Shown one piece after another: positions 1-64,000 of a DNA stretch of 64,000 nucleotides. The position numbers and the translations under genes are program-made. The stretch covers positions 1,860,001-1,924,000 of the forward strand of contig NZ_CP119989.1 in assembly GCF_029338555.1 (NCBI RefSeq). The letters run 5' to 3'. The DNA comes from Halobaculum marinum (GTDB lineage Archaea > Halobacteriota > Halobacteria > Halobacteriales > Haloferacaceae). The notes under the pieces are model-generated. The model was not told the DNA's origin. It was given only the letters and a program-made list of their open reading frames with translations, and made no database searches. How positions within the stretch are numbered: the first letter of the stretch is position 1; the number at the start of each line of letters is the position of its first letter.

Positions 1-812
1 TCGTGGCCCTCCTCCAGCATGTACTTCATCTGCTTGCGGTACGCGAGCATGATCGGAATCGCGGGCGTCGAGTGGGTCTGGCCCTTCCGGTCGTAATAGT
101 CGAGCGCGCGCTGGAAGCCGCCGTACCACGAGGCCGAGTCTTTCGACAACTCGCGCTCGTACGCCTCGGGACTGACGACGCAGACGGCGAGCCCCGGCGG
201 CATGGCGAACGCCTTCTGGGTGGAGTTGAAGATGACGTCGATGCCGTGGGCGTCGATGTCGACGTAGTCGCCCCCCAGCGACGACACCGCGTCGACGACG
301 AAGTACGTGTCCGGGTACTCGGCGACCACGTCGCCGATAGCCTCGACCGGATTGCGCACGCCCGTCGAGGACTCGTTCATCGCGACGCCGACCACGTCGT
401 AGTCGGCGTCGCTCTCCTCCAGCGTCGCGCGCACGTCCTCGGGTTTGACGGCCTTCCCCCAGTCGTACTCGAGGCGGTCGACGTTCTTGCCGAGGCGCTC
501 GCCGACGTTCGCGAACCGTTCGCTGAAGCTGCCGTTCGTCGCGACGAGCATGTCCTCGTCGACGAGGTTCAGCGTCGCCGCCTCCCAGAACTCCGTCCCG
601 GAGGCCGTGAGGATCATCACCTCGTGGTCGGTGCCGAGGAACTCCTTCGTGTCCTCGACGATGGTCGTGTAGAGGTCGGTCATCCGGTCCATCCGGTGGC
701 CGAACATCGGCTGGGCCATCTCCTGGATCACGTCCTCGCGGACCTCGGTCGGCCCTGGGATGTACAGCGTCTTGTCGGGGTACTCGCCCGTGTATTCTCG
801 TTTCTCAGTCAC
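1..812 (-). CDS. Class V aminotransferase (serine/alanine--glyoxylate aminotransferase type), 3' part cut off by window edge
   Basis: Read on the minus strand from a GTG at 812, the first residues are VTEKREYTGEYPDKTLYIPGP. This is the start of the PLP fold type I alanine-glyoxylate / serine-pyruvate aminotransferase family, with the typical PGPTEV opening, a SGTEFWEAA stretch and the PLP lysine region NSTQKAF. About 270 residues are in the window; the C-terminal end lies off the left edge. The family moves an amino group between serine or alanine and glyoxylate or pyruvate in the cytosol. It is the first of several genes here that could handle glyoxylate, but the exact substrate cannot be read from sequence. 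The start is chosen by the family N-terminus. Confidence 0.9.
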   Translation of the reverse strand, partial: MTEKREYTGEYPDKTLYIPGPTEVREDVIQEMAQPMFGHRMDRMTDLYTTIVEDTKEFLGTDHEVMILTASGTEFWEAATLNLVDEDMLVATNGSFSERFANVGERLGKNVDRLEYDWGKAVKPEDVRATLEESDADYDVVGVAMNESSTGVRNPVEAIGDVVAEYPDTYFVVDAVSSLGGDYVDIDAHGIDVIFNSTQKAFAMPPGLAVCVVSPEAYERELSKDSASWYGGFQRALDYYDRKGQTHSTPAIPIMLAYRKQMKYMLEEGH

Positions 813-970
813 GAAACCCACCTGTGTGGCCCGTACTCCGGGACGGCGCGGCATGGGGTTTGTGATTCGCCCAACCCAGCGGTGTCGTCGTGGCCGACGG
901 TTGCGGCGCACCGGTCGGCAGTCGCGTCACACCTGTCGGCTGTGACGGCGACCGGCCGACGAAGTGAGTC

Positions 971-1732
971 TCACTCGCGCGTCTCCTCACTCGACGAGAG
1001 GCCGTGGACGACGAACACGACGCTCCGGTCGGAGAGTCTCACGAGGCTGGTCCGTGCCTCCACTTCGCCCGTGTCGGTCGTGAGCACCGCACACCCAGTC
1101 CAGGTCCACCCGTCCTCGGCGACCGGGAAGGCGTCGACACGGAGGTGCCGGACGGACTCGGCCGTGAAGATGTCGGTCCACTCCCTGCCGACCAGCGAGG
1201 CCCGGTCTGTCGTGACCGCCGAGGAGAGCGCCTGGTTCGCGTACGCGATGGTTCCGTCGCCGTCCACGACGAGGGTCGGGTCTCGACCCAGGTCGAGTGC
1301 CGTGCGGAACTGTCCGACACGCCGTTCGAGACGAGCGCGGGCGACGAGGGCGCGGAGACGGCGCTCGAACAGTCTGATCTGCGGGCTGTCGGCGGTGCCC
1401 GAGTGAAACTCGGTGCCGTCGGCGTCGAAGAGTGCGTCATCGACCTCAGAGAGATCCGGCGAGACGGTGAACAGCACCGGCAGGGTCGGGTCGCGCTGGC
1501 GGACCGCCTCGAACACGGTCGTCTCGGCGGTCGTCTGCAGGTCGACTGGGCAGACGACGGCGGCGGCGTCGCCGAGACGGTCGAGTGCGGTCGCCGGGTC
1601 GGTGTCGAGGATCATCCGGAGGTCGTCACTGCCGTCGAACGCCGTCCCGAGCGCGTCGAGGTACGCCGGGTCGTCGTGTACACAGACGACAGTGATCGGC
1701 TGGTCGACCGACTGGAGAGACGCCGCTCGCAT
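971..1732 (-). CDS. Pseudo-receiver plus PAS domain protein
   Basis: This 253-residue soluble protein has a response-regulator-like first half (about residues 12-90: VVCVHDDPAYL at the acidic pocket, then AAVVCPVDL where the phospho-acceptor strand should be). A PAS domain follows (about 115-235: DPTLVVDGDGTIAYANQAL). No histidine kinase, HTH or effector domain is attached, so it is likely an input or relay protein. The phosphorylation site is not canonical: Cys-Pro stands where an Asp is usual, with an Asp two residues on. It lies close to a HalOD1 protein and a large PAS/GAF/HTH regulator, which suggests a local signalling group. The ligand is unknown. Start is the first ATG of the frame. 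Confidence 0.7.
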   Translation of the reverse strand: MRAASLQSVDQPITVVCVHDDPAYLDALGTAFDGSDDLRMILDTDPATALDRLGDAAAVVCPVDLQTTAETTVFEAVRQRDPTLPVLFTVSPDLSEVDDALFDADGTEFHSGTADSPQIRLFERRLRALVARARLERRVGQFRTALDLGRDPTLVVDGDGTIAYANQALSSAVTTDRASLVGREWTDIFTAESVRHLRVDAFPVAEDGWTWTGCAVLTTDTGEVEARTSLVRLSDRSVVFVVHGLSSSEETRE

Positions 1733-1827
1733 CGGTCAACGCGAGTTGGCGTGCGTCGGTCGGTCGAGCGACCACCCCGCGGGGGACCGTCCGACCGGAT
1801 TCCCTCGGTCGGGGGTCGGTGTCGGCC

Positions 1828-1980
1828 TCACGCGATCACCGTCTGCGTGAGGGTGGACCGGATCCACGCGTCGTCGTTGTCGGGGTCGGCGATGGTCGCG
1901 ATGGTCGTCCGTCCGACCGTCTGTTCTTCGTAGGTCTCTCGGTAGCGCTTCGCCGGTGGGTTGGGGCTGTCGGTGTTCAT
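1828..1980 (-). CDS. Small haloarchaeal protein (DUF7331-like), 50 aa
   Basis: A 50-residue reading frame starts at ATG 1980 and ends at TGA 1828. It has the middle motif RYRETYEEQ and the ending DDAWIRSTLTQTVIA. This layout (Pro/Asp-rich head, RYR, then an AWI/VxST tail) matches short haloarchaeal proteins grouped as DUF7331; I assign it by pattern only. A TATA-like element (gataatcg read on minus, 2004-2011) sits 24-31 nt upstream, inside the end of the HalOD1 gene, so it probably has its own leaderless transcript. Function is unknown. Proteins of this size often accompany HalOD1 genes in haloarchaea. Confidence 0.65.
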   Translation of the reverse strand: MNTDSPNPPAKRYRETYEEQTVGRTTIATIADPDNDDAWIRSTLTQTVIA

Positions 1981-2005
1981 CGTGGGTCGTGAGAAGTGTC
2001 GATTA

Positions 2006-2260
2006 TCAGTCGGCCGCCTCGGTCGGTTGGACCTCGACGGTGCCGTCGGTCAGCGAGATGAGACAGTTCGCGTACGTGAACGTCACCTCGACGCTGCACT
2101 CGGGGGGGCTGTCGGCCAGCGAGTCGAGTGCATCCGGGTCCACGACCGTCGCCAGCGGGGGCTTCAGCGTGCTCGGATCGCTGTCAAGCGCGTCCGCGAC
2201 GGCTTCCACGATTCGCAACGAAGTCGGTTGAGCGCCTCGTGGGGGGTGGTGCTTGTTCAT
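2006..2260 (-). CDS. HalOD1 output domain protein
   Basis: An 84-residue stand-alone HalOD1 (haloarchaeal output domain 1). The domain fills residues 14-80: SLRIVEAVADALDSDPSTL, a central PPLATVVDPDAL and the closing VEVTFTYANCLISLTDGTVEV. HalOD1 is found as a single protein or fused to receiver/PAS modules in haloarchaea and is thought to be an output or interaction domain; its biochemical role is not established. It lies head-to-head with the large PAS/GAF/HTH regulator and next to a DUF7331-like peptide. A TATA-like box (2305-2313) sits about 45 nt upstream. Confidence 0.88.
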   Translation of the reverse strand: MNKHHPPRGAQPTSLRIVEAVADALDSDPSTLKPPLATVVDPDALDSLADSPPECSVEVTFTYANCLISLTDGTVEVQPTEAAD

Positions 2261-2304
2261 CTACAGTCCACGGAAGGCGAACGACGACCTTCTGGGTAGC
2301 CTAG

Positions 2305-2313
2305 ATGTATATC
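2305..2313 (-). promoter_or_regulatory. TATA-like box for the HalOD1 gene
   Basis: The minus-strand reading gatatacat lies 45-53 nt before the ATG at 2260. An AT-rich 9-mer stands out in this GC-rich background. A transcript starting about 25 nt downstream would have a leader of about 20 nt. A second AT-rich site on the plus strand (tatgtgtatag, 2336-2346) could serve the divergent regulator at 2495. Confidence 0.45.
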
Positions 2314-2494
2314 GACGGAGTGCGAATGAGGACGGTATGTGTATAGTGTCACGCCGGTCCGACGGACGGGAATCGGTGGACGCGAGCGCGACCGCCACCG
2401 AGGGTGCCCGTAGCCGACGACTCGGGTCTGCGGGGGCGCGACGGTCTCGGCGCGCGACCGACGTCCCCCCCACTCCTCCGCCTGGAGCGGGCCG

Positions 2495-5400
2495 ATGACG
2501 GTGGTGATCGGATCGGACGCCCTCGCCACGCTGACCGACAAGGTGCGGCGCGCTGCCGACGGCGAGTCGGTCGAGTTCGCAGTCGACCGCGACGACGAGT
2601 TCGGTGAGTTGTGCGCGGCGGTCGAGGAACTGAGCGCGACCGTCACCGCGCGCGACCGCGAGGCGGCGACCGCGGATCGCTACCGCCAGCGGTTCGACGA
2701 GGTGGTGGCCGACGACACCACGAGCGACGACGACAAGGTGGCGACGGTCGTGTCGCTCGCGGCGGACCTGTTCAGGGTGGAACACGCCTTCGTGGCGACC
2801 TTCGACGAGGCGACCGACACCTACCAGGTGACGACCACCGTCGGTGACGAGTTCCGGGAAACCGACACCGTGACCGGCGTGGTCGACACGCTGTGTCGCG
2901 AGACGGCTCGGACCCACGACGCCGTCTACGGCGTCGCGGATCTGGACGCGAGCGACCACGAGGACGACGACGCGGCACCCCCGGTGGGCTGTTTCTTGGG
3001 GGCCGAACTCCGCGTCGACCGAGCGCCGTACGGTGTCGTCTGTTTCGTCGGCTCTGAACCGCGCGCGGCCCCGTTCCCACCCGTCCAGACGGAGTTCGCC
3101 GACCTCGTCAGCAGGTGGATCGGCCAAGTGTTCGAGCGGCGGGCGAACACGTCGTCGCTGCGACTCGCGAGCAAGACGATGGAGGCCGCGCCGGTCGGCG
3201 TCACCATCCTCGACCCGGCGGGCGACGACTACCCAATCACCGCGGCGAACGAGGCGTTCGAGTCCATCTCCGGCTACACGGAAGTGGAGAGTGTCGGCCA
3301 ACCGTGGCAGTTCCTCCACGGGGCTGGCACCGACGAGGACGCCGTCGCGGCTCTCCAGTGGGCGCTCGACGAACGGGACCCGGCGTCGGTCGAACTCCGC
3401 ACCTACCGGAAGGACGGCACGCCGTTCTGGAACCGGGTGAGCGTCGCGCCCGTCTTCGACGAGGAGGGTGCGGTGGCCCACTTCGTGCTGTTCCAAGAGG
3501 ACGTGACCGACCGGTCCGAACAGGAGCGGCAGACCGCCGCGCTCGTCGAGAACACCATCCACCCGATCTACATCAAAGACCTCGACGGGACCTACACGTT
3601 CGTGAACGAGGCGGCTGCGGCCTACTTCGGACTCGACCCGGTCGACGTCCTCGGGAAACGTGACGAGGAACTGTTCGAACCCGGCGCCATCGAGGACGTC
3701 CAGCGGGGCGACGCGGAGGTGCTCCGCACCGGCACGCCCATCACCTTGGAGACGACGACGATGATCGACGGTCGCGAGCACGTCTTCGCCGACAACAAGT
3801 TCCCGTACCTCGACAGGGACGGCTCAGTCGTCGGCGTCATGGGGATCAGTCAGGACATCACCGAGCGCAAGCGGAGCGAGCGCACCCTCGAACGAACCAA
3901 GCACCTGCTCCAACAGGCCGAGCGTCTCGCGAATCTCGGCGGCTGGGAACTCGAGGTCGGCGAGGGAGACACCCCCACCCTCCACTGGACCGAGGAGGTG
4001 TACCGCATCCACGACCTGCCGACCGACGCCGAGGTGGACGTGGACGACGCCATCGCCTTCTACCACCCAGACGACCGGGAGCGCGTCAGCGAGGGAGTCG
4101 AACGGGCGCTGGCCGGCGGCGACCAGTACAACGTCGAGGCCCGGTTGATAACCGCGAGTGGACGCCAGAAGTGGGTGCGCGCAATCGGCGACCCCGTCTT
4201 CGAGGACGACGCCGTCGTCGCCGTTCGCGGGTCCGTCCAGGACATCACCGAGCAGAAAGAGCGCGCGCTGGAACTCGAGCGGACCAGGGACCTCCTCGAC
4301 CAGGCCGGCCGGATGGCGAACTTCGGCGGCTGGGAACTCGACGTGACCACGGAGCCGCCGTCGCTGACGTGGACGGAGTCGCTCACGGACCTCCACGGAT
4401 TCTCTCCCGATGCCGACATCGACCTGGACACGGTGCTCGACCTGTACTACCCCGACGACAAGGGCGCAATCCAGGACAAGATCCGGACCGCAGTCGAGAC
4501 CGGCACGGGCTTCGATATCGTGGCGCGCGGGCGCACCGGCGACGACACGTTCGGGTGGATACACGGAATCGGGGAACCGATCGTCGAGGACGACGATATC
4601 GTGGGCATCCGCGGTGCGGTGCAGGACATCACCGAGCAGAAGGAGCGCGAACTCGCGTTGGCGTCGCTCCACGACTCGACGCGCGCGCTCCTCCACGCGG
4701 AGGAACCGGAGGCGGCGGCGAGACTGATCGTTGACGCCGCGGAGGACACCCTCGACGTCTCCGTGTTCTGCATCTTCCTGTACGACGATGAGGTGAACGC
4801 CCTCCGACCGGTGGCCCACTCCGAGGCGTTCAGGGAGTACTGCGACATCGAGCCTGCGCCCGTCGGTCCCGAGACCGACTCGCTGCTGTGGCGGTCGTTC
4901 GTCACGGACAGTCTCACCGTCATCGACGATGTCGAGTCGGCGGGCGCGCCGTTCGTCGCCCCCATCGAGAATGGCCTCGTGGTGCCGATTGGCGAGTACG
5001 GCGCATTCGTCGCCGTCGACCAGCAGAAGGTCATCGACGACGACACCCGACAGCTGGTCGAGACGCTCGTGGCGACGGCGGAGGAGGCGTTCGCCCGCAT
5101 CGACAGCGAGACGGAACTCCGCGAGCGCGACGAGCGACTCAACGAGCAGAACGAACAGCTGCGCCGACAGATACGGATCAACGAGACGATCCGGTCGGTC
5201 CACCGCTCGCTCGTGGACGCGACGAACCGCGAGGGGTTGGAGTCGACCGTCTGCGAGCGACTCGCCAGCGGCGAGGACATCGAGTTCGCGTGGATTGGTG
5301 GGGTGGAGGGGGCTTCCGGAACGGTGGCGCCCAGAGTGTGGGCGGGTGACGACAGAGGGTACCTCGACAGCGTCTCGTTCGACGAGGTGTCGGGCGAGCG

Positions 5401-6352
5401 TGAACCCGCCGTCGAGGCAGCTGCGACGGGGGCGCCCGCCGTCGTGTCGAACGTCGCCAGCGACATCCAGACGGCGCCCTGGCGACGGGCGGCGCTCGCC
5501 GCGAACGTCCAGTCGGTGCTCGCCGTCCCGCTGGCGTTCGACGAGTACAGCTACGGGGTGCTCGCCGTCTACGCGAGCGCACCGCGGACGTTCGGCGACC
5601 TCGAACAGCGAGTGTTCGCCGAACTCGGAGAGAGCATCGCCAACGCCATCGCGAGCACCTCGACGCGGCAGGCGCTCCAGGCCGACCGGGCCGTGTCGCT
5701 CACCTTGCGCCTGGAGGGGACGGGCGACCTGCTCACCACCATCGCCCGCGACGCCGGCTGTACGGTGACGTACATCGGCCTGTCGACGAGTCACGAGGAG
5801 ACGGCGCGGCTGTTCGTGCGGACGAGCGGCGTCCCGAGATCCGTCGTCGAGGACACGCTGGGCTCGCTCCACGCCGTCGAGGCGTACCGCCACGTCAGCG
5901 AGAGCGAGGAGGGCGACGTGTTCGAGGTGGACTCCCGCGGCACCTCCCTGGTGACGAAACTGGTCCGCCACGGGGGCCACCCGAGTTCGATCCGGGCCGA
6001 CGCGGACGGACTCACGGTCGAGGTCGACCTCCCGGTGTCGACGGACGTGCGGACGTTCGTGGAGATGCTCGGCGAGGAGTACGACGTCGAACTCCGCAGT
6101 CGCCGCGAGCACGACCGCGCGATCCAGACCAGACAGGGCGTCGTCGAGACGATTCTGGGTGACCTCACGGACCGCCAGTTGGAGGTGCTCCGGACCGCCT
6201 ACTACGCGGGCTTCTTCAACTGGCCTCGCGACACGACGGGCGAGGGCATCGCCTCGACGCTCGGCGTCTCTCAGCCAACGGTCAACCGCCACCTCCGCGT
6301 CGCCGAGCGGCGGGTGATGAGCCACCTGTTCGACCCGGGCGCGGAGACGTAA
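2495..6352 (+). CDS. Multi-sensor PAS/GAF transcription regulator with Bat-type HTH
   Basis: A 1285-residue soluble one-component regulator. Residues 8-60 look like a HAMP-style helical linker without membrane segments. Then come GAF (about 80-205), four PAS domains (225-340, 347-456, 475-587, 605-713; each ends in a DVT/DIT-E/D-R/Q signature), two more GAFs (725-868 and 905-1055), a bacterioopsin-activator-like domain (1065-1200) and the HTH_10 DNA-binding domain (1220-1275: LTDRQLEVLRTAYYAGFFNWPR, then GIASTLGVSQPTVNRHLR). Bat-family proteins activate genes in response to light, redox or oxygen. PAS1 resembles a LOV domain but lacks the photoactive cysteine (Trp271). No kinase module is present. 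The start is the only ATG/GTG available in frame and has a GGAG about 10 nt upstream. Target genes are unknown; the adjacent HalOD1 cluster is a candidate. Confidence 0.92.
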   Translation: MTVVIGSDALATLTDKVRRAADGESVEFAVDRDDEFGELCAAVEELSATVTARDREAATADRYRQRFDEVVADDTTSDDDKVATVVSLAADLFRVEHAFVATFDEATDTYQVTTTVGDEFRETDTVTGVVDTLCRETARTHDAVYGVADLDASDHEDDDAAPPVGCFLGAELRVDRAPYGVVCFVGSEPRAAPFPPVQTEFADLVSRWIGQVFERRANTSSLRLASKTMEAAPVGVTILDPAGDDYPITAANEAFESISGYTEVESVGQPWQFLHGAGTDEDAVAALQWALDERDPASVELRTYRKDGTPFWNRVSVAPVFDEEGAVAHFVLFQEDVTDRSEQERQTAALVENTIHPIYIKDLDGTYTFVNEAAAAYFGLDPVDVLGKRDEELFEPGAIEDVQRGDAEVLRTGTPITLETTTMIDGREHVFADNKFPYLDRDGSVVGVMGISQDITERKRSERTLERTKHLLQQAERLANLGGWELEVGEGDTPTLHWTEEVYRIHDLPTDAEVDVDDAIAFYHPDDRERVSEGVERALAGGDQYNVEARLITASGRQKWVRAIGDPVFEDDAVVAVRGSVQDITEQKERALELERTRDLLDQAGRMANFGGWELDVTTEPPSLTWTESLTDLHGFSPDADIDLDTVLDLYYPDDKGAIQDKIRTAVETGTGFDIVARGRTGDDTFGWIHGIGEPIVEDDDIVGIRGAVQDITEQKERELALASLHDSTRALLHAEEPEAAARLIVDAAEDTLDVSVFCIFLYDDEVNALRPVAHSEAFREYCDIEPAPVGPETDSLLWRSFVTDSLTVIDDVESAGAPFVAPIENGLVVPIGEYGAFVAVDQQKVIDDDTRQLVETLVATAEEAFARIDSETELRERDERLNEQNEQLRRQIRINETIRSVHRSLVDATNREGLESTVCERLASGEDIEFAWIGGVEGASGTVAPRVWAGDDRGYLDSVSFDEVSGEREPAVEAAATGAPAVVSNVASDIQTAPWRRAALAANVQSVLAVPLAFDEYSYGVLAVYASAPRTFGDLEQRVFAELGESIANAIASTSTRQALQADRAVSLTLRLEGTGDLLTTIARDAGCTVTYIGLSTSHEETARLFVRTSGVPRSVVEDTLGSLHAVEAYRHVSESEEGDVFEVDSRGTSLVTKLVRHGGHPSSIRADADGLTVEVDLPVSTDVRTFVEMLGEEYDVELRSRREHDRAIQTRQGVVETILGDLTDRQLEVLRTAYYAGFFNWPRDTTGEGIASTLGVSQPTVNRHLRVAERRVMSHLFDPGAET

Positions 6353-6410
6353 GGCGTCGGCGCCGTCTCCCCCGTCGTCTCCGTCGTCTCCGTCGTCGCA
6401 CGTCGTCCGG

Positions 6411-7430
6411 TCACTCCGCGTCGTCGGGCGCGCCCCCGTCGACCGTGACTGACTCGGCGGGCCACCGCGGCGTGTGGGGCTGTCGGCCGTCGACTGCGCC
6501 GAGGCGGAACAGGTGCTGGGGGCGGCCGTCGAGGTCGAGCAGTTCCCGAAGTCGCTCGCGGTCGTCGGGGCGTTCGAGGATCTGACTCATCGGGTGGACG
6601 GCGAGCCCCGCCGCGCTCGCCGCGAGCGCCATCCGCTGAAACGCCCGGCCCGTGGCGACCTGCGTGGGGCGCTCGTCGTCGCCCGTCGAGAGCACCGCCA
6701 CCACCGGTGCCGACTCGATCAGCGCCGAGTTGCGGCGTGCCTCACGACCGCCGAGGTTCAACTGGGTGACTGCGGCCCGTCCAATGCGCGCGGCGAGCCA
6801 CGAATCGCCGAGTGCACCCATCCCGATCCACCGACCGAGTTCCCGTCTGTAGGCCGGGGACGTCATCTGCGCCCGGTCCGCGTTCGCCTGGAGTTCTGCG
6901 AGCGAACGCTTGGGCCGTTCTTCGCGAACGATCCGGACGGCGACGTCGAACTCCGCGGCCTCGGCACGGAGATTCTCGAGGACTGGGGTCGGGACCGGTG
7001 TCCACTGGAACGGCCGATGGTCGGTGTAGCGCTCGGTGATCTGGTCGAAGAGATCCGCGTCGAGTGGAGGGTTGCCTCCCGGTCCGATCTCGACACGCGC
7101 GACGACCGCGCCCTCCGCGGGCGTCACGGCCCGACAGCCGAGTCCGAACCGTCGGGCGGCGATCCGGAGCGTCTCGACGGCACAGCCGAGGCTCAGGTGA
7201 AACTCCCGCCGGTCCGGGTCGGCCTCGCGGAGCCACCGGTCGTCGACGCCCCGGACGGTGACCGTGCCGCAGTCGTCCACGCCGAACGACCACGGCTGGG
7301 CGTTGTGGCTCGACGGCGCGAGCACCGCGTACCGCAGCAGGAACCGTACCTGCTCCTCGACCGTCCCCTCTGCCGGGAAGTCGGCCGCGTCGACGTCCCA
7401 CACGTCGGTCGTCAGGTCAGCGGGGTCCAT
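6411..7430 (-). CDS. Acg-type FMN-dependent nitroreductase family protein
   Basis: This 339-residue protein belongs to the Acg subgroup of the nitroreductase superfamily. It has the N-terminal LRYAVLAPSSHNAQPWSF signature (FMN and substrate pocket), a duplicated nitroreductase-like fold (about 30-170 and 175-325) and the C-terminal GRAFQRMALAASAAGLAVHPMSQ helix. Family members bind FMN; in mycobacteria Acg appears to sequester flavin rather than catalyse classical reductions, so an enzymatic role is uncertain. It is convergent with the large regulator upstream and divergent from cystathionine gamma-synthase. A TATA-like gataacctg lies about 30 nt before its ATG. Confidence 0.85.
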   Translation of the reverse strand: MDPADLTTDVWDVDAADFPAEGTVEEQVRFLLRYAVLAPSSHNAQPWSFGVDDCGTVTVRGVDDRWLREADPDRREFHLSLGCAVETLRIAARRFGLGCRAVTPAEGAVVARVEIGPGGNPPLDADLFDQITERYTDHRPFQWTPVPTPVLENLRAEAAEFDVAVRIVREERPKRSLAELQANADRAQMTSPAYRRELGRWIGMGALGDSWLAARIGRAAVTQLNLGGREARRNSALIESAPVVAVLSTGDDERPTQVATGRAFQRMALAASAAGLAVHPMSQILERPDDRERLRELLDLDGRPQHLFRLGAVDGRQPHTPRWPAESVTVDGGAPDDAE

Positions 7431-7576
7431 GCCGGGTGTTCAGCGACGCGCCGAATCAGGTTATCCACGGTTCTACCGACAGTGGAAGACGCCGGACGAC
7501 GCGCGCCCACGTCGTGGCTCACCCATCGCACGCGACAATGGCAAGAATCACACCGACCGGTACCCTCGGGCTGGGT

Positions 7577-8749
7577 ATGAGCGACGACGACGAGCGCGAG
7601 TTCCGCATCGAGACGGACGCCATCCACGCCGGCCAACAGCCCGACACCGAGACGGGGGCGTTGATGACGCCCATCTACGCCAACTCCACGTACAAGCAGG
7701 ACGCCCCCGGCGACCACCGCGGCTACGAGTACAGCCGCACCGGGAACCCGACGCGGACGGACCTGGAGGCGAACCTCGCGGCGCTGGAGGGCGGCGAGTT
7801 CGGCCGCGCGTTCGCCTCGGGGATGGGCGCGATCAACACCGTGCTCAACCTCCTCGAAGCCGGCGACCACGTCGTCACCGGCGACGACGTGTACGGCGGC
7901 ACCCACCGCATCTTCACGCAGGTGTACGAGGACTACGACCTGGAGTTCGACTTCGTCGACACGACCGACCACGACGCCGTCCGCGACGCGATGCGCGAGG
8001 AGACCGCGTTGCTGTGGGTCGAGACGCCGACCAACCCCCTGATGCGCGTCAACGATATCGACGCGCTCGCCGACGTCGCGCACGAGTACGACGCGCTGTG
8101 CGCCGTCGACAACACGTTCGCGACGCCGTACCTCCAGCGCCCCCTGGAGCACGGCGCCGACATCGTGAGCCACTCGCTGACGAAGTACCTCGGCGGCCAC
8201 TCCGACGTGGTCGGCGGCGCCCTCGTCGTCGACGACGAGGAGTTGGACGAGCGCATCGGGTTCTACCAGAACTCGGTGGGCGCGACGCCGGGCCCGTTCG
8301 ACTGCTTCCTCGTCCTCCGCGGCACGAAGACGCTCCCGGTGCGGATGGACCGCCACTGCGACAACGCCCGCGACCTCGCGGCGTGGCTCGACGACCACGA
8401 CGCCGTCGACCGCGTGTACTACCCCGGCCTCGACAGCCACCCGCAACACGACCTGGCGAGCGAGCAGATGGACGACTTCGGCGGGATGCTGTCGTTCGAG
8501 TTCGACGGCACCCTCGAACAGGCGAGTACGGTCGTCGAGGAGACCGAGGTGTTCACGCTCGCGGAGTCGCTCGGCGGCGTCGAGAGCCTCATCGAACAGC
8601 CCGCAGCGATGACCCACGCGGCCATCCCGAAGGCGGAGCGCGAGGCCGCCGGCCTCACCGACGGCCTGATCCGCGTCTCCGTCGGCGTCGAGCACATCGA
8701 CGACATGAAGGCGGACCTGCAGGCGGCGTTCGACGCGGCGCTGGAGTAG
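7577..8749 (+). CDS. Cystathionine gamma-synthase / trans-sulfuration PLP enzyme
   Basis: A 390-residue Cys/Met-metabolism PLP enzyme. Seen: the N-terminal TDAIHAGQQPD, the YxYSRTGNPT substrate-loop motif, the LLWVETPTNPLMRVND block, the PLP lysine in SHSLTKYLGGHSD (Lys203) and the C-terminal SLGGVESLIEQPAAMTHA and IRVSVGVEHIDD. It acts in the cytosol making cystathionine from an activated homoserine and cysteine, or the related sulfhydrylase/lyase reactions; family members are hard to separate by sequence. ATG 7577 aligns with the family N-terminus; an upstream in-frame ATG at 7538 would add 13 residues. The next gene, asd, feeds the same homoserine branch. Confidence 0.88.
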   Translation: MSDDDEREFRIETDAIHAGQQPDTETGALMTPIYANSTYKQDAPGDHRGYEYSRTGNPTRTDLEANLAALEGGEFGRAFASGMGAINTVLNLLEAGDHVVTGDDVYGGTHRIFTQVYEDYDLEFDFVDTTDHDAVRDAMREETALLWVETPTNPLMRVNDIDALADVAHEYDALCAVDNTFATPYLQRPLEHGADIVSHSLTKYLGGHSDVVGGALVVDDEELDERIGFYQNSVGATPGPFDCFLVLRGTKTLPVRMDRHCDNARDLAAWLDDHDAVDRVYYPGLDSHPQHDLASEQMDDFGGMLSFEFDGTLEQASTVVEETEVFTLAESLGGVESLIEQPAAMTHAAIPKAEREAAGLTDGLIRVSVGVEHIDDMKADLQAAFDAALE

Positions 8750-8941
8750 TCCCCGGACGCGCGCGGTCGGCGCACTGTCGGCCAGGGAACCGCGCCGCGA
8801 CGATCCGTCACCGAAGACGGGTGGACACCGACGGACTCTCGCCGGATCGGCGTCGCCCCCGAAGAACCGCGGATACGGCAATGCTCGCCGGGCTCTCCCG
8901 GATCCGAAGCGTCTTATCCGAGTGTGACACAGCGACACACA

Positions 8942-9982
8942 ATGTCTCACCGAGTCGGTATCCTCGGCGCCACCGGCGCCGTGGGTCAGCGGTTCATCCA
9001 ACTGCTCGACGACCACCCACAGTTCGACATCGCCTGTCTGACCGCCAGCGAGTCCTCCGCGGGCAAGCCGTACAGCGAGGCGGCGAAGTGGCGCCTCGAC
9101 TCTGCGATCCCGCACTCCGTCCGCGACAGCACCGTCCGCGCGACCGACCCTGCAGAGATCCCCGACGACGTCGACCTGCTGTTCTCCTCGCTCCCCTCCG
9201 GCGTCGCCGCCGAGATCGAACCCGACCTGTGTGAGGCGGGCTACGTCGTCTCCTCGAACTCCTCGAACGCTCGCATGGCCGAGGACGTCCCGCTCACCAT
9301 CCCCGAGATCAACCCCGACCACCTCGACCTGATCGAGGTCCAGCGCGACGAGCGCGGCTGGGACGGCGCGCTCGTGAAGAACCCGAACTGCTCGACCATC
9401 ACGATGGTGCCGACGCTCGCGGCGCTCGACGAGTTCGGCCTTGAACGCGTGCAGGTGTCGACCCTGCAGGCCGTCTCCGGCGCCGGCTACGACGGCGTCA
9501 CGTCGATGGAGATCATCGACAACGCCATCCCGCACATCGGCGGCGAGGAGGAGAAGATGGAGACCGAGAGTCGGAAGCTCCTCGGCTCGTTCGACGGCGC
9601 CGAACTGTCGCTCCACGACGCGGAGGTGGCCGCCTCCTGCAACCGCATCCCGACCATCGACGGCCACCTCGAGAACGTGTTCGCCGAACTCGACGCCGAC
9701 CCCTCCGTCGACGAGGTGCGCGACGCGATGGCGTCGTTCCCGAGCGCGGATCTCCCGTCGTCGCCGGAGCCGCTCATTCACGTGTTCGGCGACGACCAAC
9801 CCGAGCGCCCGCAGCCACGGATGGACCGGATGCGCGGCGACGGGATGCAGGTGGTCGCCGGCGGCGTCCAGTCGACGCCGTCTGGTGTGAAGTACAACTG
9901 CCTCGCGCACAACACGATCCGCGGCGCCGCCGGCGCCTCCGTCCTCAACGGCGAGTTGCTCGCCAGCGAAGGCTGGATCTGA
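8942..9982 (+). CDS. asd: Aspartate-semialdehyde dehydrogenase
   Basis: A 346-residue archaeal/fungal-type ASADH. It reduces aspartyl phosphate with NADPH to aspartate semialdehyde, the branch point to lysine, methionine and threonine. Seen: the nucleotide-binding GILGATGAVGQRF at 5-17, catalytic Cys150 in LVKNPNCSTI, the QAVSGAGYDG loop, and the C-terminal dimerisation part with VAASCNRIPTIDGHLENVF. ATG 8942 is preferred over GTG 8924 because a TATA-like cttatcc lies near 8913, about 27 nt upstream, which fits a leaderless message. It follows a cystathionine gamma-synthase, so the two may form a methionine-related neighbourhood, each with its own promoter. Confidence 0.95.
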   Translation: MSHRVGILGATGAVGQRFIQLLDDHPQFDIACLTASESSAGKPYSEAAKWRLDSAIPHSVRDSTVRATDPAEIPDDVDLLFSSLPSGVAAEIEPDLCEAGYVVSSNSSNARMAEDVPLTIPEINPDHLDLIEVQRDERGWDGALVKNPNCSTITMVPTLAALDEFGLERVQVSTLQAVSGAGYDGVTSMEIIDNAIPHIGGEEEKMETESRKLLGSFDGAELSLHDAEVAASCNRIPTIDGHLENVFAELDADPSVDEVRDAMASFPSADLPSSPEPLIHVFGDDQPERPQPRMDRMRGDGMQVVAGGVQSTPSGVKYNCLAHNTIRGAAGASVLNGELLASEGWI

Positions 9983-10074
9983 ACGACTCGGCGACTCCTC
10001 CCGCTCCTTCGGCAGTCTCCGTCTCGTCGCAGTACCGTTCCGTCTCTCGGACCGCCGTCTCGGTTCGCGCGCGA

Positions 10075-10254
10075 CTACCGCATCAGCGCCGCGTCGGTCT
10101 CCGCGAGGTACGTCAAGACGGCGAGTGGAACGAGCAGTCCCAGCGCGGCGACGTACGCGCCGTCGACGAGCAGCCGTCCCGAGACGGCGACGGCGGCGAT
10201 GACGATCACGACGTTCAGGGGGCTCGCGAGCACCAAATCGATGATTCCGGTCAC
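10075..10254 (-). CDS. Small two-helix membrane protein, 59 aa
   Basis: A 59-residue frame starting at GTG 10254 and ending TAG 10075. Almost the whole chain is hydrophobic, with two predicted membrane spans (about residues 5-24 and 33-49) and a short DAALMR tail. A TATA-like gcttttgcg lies 24-32 nt upstream in the divergent space shared with the CFI-box gene. I do not recognise a named family; many haloarchaea have a conserved peptide of this type. Function unknown; the strong hydrophobic pattern and promoter spacing are the main support. Confidence 0.6.
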   Translation of the reverse strand: MTGIIDLVLASPLNVVIVIAAVAVSGRLLVDGAYVAALGLLVPLAVLTYLAETDAALMR

Positions 10255-10340
10255 GCCGCGGGTACGTGGCGGAGCCGCAAAAGCTCGCCACTCCCGGATC
10301 GTGACGGGGATTTATGATGTGGCGCGCGATACCGCGGCGC

Positions 10341-10952
10341 ATGACCGAGGGGAGCGACGACGACCACCGCGCTGCGGGCGTGGCCGACGCCGTCGGCGAC
10401 GGTCGCCGCAAGTACGTCGAGGTAGTGACCGCGGCGGGCGAACGCCACGAACACGGGGACGTGCTCCTTCGCGAGTCGGAGACGGCATTTTTCGTCTCGA
10501 CGGAGACTGGCTTCCCCGCCGAGGAGACGACCGTCTACCCCAAGGAAGAGCTCTCGCGGGTGAGCGTCGAACAACACCACAGCGCCTGCTTCATCACGAC
10601 CGCGGTCGCGGGTGAGGCCGAGACGCTCGCGTCGTTGCGAGCGTTCCGCGACGACGCACTCCGGCCCTCGCCGGTCGGTCGCCCCCTCGTGAGGCTGTAC
10701 GAACTGATCAGCCCGCCGATAGCCGACACCCTCGCGGCTGCTCCCGAGGGGTACACCGCGCGTGCCGTCCGGCGCATCGTCCGGGGCTGTGCCGTGCTCG
10801 CACGTCGCCGGCGAGACGGCGGCCCCCTCGCGACCGCGGCGCTGAGCGTGGTGTTGACCCTCCTGTACGTCGTCGGCGTCACGGTCGCCGCCGCCGGCCA
10901 CGCCGTCGCAGTCGCGAGGCGGCGCCCCAGCGAGCGAGCGGCCCCCGAGTGA
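10341..10952 (+). CDS. CFI-box-CTERM domain protein
   Basis: A 203-residue protein. Residues 20-75 form a small beta-rich domain (KYVEVVTAAGERHEHGD, then ETAFFVSTETGFPAEE). From about residue 83 comes the CFI-box-CTERM signature: ACFITTAVAGEA, LRAFRDDAL, VRLYELISPPIADTL and the arginine-rich helix AVRRIVRG. One membrane span follows near the C-terminus (about 168-190). The CFI-box is widespread and annotated as a C-terminal domain of unknown function with a conserved Cys. ATG 10341 is chosen because a TATA-like atttatgat lies 24-32 nt upstream (10309-10317). It is divergent from a small membrane protein. Function unknown. Confidence 0.75.
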   Translation: MTEGSDDDHRAAGVADAVGDGRRKYVEVVTAAGERHEHGDVLLRESETAFFVSTETGFPAEETTVYPKEELSRVSVEQHHSACFITTAVAGEAETLASLRAFRDDALRPSPVGRPLVRLYELISPPIADTLAAAPEGYTARAVRRIVRGCAVLARRRRDGGPLATAALSVVLTLLYVVGVTVAAAGHAVAVARRRPSERAAPE

Positions 10953-10971
10953 GCCCGAGTGACCCCGCGCT

Positions 10972-11556
10972 TCACCCGAAGAAGCGGCGGAGGCTCTCGG
11001 CGGGTCGGTAGCCCAACCCGGCTTCGCGTTCGACCGTGAACCCCTCGCGGTCTGCCACCGGTGACAGCTCCGCGACGAAGTCGTCCGGGTCGAACTCCTC
11101 GGCGTGGATCCGGTACGCCTTGGCCGTCTCGTCGACCGCGTAGATGCCGAGTCGGGGGTTGCCGAACCGGCCGCCGTCGCTGACGACGACTCGGTCGAGC
11201 GACTCGTACGACAGCCACGTCACCGCGTCGGCGCGCGCGAGTACCTCGTCGATGCCGTACTGCTCCAGCAACTGCCGCATCGCGGCGGCCTCGCGGCGGT
11301 GTTTCCGCGCGCCGATCCCGAACATGGGAGTGATCGCCCCGTACTCGGCGACGTGGACGCCGTCGGAGGCGAAGAACGTCTCTGCGATCCGCAGCGGGAA
11401 CGACCCGGTCATCCCGAAGTGGGCGTGCACCTCGACCTCGACCCCGGACTCGAACGCCTCCGAGTCCGTCGGCGCTCCATCCGCCGCAGGGTCGGTCTGA
11501 TCGGAGTCGGCGTCGCCGGCGGCAGCCGACACGGCGGCGTCGCGGTCGGCGCTCAC
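10972..11556 (-). CDS. Conserved haloarchaeal protein of unknown function, 194 aa
   Basis: It begins at GTG 11556, whose GTGA overlaps the stop of the upstream membrane-protein gene, so the two are translationally coupled. The first 45 residues are an acidic, low-complexity segment. A folded domain runs from about 50 to 190 (VEVHAHFGMTGSFPLRIAETFFASDGVHVAEYG, read in two parts, then AMRQLLEQYGIDEVLARADAV and VTWLSYESLDRVVVSDGG). There are no signal peptide or membrane spans. I cannot name the family. Its partner is a four-helix membrane protein and the next gene upstream is an Nramp-like transporter, so a role at the membrane is possible but not shown. Confidence 0.7.
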   Translation of the reverse strand: MSADRDAAVSAAAGDADSDQTDPAADGAPTDSEAFESGVEVEVHAHFGMTGSFPLRIAETFFASDGVHVAEYGAITPMFGIGARKHRREAAAMRQLLEQYGIDEVLARADAVTWLSYESLDRVVVSDGGRFGNPRLGIYAVDETAKAYRIHAEEFDPDDFVAELSPVADREGFTVEREAGLGYRPAESLRRFFG

Positions 11557-12032
11557 GACACGCCTCCGTCGGGTTCGGTCTCGGTGTCGGCCTCGGGCGC
11601 GTCGCCGCGCCCGTACGCGAGGAACGCGAACAGGTAGGCGCCGCCGACGAACAGCAGTCCCGCGCCGACCGACACCTCCAGTGTGACGTACACGCCGGCA
11701 GCGAGGCCGAGCACAGCCACCGCGATGGCCGCCCTCGTCCCGAGTGGGTAGCCACCGTCGCCGGCGGTCGCCCCGCCGGTGTCCGCCGCGTGGTCGCCGT
11801 CGATGCCCAGGCGCCGCTCGAACAGGTAGGTCACGACCATCACCGCGATGGTGGTGACCGTGAGCGCGGTCCGCGCCGCGGGCGGGACGGTCACGCCGAC
11901 CGCCTCCCGCAGCGCCAGCGGGAGGCCGATGACGGCGAGGCCGCCCAGGTAGATCGCCAGCCGGTACGCCACGAGCGCGCCGCCGAGGTCGTCGACGGCC
12001 GAGTCGGTCGGTCGGGGTGTGTCGTCTGTCAT
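11553..12032 (-). CDS. Four-helix membrane protein of unknown function
   Basis: A 159-residue integral membrane protein with about four hydrophobic spans (residues 20-42, 50-68, 96-113 and 118-138). They are separated by an acidic loop (RLGIDGDHAADTGGATAGDG) and followed by a hydrophilic acidic tail. A TATA-like gatatttcc sits about 20-27 nt before its ATG. It overlaps by 4 nt the following gene for a soluble protein, indicating a two-gene operon. No family name is recognised. Confidence 0.7.
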   Translation of the reverse strand: MTDDTPRPTDSAVDDLGGALVAYRLAIYLGGLAVIGLPLALREAVGVTVPPAARTALTVTTIAVMVVTYLFERRLGIDGDHAADTGGATAGDGGYPLGTRAAIAVAVLGLAAGVYVTLEVSVGAGLLFVGGAYLFAFLAYGRGDAPEADTETEPDGGVS

Positions 12033-12069
12033 GTGGATCGGTGTCCGGAAATATCACGTCTCGGCCCGC

Positions 12070-13785
12070 TCACGCGAGCAGGCCGGTCGCCTCGTCCGCC
12101 TCGTCGACGGTGTCACTCGACTCCAGTTTCCCCTGTGCAGAGCGGTACATCGTGTACACCTGCACGGCGAGCGCGAGCACCCACAGGAGGTAGCCGCCGG
12201 GTGCGCTCCCAGCGACGCCGACCTCCGTCGCGAACACGTCCAGGCCGAATCGACTCACCAACTGGTCGCTGATGAGCAGGACGCTGAAGAACCCGAAGAA
12301 GCCCGTCGCCCACCACATCGCGACGACGCGAGCCCAGCCAGGCTGGGTGTGCTCCGGGAGCCGCGTCGTGTTGAGGATGGTGACGAGCGCGTTGTACGGC
12401 CACATCATCACGCCAGCGATGGCCGCACCCAGCACGAGCAGGATCCACGGCTGCTCCAACTGGAGCCCGATGATCCCAATCCCCCAGAGGGTGAAGCCGG
12501 TGAGCAGGCCGAAGAACACCCGGTTCAGGTCCCAGCCGGCCTGGCGACCGTACATCTCGTAGAGGATGTCGACGCTGTTGCGGACGAACGACTCGAGGAT
12601 CGCGTACTGCGTCGAGAACAGCGCGATGAAGATCACCACGTACAGCAACGCGCCGCTGACGCCCCCGACGGCCGGGATCACCTCGGTGAGCCACATCTCG
12701 ATGGCGCCGACCTCGGTGCCCGCGGCGTATTCGGCGGTGATCGTCATCGCGACGGTCGCGACGACCAGCAGGCCGACGACGAACGTGAGGAAGTGCTCCT
12801 GTTGGCAGATCTTCCACCACGCGCGCCAGCGACGCATGTTCGTCCGCGTCGGCTCGAACACGACGCCGTTCTCGTGGACGGTCTCGATCTCCCCGCCGCT
12901 CTGGAGGGGGTTGAGCACGCGCCCCTGGTACGTCGCCATCCCGTACCCCTTCTCCCGGGCCCACACGCCCTGCGAGAGGTTGATGTACCCGCCGGCGCCC
13001 GCGTACGCGAGGCCGCCGAGGAACACCGCGATGTCCATGTTCTCCGGGAGCGCGCCGAAGTTGACGGCCCCCGCCGGGATGTTCGCGAACTGGCCCGCAG
13101 AGCCGACCAGGAACACCAGCACGACCGCGCCGGCGATGGCGACCACCATCAGCGCGACCTGTGCCTTCTCGATGATGTTGTAGATGATCGGCCCCGCCTG
13201 GTACGACAGCCAGATCAGGACCATCAGGCCGATGCCGATGATCGGCCAACTGCTCGTCGAGATGCCGATGCCGGCCGCCGCCACCTGCGAGGCGCCGGCG
13301 GCCCACCCGGGCCAGCCGAGGTGGATGAAGCCGGCGACGAGGAAGAACCACGGCCACAGGGAGCTCATCCGCTCGAAGGCGCGGAAGATGCTCTCCCCCG
13401 TGGCGATGGTCCAGCGCTGAAGCTCCGTGTTGATGAAGAACTGGGTGATGACGCCAACCCAGAACGCCCAGTACAGCCCCCAGCCGTTCTGGGCGACCAG
13501 CGTCGGCCAGAACATCGTCTCCCCGCTGCCGAGCGACGCCCCCAACATGATCGCGCTGGGGCCGACGATGTGGGAGACTTTCGGCACCTTCGGGAGGTCG
13601 GATACCTTGAAGTTCCCGCCCTTGTCGGGGTCGGGGTACTCCGCCGTCTCCGGCGCGTCCCGTAACGAGTCGTAGTCGATGTCACGATACACCGTCTCTC
13701 GGTACTGTTCACCGACGCTCTCGGTCGCGTACACGTCGTCCGTGTCGGTCACGCCGCCGTCGGTGCGGGTCTCGTCTCTGTCCAT
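12070..13785 (-). CDS. Nramp-related transporter with divergent metal site
   Basis: A 571-residue LeuT-fold membrane protein related to the Nramp divalent-metal transporters. A 60-residue acidic cytosolic head is followed by about 11-12 membrane spans. The first span carries IVGPSAIMLGASLGSGETMFWP instead of the DPGN motif that binds metal in true Nramps (I read it as two blocks, IVGPSAIMLGASLG and SGETMFWP). The helix-6 metal motif is also absent (FLGGLAYAGAGGYINLSQG). A long insertion near residues 290-340 carries an ICQQEHFLTF segment. The transported ion is therefore uncertain. Its own promoter (cataatagt, 13876-13884) lies about 95 nt upstream. It is followed by two small genes that may be unrelated. 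Confidence 0.75.
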   Translation of the reverse strand: MDRDETRTDGGVTDTDDVYATESVGEQYRETVYRDIDYDSLRDAPETAEYPDPDKGGNFKVSDLPKVPKVSHIVGPSAIMLGASLGSGETMFWPTLVAQNGWGLYWAFWVGVITQFFINTELQRWTIATGESIFRAFERMSSLWPWFFLVAGFIHLGWPGWAAGASQVAAAGIGISTSSWPIIGIGLMVLIWLSYQAGPIIYNIIEKAQVALMVVAIAGAVVLVFLVGSAGQFANIPAGAVNFGALPENMDIAVFLGGLAYAGAGGYINLSQGVWAREKGYGMATYQGRVLNPLQSGGEIETVHENGVVFEPTRTNMRRWRAWWKICQQEHFLTFVVGLLVVATVAMTITAEYAAGTEVGAIEMWLTEVIPAVGGVSGALLYVVIFIALFSTQYAILESFVRNSVDILYEMYGRQAGWDLNRVFFGLLTGFTLWGIGIIGLQLEQPWILLVLGAAIAGVMMWPYNALVTILNTTRLPEHTQPGWARVVAMWWATGFFGFFSVLLISDQLVSRFGLDVFATEVGVAGSAPGGYLLWVLALAVQVYTMYRSAQGKLESSDTVDEADEATGLLA

Positions 13786-13875
13786 TGTCTCTCGTGCGGC
13801 GGCCCGTGCGATTACGGGCCACGTTCCGTGTCAACGTTCCTCGTACGATGCGGTGGCTACTGTCTTACGAAACGA

Positions 13876-13884
13876 CATAATAGT
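13876..13884 (-). promoter_or_regulatory. TATA-like box for the Nramp-related gene
   Basis: Read on the minus strand this is actattatg, an AT-rich block in a GC-rich gap between two minus-strand genes. It lies 91-99 nt before the ATG at 13785, giving an expected leader of about 65 nt, longer than most in this window. Confidence 0.45.
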
Positions 13885-13968
13885 GTCGGTCAACCGACCA
13901 CACATCCACGATCCGAGCTTTTCGGGAGCGGAGCGCCCGGAATTCGGGGTCGCGCCCCATCCGTGTCG

Positions 13969-16900
13969 CTACTCCGCCAGCGCGGCGGCGACCTTCTCGA
14001 TCGGGTGGGGTGGCTGTTCGCTCGCGCCGTCGCGGTCCCCCAACTGCGACCGGCACGACGCGCCCGGCGCGGTGATGGCGTCGGCGCGACTCTCGTCGTG
14101 TGCCTCGAACAGCATCGAACCGATAGCCTTCGACAGGTCGTAGTGTTCGGCCTCGTACCCGAAGCTCCCGGCCATCCCGCAGCAGGTGGTGTCGAGCGGG
14201 TCGACGTCGTAGCCGGCGCGCCTGAGCACGCCGACCGCGTGGTGGTCTTTGTTGAGCGACTTCTGGTTGCAGTGGCCGTGGTACGCGAGCGTCTCGCCGG
14301 CCTCGGGGTCATGCCGGAACGACATCGCCACGTCCAGTCGCGTCGTGTCGAGGTACTCCATGACGCCGTAACTCGCGGCCGACACGGCCTCGACGGCGTC
14401 GCCGTCGAGCAGATCCAGGTACTCGTCTTGGAACATCACCGCGTCCGACGGCTCGACGGAGACGACGTCGTACCCCTCCTCGACGAACGGCGCCAGCGCC
14501 TCGACGTTTGCCGCGGCGCGGTCGCGCGCCTTCTCGAGGAAACCGGTCGAGAACGCCGCCCGGCCCGAGGCCGCGAGGTCGTCGGGGACGCGGACGTGGA
14601 CGTTCGCCGCCTCCAGCACCTCGACGGCGGCCATCCCCACGTCGGGCTTGCTGTAGTTCGTGTAGGTGTCGGGGAACAGGACGACCCGGGCGTCGGCACG
14701 GGCGGCGCTCACGGCCGCCCCGCCGCGTCGCTCGAACCGCTTGCGGAACGTGTCGCGGGTGAACGTCGGGAGCGCGCGGTCGCTGGCGATACCGAGCGTC
14801 TTCTCCATCACCGTCCGCGCGCCCGGGAGCGTCGCCGCCGCGTTCGCCACCGGCGCCAACGCGCTCCCGATCCGACTCGCCGTGTCGATGTCGGCGAACA
14901 GTCGCTCGCGCAGGCCCGCGCCCTCGCGCTCGTGGTGTTCGTGTTTCACCTCCGCCTTCAGCTTCGCGAGGTCGACGCCGGTCGGGCAGTCCGACATACA
15001 GCCCTTACAGCCGACGCAGAGCCCGAGAACCTCCTCTTGGAAGCGGTCGGAGTGGATTTCGTCTTCGGAGAGGTCGCCGGAGATGGCCGCGCGGAGCATG
15101 TTCGCGCGCCCTCGCGTGGCCTGCACCTCCTCCTTCGAGGCGCGATATGTGGGACACATCACGTCCCCCTCCGTCTCCCGGCAGGTGCCACAGCCGTTGC
15201 ACAGTTCGACGAGGTGGGCGAACCCGCCCTCGTCAGAGAAGTCGATCGCCGTCTGCGGTTCGATCGACTGGTAGTCGGCGCCGTAGCGCAGGTTCTCCCG
15301 CATGTCCGTGTCGGCCGCCGACTCGGGGTACCCCTGCTCGGCAGCCGTCTCGCCGTCGACGTACACGACCTTCCCGGGGTTCATCCGCCAGTCCGGGTCG
15401 AACGCGCTCTTCAGATCCTGGAACGCGCCCCACAGCGCCGGCCCGTACATCTTGGGGTTGAACTCCGTGCGCGCGAGGCCGTCGCCGTGCTCGCCGGAGA
15501 ACGCGCCGAAGTGGTCGAGCACGAGGTCGGTCACGTCGTCGGTGATGGAGTGCATCGTCTCGATGCCGTCCTCCTGTTTCAGGTTCAAGATCGGCCGGAT
15601 GTGGAGCGTGCCGGACCCAGCGTGCGCGAAGTACGCCGCCGAGGTGCCGTGCGCCTCCAACACGTCTTCGAACTCCTGAACGTACTCGGCGAGTTCCTCG
15701 GGCGGGACGGTCGCGTCCTCGATGAACGGGTACGGCTTCGGGTCGCCCTCCAGACTCATCAACAGCGGAATCGCGGCCTTCCGGAGCTTCCAGAGCTTCC
15801 CCTGCGCCTCGTCGCTGTACGCCTCCAGCACGTCGAAGGCGGCGCCCGAGTCCACGAACTCGGCGTTCGTGTCGGCGACGGCGGCCTCGAAGTCGTCCAT
15901 CAACTCCGAGTCCCACTCCAGCATCAGTGCCGCCGCGGTGCCGTCGGGGATCGGCTCCTCGTACTGGGCGTACTCGGTCGACTCGCGGGCGAGTCGGAAC
16001 ACCTCGTCGTCCATCAACTCGACTGCGCTCACGGGGTACTCCAGCGCGACCGGGACGGCCTCCATGGCGTCGACGAGGTCGTCGAAGCAGTAGAGGGCGA
16101 GGGCGGTCTCCTCTGGTTTGGAGACGAGCGAGACGGTCGCCTCCACGATGGTGCCGAGGGTCCCCTCCGCGCCGACGAACAGTTTCGAGAGGTTGATCAC
16201 CTCCTCGCCGTCGTCGTTCTCGTAGATCACCTTGTGGAGGTTGTAGCCGGAGACGGAGCGCTTGAGGCTCGGGTACTTCGCGTCGATTTCGTCCTCGTGT
16301 TCGCGAACTAGGCCCTCGACCGTGCGGTACAGTTCCGCCTCGATCCCACCCTCGTCGATGATCGCCTCGTGCTCGTCGGAGCCGAGCACCACCTCGCGGG
16401 TGGTGATCCGGGTGCCGTCAGCCAGCACCACGTCCAACTCCTCGGTGTAGGCGTCGGTGATGCCGTAGCGCACCGAGTGAGCGCCCGTCGAGTTGTTACC
16501 GATGCCGCCGACGACCGTCGCGCGCCCGGACGACGCGGGGTCCGGCGCGAACTTCAGGCCGTCTTCGGCCAGGCGGTCGTCGAGGTGGTCTTGGACGACT
16601 CCCGGTTGCACCGTCGCCTCTCGCGCCCCGGGGTCCACGTCGACGATGTCGTCCATGTGGCGCGTCGTGTCGATGACCACACAGCCGGGACCGACCGACT
16701 GCCCCGCCAACGACGACCCCGTCCCGCGCGGCAGCACCGGCACGTCGTGCTTGGCGGCGACTTCGTGAACGGCGACCACGTCGTCGGCGTCGCGCGGGCA
16801 GACGACACCCGCGGGCCGCGCCCGATAGATCGACCCGTCGGTCGCGTACAGCACCTGCGCGTACTCGTCGAACTGGACCTCGCCGGCCACTCGGTCGCGC

Positions 16901-17007
16901 AGATCCGACGCGAGCGCCTCGTACTCGGCCACGTCCGGCCTGTCGTACCCCAGCGAAGCCGCCGACGTGTCCCATCGCGACGACGCGTTCGGTTCGTTCG
17001 TTGCCAT
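13969..17007 (-). CDS. Fused FAD-linked oxidase / Fe-S CCG-domain 2-hydroxyacid dehydrogenase (GlcD-GlcF or D-lactate dehydrogenase type)
   Basis: A 1012-residue soluble fusion. Residues 40-300 hold the FAD_binding_4 domain (VLPRGTGSSLAGQSVGPG; GGIGNNSTGAHSVRYG) and 300-550 the oxidase C-terminal domain with EHGDGLARTEF. Next come two 4Fe-4S sites (Cys603, 606, 609, 618 and Cys664, 667, 670, 674). The C-terminal part carries cysteine-rich CCG-type motifs (HGHCNQKS at 911 and TTCCGMAGSFGYE at 941). Such proteins oxidise D-lactate or glycolate and pass electrons to the membrane chain. ATG 17007 is chosen over 17058 because gtatttac (17031-17038) lies 24-31 nt upstream. It is divergent from a VOC protein and close to malate synthase, which makes glycolate a plausible substrate; D-lactate is equally possible. 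Confidence 0.85.
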   Translation of the reverse strand: MATNEPNASSRWDTSAASLGYDRPDVAEYEALASDLRDRVAGEVQFDEYAQVLYATDGSIYRARPAGVVCPRDADDVVAVHEVAAKHDVPVLPRGTGSSLAGQSVGPGCVVIDTTRHMDDIVDVDPGAREATVQPGVVQDHLDDRLAEDGLKFAPDPASSGRATVVGGIGNNSTGAHSVRYGITDAYTEELDVVLADGTRITTREVVLGSDEHEAIIDEGGIEAELYRTVEGLVREHEDEIDAKYPSLKRSVSGYNLHKVIYENDDGEEVINLSKLFVGAEGTLGTIVEATVSLVSKPEETALALYCFDDLVDAMEAVPVALEYPVSAVELMDDEVFRLARESTEYAQYEEPIPDGTAAALMLEWDSELMDDFEAAVADTNAEFVDSGAAFDVLEAYSDEAQGKLWKLRKAAIPLLMSLEGDPKPYPFIEDATVPPEELAEYVQEFEDVLEAHGTSAAYFAHAGSGTLHIRPILNLKQEDGIETMHSITDDVTDLVLDHFGAFSGEHGDGLARTEFNPKMYGPALWGAFQDLKSAFDPDWRMNPGKVVYVDGETAAEQGYPESAADTDMRENLRYGADYQSIEPQTAIDFSDEGGFAHLVELCNGCGTCRETEGDVMCPTYRASKEEVQATRGRANMLRAAISGDLSEDEIHSDRFQEEVLGLCVGCKGCMSDCPTGVDLAKLKAEVKHEHHEREGAGLRERLFADIDTASRIGSALAPVANAAATLPGARTVMEKTLGIASDRALPTFTRDTFRKRFERRGGAAVSAARADARVVLFPDTYTNYSKPDVGMAAVEVLEAANVHVRVPDDLAASGRAAFSTGFLEKARDRAAANVEALAPFVEEGYDVVSVEPSDAVMFQDEYLDLLDGDAVEAVSAASYGVMEYLDTTRLDVAMSFRHDPEAGETLAYHGHCNQKSLNKDHHAVGVLRRAGYDVDPLDTTCCGMAGSFGYEAEHYDLSKAIGSMLFEAHDESRADAITAPGASCRSQLGDRDGASEQPPHPIEKVAAALAE

Positions 17008-17030
17008 GTGGGAACCGAAGGAACAATCGT

Positions 17031-17038
17031 GTAAATAC
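17031..17038 (-). promoter_or_regulatory. TATA box of the FAD/Fe-S oxidase gene
   Basis: The minus-strand reading gtatttac lies 24-31 nt before the ATG at 17007, the spacing of a leaderless haloarchaeal transcript. This is the main reason for choosing that start over the longer frame beginning at 17058. Confidence 0.6.
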
Positions 17039-17145
17039 TCTTTGTCAAATGTTGCCACCCGACGCTCCTCGACAGCCGGCGTCTATCGCGCGGCGGCGGT
17101 GGGATGACACCAACCGTTATGTCCGCCCGTGTGTCACTCACGAGC

Positions 17146-17517
17146 ATGGCGTTCATCCACATCTGTCTCAACGTCGCCGACGCCGACCGTGCGGCCGACT
17201 GGTACGCGGACAACCTCGGCTTCGAGCGCTCGTGGGAGTTCACGACCGCCGACGGCGACACGCGGAACCTGTACGTCGCCGACGAGAACGGCGTCGAACT
17301 CCAGTTGTCCGACACCGACGGCGAGGACACTTTCGAGGAGGGGACCGCGTACGACCACTTCGCGGTGAAGGTGGACGACGTCGACGCCGCGTTCGAGCGC
17401 ATCGACCACCACGGCGTCGTGAAGGAACCGGGTGACCAGCCCGAGGCCGGCGCGCGGACGGCGTTCCTCAAGGACCCGGACGGCCACACCGTCGAACTGG
17501 TCCAGCCATTGGAGTAA
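17146..17517 (+). CDS. VOC (glyoxalase I-like) family protein
   Basis: A 123-residue single VOC module. Two beta-alpha-beta-beta-beta halves are seen: FIHICLNVADADRAADWYADNLGF opens the first (metal ligand near the N-terminus) and YDHFAVKVDDVDAAFERI the second, ending FLKDPDGHTVELVQP. The pattern fits glyoxalase I or a related metal-dependent lyase such as a methylmalonyl-CoA epimerase-like fold member. Residues His near 4 and the C-terminal Glu in HTVELVQ are in metal-ligand positions. ATG 17146 matches the domain start; upstream in-frame starts at 17104 and 17119 would add an unlikely head. The natural substrate is unknown. Confidence 0.85.
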   Translation: MAFIHICLNVADADRAADWYADNLGFERSWEFTTADGDTRNLYVADENGVELQLSDTDGEDTFEEGTAYDHFAVKVDDVDAAFERIDHHGVVKEPGDQPEAGARTAFLKDPDGHTVELVQPLE

Positions 17518-17571
17518 CCCACACTCCCGCTGGGATCCGGTTGTCCGGGCAAAACTGTGTCTGGAACTAAC

Positions 17572-17580
17572 GTTTATGAT
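17572..17580 (+). promoter_or_regulatory. TATA-like box for malate synthase
   Basis: The block gtttatgat lies 30-38 nt before the ATG at 17610 in the 92-nt gap after the VOC gene. It predicts a transcript with a leader of only a few nucleotides and shows that the malate synthase gene has its own promoter. Confidence 0.6.
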
Positions 17581-17609
17581 AGTTCGCCGGGACTCATGAA
17601 CCGGTAGAC

Positions 17610-18914
17610 ATGAGCGTGCAACGCAATTACGAACGCGAGTTCGTTCGGACGTTCTTCACGTCCCCGACGGCGATCAAGGAGGGTGACGACTCGGCGAAGA
17701 TGCTGCGCCGCGCGGCGGGCTTGCGCGGGATGCAGGCGCCGGACGTGTGGATCCCGGACAACGAGGACGCGACCGCGCCCAACATGCGAGCGGAGGGCGC
17801 ACAGAACATCATCGAGGTCGTGGGCGAGCACGGCGCCGACTTCCCGGGAGAGATCCACCCACGGATCGAGTGGCACCGAGACCGCCCGACGACACGACTG
17901 AACGGCTTCGAGTACATGCGAGAGATCGCCGACCCCGAAAACGGCGCCGTCGAGCACATCGACGGGTTCGTGATCCCCGAGGTCGGCGACATCGACGACT
18001 GGAAGAAGGCCGACGAGGCGTTCCAACTCGTCGAGGCCGAACACGGACTCGAGGAAGGAAGCCTCTCGATGTCGGTGATCGTCGAGAGCGGCGAGGCTGA
18101 AATCGCGCTCAACCGCATCCGCGACGAGATGGGCAAGCCGTCGAACACGCTCGAACGGATGTTCATGCTCGTCGACGGCGAGGTCGACTACACGAAGGAC
18201 ATGCGTGGGATGACGCCGACCGGCGAACTCCCCGAGTGGCCTGAACTCCGACACAACACCTCTCGTGGCGCGAGTGCCGCCGGACTCGTGGCGGTCGACG
18301 GCCCGTACGACAACATCCGCGACGTCGACGGGTACAAACAGCGCATGGAGGACAACCGCGCGAAGGGGATGACCGGCATCTGGTCGCTCACGCCCGGGCA
18401 GGTGGAGGTGGCGAACACGGCCCCGCTCCCGCCCGTCACCGGCAGTTGGCTGCTCGACGTGGACGGTGAGGAGGTCGAGTTGACCGCCGACGGCGACACG
18501 CAGGTGTACGACGGCGACGACCTCTCGCTGGAGGAGACGGGCGACGGCTACGTGCTCCGCGTCGGCGGCGACGAGCACGAACTGAGCGCGGACGAACTCC
18601 GCGAGGAACTGCTCGACATGACGTCGTACGTCCCGAGCATGGACGACATCGTCGACTCCATGGAGGAGTTCGAGGCGGCCAAGGAGTCCGGCATGGGTGC
18701 CATCGCGATGACGCAGGCTGCGACGCTCGTCATCGACGGCGTCGAGGTGTCCCTGGAGAAGGACCGGATGTGGGACGAGGCGACGTATCAGGCCGCACAG
18801 ACTCCCATCACGCTGTTCCAGGACGTGTACGAGCACCGCCCGGACCAGCACGAGGAGCTGGAGGAGCTGTACGGCGCGGACGTGGTCGCACGCGCGACGG
18901 AAGTCGGGAACTGA
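17610..18914 (+). CDS. aceB: Malate synthase, haloarchaeal type
   Basis: A 434-residue enzyme that condenses glyoxylate with acetyl-CoA to malate. It is the short haloarchaeal malate synthase (about 433 residues in Haloferax), built on a CitE/HpcH-like TIM barrel. Seen: VRTFFTSPTAIKEGDD, the Mg-pocket segment DVWIPDNEDATAPNMR, EIHPRIEWHRDRPTTRLNG, GFVIPEVGDIDD and MSVIVESGEAEIALNRIR, with GIWSLTPGQVEVANTAPLPP in the second half. No isocitrate lyase (aceA) gene lies nearby, although in Haloferax the two genes are adjacent. This suggests glyoxylate arises another way, for example from the methylaspartate cycle or from glycolate. It has its own promoter at 17572-17580. Confidence 0.93.
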   Translation: MSVQRNYEREFVRTFFTSPTAIKEGDDSAKMLRRAAGLRGMQAPDVWIPDNEDATAPNMRAEGAQNIIEVVGEHGADFPGEIHPRIEWHRDRPTTRLNGFEYMREIADPENGAVEHIDGFVIPEVGDIDDWKKADEAFQLVEAEHGLEEGSLSMSVIVESGEAEIALNRIRDEMGKPSNTLERMFMLVDGEVDYTKDMRGMTPTGELPEWPELRHNTSRGASAAGLVAVDGPYDNIRDVDGYKQRMEDNRAKGMTGIWSLTPGQVEVANTAPLPPVTGSWLLDVDGEEVELTADGDTQVYDGDDLSLEETGDGYVLRVGGDEHELSADELREELLDMTSYVPSMDDIVDSMEEFEAAKESGMGAIAMTQAATLVIDGVEVSLEKDRMWDEATYQAAQTPITLFQDVYEHRPDQHEELEELYGADVVARATEVGN

Positions 18915-18984
18915 CGAGCCCCGCGCGCTCCGGGGGTCGCCGCGACGACAACGTTTTTTCGACCGCCGCTCCGCAGTCGGAGCC

Positions 18985-19701
18985 ATGCGACTCGCACGCG
19001 CACAGACGGAAGCCGGCGTCCGCGAAGGGGAGTACCGCGACGGCACGCTCGTCACCGACGACGCCGAGTACGAGGTGAGCGAGGCGGACCTGCTGGCACC
19101 CTGTGACCCGGACGCGCTGTTTTGCGTCGGGCGCAACTACGCGGCGACGCTCGACCAGATGGACTACGAACGACCCGAGGAACCAGACTTCTTCATCAAA
19201 CCGCCCCACAGCGTCGTCGGTCACCGCGACCCCATCCCCTACCCGGAGTGGACGGACGAGTTGACGTACGCGGGCGAACTCGTGGCTGTCATCGACGAGC
19301 CCTGTTCTGACCTCGAACCCGAGGAGGTGCCCGACGCGCTCCGCGGCTACACGCTCATGAACGACGTCGACGCGCTCGACCAACAGGGCCGGACGGCCCG
19401 GAAGGCGTTCACCGCCTCCGGCCCGCTCGGGCCGTGGATCGAAACCGACCTCGACCCCACCGGCATCGACATGCACACCGACGTGGGCGGCGAGCGTAGA
19501 CAGGAGGCGAACACGGAACTGATGCTGTTCGACCCGTACGAGGTCGTCTCGTACCTCTCGAAGCGCTTCGAGTTCCGCGCGGGCGACTGCGTCGCGTTCG
19601 GCTCCCCCGCCAACCCCGGTCTGGTCGACCCGGGCGAGTCGGTCGAGATCACCTACGAGGGCGTCGGCACGCTCGTCAACGAGGTCGTCACGGACACGTA
19701 A
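18985..19701 (+). CDS. Fumarylacetoacetate hydrolase (FAH) family protein
   Basis: A 238-residue FAH-fold protein. The core has CVGRNYAATLDQM, the substrate-loop DFFIKPPHSVVG, a metal-binding glutamate in LTYAGELVAVID, the second metal site GYTLMNDVDALDQQ, and the closing DCVAFGSPANPGLVDPGESVEI. Family reactions are hydrolysis, decarboxylation or hydration of 2-oxo acids (oxaloacetate decarboxylase, acylpyruvate hydrolase, 2-oxopent-4-enoate hydratase); sequence alone does not decide. It starts 70 nt after aceB. A T-rich cgttttttcg block (about 18951-18960) precedes its ATG by about 25-34 nt and may be a promoter or the aceB transcript end. Confidence 0.87.
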   Translation: MRLARAQTEAGVREGEYRDGTLVTDDAEYEVSEADLLAPCDPDALFCVGRNYAATLDQMDYERPEEPDFFIKPPHSVVGHRDPIPYPEWTDELTYAGELVAVIDEPCSDLEPEEVPDALRGYTLMNDVDALDQQGRTARKAFTASGPLGPWIETDLDPTGIDMHTDVGGERRQEANTELMLFDPYEVVSYLSKRFEFRAGDCVAFGSPANPGLVDPGESVEITYEGVGTLVNEVVTDT

Positions 19702-19774
19702 CGGGCGCCATCGGCAATCACGGCTGATAGTCGGGAGCCAACCCTTACCACCTCTTCGGGTGTCACTCGCGCAT

Positions 19775-20770
19775 ATGACATCCGGGGAGACGGGCGTCCC
19801 AGCGTCCGGTCCGACGAGTGGCCCGATGCCGGACGCCTCGGAGCGCTTCGTGGTCGTGAGCGACGACGACGAATGGACTCGACGCGTCCGTTCGTCCTCG
19901 GCGTTCCCGGTCGAGCGAGTCCCCACCGAACGGGCGGACGCTCCGGACACCACGTTCGACGGCTACCCCGCCGCGGTCATCGTCGACGGAACGAGCGACG
20001 CCGACCCCCTCGTCGCGTTCGGGAGCCTCCGCGATGCGTATCCCGACACGGCGTGCCTGTTGGCAGGCGGCGGCGGTCGCGTCGACCACGGCGGTGCCGA
20101 CGCGGACGGCCGACCGGTCGTGCTGGAGTACGTCCCGGCACGCACCCCATCGGCGGTCGCGGCAGCCGCCGAGTTCGCCGTCGAGCGACGGACGCACCGG
20201 AGCTACCCTCTCGCCGAGCGCGAGGACGACCGCGTCGCGTCCGCTCGTGCGCTCGACGTCGACCGGCTGTACGAGTCGGCCGGGCTCGACGACCTCGCGA
20301 GCGCCAGCGTCCGCGCCGTCGACGCCGAAGCCGCCACCGTGGCTCTGCTCGGCGAGTACCGACTTCGGATCGTCGGCGCGTCCGACTCCCGACTCCCGGC
20401 AGTCGTCGACCGCGCGCGCTCCGTCTCGACGTACACCGTCCTCGAAGGCGACGTCCACGAAGTGCCCGACCTCGCCGCCGACCCGCGGTTCGAAGCCCAC
20501 AGCCGCGCCGTCGAACTGAACCTGCGGTCGTACCTCGGGGCGCCCCTCCGCGTCGACGGAGTCGCCGTCGGGTCGCTGTCGGTGTTCCGCAGCGAACCGG
20601 GGACGGCCACCGCCGCCGACCGCGAGATGCTCCGCTTGCACGCGAGCGTCGCCGAAGACCTGCTCGCGGCGGCGAGACCCGCCGCGGGTGCCGACTCGAA
20701 CGCTTCCGACGACTCGTCTGCCGACAGCCACCCTGCTGGCGTCGACGACGACGAATCGACCGGCCACTGA
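19775..20770 (+). CDS. Pseudo-receiver plus GAF domain protein
   Basis: A 331-residue soluble signalling protein. Residues 15-95 fold like a response-regulator receiver (FVVVSDDDEWTRRVRSS; AAVIVDGTSDADPL; DTACLLAGG). A GAF domain follows (about 150-285: RLYESAGLDDLASASV; EVPDLAADPRFEAHSRAVEL; SYLGAPLRVDGVAVGSLSV) and then a disordered Asp/Ser-rich tail. It has neither a kinase nor an HTH. It is similar in plan to the PAS protein at 971-1732. ATG 19775 is taken because the frame's earlier start (GTG 19760) would only add five residues. Ligand and partners unknown. Confidence 0.7.
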   Translation: MTSGETGVPASGPTSGPMPDASERFVVVSDDDEWTRRVRSSSAFPVERVPTERADAPDTTFDGYPAAVIVDGTSDADPLVAFGSLRDAYPDTACLLAGGGGRVDHGGADADGRPVVLEYVPARTPSAVAAAAEFAVERRTHRSYPLAEREDDRVASARALDVDRLYESAGLDDLASASVRAVDAEAATVALLGEYRLRIVGASDSRLPAVVDRARSVSTYTVLEGDVHEVPDLAADPRFEAHSRAVELNLRSYLGAPLRVDGVAVGSLSVFRSEPGTATAADREMLRLHASVAEDLLAAARPAAGADSNASDDSSADSHPAGVDDDESTGH

Positions 20771-20870
20771 TCCGCGACATCGTGAGCCGCTGACCCGACC
20801 AACCGAGCGACCTCTCTGAGTCGGCGGGGCGCTCGGGGTTACTAAGTGGTCCCCGGTCGTCGCCCCGCCC

Positions 20871-21827
20871 ATGCGAATCGTCGTCACGCGACAGAAGATC
20901 CACGGCCACCCGGCCGCAGAGTTCGTCGACATCCTCCGCGAGCGGCTTCCCGACCACGAGGTCGTCCTCGCCGACACCCCCGACGCCGAGCGCGAGGCGA
21001 TCCGAGACGCCGACGTGGTCACGGGAGAGGGATTCACCACCGGGTCGCTGTTGGACGAGGCGGCGTCGCTGAAGCTGTTCGCGGGCGTGTACGCCGGCAC
21101 CGGCCACCTCGACCTCGACGCCTTCGAGGCCGCGGGCGTCGCCGTCACCAACGCCTCCGGCGTCCACGCGCCCAACATCTCCGAGTACGTGGTCGGGGCG
21201 CTCGTCTCGCTCGCACGCGACTTCCGACGCGCGACTCGCCAGCAGGACCGCCGCGAGTGGCGGGCGTACCAGACGCGAGAGCTGTACGACTCGACGGTCA
21301 CCGTCGTCGGCCTCGGCGCCATCGGGACGGCGGTCGTCGAGCGACTGGACGCGTTCGGCGTCGAGACGCTGGGCGTCCGCCACTCCCCCGAGAAGGGCGG
21401 TCCCGTCGACGAGGTGTTCGGCTACGACGACCTCCACGAGGCGCTCGCGCGAACAGACCACCTCGTGCTCGCGTGCCCGCTGACGGACACGACACGGGGA
21501 CTGATCGACCGTGAGGCGCTGCGGACGCTGCCGCCGCAGGCGTCGCTGGTGAACATCGCTCGCGGCCCCGTCGTCGACACCGACGCGCTCGTGTACGCGC
21601 TCCGCTGGAACCACATCCGCGGCGCGTTCCTCGACGTGACCGACCCCGAACCGCTCCCCGAAGACCACGAGTTGTGGGGGTTCGACGACGTGCACATCAC
21701 CCCGCACAACGCGGGGCACACGCCGCAGTACTTCGAGCGCGTGGCCGACATCCTCGCGGGCAACGTCCGGCGGATCGCGGACGCAGACGGCGAGGAACTG
21801 CCCGAGTTGGAGAACCGCGTCGTCTGA
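20871..21827 (+). CDS. D-2-hydroxyacid dehydrogenase
   Basis: A 318-residue NAD(P)-dependent D-isomer-specific 2-hydroxyacid dehydrogenase. Seen: the Rossmann motif VTVVGLGAIGTAVVERLD, the catalytic Arg231 in VNIARGPVVDT, Glu in the DPEPLPEDHELW block and His279 in ITPHNAGHTPQYF. Members reduce glyoxylate, hydroxypyruvate or 2-oxoacids or oxidise phosphoglycerate; substrate is not readable here. It is shorter than phosphoglycerate dehydrogenase and lacks an ACT domain. Together with the fused oxidase and malate synthase it makes a neighbourhood of 2-oxo/2-hydroxy acid enzymes. A TATA-like ggttactaag precedes the ATG by 24-33 nt. Confidence 0.9.
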   Translation: MRIVVTRQKIHGHPAAEFVDILRERLPDHEVVLADTPDAEREAIRDADVVTGEGFTTGSLLDEAASLKLFAGVYAGTGHLDLDAFEAAGVAVTNASGVHAPNISEYVVGALVSLARDFRRATRQQDRREWRAYQTRELYDSTVTVVGLGAIGTAVVERLDAFGVETLGVRHSPEKGGPVDEVFGYDDLHEALARTDHLVLACPLTDTTRGLIDREALRTLPPQASLVNIARGPVVDTDALVYALRWNHIRGAFLDVTDPEPLPEDHELWGFDDVHITPHNAGHTPQYFERVADILAGNVRRIADADGEELPELENRVV

Positions 21828-21922
21828 GCCGCTCGCGACCTCACGACGGCTGCGCCGGCAGTTCTCGTCGTGGTGTCGGCGACGGAACACGGTTTTAACT
21901 GTCCGAGAGCGTACCAGAGGGC

Positions 21923-22459
21923 ATGGCCAAGTACTCTACGGGGAGCGGCGGCGGGGGTGGCTCCGGCGACGCCTGCGAACTGTGCGGTCGCGAGGACACG
22001 AAGCTCCAGTCCGCGAACGTCGCGGGCGCGAAGCTCCAGGTGTGCTCCGACTGCGCCCCCCACGACGACAACGCGTCGCGGCGGGGGTCGGGCCACGGAG
22101 GTGGTGGCGGCGGAGGCGGCGGTACGCGCGACGCCTCCGAGCCCAACCGCAAGAAGCGCGCCGCCCAGAACGTCGCGAAGGCCCTCGACGCGAACACCGG
22201 CGACTCCCGGCGCTGGGAGGAGCAGGGCACCGACTACGAGAAGGACCGCCTCCCGTACCTCGTGAAGGGGTACGGTGACGTCGTCGCCGAGGCGCGACAG
22301 GACGCGGGGCTGACCGCCGACGACCTCGCCAGCGAGGTCGACGTCGACGTGAAGCAGATTCACGCGGTCGAGGAGGGACGAGCCGCCCGCGCCGGCGTCG
22401 GCGGGTCGACGGTGCGCAGCCTCGAGCAGGTGCTCGACGTGACGCTCGTCGACGAGTAG
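21923..22459 (+). CDS. Archaeal multiprotein bridging factor aMBF1
   Basis: A 178-residue protein with a zinc ribbon (CELCGRED near residues 18-25 and CSDCAPHDD near 41-49) and a C-terminal Cro-type HTH (about 115-175: VAEARQDAGLTADDLASEV, VKQIHAVEEG, TVRSLEQVLDV). Archaeal MBF1 is an HTH transcription or translation-associated factor; it has been reported to bind ribosomes, and its DNA role is unclear. Between the two domains is a nine-residue glycine run, with a second Gly-rich stretch at residues 8-15, unusually long for the family. A TATA-like ggttttaac lies 24-33 nt upstream. An intergenic tandem repeat follows the gene. Confidence 0.9.
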   Translation: MAKYSTGSGGGGGSGDACELCGREDTKLQSANVAGAKLQVCSDCAPHDDNASRRGSGHGGGGGGGGGTRDASEPNRKKRAAQNVAKALDANTGDSRRWEEQGTDYEKDRLPYLVKGYGDVVAEARQDAGLTADDLASEVDVDVKQIHAVEEGRAARAGVGGSTVRSLEQVLDVTLVDE

Positions 22460-22466
22460 CGAGGCC

Positions 22467-22619
22467 GACCAACGGGAGGCCTCGTCGGACGGCGGCGAGG
22501 TCGTCTGGCCGAGCCGCCGACTATCCAGACCAACGGGAGGCCTCGTCTGATGGGCGGCGAGGTCGTCTGGCCGAGCCGCCGACTATCCAGACCGGAGGGG
22601 GGCCTCGTCGGACGGGGCC
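22467..22619 (+). repeat. Tandem repeat of about 61 bp, two full copies and a degenerate third
   Basis: Copy 1 is 22467-22527 and copy 2 is 22528-22589. Both begin gaccaacgggaggcctcgtc and end gccgccgactatcca; they differ only around positions 21-30 of the unit. A third, shortened copy starts at 22590 (gaccggaggggggcctcgtc) and stops near 22619. The block fills most of the 229-nt gap between aMBF1 and alaX. No continuous reading frame with protein character crosses it. Repeat units are adjacent, without spacers, so it is not a CRISPR array. Confidence 0.9.
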
Positions 22620-22688
22620 CACCGCGATACGGCACGTCGATATCGCCACGGGCGTACCACTTTTCGGCTCCCGCAGCGACCTGCTCCC

Positions 22689-23888
22689 ATGAGCCACTCG
22701 CTCGCGGCCGACCACCCCGAGGTACGGGAGTTCGAGGCGACCGTCGAGTCCGTCGACGGGCGGGACGTGACGCTGTCGGAGACGTACTTCTACCCGGAAG
22801 GCGGCGGGCAGCCCGCAGACCGCGGCATCCTGGGCGGCGTCGGCGTCGCCGACGTCCAGTCGCACGGCGACGCCGTCGTCCACACGCTCGCCGAGGACCC
22901 AGCCTTCGACGTGGGCGACACCGTCGCCGCGGTGATCGACGACGACTACCGGACGTACTGCATGCGCGCACACACCGCTAGCCACGTGCTGTACGGCGCA
23001 GGCCGACGCGTGCTGGACGACCTCGGCTACGGCGGCTTCGGCATCACCGACGACAAGGTGCGCGTCGACTTCGAGACCTCGACAGAGATTACCGACGACG
23101 TGCTCGTCGACCTCGAACGACTCGTCAACCGCACGGTGTGGGATTCCCGGGACGTGTCCTGGGAGGAGCGCCCGGTCGAGGAGGCCCAGAGCGACGCGGC
23201 GGTCGCGTTCAACACGAAGACCGAGGAGGACGTAATGGCCGACGCGGAGTCGGTCCGCGTCGTCACGGTGGCCGGCTGGGACGAGGCCGCCTGCGGCGGC
23301 ACGCACGTGTCGAACACCGCTGAAATCGGTCCCGTCACCGTGCTCGACCGATCGAACCCCGGCGAGGGGCTCACGCGCGTCGAGTTCGCGGTCGGCCCCG
23401 TCGGCATCGACCGCCAAGCCACGGTCCACCGCGGCGCCCGGACGGCGGCCAGCGAACTCGGCGTGGCGCTCGACGACCTCCCCGACGCGGTCGCCCGACT
23501 CGTCGACGAGCGCGACGGGTTGGCCGACGACCTCGCCGACCTGCGCTCGGAGGTGCTCGTCGGTCGCGTCGCCGATCTGGACGCCGTCTCGGTCGACGGG
23601 GCGGACTGGCGTCTCGGCGTCGTCTCCGGGTTCGACGCCAACGCCGTCGGCGAGGCCGCCCAGTCGGTCGTCGACGACGAGGGAGCCCCCGACGCGGTCG
23701 CGGCGGTCGGCGACGGAGACGCGCCGTTCGTCGTCGTCGCCTCGGGAGGGACCGTCGACGCTGGCGACGTCGTCGACGCCGTCACCGACGAGTTCGGCGG
23801 CGGTGGTGGCGGGTCGCCCACGTTCGCGCAGGGCGGCGGCTTGAGCGCCGATCCGGAGACGGTCGTCTCGTTCTTGCGAGAGCGCTGA
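22689..23888 (+). CDS. Alanyl-tRNA editing protein, long AlaX type
   Basis: A 399-residue trans-editing deacylase that removes serine or glycine from mischarged tRNA-Ala. Residues 20-90 form the N-terminal glycine-rich beta-barrel (SETYFYPEGGGQPADRG). The zinc site is His95 and His99 (AHTASHVL) with Cys202 and His206 (CGGTH). The C-terminal third (about 260-395) is a DHHA1-type domain with the glycine-rich GGGGGSPTFAQGGG, as in full AlaRS. It lacks the aminoacylation domain, so it acts alone on charged tRNA. ATG 22689 has a T-rich ccacttttcgg 25-32 nt upstream. A tandem repeat lies between it and aMBF1. Confidence 0.92.
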   Translation: MSHSLAADHPEVREFEATVESVDGRDVTLSETYFYPEGGGQPADRGILGGVGVADVQSHGDAVVHTLAEDPAFDVGDTVAAVIDDDYRTYCMRAHTASHVLYGAGRRVLDDLGYGGFGITDDKVRVDFETSTEITDDVLVDLERLVNRTVWDSRDVSWEERPVEEAQSDAAVAFNTKTEEDVMADAESVRVVTVAGWDEAACGGTHVSNTAEIGPVTVLDRSNPGEGLTRVEFAVGPVGIDRQATVHRGARTAASELGVALDDLPDAVARLVDERDGLADDLADLRSEVLVGRVADLDAVSVDGADWRLGVVSGFDANAVGEAAQSVVDDEGAPDAVAAVGDGDAPFVVVASGGTVDAGDVVDAVTDEFGGGGGGSPTFAQGGGLSADPETVVSFLRER

Positions 23889-23945
23889 GGCGGCGCGGAC
23901 CACTTCAGTGGGGGCGTGACGCCCGCACTCGTGACTTCTTCGCGG

Positions 23946-25250
23946 TTACTCCGACCGGTCTCCGCGCCGGTTCATCCCGGCGACCAGCGCCGCCAGCGCG
24001 AGGAGCGCGATGACTGCGGTCACTGGAGTGAACCCGGGGAAGCTAACCCCCGTCTCTGGCCCCTCCGTGGGCGTCCCCGGCGACTCCGCGGGGATGGGCG
24101 TCGCAGTCGGCGTCGCCGACGGGGTCGCGGTCGGCGTCCGCTCGCGTACCGCCGTCACGGTCAGCGGTTCGGAGGTCAGGTCGTCGGCCTCCGCGACGAC
24201 GGTGTGCTCGCCTGCCTCCTCAAGTTGGATCCTGAGCGTCCCGTCGCCACCGGTGGTACCGACCTCCGTGTCGTCGACGAGCACGGTCGCGTCGGCCACG
24301 GGGTCGCCGTAGGCGTCGACGACGGTGACGACGTTGCGCTCGCCGACGAGCACGCGGTCGTTGACGGCGGTGACGTTCAACTCGGGCGTCCGGCTGATGT
24401 TGAGTCGCACCGTGGTCGCGGACTCGCCCACGTCGAGTGTGCGCTCGACCGTCCCGTACCCCGCTTTGGTCACGACGAGGTCCAGGTTCGCGTTCACCGG
24501 CACCTGTGCGGTCGCCTCGCCGTTGTCGAGCGTCCGGAACGTGCCGGCGGTCTCCAACTGGATCTGTGCGTCCGCGACCGCCGACGGCGGGGTGAACCGG
24601 TCGTCGGTCACCTCGAAGGAGACGGTGACCGACCCGCGCTCGACGGTGACGGACTCACGGGCCGCCGTCCCGACGCTCACGTCGCGCATGACTCGGTAGT
24701 AGCCCTGTTTCACCACCGAGAGGCTGTAGGTCCGCTGTTCGACGACACCGGTCGTGAAGCCGCCGTTGGCGTTCGTGCGGCCGTTCACGACGATTTCGCC
24801 GTCGGCTCGCAACACCACGCGCGCGTCGCCGACGGGGTCGCCGCCGGCGTCTTCGACGGAGACGGTCAGGCTCCCGCGCTCGCGGACGGTGATCGACACA
24901 AGGTCTTCGGTGGCGTTCTCGACGACGTATGGCTCGTTCCGGACGTAGTCGGGGTGGTCGATAGCGACCTCGACGGTCGCGTCCTCCGGCACGTCCACGA
25001 ACGCGCGCCCGTTGCTCGCGGTCGTCGCCGTCGCCTCGCCGTCGTCCCACGTGGCGGTCAACTCGGCGCCGCTGACAGCGTCGCCCGTGGGCGTCTCCAC
25101 TGCGACGGTGAGGGTGACGGTCGCTTCCTGCGTGGCCGCCGCGTCGGCGCCAGCACCGCTGCCGACGGCGCCGACGGCGCCGAGTGCGGGTGCGACCGCG
25201 AGCACGAGGACCACCGCCGCGAGGACCGGGAGGCGTGTGTGAGAGCGCAT
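23946..25250 (-). CDS. Secreted surface protein with beta-sandwich repeats and PGF-CTERM anchor signal
   Basis: A 434-residue exported protein. A Sec signal peptide covers about residues 1-25 (RSHTRLPVLAAVVLVLAVA). Four or so carboxypeptidase-regulatory / PEGA-like beta-sandwich units follow, with the repeated theme xxGDPVxDAxVxV ... GxFxT (for example GGDPVGDARVVLRADG and YGDPVADATVLVDD). Next comes a Thr/Pro linker (TPTATPSATPTATP) and a C-terminal PGF-CTERM signal: SFPGFTPVTAVIALLALAAL then NRRGDRSE. PGF-CTERM proteins are cut and lipid-anchored by archaeosortase ArtA in haloarchaea. It is divergent from acyl-CoA dehydrogenase. The first ATG of the hydrophobic signal, 25250, is used; an upstream ATG at 25298 would place 16 non-signal residues before it. 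Confidence 0.87.
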   Translation of the reverse strand: MRSHTRLPVLAAVVLVLAVAPALGAVGAVGSGAGADAAATQEATVTLTVAVETPTGDAVSGAELTATWDDGEATATTASNGRAFVDVPEDATVEVAIDHPDYVRNEPYVVENATEDLVSITVRERGSLTVSVEDAGGDPVGDARVVLRADGEIVVNGRTNANGGFTTGVVEQRTYSLSVVKQGYYRVMRDVSVGTAARESVTVERGSVTVSFEVTDDRFTPPSAVADAQIQLETAGTFRTLDNGEATAQVPVNANLDLVVTKAGYGTVERTLDVGESATTVRLNISRTPELNVTAVNDRVLVGERNVVTVVDAYGDPVADATVLVDDTEVGTTGGDGTLRIQLEEAGEHTVVAEADDLTSEPLTVTAVRERTPTATPSATPTATPIPAESPGTPTEGPETGVSFPGFTPVTAVIALLALAALVAGMNRRGDRSE

Positions 25251-25395
25251 CTGTGTACCGCCTCGCACTCCCGGCTGAAAGGTACGAACAGCTTTCACGC
25301 GTCAAGGCCGCCGCTAACCCGGTGATCAAACGGAACGGGTGGGCGTCGGCGTGCAGTCAGTCACGCTTATCCTCCGCGCGCCGAAGCCGAGTGGT

Positions 25396-26559
25396 ATGGC
25401 ACACGCGAACGCGGACGCGTACGGGCACTCCCCGTCGATGCTCACCGACGAAGAGCGTGCGATCCGCGAGGTGGTCCGGGAGGTCGCCGTCGAGGAACTC
25501 CGGCCGGGGGCCCAGGCGGCCGACGAGACGGAGACGTTCCCCGAGGAAGCGTGGGACAAACTCGCCGAGTTGGACCTCACTGGGCTGACGACGCCCGAGG
25601 AGTACGGCGGCTTCGACGCCGACCGGTCGACGTACGCGGTCGTCAACGAGGAGTTAGCGTACGGCCAGTTGGCCGTCGCGACCGCGCTGTCGGTCCACTG
25701 CCTCGCGACCTCCTGTATCGCGAACTTCGGGTCGGAGGCGGTGCGCGAGGAGTGGCTCCCGGACATGGTCGACGGGCGGCCAGTCGGCGCGTTCTGTCTC
25801 TCGGAACCGGGCGCCGGTTCGAACCCGGCACAGATGCAGACGACCGCCGAGCGCGACGGCGACGAGTACGTCCTGAACGGCGAGAAGCAGTGGATCACGA
25901 ACGGCGAGCGCGCGGGCGTCTACATCGTGTTCGCGAAGACCGACGCCGACGACCAGGGGTCGATCACGCAGTTCCTCGTCCCCGCCGACTACGACGGCGT
26001 CGAGGTCGGCAAGAAGGAGGAGAAGCTCGGCCTGCGCGCCTCCGACACCGTCGGGATGCAGTTCTCCGACGTGCGCGTCCCCGAGGAGTACCGACTCACC
26101 GAGGAGGGACGCGGGCTCTCCGCGGCCCTGAAGACGCTCACGGGCGGTCGGATCGCAATCGCCGCACAGGCCGTCGGACTCGCACAGGCGGCGTTCGACG
26201 AGGCCCGCGAGTACGCCCACCAGCGCGAACAGTTCGACGCGCCGATCGCCGAAATCGAGGCGGTCCGCAACAAGTTCGCGGAGATGGGGACGAAGGTGCA
26301 GGCGTCGCGCCTACTCGTCCGTGAGGCCGCGCGGCAGGCCGACGCCGGCGAGGACCCGCGACTGGCGGCGTCGATGGCGAAGTACTTCGCAAGCGAGTCC
26401 GCGGTCGACGTGACGAACGAGGCGGTCCAGATCCACGGCGGTTACGGCTACATGAGCGAGTTCGACGTGGAGCGGTTCTACCGCGACTCGAAGATCACGA
26501 CCATCTACGAGGGGACGACCGAGATTCAGAAGACGATCATCGCGCGGGAGCTCCTGTAG
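25396..26559 (+). CDS. Acyl-CoA dehydrogenase
   Basis: A 387-residue FAD enzyme that makes the first double bond in acyl-CoA. Seen: N-terminal helical domain (LTDEERAIREVVREVAVEEL), the FAD-binding middle (GAFCLSEPGAGSNPAQM; EKQWITNGERAGVYIVFAK), the signature LGLRASDTVGMQFSDV and the C-terminal EAVQIHGGYGYMSEFDVER with the catalytic glutamate in TTIYEGTTEIQK. Electrons would go to electron-transfer flavoprotein. A TATA-like gcttatcc 24-31 nt upstream supports ATG 25396; an internal ATG at 25438 is possible. The HAD gene starts 4 nt after its stop, so they may be co-transcribed. Chain-length preference is not readable. Confidence 0.93.
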   Translation: MAHANADAYGHSPSMLTDEERAIREVVREVAVEELRPGAQAADETETFPEEAWDKLAELDLTGLTTPEEYGGFDADRSTYAVVNEELAYGQLAVATALSVHCLATSCIANFGSEAVREEWLPDMVDGRPVGAFCLSEPGAGSNPAQMQTTAERDGDEYVLNGEKQWITNGERAGVYIVFAKTDADDQGSITQFLVPADYDGVEVGKKEEKLGLRASDTVGMQFSDVRVPEEYRLTEEGRGLSAALKTLTGGRIAIAAQAVGLAQAAFDEAREYAHQREQFDAPIAEIEAVRNKFAEMGTKVQASRLLVREAARQADAGEDPRLAASMAKYFASESAVDVTNEAVQIHGGYGYMSEFDVERFYRDSKITTIYEGTTEIQKTIIARELL

Positions 26560-26563
26560 CGCG

Positions 26564-27091
26564 ATGTCCGGCGACTACACCGCCTACGACGCGGTCGTGT
26601 TCGACCTCGACGGCACGCTCGTCGACCTCGTCGTCGACTGGCAAGCGGTCGCCGACGATGCGATCGCGATGTTCGAACGGAACGGGCACGACGTCGCGGG
26701 CGCCGGCCTCTGGGACCTGCTCGAACGGGCGGACGACGACGGGCTTCGACCGGAGTTGGAGGCGGTGATCGCGGGCCACGAGGTGCCCGGCGCCGAGGCG
26801 TCCGAGCGTCTCGCCCACGCCGACCACCTCCCCTTGACGGTCCCCACCGGCGTCTGCTCGCTCAACTGCGAGGCGGCGTGTCGGACGGCGCTCGACCGAC
26901 ACGACCTGTCCACGCACGTCGAGAGCGTCGTCGGGCGCGACTCGGTGGCGACGTACAAGCCCGACCCCGAGCCGCTGGAGGCGACGCTGCGTGACCTCGG
27001 CGCCGACCCCGACGCGGCGCTGTTCGTCGGTGACTCCGAACGCGACGCCGTGACCGCAGAGCGGGCTGGCGTCGACTTCCGCTGGGTCTGA
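26564..27091 (+). CDS. HAD-superfamily phosphatase
   Basis: A 175-residue HAD hydrolase. Motif I is VVFDLDGTLVDL (nucleophile Asp and acid/base Asp), the cap region is helical (about 20-80), motif II is near GVCSLN, motif III has YKPDP and motif IV is ALFVGDSERDAVTAERAGV. The fold fits a phosphoglycolate phosphatase-like or nucleotidase-like member, but no specific substrate can be assigned. It begins 4 nt after the acyl-CoA dehydrogenase stop. It is not adjacent to the pentose-bisphosphate genes at 44078-45996. Confidence 0.85.
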   Translation: MSGDYTAYDAVVFDLDGTLVDLVVDWQAVADDAIAMFERNGHDVAGAGLWDLLERADDDGLRPELEAVIAGHEVPGAEASERLAHADHLPLTVPTGVCSLNCEAACRTALDRHDLSTHVESVVGRDSVATYKPDPEPLEATLRDLGADPDAALFVGDSERDAVTAERAGVDFRWV

Positions 27092-27125
27092 GGAAGACTC
27101 ACCCAGCGCCGCTGCCTCCGAGCCC

Positions 27126-27362
27126 TCACTCGGCGCGGACGTTCTTCTCGTAGTAGTAGGCGCCGAGCGCGGTCACGATCCAGATGACTGCGCCGACGCG
27201 GATGGCGAAGGATGCGCGCGCTCCCCACGTCGGGAGCGTCACGAACACCGAGAGTGCGGCGACCAGAATCGATCCGAGCGTGACCGTGACGACGAACGTC
27301 GCCTGCATCACCCAGCCGTAGTCGACCCCGTCCGGATCGGTCGTCTCGACGCGCTCTGGCAC
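27126..27362 (-). CDS. Small membrane protein, DUF5822-like
   Basis: A 78-residue protein with an N-terminal acidic head containing TTDPDGVDYGWVMQ and two membrane helices (about residues 19-41 and 52-72), ending YYYEKNVRAE. The head plus helix pattern matches a haloarchaeal family I recall as DUF5822; I rate the name as likely, not certain. It is transcribed away from the HAD gene and toward it on the opposite strand, with a short 34-nt gap between stops. Function unknown. Confidence 0.7.
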   Translation of the reverse strand: MPERVETTDPDGVDYGWVMQATFVVTVTLGSILVAALSVFVTLPTWGARASFAIRVGAVIWIVTALGAYYYEKNVRAE

Positions 27363-27435
27363 GGGTCGTCTGTTCGAGGCGGTCGGGTAAGCCGTGTCGG
27401 TTCCGACCGGCAGTGGACCCTCGGACTCGCCCCCC

Positions 27436-27903
27436 TCAGCACCCGACGCTCTCGGGCGGGGCGGGGACGCTCACCTCGTAGACGACGAGTGTCCGACCGT
27501 CCTTGCGGAACAGGACCGTGTACGACTGACCCTCAGCGGAGATCACGTCGAGGGCGGCGTCGCTCCCGCAGCCGTCGATGTGGGCGTACGACCCCGGGCC
27601 GACGGTCGGCCCGGCGGTCCACACGGTGCTCCAGGCGATCTCGTTGCCTGACTCGTCGCGGATGAACACCTCCGTCCCGTCGGCGATGTCGCCCGCCCGA
27701 TGGTGGATCTCGATGTACGGTCTGCCGGAGTTGTCCGCGCCGTCGGCGGCGTAGGTCGTCACGTCGAGCGCGACCTGTGGCGCGGGCTCGCCGAGTCGGT
27801 CGTCGAACCCCAGCGCCATGCTGCCGACGACGGCCCCAAGCAGGGCGACGATCGCCACCATGAGGACGACGCCGATGACCGGCGAGACGCCACGGTCGGT
27901 CAT
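27436..27903 (-). CDS. Type IV pilin-like protein (archaellin/type IV pilin N-terminal)
   Basis: A 155-residue protein with the class III signal: TDRGVSPVIG then a hydrophobic helix (VLMVAIVALLGAVVGSMALG), the haloarchaeal type IV pilin layout in which a PibD-type peptidase cuts before SPVIG. Residues 45-155 form a beta-rich head with two cysteines (one in DGCGSDA, the other the last residue), which could pair. The role would be in pili or cell surface structures; the subset is unknown. ATG 27903 is chosen because it immediately precedes the signal and has a TATA-like tcgttttca 24-31 nt upstream (27927-27935). It is divergent from panB. Confidence 0.88.
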   Translation of the reverse strand: MTDRGVSPVIGVVLMVAIVALLGAVVGSMALGFDDRLGEPAPQVALDVTTYAADGADNSGRPYIEIHHRAGDIADGTEVFIRDESGNEIAWSTVWTAGPTVGPGSYAHIDGCGSDAALDVISAEGQSYTVLFRKDGRTLVVYEVSVPAPPESVGC

Positions 27904-27926
27904 TGCTGGTTGGTTGTCAAGACGTG

Positions 27927-27935
27927 TGAAAACGA
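27927..27935 (-). promoter_or_regulatory. TATA-like box for the pilin gene, within a short inverted repeat
   Basis: The minus-strand reading tcgttttca lies 24-32 nt before the pilin ATG. On the plus strand it sits inside gtgtgaaaacgattcgcacac, a pattern with 5-bp outer arms gtgtg and cacac. Whether this is an operator is not known; it lies in the 116-nt divergent gap with panB. Confidence 0.4.
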
Positions 27936-28019
27936 TTCGCACACGATTATCAGTTCGGAAACCCGTCGGTCGCGCTCGGATCGCACGGATTCTTGGGGGG
28001 ACCCCGCCAAGCGCGCGGC

Positions 28020-28832
28020 ATGGTCACCACGCGGGAGCTCCGGGAGCGCCCGGCCGACGAGCCGATCACGATGCTCACGGCGTACGACGCACCGACGGCC
28101 GAAATCGTGGACGAAGCGGGAATCGACGTGATCCTCGTCGGCGACTCGATGGGCAACGCCGTCCTCGGCCACGACTCGACGCTCCCGGTGACGCTGGAGG
28201 AGATGCACAGTCGAACCGCCGCCGTCGCTCGAGCGACCGACGACGCGCTCGTCGTCGCGGACATGCCGTTCCTCTCGTTCGGCGTCGACGAGGCAGACAG
28301 CATCGAGAACGCCGGGCGGATGTTGAAGGAGGCAGACGCCGACGCCGTGAAGCTCGAATCCGGGCCGCACACGGTCGAGTTGACCCGGCGGCTCACGCAA
28401 CTGGGCATCCCGGTGATGGCGCACCTCGGACTCACCCCACAACACGTGAACGAACTGGGCGGCTACCAGCGACAGGGGACCGACCCCGACGCGGCGGAGC
28501 GACTGCTGGAGTTGGCCCGCGACCACGAGGAGGCGGGCGCCTTCTCGCTGGTGCTCGAACACGTCCCCGCGAACCTGGCCGCACAGGTCACCGACGCGCT
28601 CGACATCCCCACGATCGGTATCGGCGCCGGCCCCGACACGGACGGGCAGGTGCTCGTCATCACGGACGTCCTCGGCCTCGACGAGTGGTCGCCGCCGTTC
28701 TCGAAGCAGTACGCCGACCTGCGTGGCGTCGTGACCGACGCCGTCACGGCGTACAAAGAAGAGGTCGAGAACGGCGACTTCCCGGCGGACGAGCACAGCC
28801 ACGTCGAGTCCGACGTGGACGACGTGTACTGA
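28020..28832 (+). CDS. panB: 3-methyl-2-oxobutanoate (ketopantoate) hydroxymethyltransferase
   Basis: A 270-residue TIM-barrel enzyme of coenzyme A (pantothenate) biosynthesis, transferring a hydroxymethyl group to 2-oxoisovalerate. Signature segments: MLTAYDAPTAEIVDEAGID, VGDSMGNAVLGHDSTLPVT, ADMPFLSFG, DAVKLESG, PVMAHLGLTPQHVNELGGY and TIGIGAGPDTDGQVLVITD. These cover the Mg-binding aspartates and glutamate. ATG 28020 is preferred over an earlier in-frame start. A palindromic hairpin follows 37 nt after the stop. It is divergent from the pilin gene; archaeal CoA enzymes for later steps are not in the window. Confidence 0.93.
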   Translation: MVTTRELRERPADEPITMLTAYDAPTAEIVDEAGIDVILVGDSMGNAVLGHDSTLPVTLEEMHSRTAAVARATDDALVVADMPFLSFGVDEADSIENAGRMLKEADADAVKLESGPHTVELTRRLTQLGIPVMAHLGLTPQHVNELGGYQRQGTDPDAAERLLELARDHEEAGAFSLVLEHVPANLAAQVTDALDIPTIGIGAGPDTDGQVLVITDVLGLDEWSPPFSKQYADLRGVVTDAVTAYKEEVENGDFPADEHSHVESDVDDVY

Positions 28833-28868
28833 CCAGGTTCTCGTCGCTCGCGACGGATCTGCTGACAG

Positions 28869-28900
28869 GCGGCTCACCGCTCCCCGGATCGCTGAGCCGC
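28869..28900 (+). terminator. Inverted repeat downstream of panB
   Basis: Arms gcggctca (28869-28876) and tgagccgc (28893-28900) pair over 8 bp with a 16-nt loop. It lies 37 nt after the panB stop in a 173-nt gap that otherwise holds no gene. Archaeal termination mainly needs a T-rich tract, which is not clear here, so it may instead be an RNA-processing or regulatory stem. Confidence 0.35.
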
Positions 28901-29005
28901 GCACCCGCGAGGCGACCCGGGCCGGTCACGTCGGCACGGGGGTCGTGGTCGCCTCCTCGTACGTGAACGTTCGGCGGCAGAGGGTCGGCGGGCGAGGGCT
29001 CACGA

Positions 29006-29788
29006 CTACAGTCCGTCGAGGAAGTCGCCGACGGTGTCGTTGAACGCCGCGGGTCGCTCGGCCATCGCCATGTGTGCGGCGTCGTCCAGCACCGCGAGGT
29101 CGCACTCGGGGATTGCGTCGGCGAGCGCCTCGTGGTAGCTGACCGGTGTGAGGCCGTCGTGTTCGCCCACGACCGCGAGCGTCGGCACCTGGATCTCGTC
29201 GAGGCGGTCGCGCACGTCGAACTCGTGGCAGGTGCGGAAGTCGCGCTCGACGACCGCGCGCCCGGCGTCGCGCATCGCCGCTCGCGACTGATCGAGTGTC
29301 CGCTCGTCGACGTCGTGGAAGAGACGGTCCGGGCCGTGGAGGAACTCGACGGCGCGGTCGAAGTCGTCCTGGAGCCACACGAGCAGGTCTTCGAGCACGG
29401 TCAACTTCGCGCCGGTGCCCGTCAGGACGAGGCCGTCGAGGTCGAGATCCAACTCCAGCGCTGCCCACATCGCGACGGCGCCCCCCAGCGAGTGCCCCAC
29501 CAGCACGGAGGAACCGGTCGCCTCGGCGACGGCCTCCACGTCTGTGGCGTACGCCTCCAACGTCTCGGGACCTGGCTCGGCACGCACGTCGTCGCTGTCT
29601 CCGTGGCCGCTGAGGTCGAGCGCTGCGACGGGGCTGTGATCCGTCAGTCGGAACTGCCCCGCCCACACCTCGCTCGTCCCGCCGCTGCCGTGTACACACA
29701 GGAGACCGGCGTCGTCGCCGCCACCGCCGTCGCCGCCGTACCGGTACGCAACGCGCCGACCGTGGTGCTCGGTCGTCGTTTGTTCCAT
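29006..29788 (-). CDS. Alpha/beta hydrolase
   Basis: A 260-residue alpha/beta-fold hydrolase. Seen: oxyanion HGSGGTSEVWAGQFR, nucleophile Ser in VLVGHSLGGAVAM, acid Asp in VVGEHDGLTPVS and His in LDDAAHMAMAERP. A helical cap lies between about residues 125 and 195. An esterase, lipase-like, perhydrolase or ester/lactone role is possible; substrate is unknown. A TATA-like gatttatgc (29811-29819, minus) lies 23-31 nt before the ATG, which starts at the predicted transcript end. It is divergent from the DUF7127-cdc48 operon. Confidence 0.87.
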   Translation of the reverse strand: MEQTTTEHHGRRVAYRYGGDGGGGDDAGLLCVHGSGGTSEVWAGQFRLTDHSPVAALDLSGHGDSDDVRAEPGPETLEAYATDVEAVAEATGSSVLVGHSLGGAVAMWAALELDLDLDGLVLTGTGAKLTVLEDLLVWLQDDFDRAVEFLHGPDRLFHDVDERTLDQSRAAMRDAGRAVVERDFRTCHEFDVRDRLDEIQVPTLAVVGEHDGLTPVSYHEALADAIPECDLAVLDDAAHMAMAERPAAFNDTVGDFLDGL

Positions 29789-29910
29789 ACGTGACGTGAC
29801 TTCGGTCGGGGCATAAATCGGAGGGGCTCCGTGACGTGAGCGACGAGTGGTGTGAACCGCCAGACGACTCTGTATCGGTCACCCCGTCGCCTTATTGCGA
29901 TTCATCGCCG

Positions 29911-29928
29911 ATATATTTATATACTTTA
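29911..29928 (+). promoter_or_regulatory. Strong AT-rich promoter of the DUF7127-cdc48 operon
   Basis: The 18-mer atatatttatatacttta is nearly free of G and C, in sharp contrast to the surrounding sequence. It lies 27-44 nt before the ATG at 29955, so the transcript would begin about at 29940-29950 and be almost leaderless. Its length and AT content suggest a strong core promoter. Confidence 0.7.
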
Positions 29929-29954
29929 GCGTATTACTTGGGGTTAGGAATAGC

Positions 29955-30200
29955 ATGACTCAACGTCACACTACCGACCGTCGCGAGCGGTTTGTTCGCC
30001 GGTACGACTACGAGGATGGGACCGTCGTCGCGGCGGACCTAGACGCGGCCGACGACGACGTACACGTCGACACCCTCGACGGGTCGGCGATCGTGGTCAT
30101 CGACCGGGGGGACGGCGAGGAGGAGTTCGAGTTCGCGCTCCCCGGGCCGGCCGCAAGCGTTGACATCGAGAACGGCGTACTTACGATCCGCATCTCATGA
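29955..30200 (+). CDS. Small Hsp20-like protein (DUF7127-type) upstream of cdc48
   Basis: An 81-residue acidic protein. After [24 protein letters not shown] it forms a beta-rich segment ending [19 protein letters not shown]. That last piece matches the closing strands of the alpha-crystallin domain (the NGVLTI motif that ends small heat-shock proteins), while the usual IxI tail is replaced by IRIS. The chain is much shorter than typical Hsp20 (about 140-160 residues), so I see a mini-Hsp20. Haloarchaea carry this gene directly before cdc48; I recall the family name DUF7127. ATGA overlap with cdc48 implies translational coupling and a partner role, perhaps an adaptor. ATG 29955 has the strong TATA box upstream. 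Confidence 0.75.
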
Positions 30201-32458
30201 AACTCACTGTCAAACCCCTGAAGCAGAAGGACGCTGGCCGGCGCCTCGCCGCGATCGACCGCGTCGCAGCCGAGGAACTCGACCTGTCGGGTGGCGACTA
30301 CATCCGCATCGAGGGTGAGTCGACGGCGATCGCGCGCGTCTGGCCGGGCTACCCTGAGGACGACGAGACGGGCGTCGTCCGCATCGACGGCCAACTCCGG
30401 CAGGAGGCCGGCGTCGGCATCGACGACCGCGTCGTCGTCGAAGCGGCGGACGTCGAGCCTGCAGAGCGCATCACCATCGCCCTCCCCCAGCAGTTCGGTA
30501 TCCGCGGGAACGTCGGCTCGATCATCCGAGACAAGCTCTCGGGTCAGCCCGTCACGCAGGGCCAGACGATCCGCTTCCCCCTCGGACTCGGGCTGATGGG
30601 CGGCGGTTCGCAGGCTGTCCCCCTGAAGATCGCGTCCACGAAGCCGTCCGGCACGGTTGTCATCACCGACTCCACGGAGGTCGACATCTCCGAGAAGCCC
30701 GCCGAACAGATCGTCGACAGCGCCGGCGGCGCGGGCGCGGAGTCGCCCGACGTGACCTACGAGGACATCGGCGGCCTCGACAGCGAACTGGAGCAGGTCC
30801 GCGAGATGATCGAGCTCCCGATGCGTCACCCGGAGCTGTTCAAACGCCTCGGCATCGAGCCGCCGAAGGGCGTCCTCCTGCACGGCCCGCCGGGCACCGG
30901 GAAGACGCTGATCGCGAAGGCCGTCGCCAACGAGATCGACGCCCACTTCCAGACCCTCTCGGGCCCCGAGATCATGTCGAAGTACTACGGGGAGTCCGAG
31001 GAGCAACTGCGCGAGGTGTTCGAGGAGGCCGCCGAGAACGCCCCCGCGATCGTCTTCATGGACGAGTTGGACTCCATCGCGCCCAAGCGCGAGGAGGCCG
31101 GTGGTGACGTGGAGCGCCGCGTCGTCGCGCAACTACTGTCGCTGATGGACGGGCTTGAGGAGCGCGGCGAGGTCGTGGTCATCGGCGCGACGAACCGCGT
31201 CGACGCCATCGACCCCGCGCTGCGTCGCGGCGGTCGCTTCGACCGCGAGATCGAGGTCGGCGTCCCGGACCGCGACGGTCGCAAGGAGATCCTCCAGGTC
31301 CACACCCGGAACATGCCGTTGGCCGACGGCATCGACATCGACGAGTACGCCGAGACGACCCACGGCTTCGTCGGCGCCGACCTCGAGAGCCTCGCGAAAG
31401 AGGCCGGCATGAACGCGCTGCGGCGCATCCGCCCGCAGATCGACCTCGAGGACGACGAGATCGACGCCGAGGTGCTGGAGTCGATCCAGGTGACCGGCGC
31501 CGACATGAAGGAGGCGCTCAAGGGCATCGAGCCGTCCGCGCTCCGCGAGGTGTTCGTCGAGGTCCCCGACGTGACCTGGGAGGACGTCGGTGGGCTGGAG
31601 GGCACCAAAGAGCGCCTCCGTGAGACGATCCAGTGGCCACTCGACTACCCCGAGGTGTTCGAGGCGATGGACATGGAGTCCGCCAAGGGCGTGCTCATGT
31701 ACGGCCCGCCCGGGACGGGGAAGACCCTGCTCGCGAAGGCCGTCGCCAACGAGTCTGAGTCCAACTTCATCTCCGTGAAGGGGCCGGAACTGCTGAACAA
31801 GTACGTGGGCGAGTCCGAGAAGGGCGTCCGCGAGATCTTCAGCAAGGCCCGCGAGAACGCGCCGACCGTCATCTTCTTCGACGAGATCGACGCGATCGCG
31901 ACCGAGCGCGGCCGCAACTCTAGCGACTCGGGCGTCTCCGAGCGCGTCGTCTCACAGCTCCTGACGGAGCTCGACGGACTGGAGACGCTGGAGGACGTGG
32001 TCGTCATCGCGACGACGAACCGCCCGGACCTCATCGACAACGCACTCCTGCGCCCGGGACGGCTCGACCGTCACGTGCACGTGCCCGTCCCCGACGAGGA
32101 CGGTCGCCGTCGGATCTTCGCGGTCCACACCGAGCACAAGCCGCTGGCCGACGACGTCGACCTCGAACGCCTTGCGCGCAAGACGAAGGGGTACGTCGGC
32201 GCCGACATCGAGGCGGTGTGCCGCGAGGCGTCGATGAACGCGACCCGGGAGTTCATCCAGTCGGTGTCGCCCGAGGAGATGAACGAGTCCGTCGGCAACG
32301 TCCGCGTCACGATGGCGCACTTCGAGGAGGCGCTGGAAGAGGTGAACCCCTCGGTCACCGAGGAGACGAAGCAGCGCTACGAGGAGATCGAACAGCGCTT
32401 CCAGAACCGCGAGGCGCGTGAGGAACAGGAGACGGAACTGGGCCGCACGTTCCAGTAA
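30197..32458 (+). CDS. Cdc48/VAT-type AAA ATPase
   Basis: A 753-residue Cdc48/p97/VAT unfoldase. The N-domain spans about 1-180 (double-psi beta barrel with [23 protein letters not shown]48_2-like [16 protein letters not shown]). D1 ATPase: Walker A GPPGTGKT at 230-237, Walker B FMDELDS near 288-293, arginine finger FDR near 348-350. D2: Walker A at 503-510, Walker B FFDEID near 560-565. The second-domain pore loop KYVGES is seen at 535-540. It extracts and unfolds proteins, feeding the proteasome. The C-terminal HbYX-like end is TFQ, not clearly HbYX, so direct proteasome docking is uncertain. It starts inside the stop of the mini-Hsp20 gene. Confidence 0.95.
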
Positions 32459-32469
32459 CTCGCCGGGAG

Positions 32470-32481
32470 GGAGCGCGCTCC
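32470..32481 (+). terminator. Palindrome after cdc48
   Basis: A perfect 12-nt palindrome, ggagcgcgctcc, starts 11 nt after the cdc48 stop and is followed 40 nt later by a T-rich ggttttctcc. Stem and U-rich stretch are compatible with a transcript end, but the palindrome is short and GC-rich, common by chance in this genome. Confidence 0.3.
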
Positions 32482-32598
32482 TCGCCGGTCTCACCTCTTC
32501 TACCCGCACTCCTCGGTTTTCTCCCTCGCCAGTCGTACGATTCCACGTTTGAGAGAGTCGACACGGGGGATTTGTGCATCGGCACCGTACGTCACGTC

Positions 32599-33438
32599 AT
32601 GACAGAAGCCGACGCGGAGCAACGGAGGGACACGGACGCAGCAGCCGTCGACGGCGACCCGTCGGGGTGGCGGTCGTTGCCGCGGCGGATCGGACCGGAC
32701 ACGGCGGCGATGGCCATCGGCGGCGCGGGCCTGCTCGGCGGCCTCCGGGCGATCCGACGCGGCGACCGCGTCCGGGGGTTGCTCGGCGTCGCGGTCGGGG
32801 CCGCGCTCCTCCGGGCGGGCATCGCCCGCCGCCGCGCGCGCAGTCGCTTGGACGAGTCGTCCAGCGACAGTGTCGACGAGACTGACGCCGACGCGGTCGA
32901 GGTCGACGTGGCCGAGACGGGACGCGTCAGCGGGACCGACGACGCCGACGAGGCTGGCACCGACGCGGTCGCCGCGGTCGCGGAGGTACCACCTGAGGTC
33001 GACGAACGGGCCGACGCCGCGACCGCCGATCCCGTGGTGGCGCTGGCGGACGCCGACCAACTGGGCGCGGCCGCCTTCGACGCCCGGAGTCACGAGGTCC
33101 CGGTGCCGCAGCGGGCGTTCAACCAGGGGTTCCTGGCCCACTCGGCTGAGGCGTTCTGGGGAGTCGACGACGGCGACGGTGCCGTCGTGGTGTCGAAGGA
33201 CTACGACGCCGTCGAGGGGCGCGACGGGGTGCACTACGTCGCCAGCACCGAGATCGGCGCCGACGTTCGCGAACTGCCGATCCCGGACACCGTCCTCGAC
33301 CACTGGGACGCGGTGTACGGCGGCGGCACCGCCGTCGGCGGTGGCGACGACATCCTGTTCGTCACGACCGACGACCTGACCGACGCCGGCCTCCTGCGCG
33401 TCCTCCCCGCGGCGTGGGCTGAGGACACGACTGCGTAA
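32599..33438 (+). CDS. Haloarchaeal membrane-anchored protein of unknown function
   Basis: A 279-residue protein. Residues 35-75 carry two short hydrophobic, Gly/Ala-rich segments separated by Arg-rich turns (AAMAIGGAGLLGGLRAIRR and GVAVGAALLRAGIARRR), suggesting a hairpin anchor. Residues 80-135 are an acidic, low-complexity linker. From about 140 to 279 lies a globular region with AFNQGFLAHSAEAFWGVDD, VVVSKDYDAVEGRDGVHYVAS and ILFVTTDDLTDAGLLRVLP. I do not recognise the family. Start ATG 32599 has a TATA-like gggatttgtg about 24-32 nt upstream. Confidence 0.7.
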   Translation: MTEADAEQRRDTDAAAVDGDPSGWRSLPRRIGPDTAAMAIGGAGLLGGLRAIRRGDRVRGLLGVAVGAALLRAGIARRRARSRLDESSSDSVDETDADAVEVDVAETGRVSGTDDADEAGTDAVAAVAEVPPEVDERADAATADPVVALADADQLGAAAFDARSHEVPVPQRAFNQGFLAHSAEAFWGVDDGDGAVVVSKDYDAVEGRDGVHYVASTEIGADVRELPIPDTVLDHWDAVYGGGTAVGGGDDILFVTTDDLTDAGLLRVLPAAWAEDTTA

Positions 33439-33486
33439 GGGGCGTCACAGCGTGTGCGGGAGCACAGTGGGCGGGACGGCGCGTGA

Positions 33487-33786
33487 TCACTCGCGCGTCA
33501 GTCCGCCGCGGGCCTTGATCTGCATGATCCGTCGCACGTTCAGGTAGATCTCCTCTGGCGACGTGTCCTCGTCCGGGTCGTACAGGTCCGAGACACGGTA
33601 GAGGATCGCAGAGAGCTGTTTCGACTCGCTCGACTCGCCGCGCACGTCCTCGGCGACCGCCCGGAGGAACTCGCGGGTGTCGTCCTCGGCGGCGAACTCG
33701 GCGGCCGAGTCTGGCGCGAGCTGCCAGTCGGCGTCGTCGTCTTCCCGGAGGTCTTCGGGGAGTCGGGCGTCCTCGTCGTCGCTCAT
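33487..33786 (-). CDS. Conserved acidic haloarchaeal protein, 99 aa
   Basis: A 99-residue soluble protein with an acidic disordered head (about 1-35) and a helical C-terminal half (about 38-95: REFLRAVAEDVRGESSESKQL and LYRVSDLYDPDEDTSPEEIY, ending MQIKARGGLTRE). I cannot assign a named domain. It is transcribed on the minus strand just downstream of the Mrp/ApbC gene but the two have separate stops and starts (100-nt gap), and a TATA-like gtgcttagcc precedes its ATG by 25-32 nt. Function unknown; likely conserved because the helical part is well shaped. Confidence 0.65.
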   Translation of the reverse strand: MSDDEDARLPEDLREDDDADWQLAPDSAAEFAAEDDTREFLRAVAEDVRGESSESKQLSAILYRVSDLYDPDEDTSPEEIYLNVRRIMQIKARGGLTRE

Positions 33787-33886
33787 ACCCGGTGTTCGAC
33801 GGCCCCGCGGCTAAGCACTTTCCGACTGCGTCAGACACTCGTGAAAACTGGTGTGGTCGCGGTGGCCGCCAGCCCCGTGATCGGCG

Positions 33887-34960
33887 CTACTGCGGTGGGG
33901 TGTCTCGCTGTGCGCGCCGGCTGATCGCCCGCCGTTGGACGACACCCACGTTGTTGGCGACGTTCTCCGTGACGAGCTTGAACGCGTCGCCGACTTGTCC
34001 CGACTCCTCGTCGAGCACGACCGGTGCGCCGCCGTCGCCACCCTTCCTGACAGCCGGGTCCAGCGGGACGCCGCCGAGGAACGGGAGGTCGTTGTCGGCG
34101 GCGAACTGCTTGCCCCCGCCCTTCCCGAAGATGTCGTGTTCGTTGCCGCAGTCGGGGCAGACGAACCCGGACATGTTCTCGACGATGCCGAGCACGTTCG
34201 TGTCGTGTTTGCCGAACATCCGGAGCCCCTTGTTCGCGTCGTCGAGGGCGACCTCCTCGGGCGTGGTGACGATGACGGCGCCCGTGAGCGGGAGCGTCTG
34301 CAGGATGGTGAGCTGCGTGTCGCCGGTGCCCGGCGGGAGGTCGAGCACGAGGTAGTCGAGCGCGCCCCACTCGACGTCCTCGACGAGTTGGGTGAGCAGT
34401 TTGTGCACCATCGGGCCGCGCCAGATGACGGGGTCGTCCTCGCCGACGAGGAACGCCATGCTCATCAGCTTCATTCCGTACTTCTGTGGCGGCACGATGG
34501 TCTCCTGTTCGGTCGCGCGCGGCGCCTCCTCGGCGTCGACCATCCGCGGCACGTTCGGGCCGTACACGTCGGCGTCGAACAGGCCGACGCGCGCGCCCAA
34601 CTGCGAGAGGCCGGCGGCGAGGTTCACCGCGACCGTCGACTTTCCGACGCCGCCCTTCCCGGAGGCGACGGCGATGACGTTCTTCACGTTCGGGAGCACC
34701 TCCTCGTCTGCAGACAGTCCCGTGTCGACCGACGCGGAGATGTCGAGCGCGTAGTCGGCGTCCGCGAGCGCGTCGCGAACGTCTTCTGCGATCCCCGTCT
34801 CGTGGGGCGCGTACGGCGCACCGAGCGCCAGCGACACCCGGATCACGCCCTCCTCGTCGTCGACCTGGACCGCGTTCACCAGGCCGAGCGACACGATGTC
34901 CTCGCCGAGGTCGGGGTCCTCGACGCCGGCGAGTCGCTCGCGTACGGCGGCTTCGTCCAT
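33887..34960 (-). CDS. Mrp/ApbC (NBP35-type) P-loop ATPase, iron-sulfur carrier
   Basis: A 357-residue protein. Residues 1-85 form a DUF59/MIP18-like domain (VRERLAGVEDPDLGEDIVSLG). The ParA/Mrp ATPase follows with the deviant Walker A IAVASGKGGVGKSTVAVNLA (about 95-114), Walker B LDLPPGTGDTQLT, and a CxxC pair (VCPDCGNEHDIFG) used by the family to hold a bridging 4Fe-4S cluster. It likely assembles and transfers Fe-S clusters in the cytosol. ATG 34960 is used because the longer frame to 35068 starts inside the next region and a TATA-like ccttattcg lies 26-33 nt upstream. It is divergent from moaA. Confidence 0.92.
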   Translation of the reverse strand: MDEAAVRERLAGVEDPDLGEDIVSLGLVNAVQVDDEEGVIRVSLALGAPYAPHETGIAEDVRDALADADYALDISASVDTGLSADEEVLPNVKNVIAVASGKGGVGKSTVAVNLAAGLSQLGARVGLFDADVYGPNVPRMVDAEEAPRATEQETIVPPQKYGMKLMSMAFLVGEDDPVIWRGPMVHKLLTQLVEDVEWGALDYLVLDLPPGTGDTQLTILQTLPLTGAVIVTTPEEVALDDANKGLRMFGKHDTNVLGIVENMSGFVCPDCGNEHDIFGKGGGKQFAADNDLPFLGGVPLDPAVRKGGDGGAPVVLDEESGQVGDAFKLVTENVANNVGVVQRRAISRRAQRDTPPQ

Positions 34961-35131
34961 GTCTCCGCGTCGGCGAGCGCCCCGAATAAGGGTTTCCCAC
35001 GGCCTGGTCCACAGGTCGGCGTCGTGTGACCGATGTATCAAACGAGATACGTCCCACGTAACCTGCAACAGTTACATTTTGTCCAATCCGTCCCACAAGT
35101 TCAAGTGCTCACGAAGGAAGGACACTACATA

Positions 35132-36115
35132 ATGCCGACACCGCTGGTCGACGACTTCGGGCGGGAGGTAACGGGGGTTCGCGTCTCGCTCACCGACCGG
35201 TGTAACTTCGACTGCGTCTACTGCCACAACGAGGGGCTCGGGGACACCCGTGGCCCGATGGACGCACAGGACGACGAGATGGCGACCGACGACGTGGTCC
35301 GGTTCCTGGAGGTCGCCGCCGAGTTCGGCGTCGACGCCGTGAAGTTCACCGGCGGCGAGCCGATGCTCCGAGACGACCTCGAAGAGATCATCCGGCGGAC
35401 GCCCGACTCGATGGAGACGTCGATGACGACCAACGGCACGTTCCTGCCCGGTCGCGCCGAGGCGCTCGTCGAGGCTGGACTCGACCGCGTCAACGTCTCG
35501 CAGGACGCGCTCGACCCGGAGGCGTTCGCTGAGATCACCAAGTCCGGCGCCTACGAGAAGGTGATCGAGGGGGTACAGGCCGCGCTGGACGCGGGACTCG
35601 ACCCCGTGAAGCTCAACATGGTCGTGTTCGAGCACACCGCCGGCTACGTCGAGGGGATGGTCGAACACGTGGCCGAGAACGACGGCCTCCAACTCCAACT
35701 CATCGAGTACATGCCCGAGTTGACGGGCCGCCCGGAGTGGAACATCGACATCCAGCGCGTCCACGACTGGCTCGCCGACCTCGCCGTGCGCGTCGAGCAC
35801 CGCGAGATGCACGACCGCAAGCGCTACTACATCGCCGGCGACGACGGCGGCGAGGGGATGGTCGAAATCGTCGACCCCGTCGAGAACGCCGGCTTCTGCG
35901 CCAACTGCGGGCGCGTGCGCGTCACCCACGAGGGGTACCTCAAGGGCTGTCTCAACCGCAACGACGACCTGAAGCCGATGGGCGAGATGTCCAAGCCGGA
36001 GATCCGTGAGGCGTTCCAGGAGGTCGTCGCCGACCGCGTGCCGTACTACGGCGAGTACCTCGTCCAGAACGAGCGCGGCGAGTACGAGATCAACGAGGAG
36101 TACATCGGCGCCTGA
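35132..36115 (+). CDS. moaA: GTP 3',8-cyclase (molybdenum cofactor biosynthesis)
   Basis: A 327-residue radical-SAM enzyme converting GTP to 3',8-cyclo-7,8-dihydro-GTP with MoaC, the first step of molybdopterin synthesis. Seen: the radical-SAM motif CNFDCVYC near the N-terminus (CxxxCxxC), [17 protein letters not shown], and a second 4Fe-4S site at the C-terminal end ([18 protein letters not shown], that is CxxCx13C). The chain ends EEYIGA, without the terminal Gly-Gly found in bacterial MoaA that takes part in substrate handling. ATG 35132 begins the conserved core; ORF starts further upstream would add a poorly conserved head. An aaggaag lies near -20 and may act as a ribosome binding site. 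Confidence 0.92.
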
Positions 36116-36190
36116 GTCGGCCCCGATCCCACAGCCACTCGGTCGGTCGGTGGTGTGCGACACCACCACATCGGACGCGTGGAACGCACC

Positions 36191-36198
36191 ATTTATAC
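36191..36198 (+). promoter_or_regulatory. TATA box of the rpl21e-rpoF operon
   Basis: atttatac lies 30-37 nt before the ATG of rpl21e at 36228, in the 112-nt gap after moaA. It fits a short-leader transcript that would also include rpoF, which starts 4 nt after the rpl21e stop. Confidence 0.6.
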
Positions 36199-36227
36199 GC
36201 GCCACAGGAGAAGACGTGCGCACGACT

Positions 36228-36521
36228 ATGCCGAGTTCGAACGGACCCCTTCACGGTACTCGTGGAAAGCTGTCGAACGACCCCCGCGACCGCGGGACCT
36301 CCCCGCCACAGCGCGCAATCGCCGAGTTCGACGAGGGCCAGAAGGTCCACCTCAACATCGACCCGTCGGTTCCCGACGGCCGGTTCCACCCGCGCTTCAA
36401 CGGCCACACGGGCACCGTCAAGGGCAAGCAGGGCGCCGCGTTCAAAGTCGAGATCGTCGACGGCAGCAAGGCCAAGACGATCATCGTCAAGCCCGCGCAC
36501 CTGAAGGCCCAGACCGAGTGA
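36228..36521 (+). CDS. rpl21e: 50S ribosomal protein L21e
   Basis: A 97-residue archaeal/eukaryotic-type ribosomal protein. Seen: the head [47 protein letters not shown] (in two parts), [21 protein letters not shown] and [19 protein letters not shown], all standard L21e blocks. It is the first gene of the conserved archaeal run L21e-rpoF-DUF655-ksgA-hemK. A TATA box at 36191-36198 gives a leader of a few nt. Length and order agree with the family. Confidence 0.97.
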
Positions 36522-36525
36522 CGCG

Positions 36526-36882
36526 ATGACGATCTTCAAGGAGAAGCTGAGCGAGGAGTACCTCACCGTCTCGCAGGCGAAGGAGCTGCTCGGGAAGGTC
36601 GAGGCCGAGCGCGCCACCGACGAGGACCGCGAGATGCGCTACGAGTTGGCGCGCGCGGTCGACCACGTCAACCGCTTCGCGTTCCTCGACCCCGACGAGT
36701 CGCTCGAACTCGTCGAGGAGCTGCTGGAGCTGGAGAAGGTGGACGAGCCGCAGGCGTACAAAATCGCCGACCTCCTGCCCCGCGATCGCACGGAGGTCCG
36801 TGCGGTGTACGCCCAGGAGCGATACGCGCTCGACGGCGACGAACTCGACGCGATCCTCGACGTCGTCGCCAAGTACGCGTAA
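36526..36882 (+). CDS. rpoF: RNA polymerase Rpb4/RpoF subunit
   Basis: A 118-residue archaeal RpoF (Rpb4-like). Seen: FKEKLSEEYLTVSQAKELLGK, the RYELARAVDHVNRFAFLD helix and VDEPQAYKIADLLPRDRTEV, with the closing LDAILDVVAKYA. RpoF joins RpoE to form the stalk of RNA polymerase, which aids open complex formation and holds nascent RNA. It begins 4 nt after the rpl21e stop and is thus in the same transcript. The start is ATG 36526. Confidence 0.95.
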   Translation: MTIFKEKLSEEYLTVSQAKELLGKVEAERATDEDREMRYELARAVDHVNRFAFLDPDESLELVEELLELEKVDEPQAYKIADLLPRDRTEVRAVYAQERYALDGDELDAILDVVAKYA

Positions 36883-36994
36883 CGGGGCCCGCCGCGGGAC
36901 CCCCGCCCGTCGACTCGGCCACCTCGCTGTCGCCGTCTTCAGAAGTCGGCGACGGCGACGATCCTTTATCACCACCGACGACCTATCGGCGGGC

Positions 36995-37621
36995 ATGAAC
37001 GACGAGCACGATCCGGGAGCAGCGGACAGTCCGCCGGACGACACCGACGCCCGCGTCGTCAACGCGTACATCCTGGAGTACCTCCCCCACGGACGTGCCG
37101 ACGACGACCGCCCGCAGCACCGCCGTCCGGCGGTCGCGTACGGCCTCGGCGAGCGCGATTTCCGGCTGTTCGAGTTCGAACTCACCGACGACGCCGAGTT
37201 CGGTATCGACGACCTCGTCCAGATCGAACCGGAGACGGCACCTGGGATCAAGCGCGCGCGACGCGTCGACTACGACGACCTCAACCGCGGCGCCAGCCAG
37301 GAACTGGAGTACGTCGTCGAGGAGATCGTCGAGTCGAACGAGCGACGCTTCGTCGACTTCTACAACCAGGCGGAGCCGATCACCCTGCGCCTCCACCAGT
37401 TGAACCTCCTCCCGGGGATCGGGAAGAAGCTCCGCAACAACGTCCTCGAGGCTCGCAAGCGCGGGCCGTTCGAGACGTTCGAGGACGTGAGCGAGCGCGT
37501 CTCCGGACTGCACGACCCCAAGCAGACGCTCGTCGAGCGCGTCATGGAGGAGTTGCGCGACGACGACCTGAAGTACCGGATCTTCGTCGGCGTGGACGCG
37601 CCGACGGCGAACAAGACCTGA
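36995..37621 (+). CDS. DUF655 family protein with helix-hairpin-helix
   Basis: A 208-residue archaeal DUF655 protein. After an acidic head it has an OB-like domain (RVVNAYILEYLPHG; RRPAVAYGLGERDFRLFEFE). A linker helix LEYVVEEIVESNERRFVDFY is followed by an HhH motif (LNLLPGIGKKLRNNVLEAR, about residues 135-155). The fold implies nucleic-acid binding, but the biochemical role is unknown. It lies between rpoF and ksgA, a fixed archaeal order that implies an RNA or translation-related job. Its own TATA-like cctttatcac is 24-32 nt upstream. Confidence 0.9.
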   Translation: MNDEHDPGAADSPPDDTDARVVNAYILEYLPHGRADDDRPQHRRPAVAYGLGERDFRLFEFELTDDAEFGIDDLVQIEPETAPGIKRARRVDYDDLNRGASQELEYVVEEIVESNERRFVDFYNQAEPITLRLHQLNLLPGIGKKLRNNVLEARKRGPFETFEDVSERVSGLHDPKQTLVERVMEELRDDDLKYRIFVGVDAPTANKT

Positions 37622-37725
37622 GCGGTCGGCGATTTTCCGGACGCAGGGCGTGGTCGCCACCGCCTCGCTCGCGCCCGTGACCGGGTATGGACGGGTTTAC
37701 AGCCGTCGACCGCGAACGGCGGGCA

Positions 37726-38586
37726 ATGACCGACGCTGCCTCCGAGTTCCGCGATCCGGACGACCTCCGGCGGCGCGCGGGCGTGCGCGGCGACCCAGAC
37801 CGCGACCAGCACTTCCTCGTGGACGACCGCGTGCTCGACCGCCTGCCGGGCTACCTGCCCGAGGACGCCGACCGCTCGCACCTGCTCGAGATCGGCGGCG
37901 GGACGGGCGCGCTCACCGACCGCCTGCTGGCCGCCGGCGACCACGTCACGGTGGTCGAGCGCGACCGCGACCTGGCGGCGTTCCTCCGCGAGGAGTTCGC
38001 CGACGAGGTCGACGCGGGTGCCCTCGACATCGTCGCCGGCGACGCACTCGACGTCGAGTTACCCGACTTCTCGGCGTCGGTGTCGAACCTCCCGTACGGC
38101 GTCTCTTCGGAGGTGACGTTCCGCCTCCTCCCGCTGGGGAAGCCGCTCGTGTTGATGTTCCAGGCGGAGTTCGCCGACCGGATGGTCGCGGATCCGGGCA
38201 CCTCCGAGTACGGTCGCCTCTCGGTGTCGACGCAGCACTACGCCGACGTCGAGGTCGTCGAGCGCATCCCGCCGGAGGCGTTCGACCCGCAGCCGCGCGT
38301 CGACAGCGCGGTCGTCCGGTGTGTGCCTCGCGACCCCGACTACGAGGTCGACGACGAGGCGTTCTTCCTCCGGTTCGTGAAGGCGCTGTTCACCCAGCGC
38401 CGCAAGACCGTCCGCAACGCGATCCGCAACACCGCCCACATCTCGGGGCTCGCGGACGCGGACGCTGTCGTCGACGCCGCCGACGAGGCGCTGTTGTCGA
38501 AGCGTCCGGGTGATCTGCCGCCCGCCGAGTTCGCGGCGCTGGCGGAGTTGGCCGCCGACACGAGCGAGGTCGGCCCCGGACAGTGA
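37726..38586 (+). CDS. ksgA: 16S rRNA adenine dimethyltransferase
   Basis: A 286-residue KsgA/Dim1 enzyme that dimethylates two neighbouring adenines near the 3' end of 16S rRNA. Seen: DQHFLVDDRVLDRLPGYL, SAM-binding LLEIGGGTGALTDRLLA, acidic loop VERDRDLAAFL, the GDALDVELPDF block, catalytic NLPYGVSSEVTFRLLP and the C-terminal RNA-binding helices (FLRFVKALFTQRRKTVRNAI). ATG 37726 is chosen because gggtttacag is 26-34 nt upstream. The next gene (mscS) starts inside its stop codon. Confidence 0.96.
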   Translation: MTDAASEFRDPDDLRRRAGVRGDPDRDQHFLVDDRVLDRLPGYLPEDADRSHLLEIGGGTGALTDRLLAAGDHVTVVERDRDLAAFLREEFADEVDAGALDIVAGDALDVELPDFSASVSNLPYGVSSEVTFRLLPLGKPLVLMFQAEFADRMVADPGTSEYGRLSVSTQHYADVEVVERIPPEAFDPQPRVDSAVVRCVPRDPDYEVDDEAFFLRFVKALFTQRRKTVRNAIRNTAHISGLADADAVVDAADEALLSKRPGDLPPAEFAALAELAADTSEVGPGQ

Positions 38587-39794
38587 TCCAGTCCGGGGGT
38601 GCGGCGGAGCCGAGTCCGATCGTCGAGGCGCTGTCGGCGGTCGTCGACGCGATCCAGGCGGCGACTCCGACGCCCGAGTTGCGGGTCGTCGCGTCGCTGG
38701 TCGCGGTGATCGTGCTCGCGGCCGTCGTCGTCGCCGTCCGACAGTTCGGGCCGTGGCTCAAGGCGCGGACCGACGACCGCGACCTCACCATCGAGTCGCT
38801 GCGGGCGGTCGTGGTCACCGTCACCGTCGTGCTGTTCGGTCTCTCCCTCGTCGTCGTCTGGCGTGGCGTCGGGTTGGCCGTCGGCGTCCTCCCGACCGAC
38901 ACGGTCACCGGCAGAGCCGTCGTCCGCACGGTGCTGACGGTCGCCATCCTCGTGTTCGCGACGGTGGCGACTCGACTGACCAAGCGTGGGATCCGCGACT
39001 TCGGTCGGCGCAACGGAGCGCTGTCTGACCACCAGACGGAGATCACTCACCACGTCGTCCAGGTCGGCGTGTACGCGGTCGCGCTGCTCGTCGTGTTCAC
39101 CGTCTGGGGCGTCAACCCCGGCAACCTCCTCGTCGGCGCGGGGTTCGCGGGCATCGTCCTCGGTCTCGCCGCCCGACAGACGCTCGGGGCCGTGCTGGCG
39201 GGGTTCGTCGTGCTGTTCTCGCGTCCGTTCGAGTTGGGCGACTGGGTCGTGATCGGCGACCAGGAGGGCGTCGTCACCGACATCACCATCGTCAACACCC
39301 AGATCCGGACGTTCGACGAGGAGTACGTGATGATCCCCAACGACGTGGTCACCGACACAGAAGTCGTGAACCGCTCGCGCAAGGGTCGCCTCCGCCTCAA
39401 CCTCGACGTCGGCGTCGACTACGCCACCGACGTGGACCGCGCCGCCGAAATCGCCGAGGAGGCGATGCGCGGCCACGACCTCGTGCTCGCACAGCCTGAC
39501 CCCCACGTCGTGCTCACGGGGTTCGGCGACTCCTCCGTCGGCCTCCGCCTGCGCTTCTACATCGACAACCCCAGCGCTCGAAAGATGTGGAAGGCGCGCA
39601 CGCGGGTCACGCTCGCGGTGAAGGAGGCGTTCGACGAGGCGGGGATCAAGATCCCGTTCCCACAGCGCGAATTGTCGGGGCGCGCCGAGACCGCCGGCTT
39701 CCGCGTCGCCGGCGGCGAGGGCCGCCAGACTGCGCGCGGGTCGGCCGCGAACACGCAGACAGACGGCGGGGGCCACGGGGGCGACGATGCCTGA
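38583..39794 (+). CDS. MscS-type mechanosensitive channel
   Basis: A 403-residue membrane protein with a GTG start at 38583 overlapping the ksgA stop. It has five hydrophobic spans (about 35-53, 75-95, 110-130, 155-175 and 178-210), the pore helix ARQTLGAVLAGFVVLFSRPFELGDWV and the MscS beta domain (IGDQEGVVTDITIVNTQIRTFDEEYVMIPND, read in two parts), then the C-terminal alpha/beta cytosolic domain. MscS releases solutes during osmotic downshock, which is important in hypersaline cells. It sits between ksgA and hemK, which are often closer in other archaea. The tail is a hydrophilic, Gly/Asp-rich extension. Confidence 0.9.
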   Translation: MIQSGGAAEPSPIVEALSAVVDAIQAATPTPELRVVASLVAVIVLAAVVVAVRQFGPWLKARTDDRDLTIESLRAVVVTVTVVLFGLSLVVVWRGVGLAVGVLPTDTVTGRAVVRTVLTVAILVFATVATRLTKRGIRDFGRRNGALSDHQTEITHHVVQVGVYAVALLVVFTVWGVNPGNLLVGAGFAGIVLGLAARQTLGAVLAGFVVLFSRPFELGDWVVIGDQEGVVTDITIVNTQIRTFDEEYVMIPNDVVTDTEVVNRSRKGRLRLNLDVGVDYATDVDRAAEIAEEAMRGHDLVLAQPDPHVVLTGFGDSSVGLRLRFYIDNPSARKMWKARTRVTLAVKEAFDEAGIKIPFPQRELSGRAETAGFRVAGGEGRQTARGSAANTQTDGGGHGGDDA

Positions 39795-40413
39795 GGAGAC
39801 GCCGCCGTCAGACGAGGCTGACGACACGAGCACGCGCGACTCGCTGGCTGCGCGGCGCGGCCTCGACGCGCCCGTGTACGCGCCCGCGGAGGATTCGGGC
39901 CTCCTCGCCGAGGCCGCAGTCGAACACGCCCGCGGCGTGACGCTGGAGGTCGGCACCGGATCTGGCTGGGTGGCCGAGAAGGTGCTCAGCGAGTCCGACG
40001 CGACGCGGGTGCTCGGCAGCGACGTGAACCCACACGCGACGCGGCGCGCCCGCGACCGCGGTGTGGAGGCGATGTGCGCGGATCTGCTGACGCCGTTCCG
40101 CGAGGACGCGCTCGACACGGTGCTGTTCAACCCGCCGTACCTCCCGACCGACCCGGACAACGAGTGGGACGACTGGCAGGAGGCGGCGCTGTCGGGCGGC
40201 GAGTCGGGTCGCGAACTCATCGAACCGTTCCTCGACGACTTGCCCCGCGTGCTCGCGCCCGACGGCGTCGCGCTGCTGTTGGTGTCCTCGCTCACCGGCT
40301 TCGCCGACGTGGTCGAGTACGCCGTGGACGCCGGGTTCCACGCGGAGACGGTCGCCGAGGAGTCGTACCCGTTCGAGACGCTGTCGATCCTCGCACTCCG
40401 CCGCCGCGCGTGA
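39787..40413 (+). CDS. HemK/PrmC-family N5-glutamine methyltransferase
   Basis: A 208-residue class I SAM methyltransferase. Seen: SAM motif VTLEVGTGSGWVAEKV, SDVNPHATRRA, and the catalytic NPPY motif in VLFNPPYLPTDPDN, followed by the GGESGRELIEPFL helix. Archaeal HemK (Mtq2-like) methylates the glutamine of the GGQ motif of release factor aRF1; the NPPY and lengths fit. It overlaps the mscS gene by 8 nt (its ATG is at 39787), so it is in the same operon with ksgA. The region after it is a promoter gap before metE. Confidence 0.92.
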   Translation: MPEETPPSDEADDTSTRDSLAARRGLDAPVYAPAEDSGLLAEAAVEHARGVTLEVGTGSGWVAEKVLSESDATRVLGSDVNPHATRRARDRGVEAMCADLLTPFREDALDTVLFNPPYLPTDPDNEWDDWQEAALSGGESGRELIEPFLDDLPRVLAPDGVALLLVSSLTGFADVVEYAVDAGFHAETVAEESYPFETLSILALRRRA

Positions 40414-40452
40414 GTGCACCTTAGATAACTGTGGGACATTAGCACGAACGGG

Positions 40453-40462
40453 AACTATTATG
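40453..40462 (+). promoter_or_regulatory. TATA box of the metE pair
   Basis: aactattatg lies 26-35 nt before the ATG at 40488, the spacing expected for a leaderless transcript. It separates the methionine synthase pair from the ksgA-mscS-hemK operon. Confidence 0.6.
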
Positions 40463-40487
40463 CGTCGGCATTTCGTAGCCGTGAGTG

Positions 40488-41501
40488 ATGACCGACGTAG
40501 TCGCCACCACACCGGGGCTGTACCCACTCCCGGACTGGGCGAAAGGCGAACTCTCCGACCTGAAGGGCCACCAGAAACACGACCTCATCGACGGCGCCGA
40601 GGGCGCGGCGGTGACGGACGTGTACGACGACGTGCGCGCCGAACTCGTCGCCGACCAGCGCGAGGCCGGCCTCGACCGCGTCGTCGAGGGCCAGGGCCGC
40701 TGGGACGACATGCTCGCGCACCCGCTCACCGTCCACGACGCCGTTGAGACGGGCGGCATCGTCCGCTACTACGACAACAACAACTTCTACCGCGACCCGC
40801 GCGTCGTCGACGACCTCACGCCGTCGGGCGACGTGGCCGCGGAACTGACCGCGGCGAGCGACCTGCTCGGCGACGACGCACTGCAGGCGGTCCTGCCGGG
40901 GCCGTACACGCTCGCGGACCTGGCGACCGACGAGCACTACGGTGACGAGGCCGAGTTCCTCGACGCCGTCGGCGAGTTCCTCGCCGGCGAGGTGGAGGCG
41001 TTCCCCGCCCACGATACGCTGTTCCTCCTCGAGCCGTCGTACGTGACGAACACGCCCGGTGACGACCTGAACGAACTCGCCAGCGAGACCATCGACCGCG
41101 TCGCCGCGGCGACGGACGCCGACGTCGTCGTGCAGACGTACTGGGACGCGTTCGAGGAGAAGGCGTACGCGCACCTGATGGACGCCGACATCGACGCCGT
41201 CGGCTTCGACTTCGTCGCCGCCGACCGCGCGGCGAACCTGGAGTGCATCAACGAACTCGGCACGACCGACGACATCGCACTCGGCCTCGTCGACGGGCAG
41301 AACACGCTCGTCGAAGGCGCCGAGACGGTCGCCGAGCGCGTCGACTGGGTTCACGACCAGATCCCCGCACAGACGTTCGACACGACGTACGTGACGCCCA
41401 ACACCGAGACGTTCTACCTGCCCGTGAACAAGCACAAGGCCAAGTTGTCCGTGCTCGCGGAGGCCGCAGACATCGCCGCCGCCGAGGAGGTGGAGGCGTG
41501 A
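40488..41501 (+). CDS. MetE-family protein, zinc-site-lacking paralogue
   Basis: A 337-residue UROD/MetE-like TIM-barrel protein that forms the first half of the split methionine synthase pair. Seen: LYPLPDWAKGELSDLKGHQ, the IVRYYDNNNFYRDPR block, VLPGPYTLADLA, EPSYVTN and LGLVDGQNTLVEGAETVA. At the place where the C-terminal MetE zinc site has His-x-Cys, this chain has VVVQTYWDAF, and it has no cysteine near the C-terminal position either. It thus lacks the homocysteine-binding zinc and probably serves as partner or methyl-donor-binding half. ATG 40488 is used instead of the GTG just before it. GTGA overlap with the next gene couples both. Confidence 0.88.
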   Translation: MTDVVATTPGLYPLPDWAKGELSDLKGHQKHDLIDGAEGAAVTDVYDDVRAELVADQREAGLDRVVEGQGRWDDMLAHPLTVHDAVETGGIVRYYDNNNFYRDPRVVDDLTPSGDVAAELTAASDLLGDDALQAVLPGPYTLADLATDEHYGDEAEFLDAVGEFLAGEVEAFPAHDTLFLLEPSYVTNTPGDDLNELASETIDRVAAATDADVVVQTYWDAFEEKAYAHLMDADIDAVGFDFVAADRAANLECINELGTTDDIALGLVDGQNTLVEGAETVAERVDWVHDQIPAQTFDTTYVTPNTETFYLPVNKHKAKLSVLAEAADIAAAEEVEA

Positions 41502-42580
41502 GCCGCAACCCCGCGAACCGCGAGCAGTTCCGCCCGGAGGGCCACGAACACGACCACTTCCTGCTGACGACCGTCGTCGGGTCGTACCCGAAGCCGAAGT
41601 GGCTGAATCGTGCGCGCGACCTGTTCGAGGACGAGGACCACGACTTCGGCGAGGCCGAGTGGACCGAGGCGACCGACGACGCCTGTCGCGTCATCACCCA
41701 CGAGCACGAGCGTGCGGGCCTCGACACGGTCGTCGACGGCGAGATGCGCCGCGAGGAGATGGTCGAGTTCTTCGCCGAGCGCATCGACGGCTACGAGTTC
41801 AACGGGCCGGTGAAGGTGTGGGGCCACAACTACTTCGACAAGCCGTCGGTCGTCGAGGACGTCGAGTACGACGAACCGTGGCTCGTCGACGAGTTCGAGT
41901 TCGCCGCCGACGTGGCTAGCCGTCCGGTGAAGGTGCCGATCACCGGCCCGTACACGCTGGCCAACTGGGCGTTCAACGAGTCGTACGAGGACGACGAGGC
42001 GCTGGCGTACGACCTGGCGGACCTCGTGAACGAGGAGATCGAGAAACTCGTCGAGGCAGGCGCGCGCTACATCCAGATCGACGAGCCCGCGCTGGCGACG
42101 ACGCCGGACGACCACGCCATCGTCGGCGAGTGTCTCGAACGCATCGTCGCGGACATCCCCGACGAAGTGCGCATCGGCCTCCACGTCTGTTACGGCGACT
42201 ACTCGCGCGTCTACCCGGAGATCAACGACTACCCGATCGACGAGTTCGACGTGGAACTGTGCAACGACGACTACGAGCAGATCGAGACGTTCGCGGACGG
42301 CGAGTTCGCGCCCGACCTCGCGCTCGGCGTCGTCGACGCCCACGTCGCCGAGGTGGAGTCCGTCGAGGAGATCAAAGAGAACATTCTGCAGGGCCTGAAG
42401 GTCGTGCCCCCGGAGAAGCTCACCGTCAGCCCCGACTGCGGGCTGAAGCTCCTCCCGCGCGAGGCCGCCTACGGCAAGATGGAGAACTTGGTGCAGGCCG
42501 CCCGCGAGGTGGAGCAAGAACTGGACGAGGGCACCATCGACGTGCCCGCTATCGGCGACGCGGCGCCGGCGGACGACTGA
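41498..42580 (+). CDS. Methionine synthase (MetE C-terminal type), zinc-containing
   Basis: A 360-residue methionine synthase of the short archaeal type. Seen: TTVVGSYPKPKWLNRAR at the start, DGEMRREEMVEFFAERIDGY, VPITGPYTLANWAFNE and the zinc ligands His229 and Cys231 (GLHVCYGDYS) and Cys314 (SPDCGLKLLP), plus the intermediate Glu in VELCNDDYEQIE. The enzyme transfers a methyl group to zinc-bound homocysteine. Short archaeal MetE chains lack the N-terminal half that holds polyglutamyl folate in bacteria, so the methyl donor is not certain. GTG 41498 overlaps the stop of the preceding paralogue (GTGA). Confidence 0.9.
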   Translation: MSRNPANREQFRPEGHEHDHFLLTTVVGSYPKPKWLNRARDLFEDEDHDFGEAEWTEATDDACRVITHEHERAGLDTVVDGEMRREEMVEFFAERIDGYEFNGPVKVWGHNYFDKPSVVEDVEYDEPWLVDEFEFAADVASRPVKVPITGPYTLANWAFNESYEDDEALAYDLADLVNEEIEKLVEAGARYIQIDEPALATTPDDHAIVGECLERIVADIPDEVRIGLHVCYGDYSRVYPEINDYPIDEFDVELCNDDYEQIETFADGEFAPDLALGVVDAHVAEVESVEEIKENILQGLKVVPPEKLTVSPDCGLKLLPREAAYGKMENLVQAAREVEQELDEGTIDVPAIGDAAPADD

Positions 42581-42675
42581 CTGCGGCGACGGCCCGGGGC
42601 GCCGTGCGCGCGGGCCTGACGCCCGTCGCGGCGTCGGCGACCCGGTAACGAAAACTCTCCTTTGTGTATACGTCC

Positions 42676-42684
42676 CATTTATTG
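42676..42684 (+). promoter_or_regulatory. TATA box for the surface-protein gene
   Basis: catttattg lies 29-37 nt before ATG 42713 in the 132-nt gap after metE. A GC-rich segment with several short inverted repeats (for example cgggc-ctgac-gcccg) precedes it but none is long enough to call. Confidence 0.5.
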
Positions 42685-42712
42685 ACATCACGCCGGTATC
42701 GGTGGTTGGGAC

Positions 42713-43210
42713 ATGAAGCCCTCCACCAGCAGTCGACTCGTTACTGTCGCGATAGTACTACTCGCCGTCACCGGCGTCGCCGGAACGGTCGCCGCCGACG
42801 CCGACGGGTCGCTCACCACGATGAACGAGACCGTCCGCGTCCACGCCGTCGAGAACGCGACCATCGAGGGGTCGGCGGATCTGTCCGCCGGAACGACAGT
42901 TTCGGTCAGGATCCAGTCCACCGATGACACCTCTCCGCAGTTCTTCAAGAGCGCCGACGCGACCGTCGGCGAGGACGGGACGTTCGCCGCCGAGTTCGAC
43001 CTCGCGGATCTGGCCCCCGGAGACTCCTTCAGCGTGACCGTCGCCACCGATACCTCGACCGTCGCCGAGGCCGAGGGGGCGGTCGTCGCCGCCGACGAAC
43101 CGGTCACGCCGACCGCGACGGCGACCGAGACGACCGGCCCTGGGTTGGGTCCGGTCGCGGCAGTGTCGGCGCTGGCGGCCGCCGCCGCGGCGGCTCACCG
43201 CCGGTCGTGA
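42713..43210 (+). CDS. Secreted surface protein with C-terminal anchor-like tail
   Basis: A 165-residue exported protein. A Sec signal peptide covers about residues 1-28 (RLVTVAIVLLAVTGVAGTVAADA). A single beta-sandwich domain follows (TVRVHAVENATIEGSADL; TVSVRIQSTDDTSPQFFKSA; SFSVTVATDTSTV), of the kind in BGTF-type surface proteins. A Thr/Pro linker (VTPTATATETTG) leads to the hydrophobic tail GPGLGPVAAVSALAAAAAAA with HRRS. The tail resembles PGF-CTERM but has PGL instead of PGF, so processing by archaeosortase is uncertain. The gene has its own TATA box. Confidence 0.8.
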   Translation: MKPSTSSRLVTVAIVLLAVTGVAGTVAADADGSLTTMNETVRVHAVENATIEGSADLSAGTTVSVRIQSTDDTSPQFFKSADATVGEDGTFAAEFDLADLAPGDSFSVTVATDTSTVAEAEGAVVAADEPVTPTATATETTGPGLGPVAAVSALAAAAAAAHRRS

Positions 43211-43257
43211 GCTGAGCCGACCATAGGTTATCGTACCGACGCCGAAAACACCCAGCC

Positions 43258-43995
43258 GTGATCCGCTACGACCGACACGGCGAGGTAGCCACGGTGACGT
43301 TCGACCGTCCAGAGAAACGCAACGCCCTGACCCTCGACGGACTCCGGTCGTTCCGCGAGGCGCTCGACCGCGGCGCCGAGGAGGCACGCGCGGTCGTGAT
43401 CCGCGGGGCGGGTCCGGCGTTCTGTGCGGGCGACGACATCGCCTCGATCGCCGGGTTGGGCGACGACGTGGCCCCCGGAACGCTGGCGACCAGACTGTAC
43501 GACGCACTGTTCGGCCCCGAGCAGGTCGAGGTCCCGGTGATCGCCGCCGTCGACGGCCCCGCGTACGGCGGCGGCTTCGAAATCGTCGCCGCGGCGGATC
43601 TAGCGGTCGCGACCGCCGACTCGACGTTTGCGCTTCCAGAGGCCACGATCGGGGCGTACCCGCCGTACGCCGTCGCGCGCGTCGGCGAGGCGTGCGGCCG
43701 CAAGCGACTGCTCGAACTCGCGCTCACCGGCGACCCCATCGACGCCGCGACGGCCGCCGAGTGGGGACTGTGCAACCGGGTCGTCGACGACGGTGGGCTA
43801 GACGACGCCGTCGACGAACTCACGGACGCGGTGTGTGCGGTGCCCGAGCCAGCGGTGTCGCTGGTGAAGCGATACGTGCGGGCGGCGTCGGCGGACCCGG
43901 ACGAACGCGCCCGACTGGTCGAGGGGTTCTCGGCGGTCGCGGCCGAACCCGACTGCCTCGCGGCCGCCGAACGCTTCGTCGCCGGCGACGAGTGA
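43258..43995 (+). CDS. Enoyl-CoA hydratase/isomerase family protein
   Basis: A 245-residue crotonase-fold enzyme with GTG start 43258. Seen: VATVTFDRPEKRNALTLDG at the N-terminus, the oxyanion loop GAGPAFCAGDDIASI, the second signature AAVDGPAYGGGFEIVAAADLAV and the SLVKRYVRAAS helix. Some crotonases need two glutamates for hydratase action; the second site here is ALPEATIGAYPPYAVAR, where Glu is present, so hydratase activity is possible but not proved. A TATA-like aggttatcg lies 25-33 nt upstream. It precedes the ribose-1,5-bisphosphate genes without overlap. Confidence 0.87.
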   Translation: MIRYDRHGEVATVTFDRPEKRNALTLDGLRSFREALDRGAEEARAVVIRGAGPAFCAGDDIASIAGLGDDVAPGTLATRLYDALFGPEQVEVPVIAAVDGPAYGGGFEIVAAADLAVATADSTFALPEATIGAYPPYAVARVGEACGRKRLLELALTGDPIDAATAAEWGLCNRVVDDGGLDDAVDELTDAVCAVPEPAVSLVKRYVRAASADPDERARLVEGFSAVAAEPDCLAAAERFVAGDE

Positions 43996-44077
43996 GGCCG
44001 AGGGCTAAGGGACTACGATGACGCTCGGAGAGACATCACCCGACAACTGATAACCCGCCCCCGCGAACGTCGCCGTC

Positions 44078-45058
44078 ATGACCGACGGACCCCCACTCGC
44101 CGAGGCGGTCGACGACATCGCCGACGACATCGCGACGATGGAGATCCGTGGCGCCGCCACCATCGCCCGCGCGGCCGCCGACGCCGTCGCCGCGCAGGCA
44201 CGGGAGACCGACGCCGACTCTCCCGAGGCGTTCCGCTCGTCGATGCGTTCGGCGGGGCGCCGCCTGTACGACACGCGCCCGACCGCCGTCTCGCTCCCGA
44301 ACGCCCTCCGCTACACGCTCGGCCGGATGGAGGGCGACGACGTGGAGACGCTGCGCGACTCCGTGCTCGCGGCGGCGACGGCCTTCACCGACCGCCTCGA
44401 CCGTGCCCAGCGCGACCTCGGTCGCGTCGGGGCCAACCGCCTGCGCGACGGCGACACGGTGATGACCCACTGCCACTCGACGGACGCGCTCGCGTGTGTC
44501 GAGCACGCCGTCGAGCAGGGGAAGGACATCTCGGCGATCGTGAAGGAGACGCGCCCGCGCAACCAGGGGCACATCACCGCCACGCAACTGCGCGAGATGG
44601 GCGTCGACGTGACGCTGGTCGTCGACTCGGCGGCCCGCCGCTACCTTGATGACGCCGACCACGTGCTCGTGGGCGCCGACTCCATCGCCGCCGACGGCGG
44701 CGTGGTCAACAAGATCGGGACCTCCGGGCTGGCGGTCAACGCCCGCGAGCGCGGCGTGCCGATCATGGTCGCCGCCCAGACGATCAAACTCCACCCGGAC
44801 ACGCTCACCGGCCACACCGTCGAGATCGAGATGCGCGACGAGACGGAAGTGATCGACGACGACGACCGCGCCGAAATCGGCGAGATCACCGTCGAGAACC
44901 CCGCCTTCGATGTGACGCCGCCGCGCTACGTCGACGCCATCGTCACCGAGTCCGGGCAGTTCCCGCCCGAGAGCATCGTGACGCTGATGCGCGAACTGTT
45001 CGGCGAGAGCGCCGACCGCCCGTGGGAGGAGCCGACGAGCGGGGCCGCCGAGCGATGA
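44078..45058 (+). CDS. Ribose 1,5-bisphosphate isomerase (eIF2B-like fold)
   Basis: A 326-residue member of the eIF2B/MtnA-like family. It converts ribose 1,5-bisphosphate to ribulose 1,5-bisphosphate in archaeal nucleotide breakdown. Seen: MEIRGAATIARAAADAVAAQ, the TRPTAVSLPNALRYTL segment, and the catalytic pair Cys132 in TVMTHCHSTDAL and Asp201 in VLVGADSIAADGGVVNKIGT. These match the two residues reported as essential in the Thermococcus enzyme. It is translationally coupled to a PfkB kinase (ATGA overlap), which would supply its substrate. It has a TATA-like gataaccc near -30. Confidence 0.92.
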   Translation: MTDGPPLAEAVDDIADDIATMEIRGAATIARAAADAVAAQARETDADSPEAFRSSMRSAGRRLYDTRPTAVSLPNALRYTLGRMEGDDVETLRDSVLAAATAFTDRLDRAQRDLGRVGANRLRDGDTVMTHCHSTDALACVEHAVEQGKDISAIVKETRPRNQGHITATQLREMGVDVTLVVDSAARRYLDDADHVLVGADSIAADGGVVNKIGTSGLAVNARERGVPIMVAAQTIKLHPDTLTGHTVEIEMRDETEVIDDDDRAEIGEITVENPAFDVTPPRYVDAIVTESGQFPPESIVTLMRELFGESADRPWEEPTSGAAER

Positions 45059-45996
45059 CCGGGGGACCGGGTCGCGCCGGCGACGCGTCGGACCGGGGGC
45101 GACCCCGCGTCTTGTGTGCGGGACACGTGAACTGGGACGTGACACTCATTGTCGACCGACTCCCGGCGCCAGACGGCGAAGTGAAGATCCAGCGGCGTCA
45201 CCAGGCAGGCGGCGGGAGCGCGGCCAACGTCGCCGCCGTCCTCGCGGGCCTCGACGCGGACGCATCGCTGTTCGGCTCGGTCGGCGCCGACGAGTCCGGG
45301 ACGCTCGCTCGCCGAGAGCTGTCGACCGCGGGCGTCCACACGTACCTCGTCGAGGCGGACGGCGAGACCGCCGTGAAGTACCTGATCGTCGACGCCGACG
45401 GCGAGGTGATGGTGCTGTCCGGCGAGGGGGCGAACGAGGCGTACACCGCCGAGGACCTCCCGCCGGGGACGCTCACCGCCGACACGGATCTGCTCCACCT
45501 GACGAACCAGCCGCCGGCGGTCGCCGCCGCGCTGGCCGAGCGTGCCCGCGAGGTCGGTGCGACGGTGAGCTTCGCCCCCGGTCGTCAGTTCGTCGACCGC
45601 GACTTCTCCGAGACGCTCCCGCTCGCGGATCTGGTGTTCTGCAACCGCCGTGAGGCGGCGGCCCTGCTCGACGAGGACGACGACGGCGCGACCGCCTACG
45701 GTGCGCTCCGCGAGGACGCCACGCTGGTCGTCACCCACGGGTCGGCGGGGTCGGAGGTCCACGACCGCGCCACGGGGCAGACGACCACCCACGATAGCTT
45801 CGCCGCCGACGTGGTCGACACGACCGGCGCGGGCGACGCGTTCGCCGCGGGCTTACTCGCCGCACGGCTCGACGGCGCCGACCTCGACCGGTCGCTGGCG
45901 GTCGCGAACGCCTGTGGTGCGCTCGCCGCCGGCGAGGTGGGTGCGCGCGTCGACCTCTCGTGGGGCCGTATCGAGGCGTTCCTCGACGAGACGTGA
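45055..45996 (+). CDS. PfkB-family kinase, likely ribose-1-phosphate kinase
   Basis: A 313-residue ribokinase/PfkB protein. Seen: CAGHVNWDVTLIVDRLP at the N-terminus, GGGSAANVAAVLAGLDADA, FGSVGADESGTLARRE, and the C-terminal PfkB signature VVDTTGAGDAFAAGLLAARL with catalytic Asp261. Its start codon overlaps the stop of ribose 1,5-bisphosphate isomerase. In halophilic archaea a PfkB-type kinase phosphorylates ribose 1-phosphate to ribose 1,5-bisphosphate in the non-carboxylating pentose bisphosphate route; the coupling makes that my main guess. Adenosine, ribose or other sugar substrates cannot be excluded from sequence. Confidence 0.88.
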   Translation: MTGGPGRAGDASDRGRPRVLCAGHVNWDVTLIVDRLPAPDGEVKIQRRHQAGGGSAANVAAVLAGLDADASLFGSVGADESGTLARRELSTAGVHTYLVEADGETAVKYLIVDADGEVMVLSGEGANEAYTAEDLPPGTLTADTDLLHLTNQPPAVAAALAERAREVGATVSFAPGRQFVDRDFSETLPLADLVFCNRREAAALLDEDDDGATAYGALREDATLVVTHGSAGSEVHDRATGQTTTHDSFAADVVDTTGAGDAFAAGLLAARLDGADLDRSLAVANACGALAAGEVGARVDLSWGRIEAFLDET

Positions 45997-46085
45997 CGCC
46001 GCGGTGCCCTGTTACGGAACCAATAAGGGGCGCGTGGTCGCACGAGAGTCCAACGAATGTCCACTCCGACTCGAGGTGAGCGGCC

Positions 46086-47636
46086 GTGACGATGGAGGAC
46101 CGTATCGACGAGCTCCGCGAGCGCCGCGCGGAGGCGGAGAAGGGGGGCGGCGAAGACCGGATCGAGCGCCAACACGAGAAAGGGAAGATGACGGCGCGCG
46201 AGCGCATCGACTACTTCCTCGACGACGACACCTTCCACGAATTCGACCAGTTCCGAACCCACGACACCCACACGTTCGGGATGGAGGGCCAGCAGATCTA
46301 CGGCGACGGCGTCGTCACCGGCTACGGCGAGGTGAACGGCCGGAAGACGTTCGTGTTCGCCCACGACTTCACCGTGTTCGGCGGCTCGCTCGGCGAGGTG
46401 TTCGCCGAGAAGGTGTGCAAAGTGATGGACAAGGCGATGGACGTCGGCGCGCCCGTCGTCGGCCTCAACGACTCCGCGGGCGCCCGTATCCAGGAGGGCG
46501 TCGGCTCGCTTGCCGGCTTCGCGGAGATCTTCCGCCGCAACACGGAGGCGTCGGGTGTCATCCCACAGCTGTCGGGCATCATGGGGCCGTGTGCCGGCGG
46601 CGCCGTCTACTCCCCCGCCATCACCGACTTCGTGTTCATGGTGAAGGAGTCCAGTCACATGTTCATCACCGGCCCCGACGTGATCAAGACGGTCACGGGG
46701 GAGGAGGTGAGCTTCGAGGAACTCGGCGGCGCGCAGACGCACGCCAGCACCTCGGGCGTCGCCCACTTCGCCGAGGACTCCGAGGAGGACGCCCTCGACC
46801 ACATGCGCCGCTTGCTGTCGTACCTCCCGCAGAACAACGTCGAGGACCCGCCGCGCGTCGAGCCGTGGGACGACCCCGACCGCCGTGACGAGGAGTTGAA
46901 CTCCATCGTCCCCGACCAGCCGCGCAAGCCGTACGACATCACGAACGTCGTCGACCGCGTCGTCGACGAGGGCTCGTTCTTCGAGACGCACGCCGACTTC
47001 GCGAAGAACCTCGTCACCGGGTTCGCCCGCCTCGACGGTCGGTCCATCGGCGTCGTCGCGAACCAACCGCGCGTCAACGCCGGCACCCTCGACATCGAGT
47101 CGTCGGAGAAGGGCGCCCGCTTCGTCCGCTTCTGTGACGCGTTCAACATCCCCATCCTCACGTTCGTCGACGTGCCCGGCTTCATGCCCGGCACCGACCA
47201 AGAGCACAACGGGATCATCCGCCACGGCGCGAAGTTGCTGTATGCCTACTCCGAGGCGACCGTCCCGCTGCTCACCGTCATCACGCGCAAGGCGTACGGC
47301 GGCGCCTACGACGTGATGGCCTCCAAGCACATCGGCGGCGACGTGAACTACGCGTGGCCGACGGCCGAAATCGCGGTGATGGGCCCGCAGGGGGCGGTGA
47401 ACATCCTCTACGACGACGAACTCGCCGACGCGGACGACCCCGAGGAGAAACGCCAGGAGCTGATCGACGAGTACCGCGAGGAGTTCGCGAACCCGTACAC
47501 CGCGGCCGACAAGGGGTTCCTCGACGACGTGCTCGAACCGCCGGAGACGCGCCCGCGGCTCATCGACGACCTGGAGATGCTCTCCTCGAAGCGCGACGCC
47601 CAGCCCGACAAGAAGCACGGCAACATCCCGATCTGA
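46086..47636 (+). CDS. pccB: Propionyl-CoA (acetyl-CoA) carboxylase carboxyltransferase subunit
   Basis: A 516-residue carboxyltransferase of the biotin-dependent acyl-CoA carboxylase complex. Seen: [21 protein letters not shown], the N-half crotonase fold with [19 protein letters not shown] and [19 protein letters not shown], and the C-half with [21 protein letters not shown] and [18 protein letters not shown]. It carries carboxyl from biotin to propionyl- or acetyl-CoA, giving methylmalonyl-CoA or malonyl-CoA. GTG 46086 (MTMEDRI head) matches Haloferax PccB. pccX starts at its stop (TGATG). Confidence 0.93.
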
Positions 47637-47911
47637 TGGGCGACGACACTGACAACCTCCGCGACGCGCTGTCGATCCCGGCAGCCGCCGACGACGAGGA
47701 GGCGGCGGCCATCGTCGCCGCCGTCGGCGCGCACGTGCGCGACAGCGAGGCCGCTGCGGCCGCCGCGGCCGAGGGGGGCGAGGAGACGTGGGATGGCGAG
47801 CGGTGGGCGTTCGCCGGTCGCCTCGACGCGCTCCAAGGGCGCGCCGCACGCGTCCCCGAGTCAGCGCCGACGGATGCGTGGACCGCAAGCGGACGAACCG
47901 ACCGGTTCTGA
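47636..47911 (+). CDS. pccX: PccX-type small subunit of propionyl-CoA carboxylase
   Basis: A 91-residue protein that starts at the A of the pccB stop codon (TGATG), so the two are coupled. The plan, acidic head [21 protein letters not shown], helical [16 protein letters not shown] and the tail [17 protein letters not shown], matches the PccX/epsilon-like third subunit shown to be required for activity of haloarchaeal propionyl-CoA carboxylase in Haloferax. The conserved [11 protein letters not shown] segment is the key. The Ala-rich middle is expected. Short haloarchaeal genes here are easy to miss, but coupling and motif are strong. Confidence 0.85.
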
Positions 47912-47977
47912 ACGGCTCCCCCCGGCGGCGCCGCTCTTCGTGACGACTCTCGTGGATCAGGACTCCCGAGCGATTCG

Positions 47978-48649
47978 CTACCGCCCCGCGTACGCCGGGT
48001 CGTCGACGAACACGCCGTCGACACCCACCTCCGAGAGGCGATCGTACGGCTCCGGCGACCGGAGCGTCCACGCGTTCACCTCCAGTCCGCGGTCGTGTGC
48101 GTCGTCGACTCGCTCGGGGGACGCAAACACGAGGTCGTAGTGGGGGTGGACGTACTCGGCGCCGACCTCGACTGCCAGCGCCAGCGCGTCGTCCCACGCG
48201 TCGGCGTCGGCGACGATGGGTGCCAACGGGAGGGCCGACACCTCGTTCACCTCGCGGAGGATGGTCGCCGAGAACGACGAGACCACCGTCTCGTTCCCGA
48301 CGGCGTCGGCCGTCTCGACGACCTGCTCGGTCACGCCGGACGTCTTGAGTTCGACGTTCACCGTCGTGCCCTCCGGCACCGCGACCACGGTCTCGGGGAG
48401 CGTCGGCACCCGCTGGTCGGAGTCGTCCACGTACCGTGCTCTGATCTCGTCCAGCGGCGTCTCCGCGACGGGGCGGTCCAGTCCGAGCACTCGGTCGAGA
48501 CGCTCGTCGTGGACGACGACGGGTTCGCCCGACCCGCACCGGCGCACGTCGAACTCGACCCAGTCGCACCTGTCCGCCGCCCGTCGAAGCCCGAGCGCGG
48601 TGTTCTCCGGGAACACGGCGGGCATTCCACGGTGCCCGATAAAACGCAT
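47978..48649 (-). CDS. Glycerophosphodiester phosphodiesterase
   Basis: A 223-residue cytosolic GDPD (no signal peptide). Seen: the opening RFIGHRGMPAVFPENTALGL with catalytic His5, the second catalytic part WVEFDVRRCGSGEPVVVHDE, and NVELKTSGV at the metal-binding Glu. The C-terminal barrel part has ALAVEVGAEYVHPHYDLVF and VNAWTLRSPEPYDRLSEV. It hydrolyses glycerophosphodiesters to an alcohol and glycerol phosphate, which fits archaeal glycerol metabolism. It lies on the minus strand between pccX and pccA, splitting the carboxylase genes. ATG 48649 starts the conserved RFIGHRG; a TATA-like ggaattaac lies 26-34 nt upstream. Confidence 0.9.
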   Translation of the reverse strand: MRFIGHRGMPAVFPENTALGLRRAADRCDWVEFDVRRCGSGEPVVVHDERLDRVLGLDRPVAETPLDEIRARYVDDSDQRVPTLPETVVAVPEGTTVNVELKTSGVTEQVVETADAVGNETVVSSFSATILREVNEVSALPLAPIVADADAWDDALALAVEVGAEYVHPHYDLVFASPERVDDAHDRGLEVNAWTLRSPEPYDRLSEVGVDGVFVDDPAYAGR

Positions 48650-48770
48650 CACGCACGTATCCGGACGCTCGCCGGTTAATTCCTCGTTCTCGTCAACCGA
48701 GGTCGCGTGCGTGATCGACGACCCAGAACCGACGGTTTGAGTAGACGGCCGTCGGTACCCTCCCGCAAGA

Positions 48771-50624
48771 ATGACCGAAACCAAGGGGTTCGAGAAGGTG
48801 CTCGTCGCCAACCGCGGGGAGATCGCGGTCCGCGTGATGCGCGCCTGTGAGGAACTCGGTATCGAGACGGTCGCCGTCTACTCCGAGGCCGACAAACACG
48901 GCGGCCACGTCCGCTACGCCGACGAGGCGTACAACGTCGGACCGGCCCGCGCCGCCGACTCCTACCTCGACCAGGACGCCATCGTCGAGGCCGCACAGCA
49001 GGCCGGCGCCGACGCGATCCACCCCGGCTACGGCTTCCTCGCGGAGAACGCCGACTTCGCCGCGAAGGTCGCCGACGCCGAGGGTGTCACGTGGGTCGGC
49101 CCCGCCAGCGAGGCGATGGAGTCGCTCGGCGAGAAGACGAAGGCCCGAAAGATCATGGACGGCGCCGACGTGCCCATCGTCCCCGGCACGACCGACCCCG
49201 TCACCGAGGCCGAGGAGGTCACCGACTTCGGCGACGAGTACGGCTACCCCGTCGCCATCAAGGCGGAGGGTGGCGGCGGCGGTCGCGGGATGAAGGTCGT
49301 CGAGTCGGCCGACGAGGCGGCCGACCAACTCCAGTCCGCGAAGCGCGAGGGTGAGGCGTACTTCTCGAACGACTCCGTATACTTGGAGCGCTACCTCGAG
49401 AACCCGCGCCACATCGAGGTCCAGATCGTCGCCGACCAGCACGGCAACGTCCGCCACCTCGGCGAGCGCGACTGCTCGCTCCAGCGCCGCCACCAGAAGG
49501 TGATCGAAGAGGGGCCCTCGCCCGCGCTCTCGGACGAGTTGCGCGAACAGATCGGCGAGGCAGCCCGCCGCGGCGTCCGCGCGGCCGACTACACGAACGC
49601 GGGCACCGTCGAGTTCCTCGTCGAGGAGGACCTCGACCGCGACCCCGACGAACCGCTGGGCCCGGACACGAACTTCTACTTCCTCGAAGTGAACACGCGG
49701 ATCCAGGTCGAGCACACCGTCACCGAGGAGCTGACGGGTATCGACATCGTGAAAGAGCAACTCCGCGTCGCGATGGGCGAAGAGATCGGATTCGCGCAAG
49801 ACGACGTGGAACTGGAGGGCCACGCGATGGAGTTCCGCATCAACGCGGAGAACGCGGCCAACGACTTCGCGCCCGCCAACAAGGGGAGCCTGGAGACGTA
49901 CGACCCGCCGGGCGGCATCGGCGTCCGCCTCGACGACGCGCTCCGCCAGGGTGACGACATCGTCACCGACTACGACTCGATGATCGCGAAGCTCATCGTC
50001 CACGGGTCGGACCGCGACGAGTGTATCGCCCGGTCGCGGCGCGCGCTCGCCGAGTACGACATCGAAGGCGTCGTCACCATCGTCCCGTTCCACCGCCTCA
50101 TGCTCACCGACGACCGCTTCGTCGACGGGACGCACACGACGAAGTATCTCGACGAGGAGGCAGACCGGTCGAAGTTCACGGAGGCCCAGGAGAAGTGGGG
50201 TACCGGCGACGCCGCCGGTGACGACGGCGAGGAGTCGACCGAACGCGAGTTCACCGTCGAGGTGAACGGCAAGCGCTTCGAGGTCAGTCTCGAAGAGCGC
50301 GGTGCGCCCGCCATCCCGACTCCGAGCGGCGCGGGCGGCGGTTCGGGCCGGATGGAACGGCCCGACGTGGCCGAGGAGGACGACGCCCAGGAGGTCGTCG
50401 TCGAGGGCGACGGCGAGACCGTCACGGCGGAGATGCAGGGCACCATCCTCTCGGTGAACGTCGAGGAGGGCGACGAGGTCGCCGCGGGCGACGTGGTGTG
50501 CGTGCTGGAGGCGATGAAGATGGAGAACGACGTCGTCGCCGACATGGGCGGCACCGTCTCGCAGGTGGTCGTCGGCGAGGGCGACTCCGTCGACATGGGC
50601 GACGTGCTTGTCGTGCTGGAGTAG
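48771..50624 (+). CDS. pccA: Biotin carboxylase / biotin carboxyl carrier subunit of acyl-CoA carboxylase
   Basis: A 617-residue protein with the ATP-grasp biotin carboxylase (about 5-455: [74 protein letters not shown]) and a C-terminal biotinyl domain (about 545-617) with Lys583 in [11 protein letters not shown]. It carboxylates biotin using bicarbonate and ATP, then passes it to PccB. Reversed glpQ separates it from pccB-pccX. No biotin ligase gene lies next to it. The stop is followed at once by an 11-bp stem (50626-50655). Confidence 0.94.
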
Positions 50625-50625
50625 G

Positions 50626-50655
50626 CCGACCTGGCGCGACTACGGCGCCGGTCGG
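50626..50655 (+). terminator. Hairpin directly after pccA
   Basis: Two nt after the pccA stop, ccgacc-t-ggcgc pairs with gcgcc-ggtcgg: an 11-bp stem with one bulged T and a 7-nt loop (50626-50655). There is no U-tract right after it. It is a clear stem for this 122-nt gap and could mark the transcript end or protect it. Confidence 0.5.
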
Positions 50656-50746
50656 AGCGACTCCGCCTGGCCGTCGTGACACGAACGTGCAACTTCCGGG
50701 ACGATATCGATACCCCGGTTTCTGTCGTATTGTCGAACGGTTATCC

Positions 50747-51124
50747 ATGGCAACTCACAGTCCGACAGCCGACACCGAGTCCGTCCTCAACCACCACCTC
50801 GACGCGTTCGCGGACCAGGATATGGAGGAGATGATGGCCGACTACACCGAGGACTCGGTCGTCATCACGAGTACGAAGGGGACGTTCCGCGGCCTCGACG
50901 AGATACAAACGCTGTTCGAGCAGTTCTTCGCCGAGTTCTCGCAGTCGCCGGTCGAGTTCGCGATGGACGAACAGCAGGTCGAAGACGACATCGCCTACAT
51001 CCGCTGGCACGCCGAGACGCCAGAACAGGTGTACGAGTTCGCGACGGACACGTTCCTCATCCGCGACGGGATCATCGAGACGCAGACGTTCGCCGCGAAG
51101 ACGACGCCGAAGAACGAGGACTGA
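50747..51124 (+). CDS. SnoaL-like / nuclear transport factor 2-fold protein
   Basis: A 125-residue protein of the NTF2-like superfamily. A first helix pair (SVLNHHLDAFADQDMEEMM) leads into DYTEDSVVITSTKGTFRGLDEI and a curved sheet (IAYIRWHAETPEQVYEFATDTF, IIETQTFAAKTTP). Members are small enzymes (isomerases, cyclases) or ligand-binding domains; no catalytic residues are firm here. It has no signal peptide. It stands alone in the plus direction after pccA, with a possible TATA-like ggtttctg 23-30 nt upstream. Substrate unknown. Confidence 0.8.
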   Translation: MATHSPTADTESVLNHHLDAFADQDMEEMMADYTEDSVVITSTKGTFRGLDEIQTLFEQFFAEFSQSPVEFAMDEQQVEDDIAYIRWHAETPEQVYEFATDTFLIRDGIIETQTFAAKTTPKNED

Positions 51125-51167
51125 TCCGCCGCCGCGACCGTCTGTCGTCGCCGGGGGCGACCGGCGC

Positions 51168-52271
51168 TCAGATGCCGAACGTCGCGCGCAGCATGTCGCG
51201 CGTCCCCGGCCCCATCCCGACCGCCGTCACGGCGATGAGCAGCAGCACCGCGTAGCGCGGCGAGTCCTCGAACAACTCCTCCTCGAAGATGGCCAGCACG
51301 AACACCGCGGCGACGAGTTTCACGACCAGGAACGGCCACGCGGCGCCGGCGGCGTCGACGATGAACTGGTTGACCGGGTGTTTGGGGACGAGGTTCGGCC
51401 CGGCGCCGAGCGCGACCATGTAGTCGAGGCCGACGACGTTGGCGACGCCGTCGAGCGCGTGCGCGCCGATGACGACGACGCCGGCGGCGCCCGTGCCAGA
51501 GTGGACCCACGGGATGCCGGCCTTCGTCGCGTACCACGTCGCCGCTGTCGCGACGACAGTGCCGAGCAGGATAACGCCGATCACCTGTGGGTAGAACGTG
51601 ACGACGCTGCCTGGCGTGAGCGCGAGCGCGGCGAGAAACCCGACGGTGACGACGTTCAACGCGATGCCGATCCACAAGAGGGGCCGTTCGATCTCAGCGA
51701 GGACGCCGTTGCGCGAGAGACTGACGACGGCCACCACCGCACCCAGGGTGATCGCGAAGACGGTGAAGTAGATGATCGGACTGATGAGCAGCGTGTTCAG
51801 CGGGTAGCCGAACAGTTCCGCCGGCATCGCGTTGTCCGCGTCCTCAACGACCCTGAGCGCGCCCCCGAAGAAGAAGAACGGGACGAGCGCGAGGAAGAAG
51901 TCGGTCGTGCGCGCGATGTCGAGGCGGCGCAACAGGAGCACGACGCCCGACAGCGCCACCAGCAGCGTGACGACGTACCCGACCTCAGAGACGAGCGTGT
52001 AGCCGGGGTACGCGACCGGCTCCGCCGCCGCGGCGCACTCGGCGTTCGAGTAGAGGTACTGGACGGTGCTGCCGGGGCGGACCGCACAGGCGGCTGAGTT
52101 GGCGTCCGCCTGCACGGGGCCCCAGAAGTAGTGCCAGATGAAGCCGTCGTACACGGCCTCCGGGAACGCGACTGCGCCGGCGACGAGCGCGAGCGCGGCG
52201 GCCCCGACGGCCGCGAGATACGCGCGTTCCGGCGAGGTGCCGAGCCGGTCGGCGAGCGAGGTCGTCGACAT
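51168..52271 (-). CDS. DUF63 family membrane protein
   Basis: A 367-residue archaeal polytopic membrane protein with about nine hydrophobic spans. Seen: the head [21 protein letters not shown] then [20 protein letters not shown], then [39 protein letters not shown] and the C-terminal [18 protein letters not shown] with [12 protein letters not shown]. These are characteristic of DUF63, known only by sequence. ATG 52271 is selected because the frame upstream is not membrane-like. It follows, on the same strand, the ribosomal S17e gene. Function unknown. Confidence 0.88.
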
Positions 52272-52430
52272 ACCGGGAGGCGGCGGCGCTCGTCGTTCAA
52301 GGTGTCGGTTGCGTGTGCCGTCGACCCAGCGCAACGGAGTGCGACAGCGGGCGCGAGACCGAGCGCGACCGCCCGTCGAACGGCGCCGTCGCTGGGCGGG
52401 TCGGCTCTCGCGAGAACGTGGAATACCCGA

Positions 52431-52625
52431 TTACGCCGAGGCCGCGCTGGACGCCTTCTTGCGCGTGATGTAGCCCGCGATGCGGTTGCGGACGCCCTTC
52501 GACTCGACGTTGGTGAGCTTCGAGACGTTCTCCTTGTTCGTCTCGAAGTCGGTGTTGAACGACTGCGGGTACTTCTCCAGCAGGAGCGTCGCGAGCTGCT
52601 TGACGTACTTCGGTTTGATCGCCAT
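52431..52625 (-). CDS. rps17e: 30S ribosomal protein S17e
   Basis: A 64-residue archaeal S17e. Seen: IKPKYVKQLATLLLEKYPQS at the N-terminus, then NKENVSKLTNVESKGVRNRIAGYI (read in two parts), with short tail RKKASSAASA. The lysine and helix pattern is standard. A TATA-like cgcttttagt lies 26-35 nt before ATG 52625, so the gene has its own promoter. It lies apart from the large ribosomal operons, right after the minus-strand cofactor unit (DUF447). Confidence 0.95.
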   Translation of the reverse strand: MAIKPKYVKQLATLLLEKYPQSFNTDFETNKENVSKLTNVESKGVRNRIAGYITRKKASSAASA

Positions 52626-52690
52626 GTCCAACGGTACACGAAACGCGAACTAAAAGCGTTCGTTCCGGGCCGAACGACGGGAGCCGAGGT

Positions 52691-53341
52691 CTACTCCGCG
52701 CCGGCGTCTGTCTCCCCCGCGACGTCGTACTCTCGCCACCCAGTCTCGGCCGTCAGCGTCTCGAACGCCTCGCGCTCGGCTGGGCCGCCGCACCGGTCGA
52801 CCACGGCCGCGAAGTAGCGCAGTCGCTCCACCAGCGCGGCGGTGTCGTACGCCGGCACGTCCAGTCGCGACGCCGCCACAGTCGCGTCGATTACGGCGCC
52901 GAAGCCGCGGTTGATCGTTCGAACTCCGGTGTGCTCGACCGCGGCGTCGACCACGTGCAGGTGCCAGTCGACCCACTGGGTCCCGCCTCGTTCGCCGGCG
53001 TCGACGCGCTCGACGTCGACTTCGGCCCACGCGTCCGCCGAGTCGAGGACGGGCGTCGGCTCCTCGCGAATCGTGACCGCGGCGTCGACGAACTCGCGGG
53101 GGTCCGTCACGAACTGGACGACGCCGCCGCCGCGCTCGCGGAAGTTGCGCCACGTCCGCGTCCGCCCCCACGTTCGCGCCCGGACCGGCGCGGTCGCCGA
53201 CCTGCCGTCGTGGTCGGGCGCGTGGAGGCCGAGCGCGGCGACGTTCCACAGGTCGTTCGGCCCCAGCGTCGCGACCACCGACTCCGTCACCCCCGCGAGC
53301 GCGACCGGCCAGTCGGCGGTCTCATCGGCGTCACCGCTCAT
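52691..53341 (-). CDS. DUF447 family protein
   Basis: A 216-residue soluble protein. Seen: the opening PVALAGVTESVVATLGPNDLW, NVAALGLHAPD, VRARTWGRTRTWRNFRE, FVTDPREFVDAAVTI and the histidine/aspartate-rich VDWHLHVVDAAVEH, with NRGFGAVIDATVAASRLDVP. DUF447 homologues occur in methanogens and in bacteria that make tetrahydromethanopterin, and are thought to use a split-barrel fold; function is unknown. Its ATG overlaps the stop of the CitG-like gene (ATGA). It is the last gene of the four-gene unit cofD-Dus-like-CitG-like-DUF447. Confidence 0.85.
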   Translation of the reverse strand: MSGDADETADWPVALAGVTESVVATLGPNDLWNVAALGLHAPDHDGRSATAPVRARTWGRTRTWRNFRERGGGVVQFVTDPREFVDAAVTIREEPTPVLDSADAWAEVDVERVDAGERGGTQWVDWHLHVVDAAVEHTGVRTINRGFGAVIDATVAASRLDVPAYDTAALVERLRYFAAVVDRCGGPAEREAFETLTAETGWREYDVAGETDAGAE

Positions 53342-54216
53342 ACGGTCACCCCGCGTTCGAGCGCGACGAACAGCGCCGCCGCGGTGAGGTCCGCGGTCGT
53401 TCCGGGGTTGACGCCGCGATCGACCAACTCGGCGGCCCACGCCTCCGCGTCCGCCAAGGACTCGACCTCGGCGGCGCGCTCCCGCACCTCGGCGGCCGCC
53501 TCGGCCCCGTGCTGTGTCCGCACGAGCGTGTCGTCCGCCTCCGCCAGCAGGTCGAGGAACGCCCGCGCCGCACGGTCGACGAGCGGGCCGTCGTCGGCGA
53601 CGATGGCCTCAGCGGCGCGGAACGTCCGCCGGAACCCCTCTACCCACTCGCGCGCGTTGGCGTCTCCGGGCGTCCCCGCGTCGTCGACTGGCTCTGCGGA
53701 CGCCGACAGCACGTCGAACAGCGTCGTTTCACGCTCGCGCAGCGCGGGCACCGCGTCGGCGCCACGGCGCACGTCGAGCGCGTCCATCCCCTCGGGCGGG
53801 TCGGCGACCGCCACGTCGACGTGCTCGAACGCGCGGTAGAAGCCCGCTGCGTCAGCGACAGTCGTCGCCTCGCACACGTCTCGCACGCCGGACGGGGAGA
53901 GGTCACCCGCCGCTACCGCCCGAACGAGCGGCACGAGCAAGAGCAGACAGCCGAACTGCGTGTTGCCGCCGGACTGCTCGCTCATCCCCGCGACCGCCGT
54001 CTCGAACGCTTCGCCGACGGGCGCACCCGCGGCGGCACGCTCCAGTCCCGGGCGCGCGCCGACCGCCCCGGCGAGGAACTGCTCGAACCGCAGGTCCACG
54101 AGGTCCCGGTGACGGTCGACGTTGCCCGGCTTCGGCGTCCCCGCGACCTCCAGCAGGAGTGCGAGTTCGGCGTTCGCGGCGGGGCCGCGCCGCGGTGGCT
54201 CGCTGCCACCGCTCAT
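53338..54216 (-). CDS. CitG-like protein (triphosphoribosyl-dephospho-CoA synthase family)
   Basis: A 292-residue helical protein. Seen: AELALLLEVAGTPKPGNVDR, where the KPGNVDR block is the CitG/MdcB nucleotide/Mg loop, EQFLAGAVGARPGLE, GEAFETAVAGMSEQSGGNTQFGCLL, and the later DVDVAVADPPEGMDALDVRR region. CitG makes the prosthetic group precursor of citrate lyase in bacteria. Archaea have no citrate lyase, so this archaeal branch must act on something else, perhaps in cofactor synthesis. It overlaps the Dus-like gene (ATGA) and DUF447 (ATGA), so all are co-translated. Confidence 0.85.
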   Translation of the reverse strand: MSGGSEPPRRGPAANAELALLLEVAGTPKPGNVDRHRDLVDLRFEQFLAGAVGARPGLERAAAGAPVGEAFETAVAGMSEQSGGNTQFGCLLLLVPLVRAVAAGDLSPSGVRDVCEATTVADAAGFYRAFEHVDVAVADPPEGMDALDVRRGADAVPALRERETTLFDVLSASAEPVDDAGTPGDANAREWVEGFRRTFRAAEAIVADDGPLVDRAARAFLDLLAEADDTLVRTQHGAEAAAEVRERAAEVESLADAEAWAAELVDRGVNPGTTADLTAAALFVALERGVTV

Positions 54217-55043
54217 CGCGACGCCTCCGTCCTGCGGCGACGACCGCTCGCGGTGTCGTCGGTCCACTCGCCGACGGCATCACGGACGCGGGCGAGCACG
54301 CGCGAATCGTCGCTCGGTCGACCGACGCTCACCGCGTCTGCGCCGGCGGCGAGGTACTCCCGGACCGTCCGCCGGTCCCGGACACCGTTGTTCGCGATCA
54401 CGACGAGGTCCGGTGCGGCAGCTTTCACGAGTGCGACGACGCCCTCGGAGTCCATCGCGTCCACGTGGACCGCGTCCCCCCCGGCGTCGGCGACGGCCCG
54501 CGCGGTCGCCGGGAGGTCCACGCCGTCGACCTCAGCGCGGACCTTCACGCTCACGTCGGCGCCCGTCGCACTCGCGGCGGCGACGTACTCGCACAGGCGG
54601 TCGGTGTCGCGCAGGAGCGTCTCGCCACAGCCAACCTCACACAGCTCCGCCTGTCGGCAGTGGGCGTTCACCTCCAGCACGGCGTCGTGGGCTGCACACA
54701 CCGCCGCGGCGTCGCCGACGGCGTCGGCGCTCGTGGCCCGGACGTTGACGCCGGCGCGGATGTCGGCGTCCGCCAGCGCGGCCAGTTGGTCCTCCATCCA
54801 AGCGACCGGGTCCGGCGGGAGGAACTCCGAGCGGTCGCGGTCGACGACGCTCGCGCGGGCGGCCTCGCGACTCTCGGCGTCCAGTGCGATCCCGCCGAGG
54901 AAGGCGACGCCGGAGTACTCGGCCCCCGACCGCGCCCACGCCGCGTCCGCGTCGCCCGAGAGGCTCGCGAGCGCGAGCGGCGGATCGATCCCGAGATCAG
55001 TCGCGGTCGCCCTCGCCGGCCCGTCCGTCCCGCCGCCGCTCAC
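54213..55043 (-). CDS. tRNA-dihydrouridine synthase-like protein (single TIM barrel)
   Basis: A 276-residue FMN TIM-barrel protein. Seen: [40 protein letters not shown] (with Cys in the position of the Dus catalytic Cys, but His-Cys-Arg instead of Gly-Cys-Pro), [30 protein letters not shown] and [18 protein letters not shown]. It ends soon after the barrel, so it lacks the C-terminal helical tRNA-binding domain of true Dus enzymes (about 310-330 residues). GTG 55043 overlaps the cofD stop (GTGA). The substrate is more likely a small molecule than tRNA, but this is an inference. Confidence 0.8.
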
Positions 55044-56032
55044 CGCGCCACCTCCAGCGCCTCCCGGCACGCCCGCGCGACGCGAGCGGCGTCGTCCGCG
55101 TCGTCGATCCGGGTGTCCGTCCGCACGACCGGCCGGTCGAGGTCGGTGCCGTCGTCGTCGTCGAGGACGAACGCGTCCGCGAACGGGTACGCCGCCGCGA
55201 CGCCGGCGGTGCTCGGCTCTCGGCCGGTCCCGCGCATGAGGGCGGCGGCGGGCCCGGAGAACACCTGATCCTCCACGAACGGGGAGACGGCGACGACGGT
55301 CGTCTCGGCCAGCGCCTCGCGGATGCCATCGAGCGCGAGCATCGGGCCGATACTGGTGACGGGGTTCGACGGCCCGATCACCACGTCGTCACGGAGCGCC
55401 TCTTGGACCGCGTCGGTCGCCGTGGCCTCCGCTGCGCCGCGGAACTCCACGTCCTCGACGGTCGGTTCACCACGGTTGGCGACCCAGTACTCCTGGAAGT
55501 GCATCGACCCCTCGTCCGTGTGGACGATGGTCGCGACGGGGTCGTCGCTCATCGGGATCAGTTCCACGTCGAGGTCGAAGGCGTCCGCGAGCGTTCGCGT
55601 CACGTCGGTGAGACTGTGCCCCTCGTCGAGCAGCGAGGTGCGCGTGACGTGGACCGCGCGGTCGCGGTCGCCGATCTCCATGAACTCCGCAACGCCGGAG
55701 AACCGACGCCACTGGGAGATGTCGCGCCCGGCAGTCTGTGCGTCGTCGGGGAGGTAGCGGGGACCGCCGTCGAGACCCGCGGCGTCGGCGAGGCGCGTGA
55801 GTTCGGCGTGCGTCTCGGTGGTGTCGTCGGCGATGCCCCACCAGCGCTCGGTGTCGAGGACGCCGCCGCCGTGGAAGAGGACGGTGTCGACGTCCGGACA
55901 CACGAGGTGCCCGCCGAGTTCCACGTCGTCGCCGGTGTTCCCGACGACGGTCGTCGACTCGGGAGCGAAGACGCCCGCGGCACCGTCGAGAAGCTTCGGC
56001 GTGCCGGTGCCGCCGGCGAGGAACGTGACCAT
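55040..56032 (-). CDS. cofD: 2-phospho-L-lactate transferase
   Basis: A 330-residue CofD/FbiA enzyme, transferring a phospholactyl-type group to Fo to give F420-0. Seen: [20 protein letters not shown], the [21 protein letters not shown] block, [13 protein letters not shown], the [13 protein letters not shown] segment, [45 protein letters not shown] and [16 protein letters not shown]. It is the first gene of the minus-strand unit and its stop overlaps the Dus-like start. The gCA gene is divergent. F420 is used in haloarchaea. Confidence 0.95.
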
Positions 56033-56148
56033 GGCCGCGCTTGCACCTCTGCGGACTTGTACGCTGTCGTTGCCTTCGCCTCGGCGACCGGGAACCGCCG
56101 ACTCCCGTCCCCCACAGCTTCAAGCGCCCCACTCTCGCACCGACTCGT

Positions 56149-56649
56149 GTGATCAGATCCTTCGACGGGACGGAGCCGGACGTGGCTGACTCGGCGTACG
56201 TCGACGATGCCGCCGTGGTCATCGGCGACGTGGACCTCGCAGACGGCGCGAGCGTCTGGCCGAACGCAACGCTACGGGGCGACCACGGGCGCATCGTCGT
56301 CGGGCGCGAGTCGAACGTGCAAGACGGCGCGGTGCTCCACGAGGACGCCGTCCTCGAATCGGAGGTGACCGTCGGCCACAACGCCATCGTCCACGCCGCG
56401 ACGGTCGCCGAGGGCGCACTCGTCGGGATGAACGCGGTCGTCCTCGACGACGCGCACGTCGGCGAGGAGGCGGTCGTCGCCGCCGGCGCGGTCGTCACCG
56501 AGGGGACGGAGGTGCCGCCACGGACGTTGGTCGCGGGCGTCCCGGCGGAGCCGAAGACAGAGCTAACGGACCCGCCGACGCGCGCTGCTGCCGCCCACTA
56601 CACGTCGCTGGCGGGGCGGTACGCCGAGACGAGCGAACGACTCGACTGA
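56149..56649 (+). CDS. Gamma carbonic anhydrase family protein
   Basis: A 166-residue left-handed beta-helix protein. Seen: the hexapeptide theme IGDVDLADGASVWPNATLRGDHGRIVVG (read in two parts) and the zinc ligands His in LRGDHGR and His in VGHNAIVHAATVAEG, plus VGMNAVVLDDAHVGEEAVV. Zinc or iron is bound between trimer subunits and hydrates CO2, which fits bicarbonate supply for the biotin carboxylase in this window. Some family members are inactive on CO2; the required His set seems present but activity is not proved. GTG 56149 starts the conserved region. Confidence 0.88.
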   Translation: MIRSFDGTEPDVADSAYVDDAAVVIGDVDLADGASVWPNATLRGDHGRIVVGRESNVQDGAVLHEDAVLESEVTVGHNAIVHAATVAEGALVGMNAVVLDDAHVGEEAVVAAGAVVTEGTEVPPRTLVAGVPAEPKTELTDPPTRAAAAHYTSLAGRYAETSERLD

Positions 56650-56707
56650 CCGGCGGCGGTCATCGGCGGCCAGCCGCAGTCATCCGCGGTCGCTCGTCCG
56701 CCGCCGT

Positions 56708-56971
56708 TCACTCGTCGTCTGGCAGGTCGCTGCGCGCCTGCTTCTCTTTGCAGGCGTCCCGCCGGTCGACGAGGAACTCCAGCAGGGCGCCGACGGCCAC
56801 CAGTAGCGAGACCCACCGCGTGAGCGACACGTACCACTCGCTCGGCTCCAGGTCTTCGGGGTTCTCGTAGCCTGCCAGCAGGAGGCGGTTCACGTAGCCG
56901 ATGGTCCGTTCGGGGAAGGCGGTGCCCGCGAGGCCGAAGACGACGGTCGTCAGCGAGGAAGCTTGCTTCAT
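56708..56971 (-). CDS. Small membrane protein of unknown function
   Basis: An 87-residue protein with two hydrophobic segments (about 6-28: SLTTVVFGLAGTAFPER; and about 55-75: WVSLLVAVGALLEFLVDRR), ending in an acidic, Lys/Asp-rich tail. No named family is recognised, although this plan is common in haloarchaea. ATG 56971 has a TATA-like gttcttttcac about 26-34 nt upstream in the gap shared with the molbindin. The gene points toward gCA from the opposite strand. Confidence 0.65.
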   Translation of the reverse strand: MKQASSLTTVVFGLAGTAFPERTIGYVNRLLLAGYENPEDLEPSEWYVSLTRWVSLLVAVGALLEFLVDRRDACKEKQARSDLPDDE

Positions 56972-57026
56972 CGCTCCAACGTTCGTGTCGCTTCGTGAAA
57001 AGAACGCGGTCACTACCGACGCTCGA

Positions 57027-57233
57027 TCAGGCGTCGATCATGACCTCGGTCGCCTTGATCACGGCGGCGGCCTCCATCCCCTCCTCCAGACTGAGGCGGT
57101 CGACGGAGTTCGACGTGATCACCGAGGTGACCTGCTGCCCGTCGCCGAGTTCGATGGTCACCTCGGCGGCGAGGCCGTCGGTCTCGATGCTTGTGATAGT
57201 CCCGTGCAGGCTGTTGCGAGCGCTGAGCGTCAT
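57027..57233 (-). CDS. Molbindin-like TOBE domain protein
   Basis: A 68-residue single TOBE/Mop domain (SARNSLHGTITSIETDGLAAEVTIELGD, read in two parts, then VTSVITSNSVDRLSLEEGMEA and VIKATEVMI). Molbindins bind molybdate or tungstate in oligomers and may store the oxyanion. It lacks the ATP-binding or HTH domains of ModC or ModE. No mod transporter genes are next to it; moaA is about 21 kb away. A clear TATA box gtttatgt (57259-57266, minus) is 26-33 nt upstream. Confidence 0.92.
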   Translation of the reverse strand: MTLSARNSLHGTITSIETDGLAAEVTIELGDGQQVTSVITSNSVDRLSLEEGMEAAAVIKATEVMIDA

Positions 57234-57258
57234 ACTGGGAAATCATCGCGAGACAACA

Positions 57259-57266
57259 TAAACACG
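57259..57266 (-). promoter_or_regulatory. TATA box of the molbindin gene
   Basis: Reading gtttatgt on the minus strand, 26-33 nt before ATG 57233. Standard leaderless spacing. It lies in the 113-nt gap after ndk. Confidence 0.6.
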
Positions 57267-57346
57267 GAGTGAGATTCGCACACTCGTGACTGGGGGGTCG
57301 GCGACGCGAAGAATCGAAGACCGCAGCCGGCGACGGTGTGCCGGTG

Positions 57347-57826
57347 TTAGTGGGACTCGTCCTCGTACACCCACTCGGCGGTGTCGAGGTCCCAGTCGAC
57401 GAGCTCGTCGTCGTCGAAGAAGAGGGCGATCTCGCGCTCGTTGGCGCCCTCGTCCTCGTGGTCGGAGCCGTGGATGACGTTGTGACCGAGGTCCAGACCG
57501 AAGTCGCCGCGGATCGTTCCCGGGGCGGACTCGGCGGGGTCGGTCTCGCCCATCATCGAGCGAACCTGTGCGGTCGCGTCGGCACCCTCCCACACCATCG
57601 CGAAGACGGGGCCGGAGGTGATGAACTCGACGAGACCCTCGAAGAACGGCTTGCCCTCGTGCTCGCCGTAGTGCTCGTGGGCCAGGTCCTCGTCGATCTG
57701 CATGAACTTCGCACCGACGAGCTTCAGACCGCGCTGCTCGAATCGGGAGACGATGTCCCCGATGAGGCCGCGCTGGACGCCGTCGGGCTTGACCATCACG
57801 AACGTGCGCTCGTCGTGGTGGCTCAT
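57347..57826 (-). CDS. ndk: Nucleoside-diphosphate kinase
   Basis: A 159-residue NDK. Seen: [43 protein letters not shown] (in two parts), [44 protein letters not shown] (in two parts, with catalytic His in HNVIHGSD). It makes NTPs from NDPs using a phosphohistidine. It is the last gene of the operon L7Ae-S28e-L24e-ndk, starting inside the L24e stop (ATGA). It is a standard archaeal order. Confidence 0.97.
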
Positions 57827-57999
57827 TCGCGCCCGGCCTCCGTCCAGTTCTGGTCGCGCGCCTCGCGACCCAGGTCCGCGTTCTTCTCGCACTTCGAGGA
57901 GCAGAAGTGCGTGACGCTGCCGTCGACGCTCACGAACATCGTGCCCGTGCCGGGCTCGATGTCGGCGCCGCAGTAGTCGCAGTCTCGTTGCTGGGGCAT
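57823..57999 (-). CDS. rpl24e: 50S ribosomal protein L24e
   Basis: A 58-residue zinc-ribbon protein read on the minus strand from ATG 57999. Seen: [20 protein letters not shown] and [14 protein letters not shown], the four cysteines (C-x2-C and C-x3-C). The ending is NWTEAGRE. It is too short for most ORF callers but is clearly the ribosomal protein of the same name. It overlaps ndk by ATGA and starts 4 nt after S28e ends, so it is in the ribosomal operon. Confidence 0.96.
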
Positions 58000-58003
58000 T
58001 GGC

Positions 58004-58228
58004 TTACTGACCTCCGATGGAGTCGGCGTCGCGCTGGGTCTCGCGCAGCTGGAGGATGTCCCCCATGCGGACGGGACCCAGGACGTTCCGCGTGATGATG
58101 CGGCCCTGGTTCTCGCCCTCCTGGATGCGGCACTTGACCTGCATGGCCTCGCCGTGCATCCCGGTCTTGCCGACGATCTCGACGACCTCGGCGGGCGTGG
58201 AGCCGCTCTCTTGCTCTTCAGCGGACAT
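58004..58228 (-). CDS. rps28e: 30S ribosomal protein S28e
   Basis: A 74-residue S28e with an OB-like fold. Seen: [20 protein letters not shown], the conserved [20 protein letters not shown] and [12 protein letters not shown]. The N-terminal acidic extension ([10 protein letters not shown]) is common in haloarchaea. It starts 6 nt after the L7Ae stop and ends 4 nt before L24e, in one operon. Confidence 0.96.
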
Positions 58229-58234
58229 GGTGGG

Positions 58235-58597
58235 TTACCGCAGTTCCTCGACCTTGCCGGCGATGTCCTCGACGTCCTCCTCGGCCTCGCCCGCCTCGGT
58301 GACGGCGGCGGCCGCGGAGCCGACCTCGAGACCGGCGGCGTGGCCGACGTCGTCCTGCGTCTCGATGAAGACGTAGGCGATGCCCTTCTCCTCGCACAGT
58401 TCGGGGAGGTGCATGACGATCTCCTCCGGCTCGACGTCCTCGGCGATGTACACGAGCGTGGCGTTGCCGCGCTCGACGGCCTTGGTCGTCTCGTTGGTTC
58501 CTTTCTTCACGATACCGGTGTCGCGGGCTACCTCGAGCGCGTCGAGGCTTCGTTCCGCGAGATCCGCCGGCGTCTCGTAGTCGACGTAGACTGACAT
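58235..58597 (-). CDS. rpl7ae: 50S ribosomal protein L7Ae
   Basis: A 120-residue L7Ae. It binds kink-turns in 23S rRNA, in box C/D and H/ACA guide RNPs and in RNase P. Seen: the RNA-contact motif [39 protein letters not shown] and the recognition loop [20 protein letters not shown]. First gene of the operon L7Ae-S28e-L24e-ndk. ATG 58597 agrees with the family. A TATA box (58711-58718) implies a leader near 85 nt, long for this window, which could allow autoregulation. Confidence 0.97.
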
Positions 58598-58710
58598 TGT
58601 TGTGTGGCTTCCCGCTCGGTGGCTCGACACCTCCGCCGGTCGTAAGTCCCTGACGACGGAGCGGGTCACGACCCCGAGCAGGTCGTACTGACTCGATAGT
58701 CGGGATGGCC

Positions 58711-58718
58711 GTATAAAC
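58711..58718 (-). promoter_or_regulatory. TATA box of the L7Ae-S28e-L24e-ndk operon
   Basis: On the plus strand gtataaac (minus gtttatac) lies 114-121 nt before ATG 58597. A transcript would start near 58688 and have a leader of about 90 nt. The leader contains short inverted segments. Most other genes here have little or no leader, so this is unusual. Confidence 0.6.
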
Positions 58719-58785
58719 GTGTTCAATGTGCCGCGTCCGTGTGATCCGGGCTCACGGGATCACCCCGCATCCGACGACGCCGCGC

Positions 58786-59469
58786 TCACTCCGCGACGGC
58801 GCGCACGGGCGCCCCGTCTGCGTCGACCCGGAGCGGGTACGCCCGGAGCGTGAACCGCTCGGGGAGGTCGGCGGGGAGCGCCAGGTTCTCCACGATGAAC
58901 TGCCCAGCGCCGAGCAGTTCGTGGTGGGCGGGGACGCCCTCGGGTTCGTCGGGACTCGAACGCGGGGTCGGCGTCGGGTCGGGGTTGATCGTGTCCAGCC
59001 CGACCGCGCAGTCCAACGCCGCGACGTGGCGCGCCGCCGCGGGCGTCAGGTACGGGTGGTCGTAGTATCGTTCCTCGCCCCAGTGCGCGCCCCACCCGGT
59101 CCGGAGCACGAGCATCTCGGCGTCGCCCGCATCGTCGGGGATGTGGGCGGGCGTGATCGGTTCGCGCGCGTCGAGGCCTCCGTCGTCGCCGTCGTCGCTC
59201 CTGTCGCCGTCGGAGCCATCTCCCGTCAGGTCGACGAGTCGGGCGTCGAATCGGAAGGCCCCGACGTCGAACTCGTCGAGCGTCGCGCCGTCCGGTTCCA
59301 TGTGCGACGGGGCGTCGATGTGCGTGCCGACGTGGGTGGTGAACGAGAGGTGGGTGACGCGGTAGCCGTCCACGTCCATCGTCGCGCTGGCGTCCGCACC
59401 GACGCCGGGGTCGCCCGGGTAGACGGGCATCCCTGGCTCGATGCGGCGCGTGAGGTCGACCGGGTCCAT
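58786..59469 (-). CDS. Cyclase family metal-dependent hydrolase
   Basis: A 227-residue member of the kynurenine formamidase / cyclase family. Seen: DLTRRIEPGMPVYPGDPGVG at the N-terminus, the metal motif VTHLSFTTHVGTHIDAPSHM (HxGTHxDxPxH), the later LVLRTGWGAHWGEERYYDHP and HELLGAGQFIVENLALPADL. The metal is Mn or Zn. Possible tasks include N-formylkynurenine hydrolysis or lactone/ester cleavage. It is divergent from tmcA. ATG 59469 begins the conserved block. An acidic loop (GDGSDGDRSDDGDDGG) splits the middle and is typical of halophilic insertions. Confidence 0.87.
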   Translation of the reverse strand: MDPVDLTRRIEPGMPVYPGDPGVGADASATMDVDGYRVTHLSFTTHVGTHIDAPSHMEPDGATLDEFDVGAFRFDARLVDLTGDGSDGDRSDDGDDGGLDAREPITPAHIPDDAGDAEMLVLRTGWGAHWGEERYYDHPYLTPAAARHVAALDCAVGLDTINPDPTPTPRSSPDEPEGVPAHHELLGAGQFIVENLALPADLPERFTLRAYPLRVDADGAPVRAVAE

Positions 59470-59594
59470 ACCGCTTGCTGCGCTCCCACGGGCGAGAGGG
59501 TGACGATGCCCGACGGGCCGTCCGCCACCCGTGCCCCGTCGTCGCCAACGGCGGTGTCGAAACGGGCAAGCCCCCGGGGCGACGACATCGCGTC

Positions 59595-61859
59595 GTGACA
59601 CGCGACGCGCTCGCGGGCCTCGCGACCGACCTCCGGGCGGAGGCGCGCCGGACCGACCAGCGCCGCCTCCTCGTGCTCCATGGCGAGCGCGACGCCTGCA
59701 TCGACGCCGCCTTCACCGCGGTCGAGGCGGCTGCGGTCGACGACGACGACGCCACCATCCTCTCGACGCGCGAGGGGTTCCGCTTCGAGCGCCACCGACC
59801 CAAACACGCCGGTCGCCTCCTCGGGACGACGCGCGAGGCCGTGATCCTCGACGCCTTCGGCGAGTTCTCCCCCAACGCCGTCGGGCAGTCAGTCGGCGCC
59901 GTCGACGGCGGCGGCCTGTACGTCCTGCTGGCGCCGCCGCTGGACGAGTGGCCCGACCGCCGCGGCGACTTCGACGAGTCGCTCGCGGTGCCCCCGTTCG
60001 GCCTCGACGACGTGTCCGGTCGGTTCCGGACGCGCTTCGTCCAGACGCTCCGGCAACACCCCGGGGTCGCCGTCGTCGCGGTCGACGACGACGGTGCCGT
60101 AGAAGTCGAACGCGACGGGCTGACGGGGGGTGCCGACGCGCCGTCGACGACACGGCCACCGACGCCCGCCGACGCGACGTTCCCGGCGGCGGCCTACGAG
60201 TCGTGCCTCACCCCCGACCAGTCGCGCGCGGTGTCGGCGCTCGAACGGCTCCGAACGCCGGGGTCGGCGGTCGTCGTCGAGGCCGACCGGGGGCGCGGGA
60301 AGTCCAGCGCTGCGGGACTCGCCGCCGCCGCGCTGGCGACGGAGGGGCGAGACGTCCTGGTCACCGCCCCTGCCGTCGGCGGTGCGGCAGCCCTGTTCGA
60401 GCGCGCGCGAGACCTGCTCGCCGACCTCGATGCGACGCTCGCCGTCGACGAAGAGCGCCGGATCGAACTGGACGACGAGAGCGGCGGCGGGCGGATCCAG
60501 TTCCGCTCGCCGGCGGAGGCGGTCGCCGCCGCCGACGCGGTCGACGTCGTGTTCGCCGACGAGGCCGCCGCGCTCCCGGTGCGCCTGCTGACGGGGTTGC
60601 TCGACGCCCCAGCGGTGGCGTTCGTGACGACCGTCCACGGCTACGAGGGCGCGGGACGGGGGTTCTCGGTGCGCTTTCGCGACCGCCTCGACGACGCCGA
60701 CCGCCGCGTGATCGACGTGCGGATGGACGACCCGATCCGATACGCGCGCGGCGACCCGGTGGAGGCGTGGGCGTTCCGCGCCCTCCTGCTGGACGCCCGC
60801 CCGCCGGTCGGCGCCGCCGTCGAGGAGGCGACGCCCGACACGGTGTCGTACCGCGTCCTCGACGCCGACGAGTTGGTGGCGGACGAACACCTCCTGTCGG
60901 CCGCCTTCGGACTGCTCGTCGCCGCCCACTATCGGACGGAGCCGAACGACCTCGCGCGCCTGCTCGACGCGCCGAACCTCTCGGTGCGCGCACTCATCCA
61001 CGACGACCACGTCGTCTCGGTCGCCATGCTCGCACGCGAGGGCGGCCTCGACGCGACGACGCGCGAGGCGATGTACGACGGCGAACGCGTCCGCGGGAAC
61101 ATGCTCCCAGACGTGCTGACCAGCCAACTCCGCGACCCGGACGCCGCCGCACCGCAGGGGGTCCGAGTGGTTCGGATCGCGACGCATCATGCTATCCGAA
61201 GCCGCGGCCTCGGCTCGCTCCTCCTCCGGGAGGTCGCCGACGAACTCGGCGACGAGGTGGACTACCTCGGCACCGGGTTCGGCGCCACCCCCGACCTGCT
61301 CGACTTCTGGGCGGTGAACGGCTACCGAACGGTCCACCTCGCGACCACCCGCAACGACGCCAGCGGCGAGCACTCCGCGCTCATGGTGCGCCCGACGAGC
61401 GACACCGGGCGGGAGTTCGCCGCCCGCCACGCGCGCTGGTTCCGCGAACGGATCGGCGCCGTCCTCTCGGATGCGCTCTCGGACCTGGACGCAGACGTGG
61501 TTCGGGCCGCGCTGTCAGCCTGCGACGCGTCGGGAGCGCCGGTCGTCGACGTCTCCGACTACGAGTGGCGACTGACGGTCGCGGCCGCCTACGGGCCGGG
61601 TCTCGCGGACATGGCGCCCCGTCCGTTCCGTCGACTGGCGCTTGCGCACCTGCTCGACGGCGAGGCGGCCCTCTCGGATCGAGCCGAACGCCTGCTCGTG
61701 CGCAAGGTGTTACAGGCGCGCGACTGGGAGCCGGTCACCGACGAACTCGACTACGTCTCCACGGCCGAGTGTATGCGGTCGCTCGGCCGCGCGCTCCAAC
61801 CGCTCGTCGACCGCTACGGCGACGAGGCGGCGTTCGACGAGCGCGCCCGCTACGAGTGA
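59595..61859 (+). CDS. tmcA: tRNA(Met) cytidine acetyltransferase
   Basis: A 754-residue RNA cytidine acetyltransferase. In archaea it acetylates tRNA and rRNA at many cytidines. GTG start 59595 begins TRDALAGLATDLRAEARRTD. Seen: the DUF1726 N-terminal domain (about 1-210), the helicase-like ATPase domain with Walker A VEADRGRGKSSAAGLAAAAL (Lys236) and later DVVFADEAAALPVRLL, then the GNAT acetyltransferase (about 520-600: VRVVRIATHHAIRSRGLGSLLL), and the tRNA-binding C-terminal (about 620-754). It follows a divergent cyclase gene. A perfect hairpin follows the stop. Confidence 0.93.
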   Translation: MTRDALAGLATDLRAEARRTDQRRLLVLHGERDACIDAAFTAVEAAAVDDDDATILSTREGFRFERHRPKHAGRLLGTTREAVILDAFGEFSPNAVGQSVGAVDGGGLYVLLAPPLDEWPDRRGDFDESLAVPPFGLDDVSGRFRTRFVQTLRQHPGVAVVAVDDDGAVEVERDGLTGGADAPSTTRPPTPADATFPAAAYESCLTPDQSRAVSALERLRTPGSAVVVEADRGRGKSSAAGLAAAALATEGRDVLVTAPAVGGAAALFERARDLLADLDATLAVDEERRIELDDESGGGRIQFRSPAEAVAAADAVDVVFADEAAALPVRLLTGLLDAPAVAFVTTVHGYEGAGRGFSVRFRDRLDDADRRVIDVRMDDPIRYARGDPVEAWAFRALLLDARPPVGAAVEEATPDTVSYRVLDADELVADEHLLSAAFGLLVAAHYRTEPNDLARLLDAPNLSVRALIHDDHVVSVAMLAREGGLDATTREAMYDGERVRGNMLPDVLTSQLRDPDAAAPQGVRVVRIATHHAIRSRGLGSLLLREVADELGDEVDYLGTGFGATPDLLDFWAVNGYRTVHLATTRNDASGEHSALMVRPTSDTGREFAARHARWFRERIGAVLSDALSDLDADVVRAALSACDASGAPVVDVSDYEWRLTVAAAYGPGLADMAPRPFRRLALAHLLDGEAALSDRAERLLVRKVLQARDWEPVTDELDYVSTAECMRSLGRALQPLVDRYGDEAAFDERARYE

Positions 61860-61865
61860 GATGAG

Positions 61866-61887
61866 TGGAGCGGGCTGGCCCGCTCCA
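61866..61887 (+). terminator. Perfect hairpin just after tmcA
   Basis: Arms tggagcgggc and gcccgctcca form a 10-bp stem around a 2-nt core (61866-61887), starting 6 nt after the tmcA stop. No U-tract follows directly, only aatctcccgtctt. As a perfect stem right at a gene end it is a good candidate for a transcript end or RNA-stabilising structure. Confidence 0.55.
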
Positions 61888-61942
61888 ATCTCCCGTCTTC
61901 GTCGGACGTGTGCTTATGTCGTCGCCCGACCCAGTGTCGGCC

Positions 61943-62434
61943 ATGGTTGACCTCGTGACCGTCCTCGCGCTCGTCCTCCTCGTCGGCGCCGTCGCCGGGA
62001 GCGTCGTCCCGCTGGTGCCGGCGGGACCGCTGTCGGTCGCGGGCGTCCTCGTCTACTTCCTGTTCGCGCCGCCGTCGGCGCCGTCACTCGGTGTCGGGTG
62101 GCTCGTCGCGTTCGCCCTCGTCGGGACGGTGGCCTTCGGCGTCGAACACCTCGGCGGGCCACTCGCCTCGCGCGCTGGCGGCGCCGAGACCTCGACGATG
62201 GTGTTCGCGGGGGTCGCCTCGCTGGTGCTGTTCTTCGTCGTCGGACCGCTCGGTATCGTCCTCGGCACCGTGGCGGTCGTCCTCGGCGCGGAGTTGCGCG
62301 CTGGGAAAGCGCCGCGACCGGCCGTCCGCGCCGCCGCCTACACCGTCGTCGGGATGCTCGCCTCCTCGGTCGCGCAGTTCGTGCTGACGCTGTCGATTCT
62401 CGTCGCGTTCCTGGTGGTCGTGTACGTCGTCTGA
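61943..62434 (+). CDS. DUF456 family membrane protein
   Basis: A 163-residue membrane protein. Seen: VTVLALVLLVGAVAGSVVPLVPAGPLSVAG (read in two parts), GVGWLVAFALVGTVAFGVEH, and the repeated Gly-rich hairpins typical of DUF456 (about five spans). Function is not established, though it is found with membrane or solute handling genes. ATG 61943 is chosen because a TATA-like gcttatgtc is 23-31 nt upstream, and an earlier ATG 61916 would lie too close to it. Confidence 0.85.
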   Translation: MVDLVTVLALVLLVGAVAGSVVPLVPAGPLSVAGVLVYFLFAPPSAPSLGVGWLVAFALVGTVAFGVEHLGGPLASRAGGAETSTMVFAGVASLVLFFVVGPLGIVLGTVAVVLGAELRAGKAPRPAVRAAAYTVVGMLASSVAQFVLTLSILVAFLVVVYVV

Positions 62435-62485
62435 GGCTGCGCCGCCGGTTCGTGGGTCGGGGGTCGCTCGCGGTCCTTTGCGCTC

Positions 62486-63877
62486 TTACGTGACCGACTC
62501 GACAGCCCGCGCGACGCGGAGCGCCGTCTCGTCGTCGCCGAGCGGGGCGACGACCTGTAGTCCGACCGGCAGCCCCTCGGCCGATCCACACGGCACCGAC
62601 ACCGCCGGGTTCCCCGTGCAGTTGAACGGCGCGGTGTTCGCGAGCAACTCCCCGGGGCGAACGGCGTCGCCGTCCTCGTCGCCCACCGCGCCGAACGCCG
62701 GGGGCATCGTCGGCACCGTCGGCGTCACGAGCACGTCGACGCGGTCGAGACACGACTGCGTCCGCCGGACGAGCCGTCGCCGTGCGTCCCACGCCTCGGC
62801 GTAGGCGTCCGTCTCCTGGACCAACGCCCGCCCGCGAGCGACGAGTCGCTCGACCCGCTCGGGGACGCCCAACTCCGCGACGTCGCTCGCGAGCGCCGAC
62901 CGCGCCGCCGCCGCACGACCGTCGCCGACCGGTTGGCCGTCGGCGTCGAGGACACGTGCGAACTCTGCGAGCGTGTGCACCTGGTTCACGAACTCGGCGT
63001 CCCCGTGTTCGGGGAACGCCAGCCGCTCGACGGTGGCTCCCGGGAGTCCAGACAAGCCGGTCACGGTCTCCTCGAAGGTCGCCGTCACGCACGGACCGGC
63101 GACCTCGACGAACGGCTCTGGCACCCCGATCCGCAGTCGACCGAGCGGGGCGTCCAACGCCTCCAGCGCGGTCGTCTGGGACGCCGCCGCCGTCGTCGGA
63201 CGGATCGGGTCCGCCCCGGAGACGGCGTCGAGCGTCAGCGCGGCGGTCTTCACGTCAGTCGCTACTACGCCTACGTGGTCGAGCGTCGGCGCGAGGTCGA
63301 GCACGCCCGTGCGCGGCACGCGGTCGTACGTCGGCATCACGCCGACGACGCCGCAACAGGCCGCCGGCAGACGGACGCTCCCGCCGGTGTCGGTGCCGAG
63401 CGCCGCGTCTGCGAGTCCGCCCGCGACCGCCGCCGCGGACCCGCTCGACGACCCGCCCGGCACGCACCCCTCGGCGGCGGGGTTGCGCGTCGCCCCGGCG
63501 CGACACGCCTCGCCGGTGACGCCGAGTGCGAGTGCGTCCATCCGGGTCGTCCCGACGAACTCGGCGCCAGCCGCACGCAGTCGTTCGACGACGGTCGCGT
63601 CCGCCGCCGGCTCCCACCCCAGTGCGTCCGTCCCGGCGTCGTGCACGAGTCCCGCGACGGCGACGTTGTCCTTCGTCGCCACACGAACGTCCGAGAGCGA
63701 CCCCCCACCGAGTCGTGGTGCGCGGGCGGCGGTCGCGAACGCGTCGAACGGGTCCGACCGCTCGGTCGGGGTGGCCGGCTCGAACGCGGGGGCGGTGTCG
63801 TCTCCCCCGAGGTCGGCGACGCGGTCGGCATCTCGCCGCGCTCGCTGTGCGGCGTCGGACGGCGAGTCACCCCTCAT
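62486..63877 (-). CDS. Amidase signature enzyme
   Basis: A 463-residue amidase. It has the Ser-cisSer-Lys triad: Lys69 in VATKDNVAV, the cis-Ser region GGSSSGSAAA at 141-150 and nucleophile Ser167 in GTDTGGSVRLPAACCG. The remainder shows LVTPTVPTMPPAFG and NCTGNPAVSVPCG. Family reactions include amide hydrolysis and the GatA role in tRNA amidation. No gatC or gatB genes sit next to it, and it shares few GatA-specific features that I can see, so a general amidase is my call. It is convergent with DUF456. Confidence 0.87.
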   Translation of the reverse strand: MRGDSPSDAAQRARRDADRVADLGGDDTAPAFEPATPTERSDPFDAFATAARAPRLGGGSLSDVRVATKDNVAVAGLVHDAGTDALGWEPAADATVVERLRAAGAEFVGTTRMDALALGVTGEACRAGATRNPAAEGCVPGGSSSGSAAAVAGGLADAALGTDTGGSVRLPAACCGVVGVMPTYDRVPRTGVLDLAPTLDHVGVVATDVKTAALTLDAVSGADPIRPTTAAASQTTALEALDAPLGRLRIGVPEPFVEVAGPCVTATFEETVTGLSGLPGATVERLAFPEHGDAEFVNQVHTLAEFARVLDADGQPVGDGRAAAARSALASDVAELGVPERVERLVARGRALVQETDAYAEAWDARRRLVRRTQSCLDRVDVLVTPTVPTMPPAFGAVGDEDGDAVRPGELLANTAPFNCTGNPAVSVPCGSAEGLPVGLQVVAPLGDDETALRVARAVESVT

Positions 63878-63947
63878 GGGCGGGCCTTCGACTACGTGAA
63901 CAAAGGCGTTCTGGCGGCTGCGTCGCCCGCACCGCAGATTGTGAAGA

Positions 63948-64000
63948 TCAGCGGCGAGACTCCACGCCGAGCAGGTCGCGCGCCTCCGCGGGCGAGGCCA
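63948..64000 (-). CDS. C-terminal tail of an unidentified gene, cut off by the window edge
   Basis: On the minus strand the frame ending at TGA 63948 reads ASPAEARDLLGVESRR. Its codon use and acidic/Leu pattern look like real coding sequence. The start lies beyond the right edge. No family can be named from 16 residues. Confidence 0.5.
   Translation of the reverse strand, partial: ASPAEARDLLGVESRR

Follow-up and report, generated by a model that had tools for sequence, protein, structure and literature searches.

What connects cofD, a gene of F420 biosynthesis, to the three very different genes with which it forms a fully overlapped unit in the haloarchaeon Halobaculum marinum? The unit lies in the window, by which we mean the whole stretch of 64,000 nt that was analysed (NZ_CP119989.1, assembly GCF_029338555.1, positions 1,860,001-1,924,000, forward strand). 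The answer that we favour, and consider probable, is that cofD and a Dus-like companion have here been joined to two genes from a pathway for a methanopterin-type carrier, and that most haloarchaea make an RFAP-based methyl carrier for methionine. The unit and the gene that follows it are:

55040-56032, reverse strand: cofD, 2-phospho-L-lactate transferase of F420 biosynthesis (TIGR01819 equivalog, 392.7 bits, cutoff 257.45)
54213-55043, reverse strand: Dus-like flavoenzyme (TIM barrel) of the MJ0144/TIGR00736 type that lacks the C-terminal region of Dus (PF01207, 28 bits)
53338-54216, reverse strand: CitG-like protein of the ATP:dephospho-CoA triphosphoribosyltransferase family, proposed ribosyl transferase (PF01874, 200.8 bits)
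52691-53341, reverse strand: DUF447, FMN-binding-type split-barrel protein, proposed reductase in carrier biosynthesis (PF04289 and PF20766)
52431-52625, reverse strand: rps17e, a conserved gene after the unit, recognised from its translation

An earlier note on this DNA had described a four-gene unit with 4-nt overlaps at all three junctions, and we verified its positions, its strand and the overlaps themselves (GTGA between cofD and the Dus-like gene, ATGA between the Dus-like and CitG-like genes, and ATGA between the CitG-like gene and DUF447). In-frame upstream starts are available for the Dus-like, CitG-like and DUF447 genes, and their exact starts are therefore predictions. By a crude gene call, a 4-nt overlap is possible in 6 of the 34 same-strand neighbour pairs of the window, and three consecutive ones make up this unit. 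The linkage in other haloarchaea was borne out by a neighbourhood survey: the order cofD > Dus > CitG > DUF447 was found in 73 of the 80 named haloarchaeal loci, which represent many genera, usually with rps17e next, and this recurrence implies that the order is conserved and not a product of chance.

The CitG-like protein covers the full-length PF01874 domain, well above the gathering score of 27, and in this it is like the CitG and MdcB triphosphoribosyl-dephospho-CoA synthases. Such family membership would suit an enzyme that makes triphosphoribosyl-dephospho-CoA for citrate or malonate lyase, but the haloarchaeal protein falls far below both equivalog cutoffs (18.6 bits against 272.3 for CitG, 29.7 against 282.35 for MdcB) and no citrate or malonate lyase setting was seen. 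Moreover, CitG occurs in 290 of 293 haloarchaeal genomes and in nearly all other sampled Halobacteriota, commonly beside DUF447. On these scores and this distribution we rejected the lyase role, which is scarcely conceivable. The protein shares the invariant motifs PKPGN, NT.FG, DT and NPG..AD with its methanogen homologues. The bond that CitG enzymes form from ATP, releasing adenine, is an alpha-ribosyl one, and the ribitol of methanopterin bears an alpha-ribosyl group; it is on this chemistry that we propose the CitG-like protein as a ribosyl transferase.

The AlphaFold model of DUF447 (pLDDT 94.7) matched the FMN-bound structures 2iml and 2nr4 with a Z score of 22, in a structural comparison that covers DUF447 only and excludes no family. 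The fold (Z 15-22) and conserved residues are shared by 2iml (Archaeoglobus), 2nr4 (MM1853, Methanosarcina), 2ptf (MTH_863) and 3b5m (Rhodopirellula), three of which are described as FMN-bound, and the protein of the window is predicted to bind FMN as well. The records of these four structures assign no reaction.

Profile searches confirmed that CitG and DUF447 also occur in methanogens, as the earlier note had said; for its extension of the pair to methanopterin-making bacteria, the one piece of support is the solved DUF447 structure from Rhodopirellula baltica. In other Halobacteriota CitG usually adjoins DUF447, often with the Dus-like gene before the pair, and over the short stretches examined, methanogens included, cofD is mostly missing beside it. 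A gene for TIGR02700, 'dihydromethanopterin reductase (acceptor)', or for a close homologue adjoins DUF447 in 11 of 40 non-haloarchaeal loci, and all four of the DUF447-adjacent neighbours tested exceeded the TIGR02700 cutoff. The 11-kb neighbourhoods of CitG-DUF447 in haloarchaea showed no homologue of DmrX.

The three haloarchaeal genomes without CitG are Halobacterium salinarum (G136, whose CofD is identical to that of H. salinarum DSM 3754) and two genomes of a related genus, g15 (G027 and G077). DUF447 and MptG, a beta-RFAP synthase homologue, were scored in an evenly drawn sample of 24 haloarchaea, and each is absent from 3 of the 24, exactly the CitG-less three. Mer, a homologue of the F420-dependent methylene-tetrahydromethanopterin reductase, scores at least 289 bits in all 16 CitG-bearing genomes tested and is missing in the CitG-less three (3/19 at a threshold of 285 bits). 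The same fate has befallen the second of the two subunits of methionine synthase, which are encoded elsewhere in the window:

40485-41501, forward strand: MetE2, pterin-binding-type subunit of a split methionine synthase, proposed user of the carrier (PF08267, 50.7 bits)
41498-42580, forward strand: MetE1, catalytic subunit of the split methionine synthase (PF01717, 193.7 bits; PRK04326, 535 bits), with a GTG start at 41498

These two genes overlap by 4 nt (window positions 40485-42580 for the pair). By profile searches, haloarchaeal methionine synthase is split in this way into catalytic and pterin-binding-type subunits (cf. PMC7857596), and a split MetE is known in Sulfolobus too (PMC7857596). 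All 28 genomes tested beyond the CitG-less three have an intact MetE2; in those three it is a relic or absent (3/31). H. salinarum, for which methionine is an essential amino acid (PMC2674319), has no catalytic MetE subunit, and its second subunit is an orphan whose sequence has diverged, with the conserved YYDNNNFYRDP motif destroyed; G027 and G077 have one stand-alone catalytic MetE beside an ATP-synthase gene, and no second subunit.

MptG, CitG, DUF447, Mer and intact MetE2 are thus jointly absent, alongside the conserved linkage described above, from genomes that all keep CofD, the Dus-like gene, Mch and two DHPS homologues. The gene order in G027 is cofD, Dus-like, rps17e, asd, implying that the CitG-DUF447 pair is cleanly missing, with rps17e marking the point of excision. 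Since other genomes of the genus of H. salinarum carry the genes, at least two separate losses took place. The unit therefore consists of two modules, cofD with the Dus-like gene on one side and CitG with DUF447 (together with MptG, Mer and the split MetE) on the other. A tblastn search of a plasmid collection gave matches in Natrinema only.

This division bears directly on the proposal of the earlier note that the three non-CofD genes add an unrecognised step in F420 maturation or else make another cofactor. A maturation step would account for the conserved linkage with cofD in haloarchaea, but for CitG-like and DUF447 we now find it very improbable. H. salinarum and both g15 genomes have CofD and neither of these genes, implying that these are not needed for F420; Sulfolobus acidocaldarius presents the reverse, with both genes and no CofD over the cutoff; and the methanogen pair sits with TIGR02700 or the Dus-like gene, mostly, over short stretches, without cofD. 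The idea of another cofactor gains support for CitG-like and DUF447, which are lost with MptG, Mer and the split MetE. The Dus-like gene stays with cofD, and the three genes thus do not belong to a single group.

The Dus-like gene goes with cofD rather than with CitG and DUF447: it adjoins cofD in all three CitG-less genomes. Its PF01207 alignment covers only positions 70-216 of the 311 of the profile, and the C-terminal, tRNA-binding part of the tRNA dihydrouridine synthase profile is missing; against TIGR00736 it scores 123.1 bits, below the cutoff of 218.7, and haloarchaeal copies range from 105 to 134 bits. One tentative possibility, to which we give a minor share of our belief, is that the enzyme works on the F420 side, where it would supply or reduce the lactyl group by flavin-dependent ene reduction of dehydro-F420-0 or phosphoenolpyruvate. 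The overlap with cofD and its persistence in the CitG-less three, a Dus-type core freed of the C-terminal part, and the question of where haloarchaeal 2-phospholactate comes from, which is still open (PMC8305020), all invite such a role. However, the gene is absent from G014, which has cofD, and from many other genomes of the phylum, and in several archaea the CofC/CofD pair takes 2-phospholactate as its direct substrate (PMC8764529).

Could the joint loss merely reflect reduced or auxotrophic genomes that shed genes, with no pathway shared among them? More than 60 widely shared clusters have disappeared from H. salinarum, clusters for other amino acids among them (PMC3102087), and its losses alone therefore prove little. 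The answer to this heavy gene loss lies in the g15 genomes, which lost the same set and kept a stand-alone catalytic MetE, and in equally small genomes that retain CitG (1.9-2.5 Mb: G151, G019, G220, G095, G240). The retention of CofD, the Dus-like gene, Mch and DHPS also argues against indiscriminate shedding. The chance that three families show identical sets of absentees is about 2e-7, or 2e-5 when the losses are counted as two events, in an unstructured estimate that ignores most of the phylogeny. We consider shedding of this kind unlikely.

MptG is unlinked: in the genome of the window about 1.1 Mb separate it from the unit, and its neighbourhood holds no evident metabolic partner. Most haloarchaeal copies exceed the TIGR00144 cutoff of 113.5 (146 bits in G000), with that of G014 below it at 111 bits. 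By comparison with the residues described for RFAP synthase (PMC6787355), nearly all aligned haloarchaeal copies keep the PRPP loop motif and Arg26 (HxGLGSGTQ, GRGGxSGxGVA and the Arg). Asp19 is mostly Asn in the alignment, and some activity survives the D19N replacement in the enzyme of Methanothermobacter (PMC6787355).

Mer scores above the cutoff for methylene-H4MPT reductase in PRK02271 (452.6 bits, cutoff 276) and below that of TIGR03555 (290.2 bits, cutoff 348.7). A 133-bit match in H. salinarum is taken as a paralogue, because it fits a lower-scoring tier found in other haloarchaea, which is encoded a few kilobases away from the second homologue of DHPS. In G000, G106 and G160 mer directly follows cofE, an arrangement that parallels that of cofD with CitG-DUF447. 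Two further candidates for the pathway, Mch as an enzyme that needs the carrier and a dedicated second DHPS, were rejected, because Mch and both PF00809 homologues are kept in the CitG-less three.

CitG and DUF447 look like members of a methanopterin-type pathway because they vanish together with the enzymes that would make the carrier or use it for methionine. In its fuller form, towards which we lean with some reserve, our proposal is that nearly all haloarchaea have a second, RFAP-derived and ribosylated one-carbon carrier that takes a methyl group from F420-dependent Mer to the split MetE, H. salinarum, a classical model organism, being among the few that lost it. MptG would make beta-RFAP as the arylamine source of a pterin made beside tetrahydrofolate; the CitG-like protein would modify the ribitol side with a (tri)phosphoribosyl group taken from ATP or PRPP; and DUF447, putatively with bound FMN, would act as a reductase that may open the ribofuranosyl ring to give ribitol. 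F420-dependent Mer would then turn the methylene form of the carrier into the methyl form, and the split MetE would hand this methyl to homocysteine. We infer what the carrier is chemically, what each enzyme does and which way the pathway flows; the reactions of CitG-like and DUF447 are chemical guesses, weaker than their assignment to the pathway. Folate genes are certainly present in haloarchaea, and some of these organisms have been found to contain tetrahydrofolate (PMC3261824); what we propose is therefore an additional carrier, or else a folate in modified form, and not one that takes the place of folate. Points against a carrier pathway are the Mch kept in the CitG-less three, the change of Asp19 in MptG, the score of Mer under TIGR03555 and the failure to see DmrX.

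MptG, CitG and DUF447 might also make something other than a pterin carrier, such as a C-riboside or a ribosylated group of the CoA type, that methionine synthesis or Mer requires. ForT is a relative of MptG. It makes C-nucleosides (PMC8183095), implying that the family does not fix the product, and the reactions of CitG-like and DUF447 are themselves only proposed. Yet Mer and MetE2, which are lost along with these three, belong to families of pterin enzymes, and the neighbour in methanogens is a dihydromethanopterin reductase, which makes a non-pterin product quite unlikely.

A methyl carrier of the methanopterin type would conflict with current annotation. The 2021 review of Haloferax annotation regards methanopterin-specific enzymes as absent from haloarchaea and judges HVO_2628 not isofunctional (PMC8305020). 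From control matches in H. volcanii and from family, the MptG, CitG and DUF447 of the genome studied here probably correspond to HVO_2628 and to the genes after HVO_2479 (cofD); the mer gene of H. volcanii is HVO_1937. The loss pattern is evidence against the view of the review, though no proof, and the conflict is a testable contradiction; it likewise puts in question the premise of the earlier note that haloarchaea have no methanopterin. Where haloarchaea are held to have switched from methanopterin to tetrahydrofolate (PMC8305020), the pattern suggests that the switch was incomplete. In the literature covered, which stopped short of the older work on folate and methanopterin mutants (1980s-2000s), we found no report of a methanopterin-type carrier from haloarchaea. 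If the proposal is true, haloarchaeal F420 has a central role in providing methyl groups for methionine, and the presence of cofD and cofE with citG-DUF447 and mer is explained. It would also place the methanopterin steps of CitG-like and DUF447 in a genetically tractable aerobe, Haloferax volcanii, in which methionine should rescue the mutants.

The closest known system is the biosynthesis of tetrahydromethanopterin in methanogens and methylotrophic bacteria (MptG, CitG/DUF447-type proteins, DmrX/DmrA). Haloarchaea share with it MptG, CitG-like and DUF447, with CitG adjoining DUF447; they differ in having folate genes as well and in showing no DmrX next to the pair, and their product is a predicted one. 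A second parallel is the modified folate of Sulfolobus. One source cited in PMC3261824 (ref. 34 there) describes, for Sulfolobus solfataricus, a folate with a 5-(p-aminophenyl)-1,2,3,4-tetrahydroxypentane part, and S. acidocaldarius, one of our control genomes, shares the trio of MptG, CitG and DUF447 with haloarchaea by profile searches. As S. acidocaldarius has neither CofD over the cutoff nor Mch, haloarchaea would be set apart from it by pairing their carrier with F420 and Mer.

Three Halobellus loci (L148, L160 and L199) retain cofD-Dus, and neither CitG nor DUF447 was found within the 4 kb that follow; since CitG is kept by almost all haloarchaea, the two genes have probably been relocated elsewhere in these genomes. 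At L105 (genome G014) and L190 (Halapricum hydrolyticum) CitG stands directly after cofD, and the Dus-like gene is absent there despite the presence of cofD. In Natrinema thermotolerans the CitG and DUF447 genes (CP031304.1, 651807-652610) belong to a record of 987 kb that is catalogued as a plasmid.

About 10 kb separate the cofD-Dus-CitG-DUF447 unit from a split methionine synthase pair in the window:

40485-42580, + strand: MetE2 (pterin-binding-type subunit) and MetE1 (catalytic subunit), overlapping by 4 nt

In the genomes lacking CitG and DUF447 (G136, H. salinarum; G027 and G077, of one related genus), this pair is absent, a relic, or represented by the catalytic subunit alone. An ATP-synthase B-type subunit gene directly adjoins the stand-alone catalytic MetE in both G077 (L277) and G027 (L278). 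The H. salinarum relic is an orphan:

L283:5034-5981 (G136 contig 3), - strand: MetE2 relic, 55% identity to Halobacterium relatives

In it the conserved stretch YYDNNNFYRDP is destroyed, and there is no MetE1 close by.

In the window's own genome, cofE-mer is a second case in which an F420 gene is paired with one from the proposed carrier branch:

L291:4554-6348 (G000): cofE and mer, 8-base overlap
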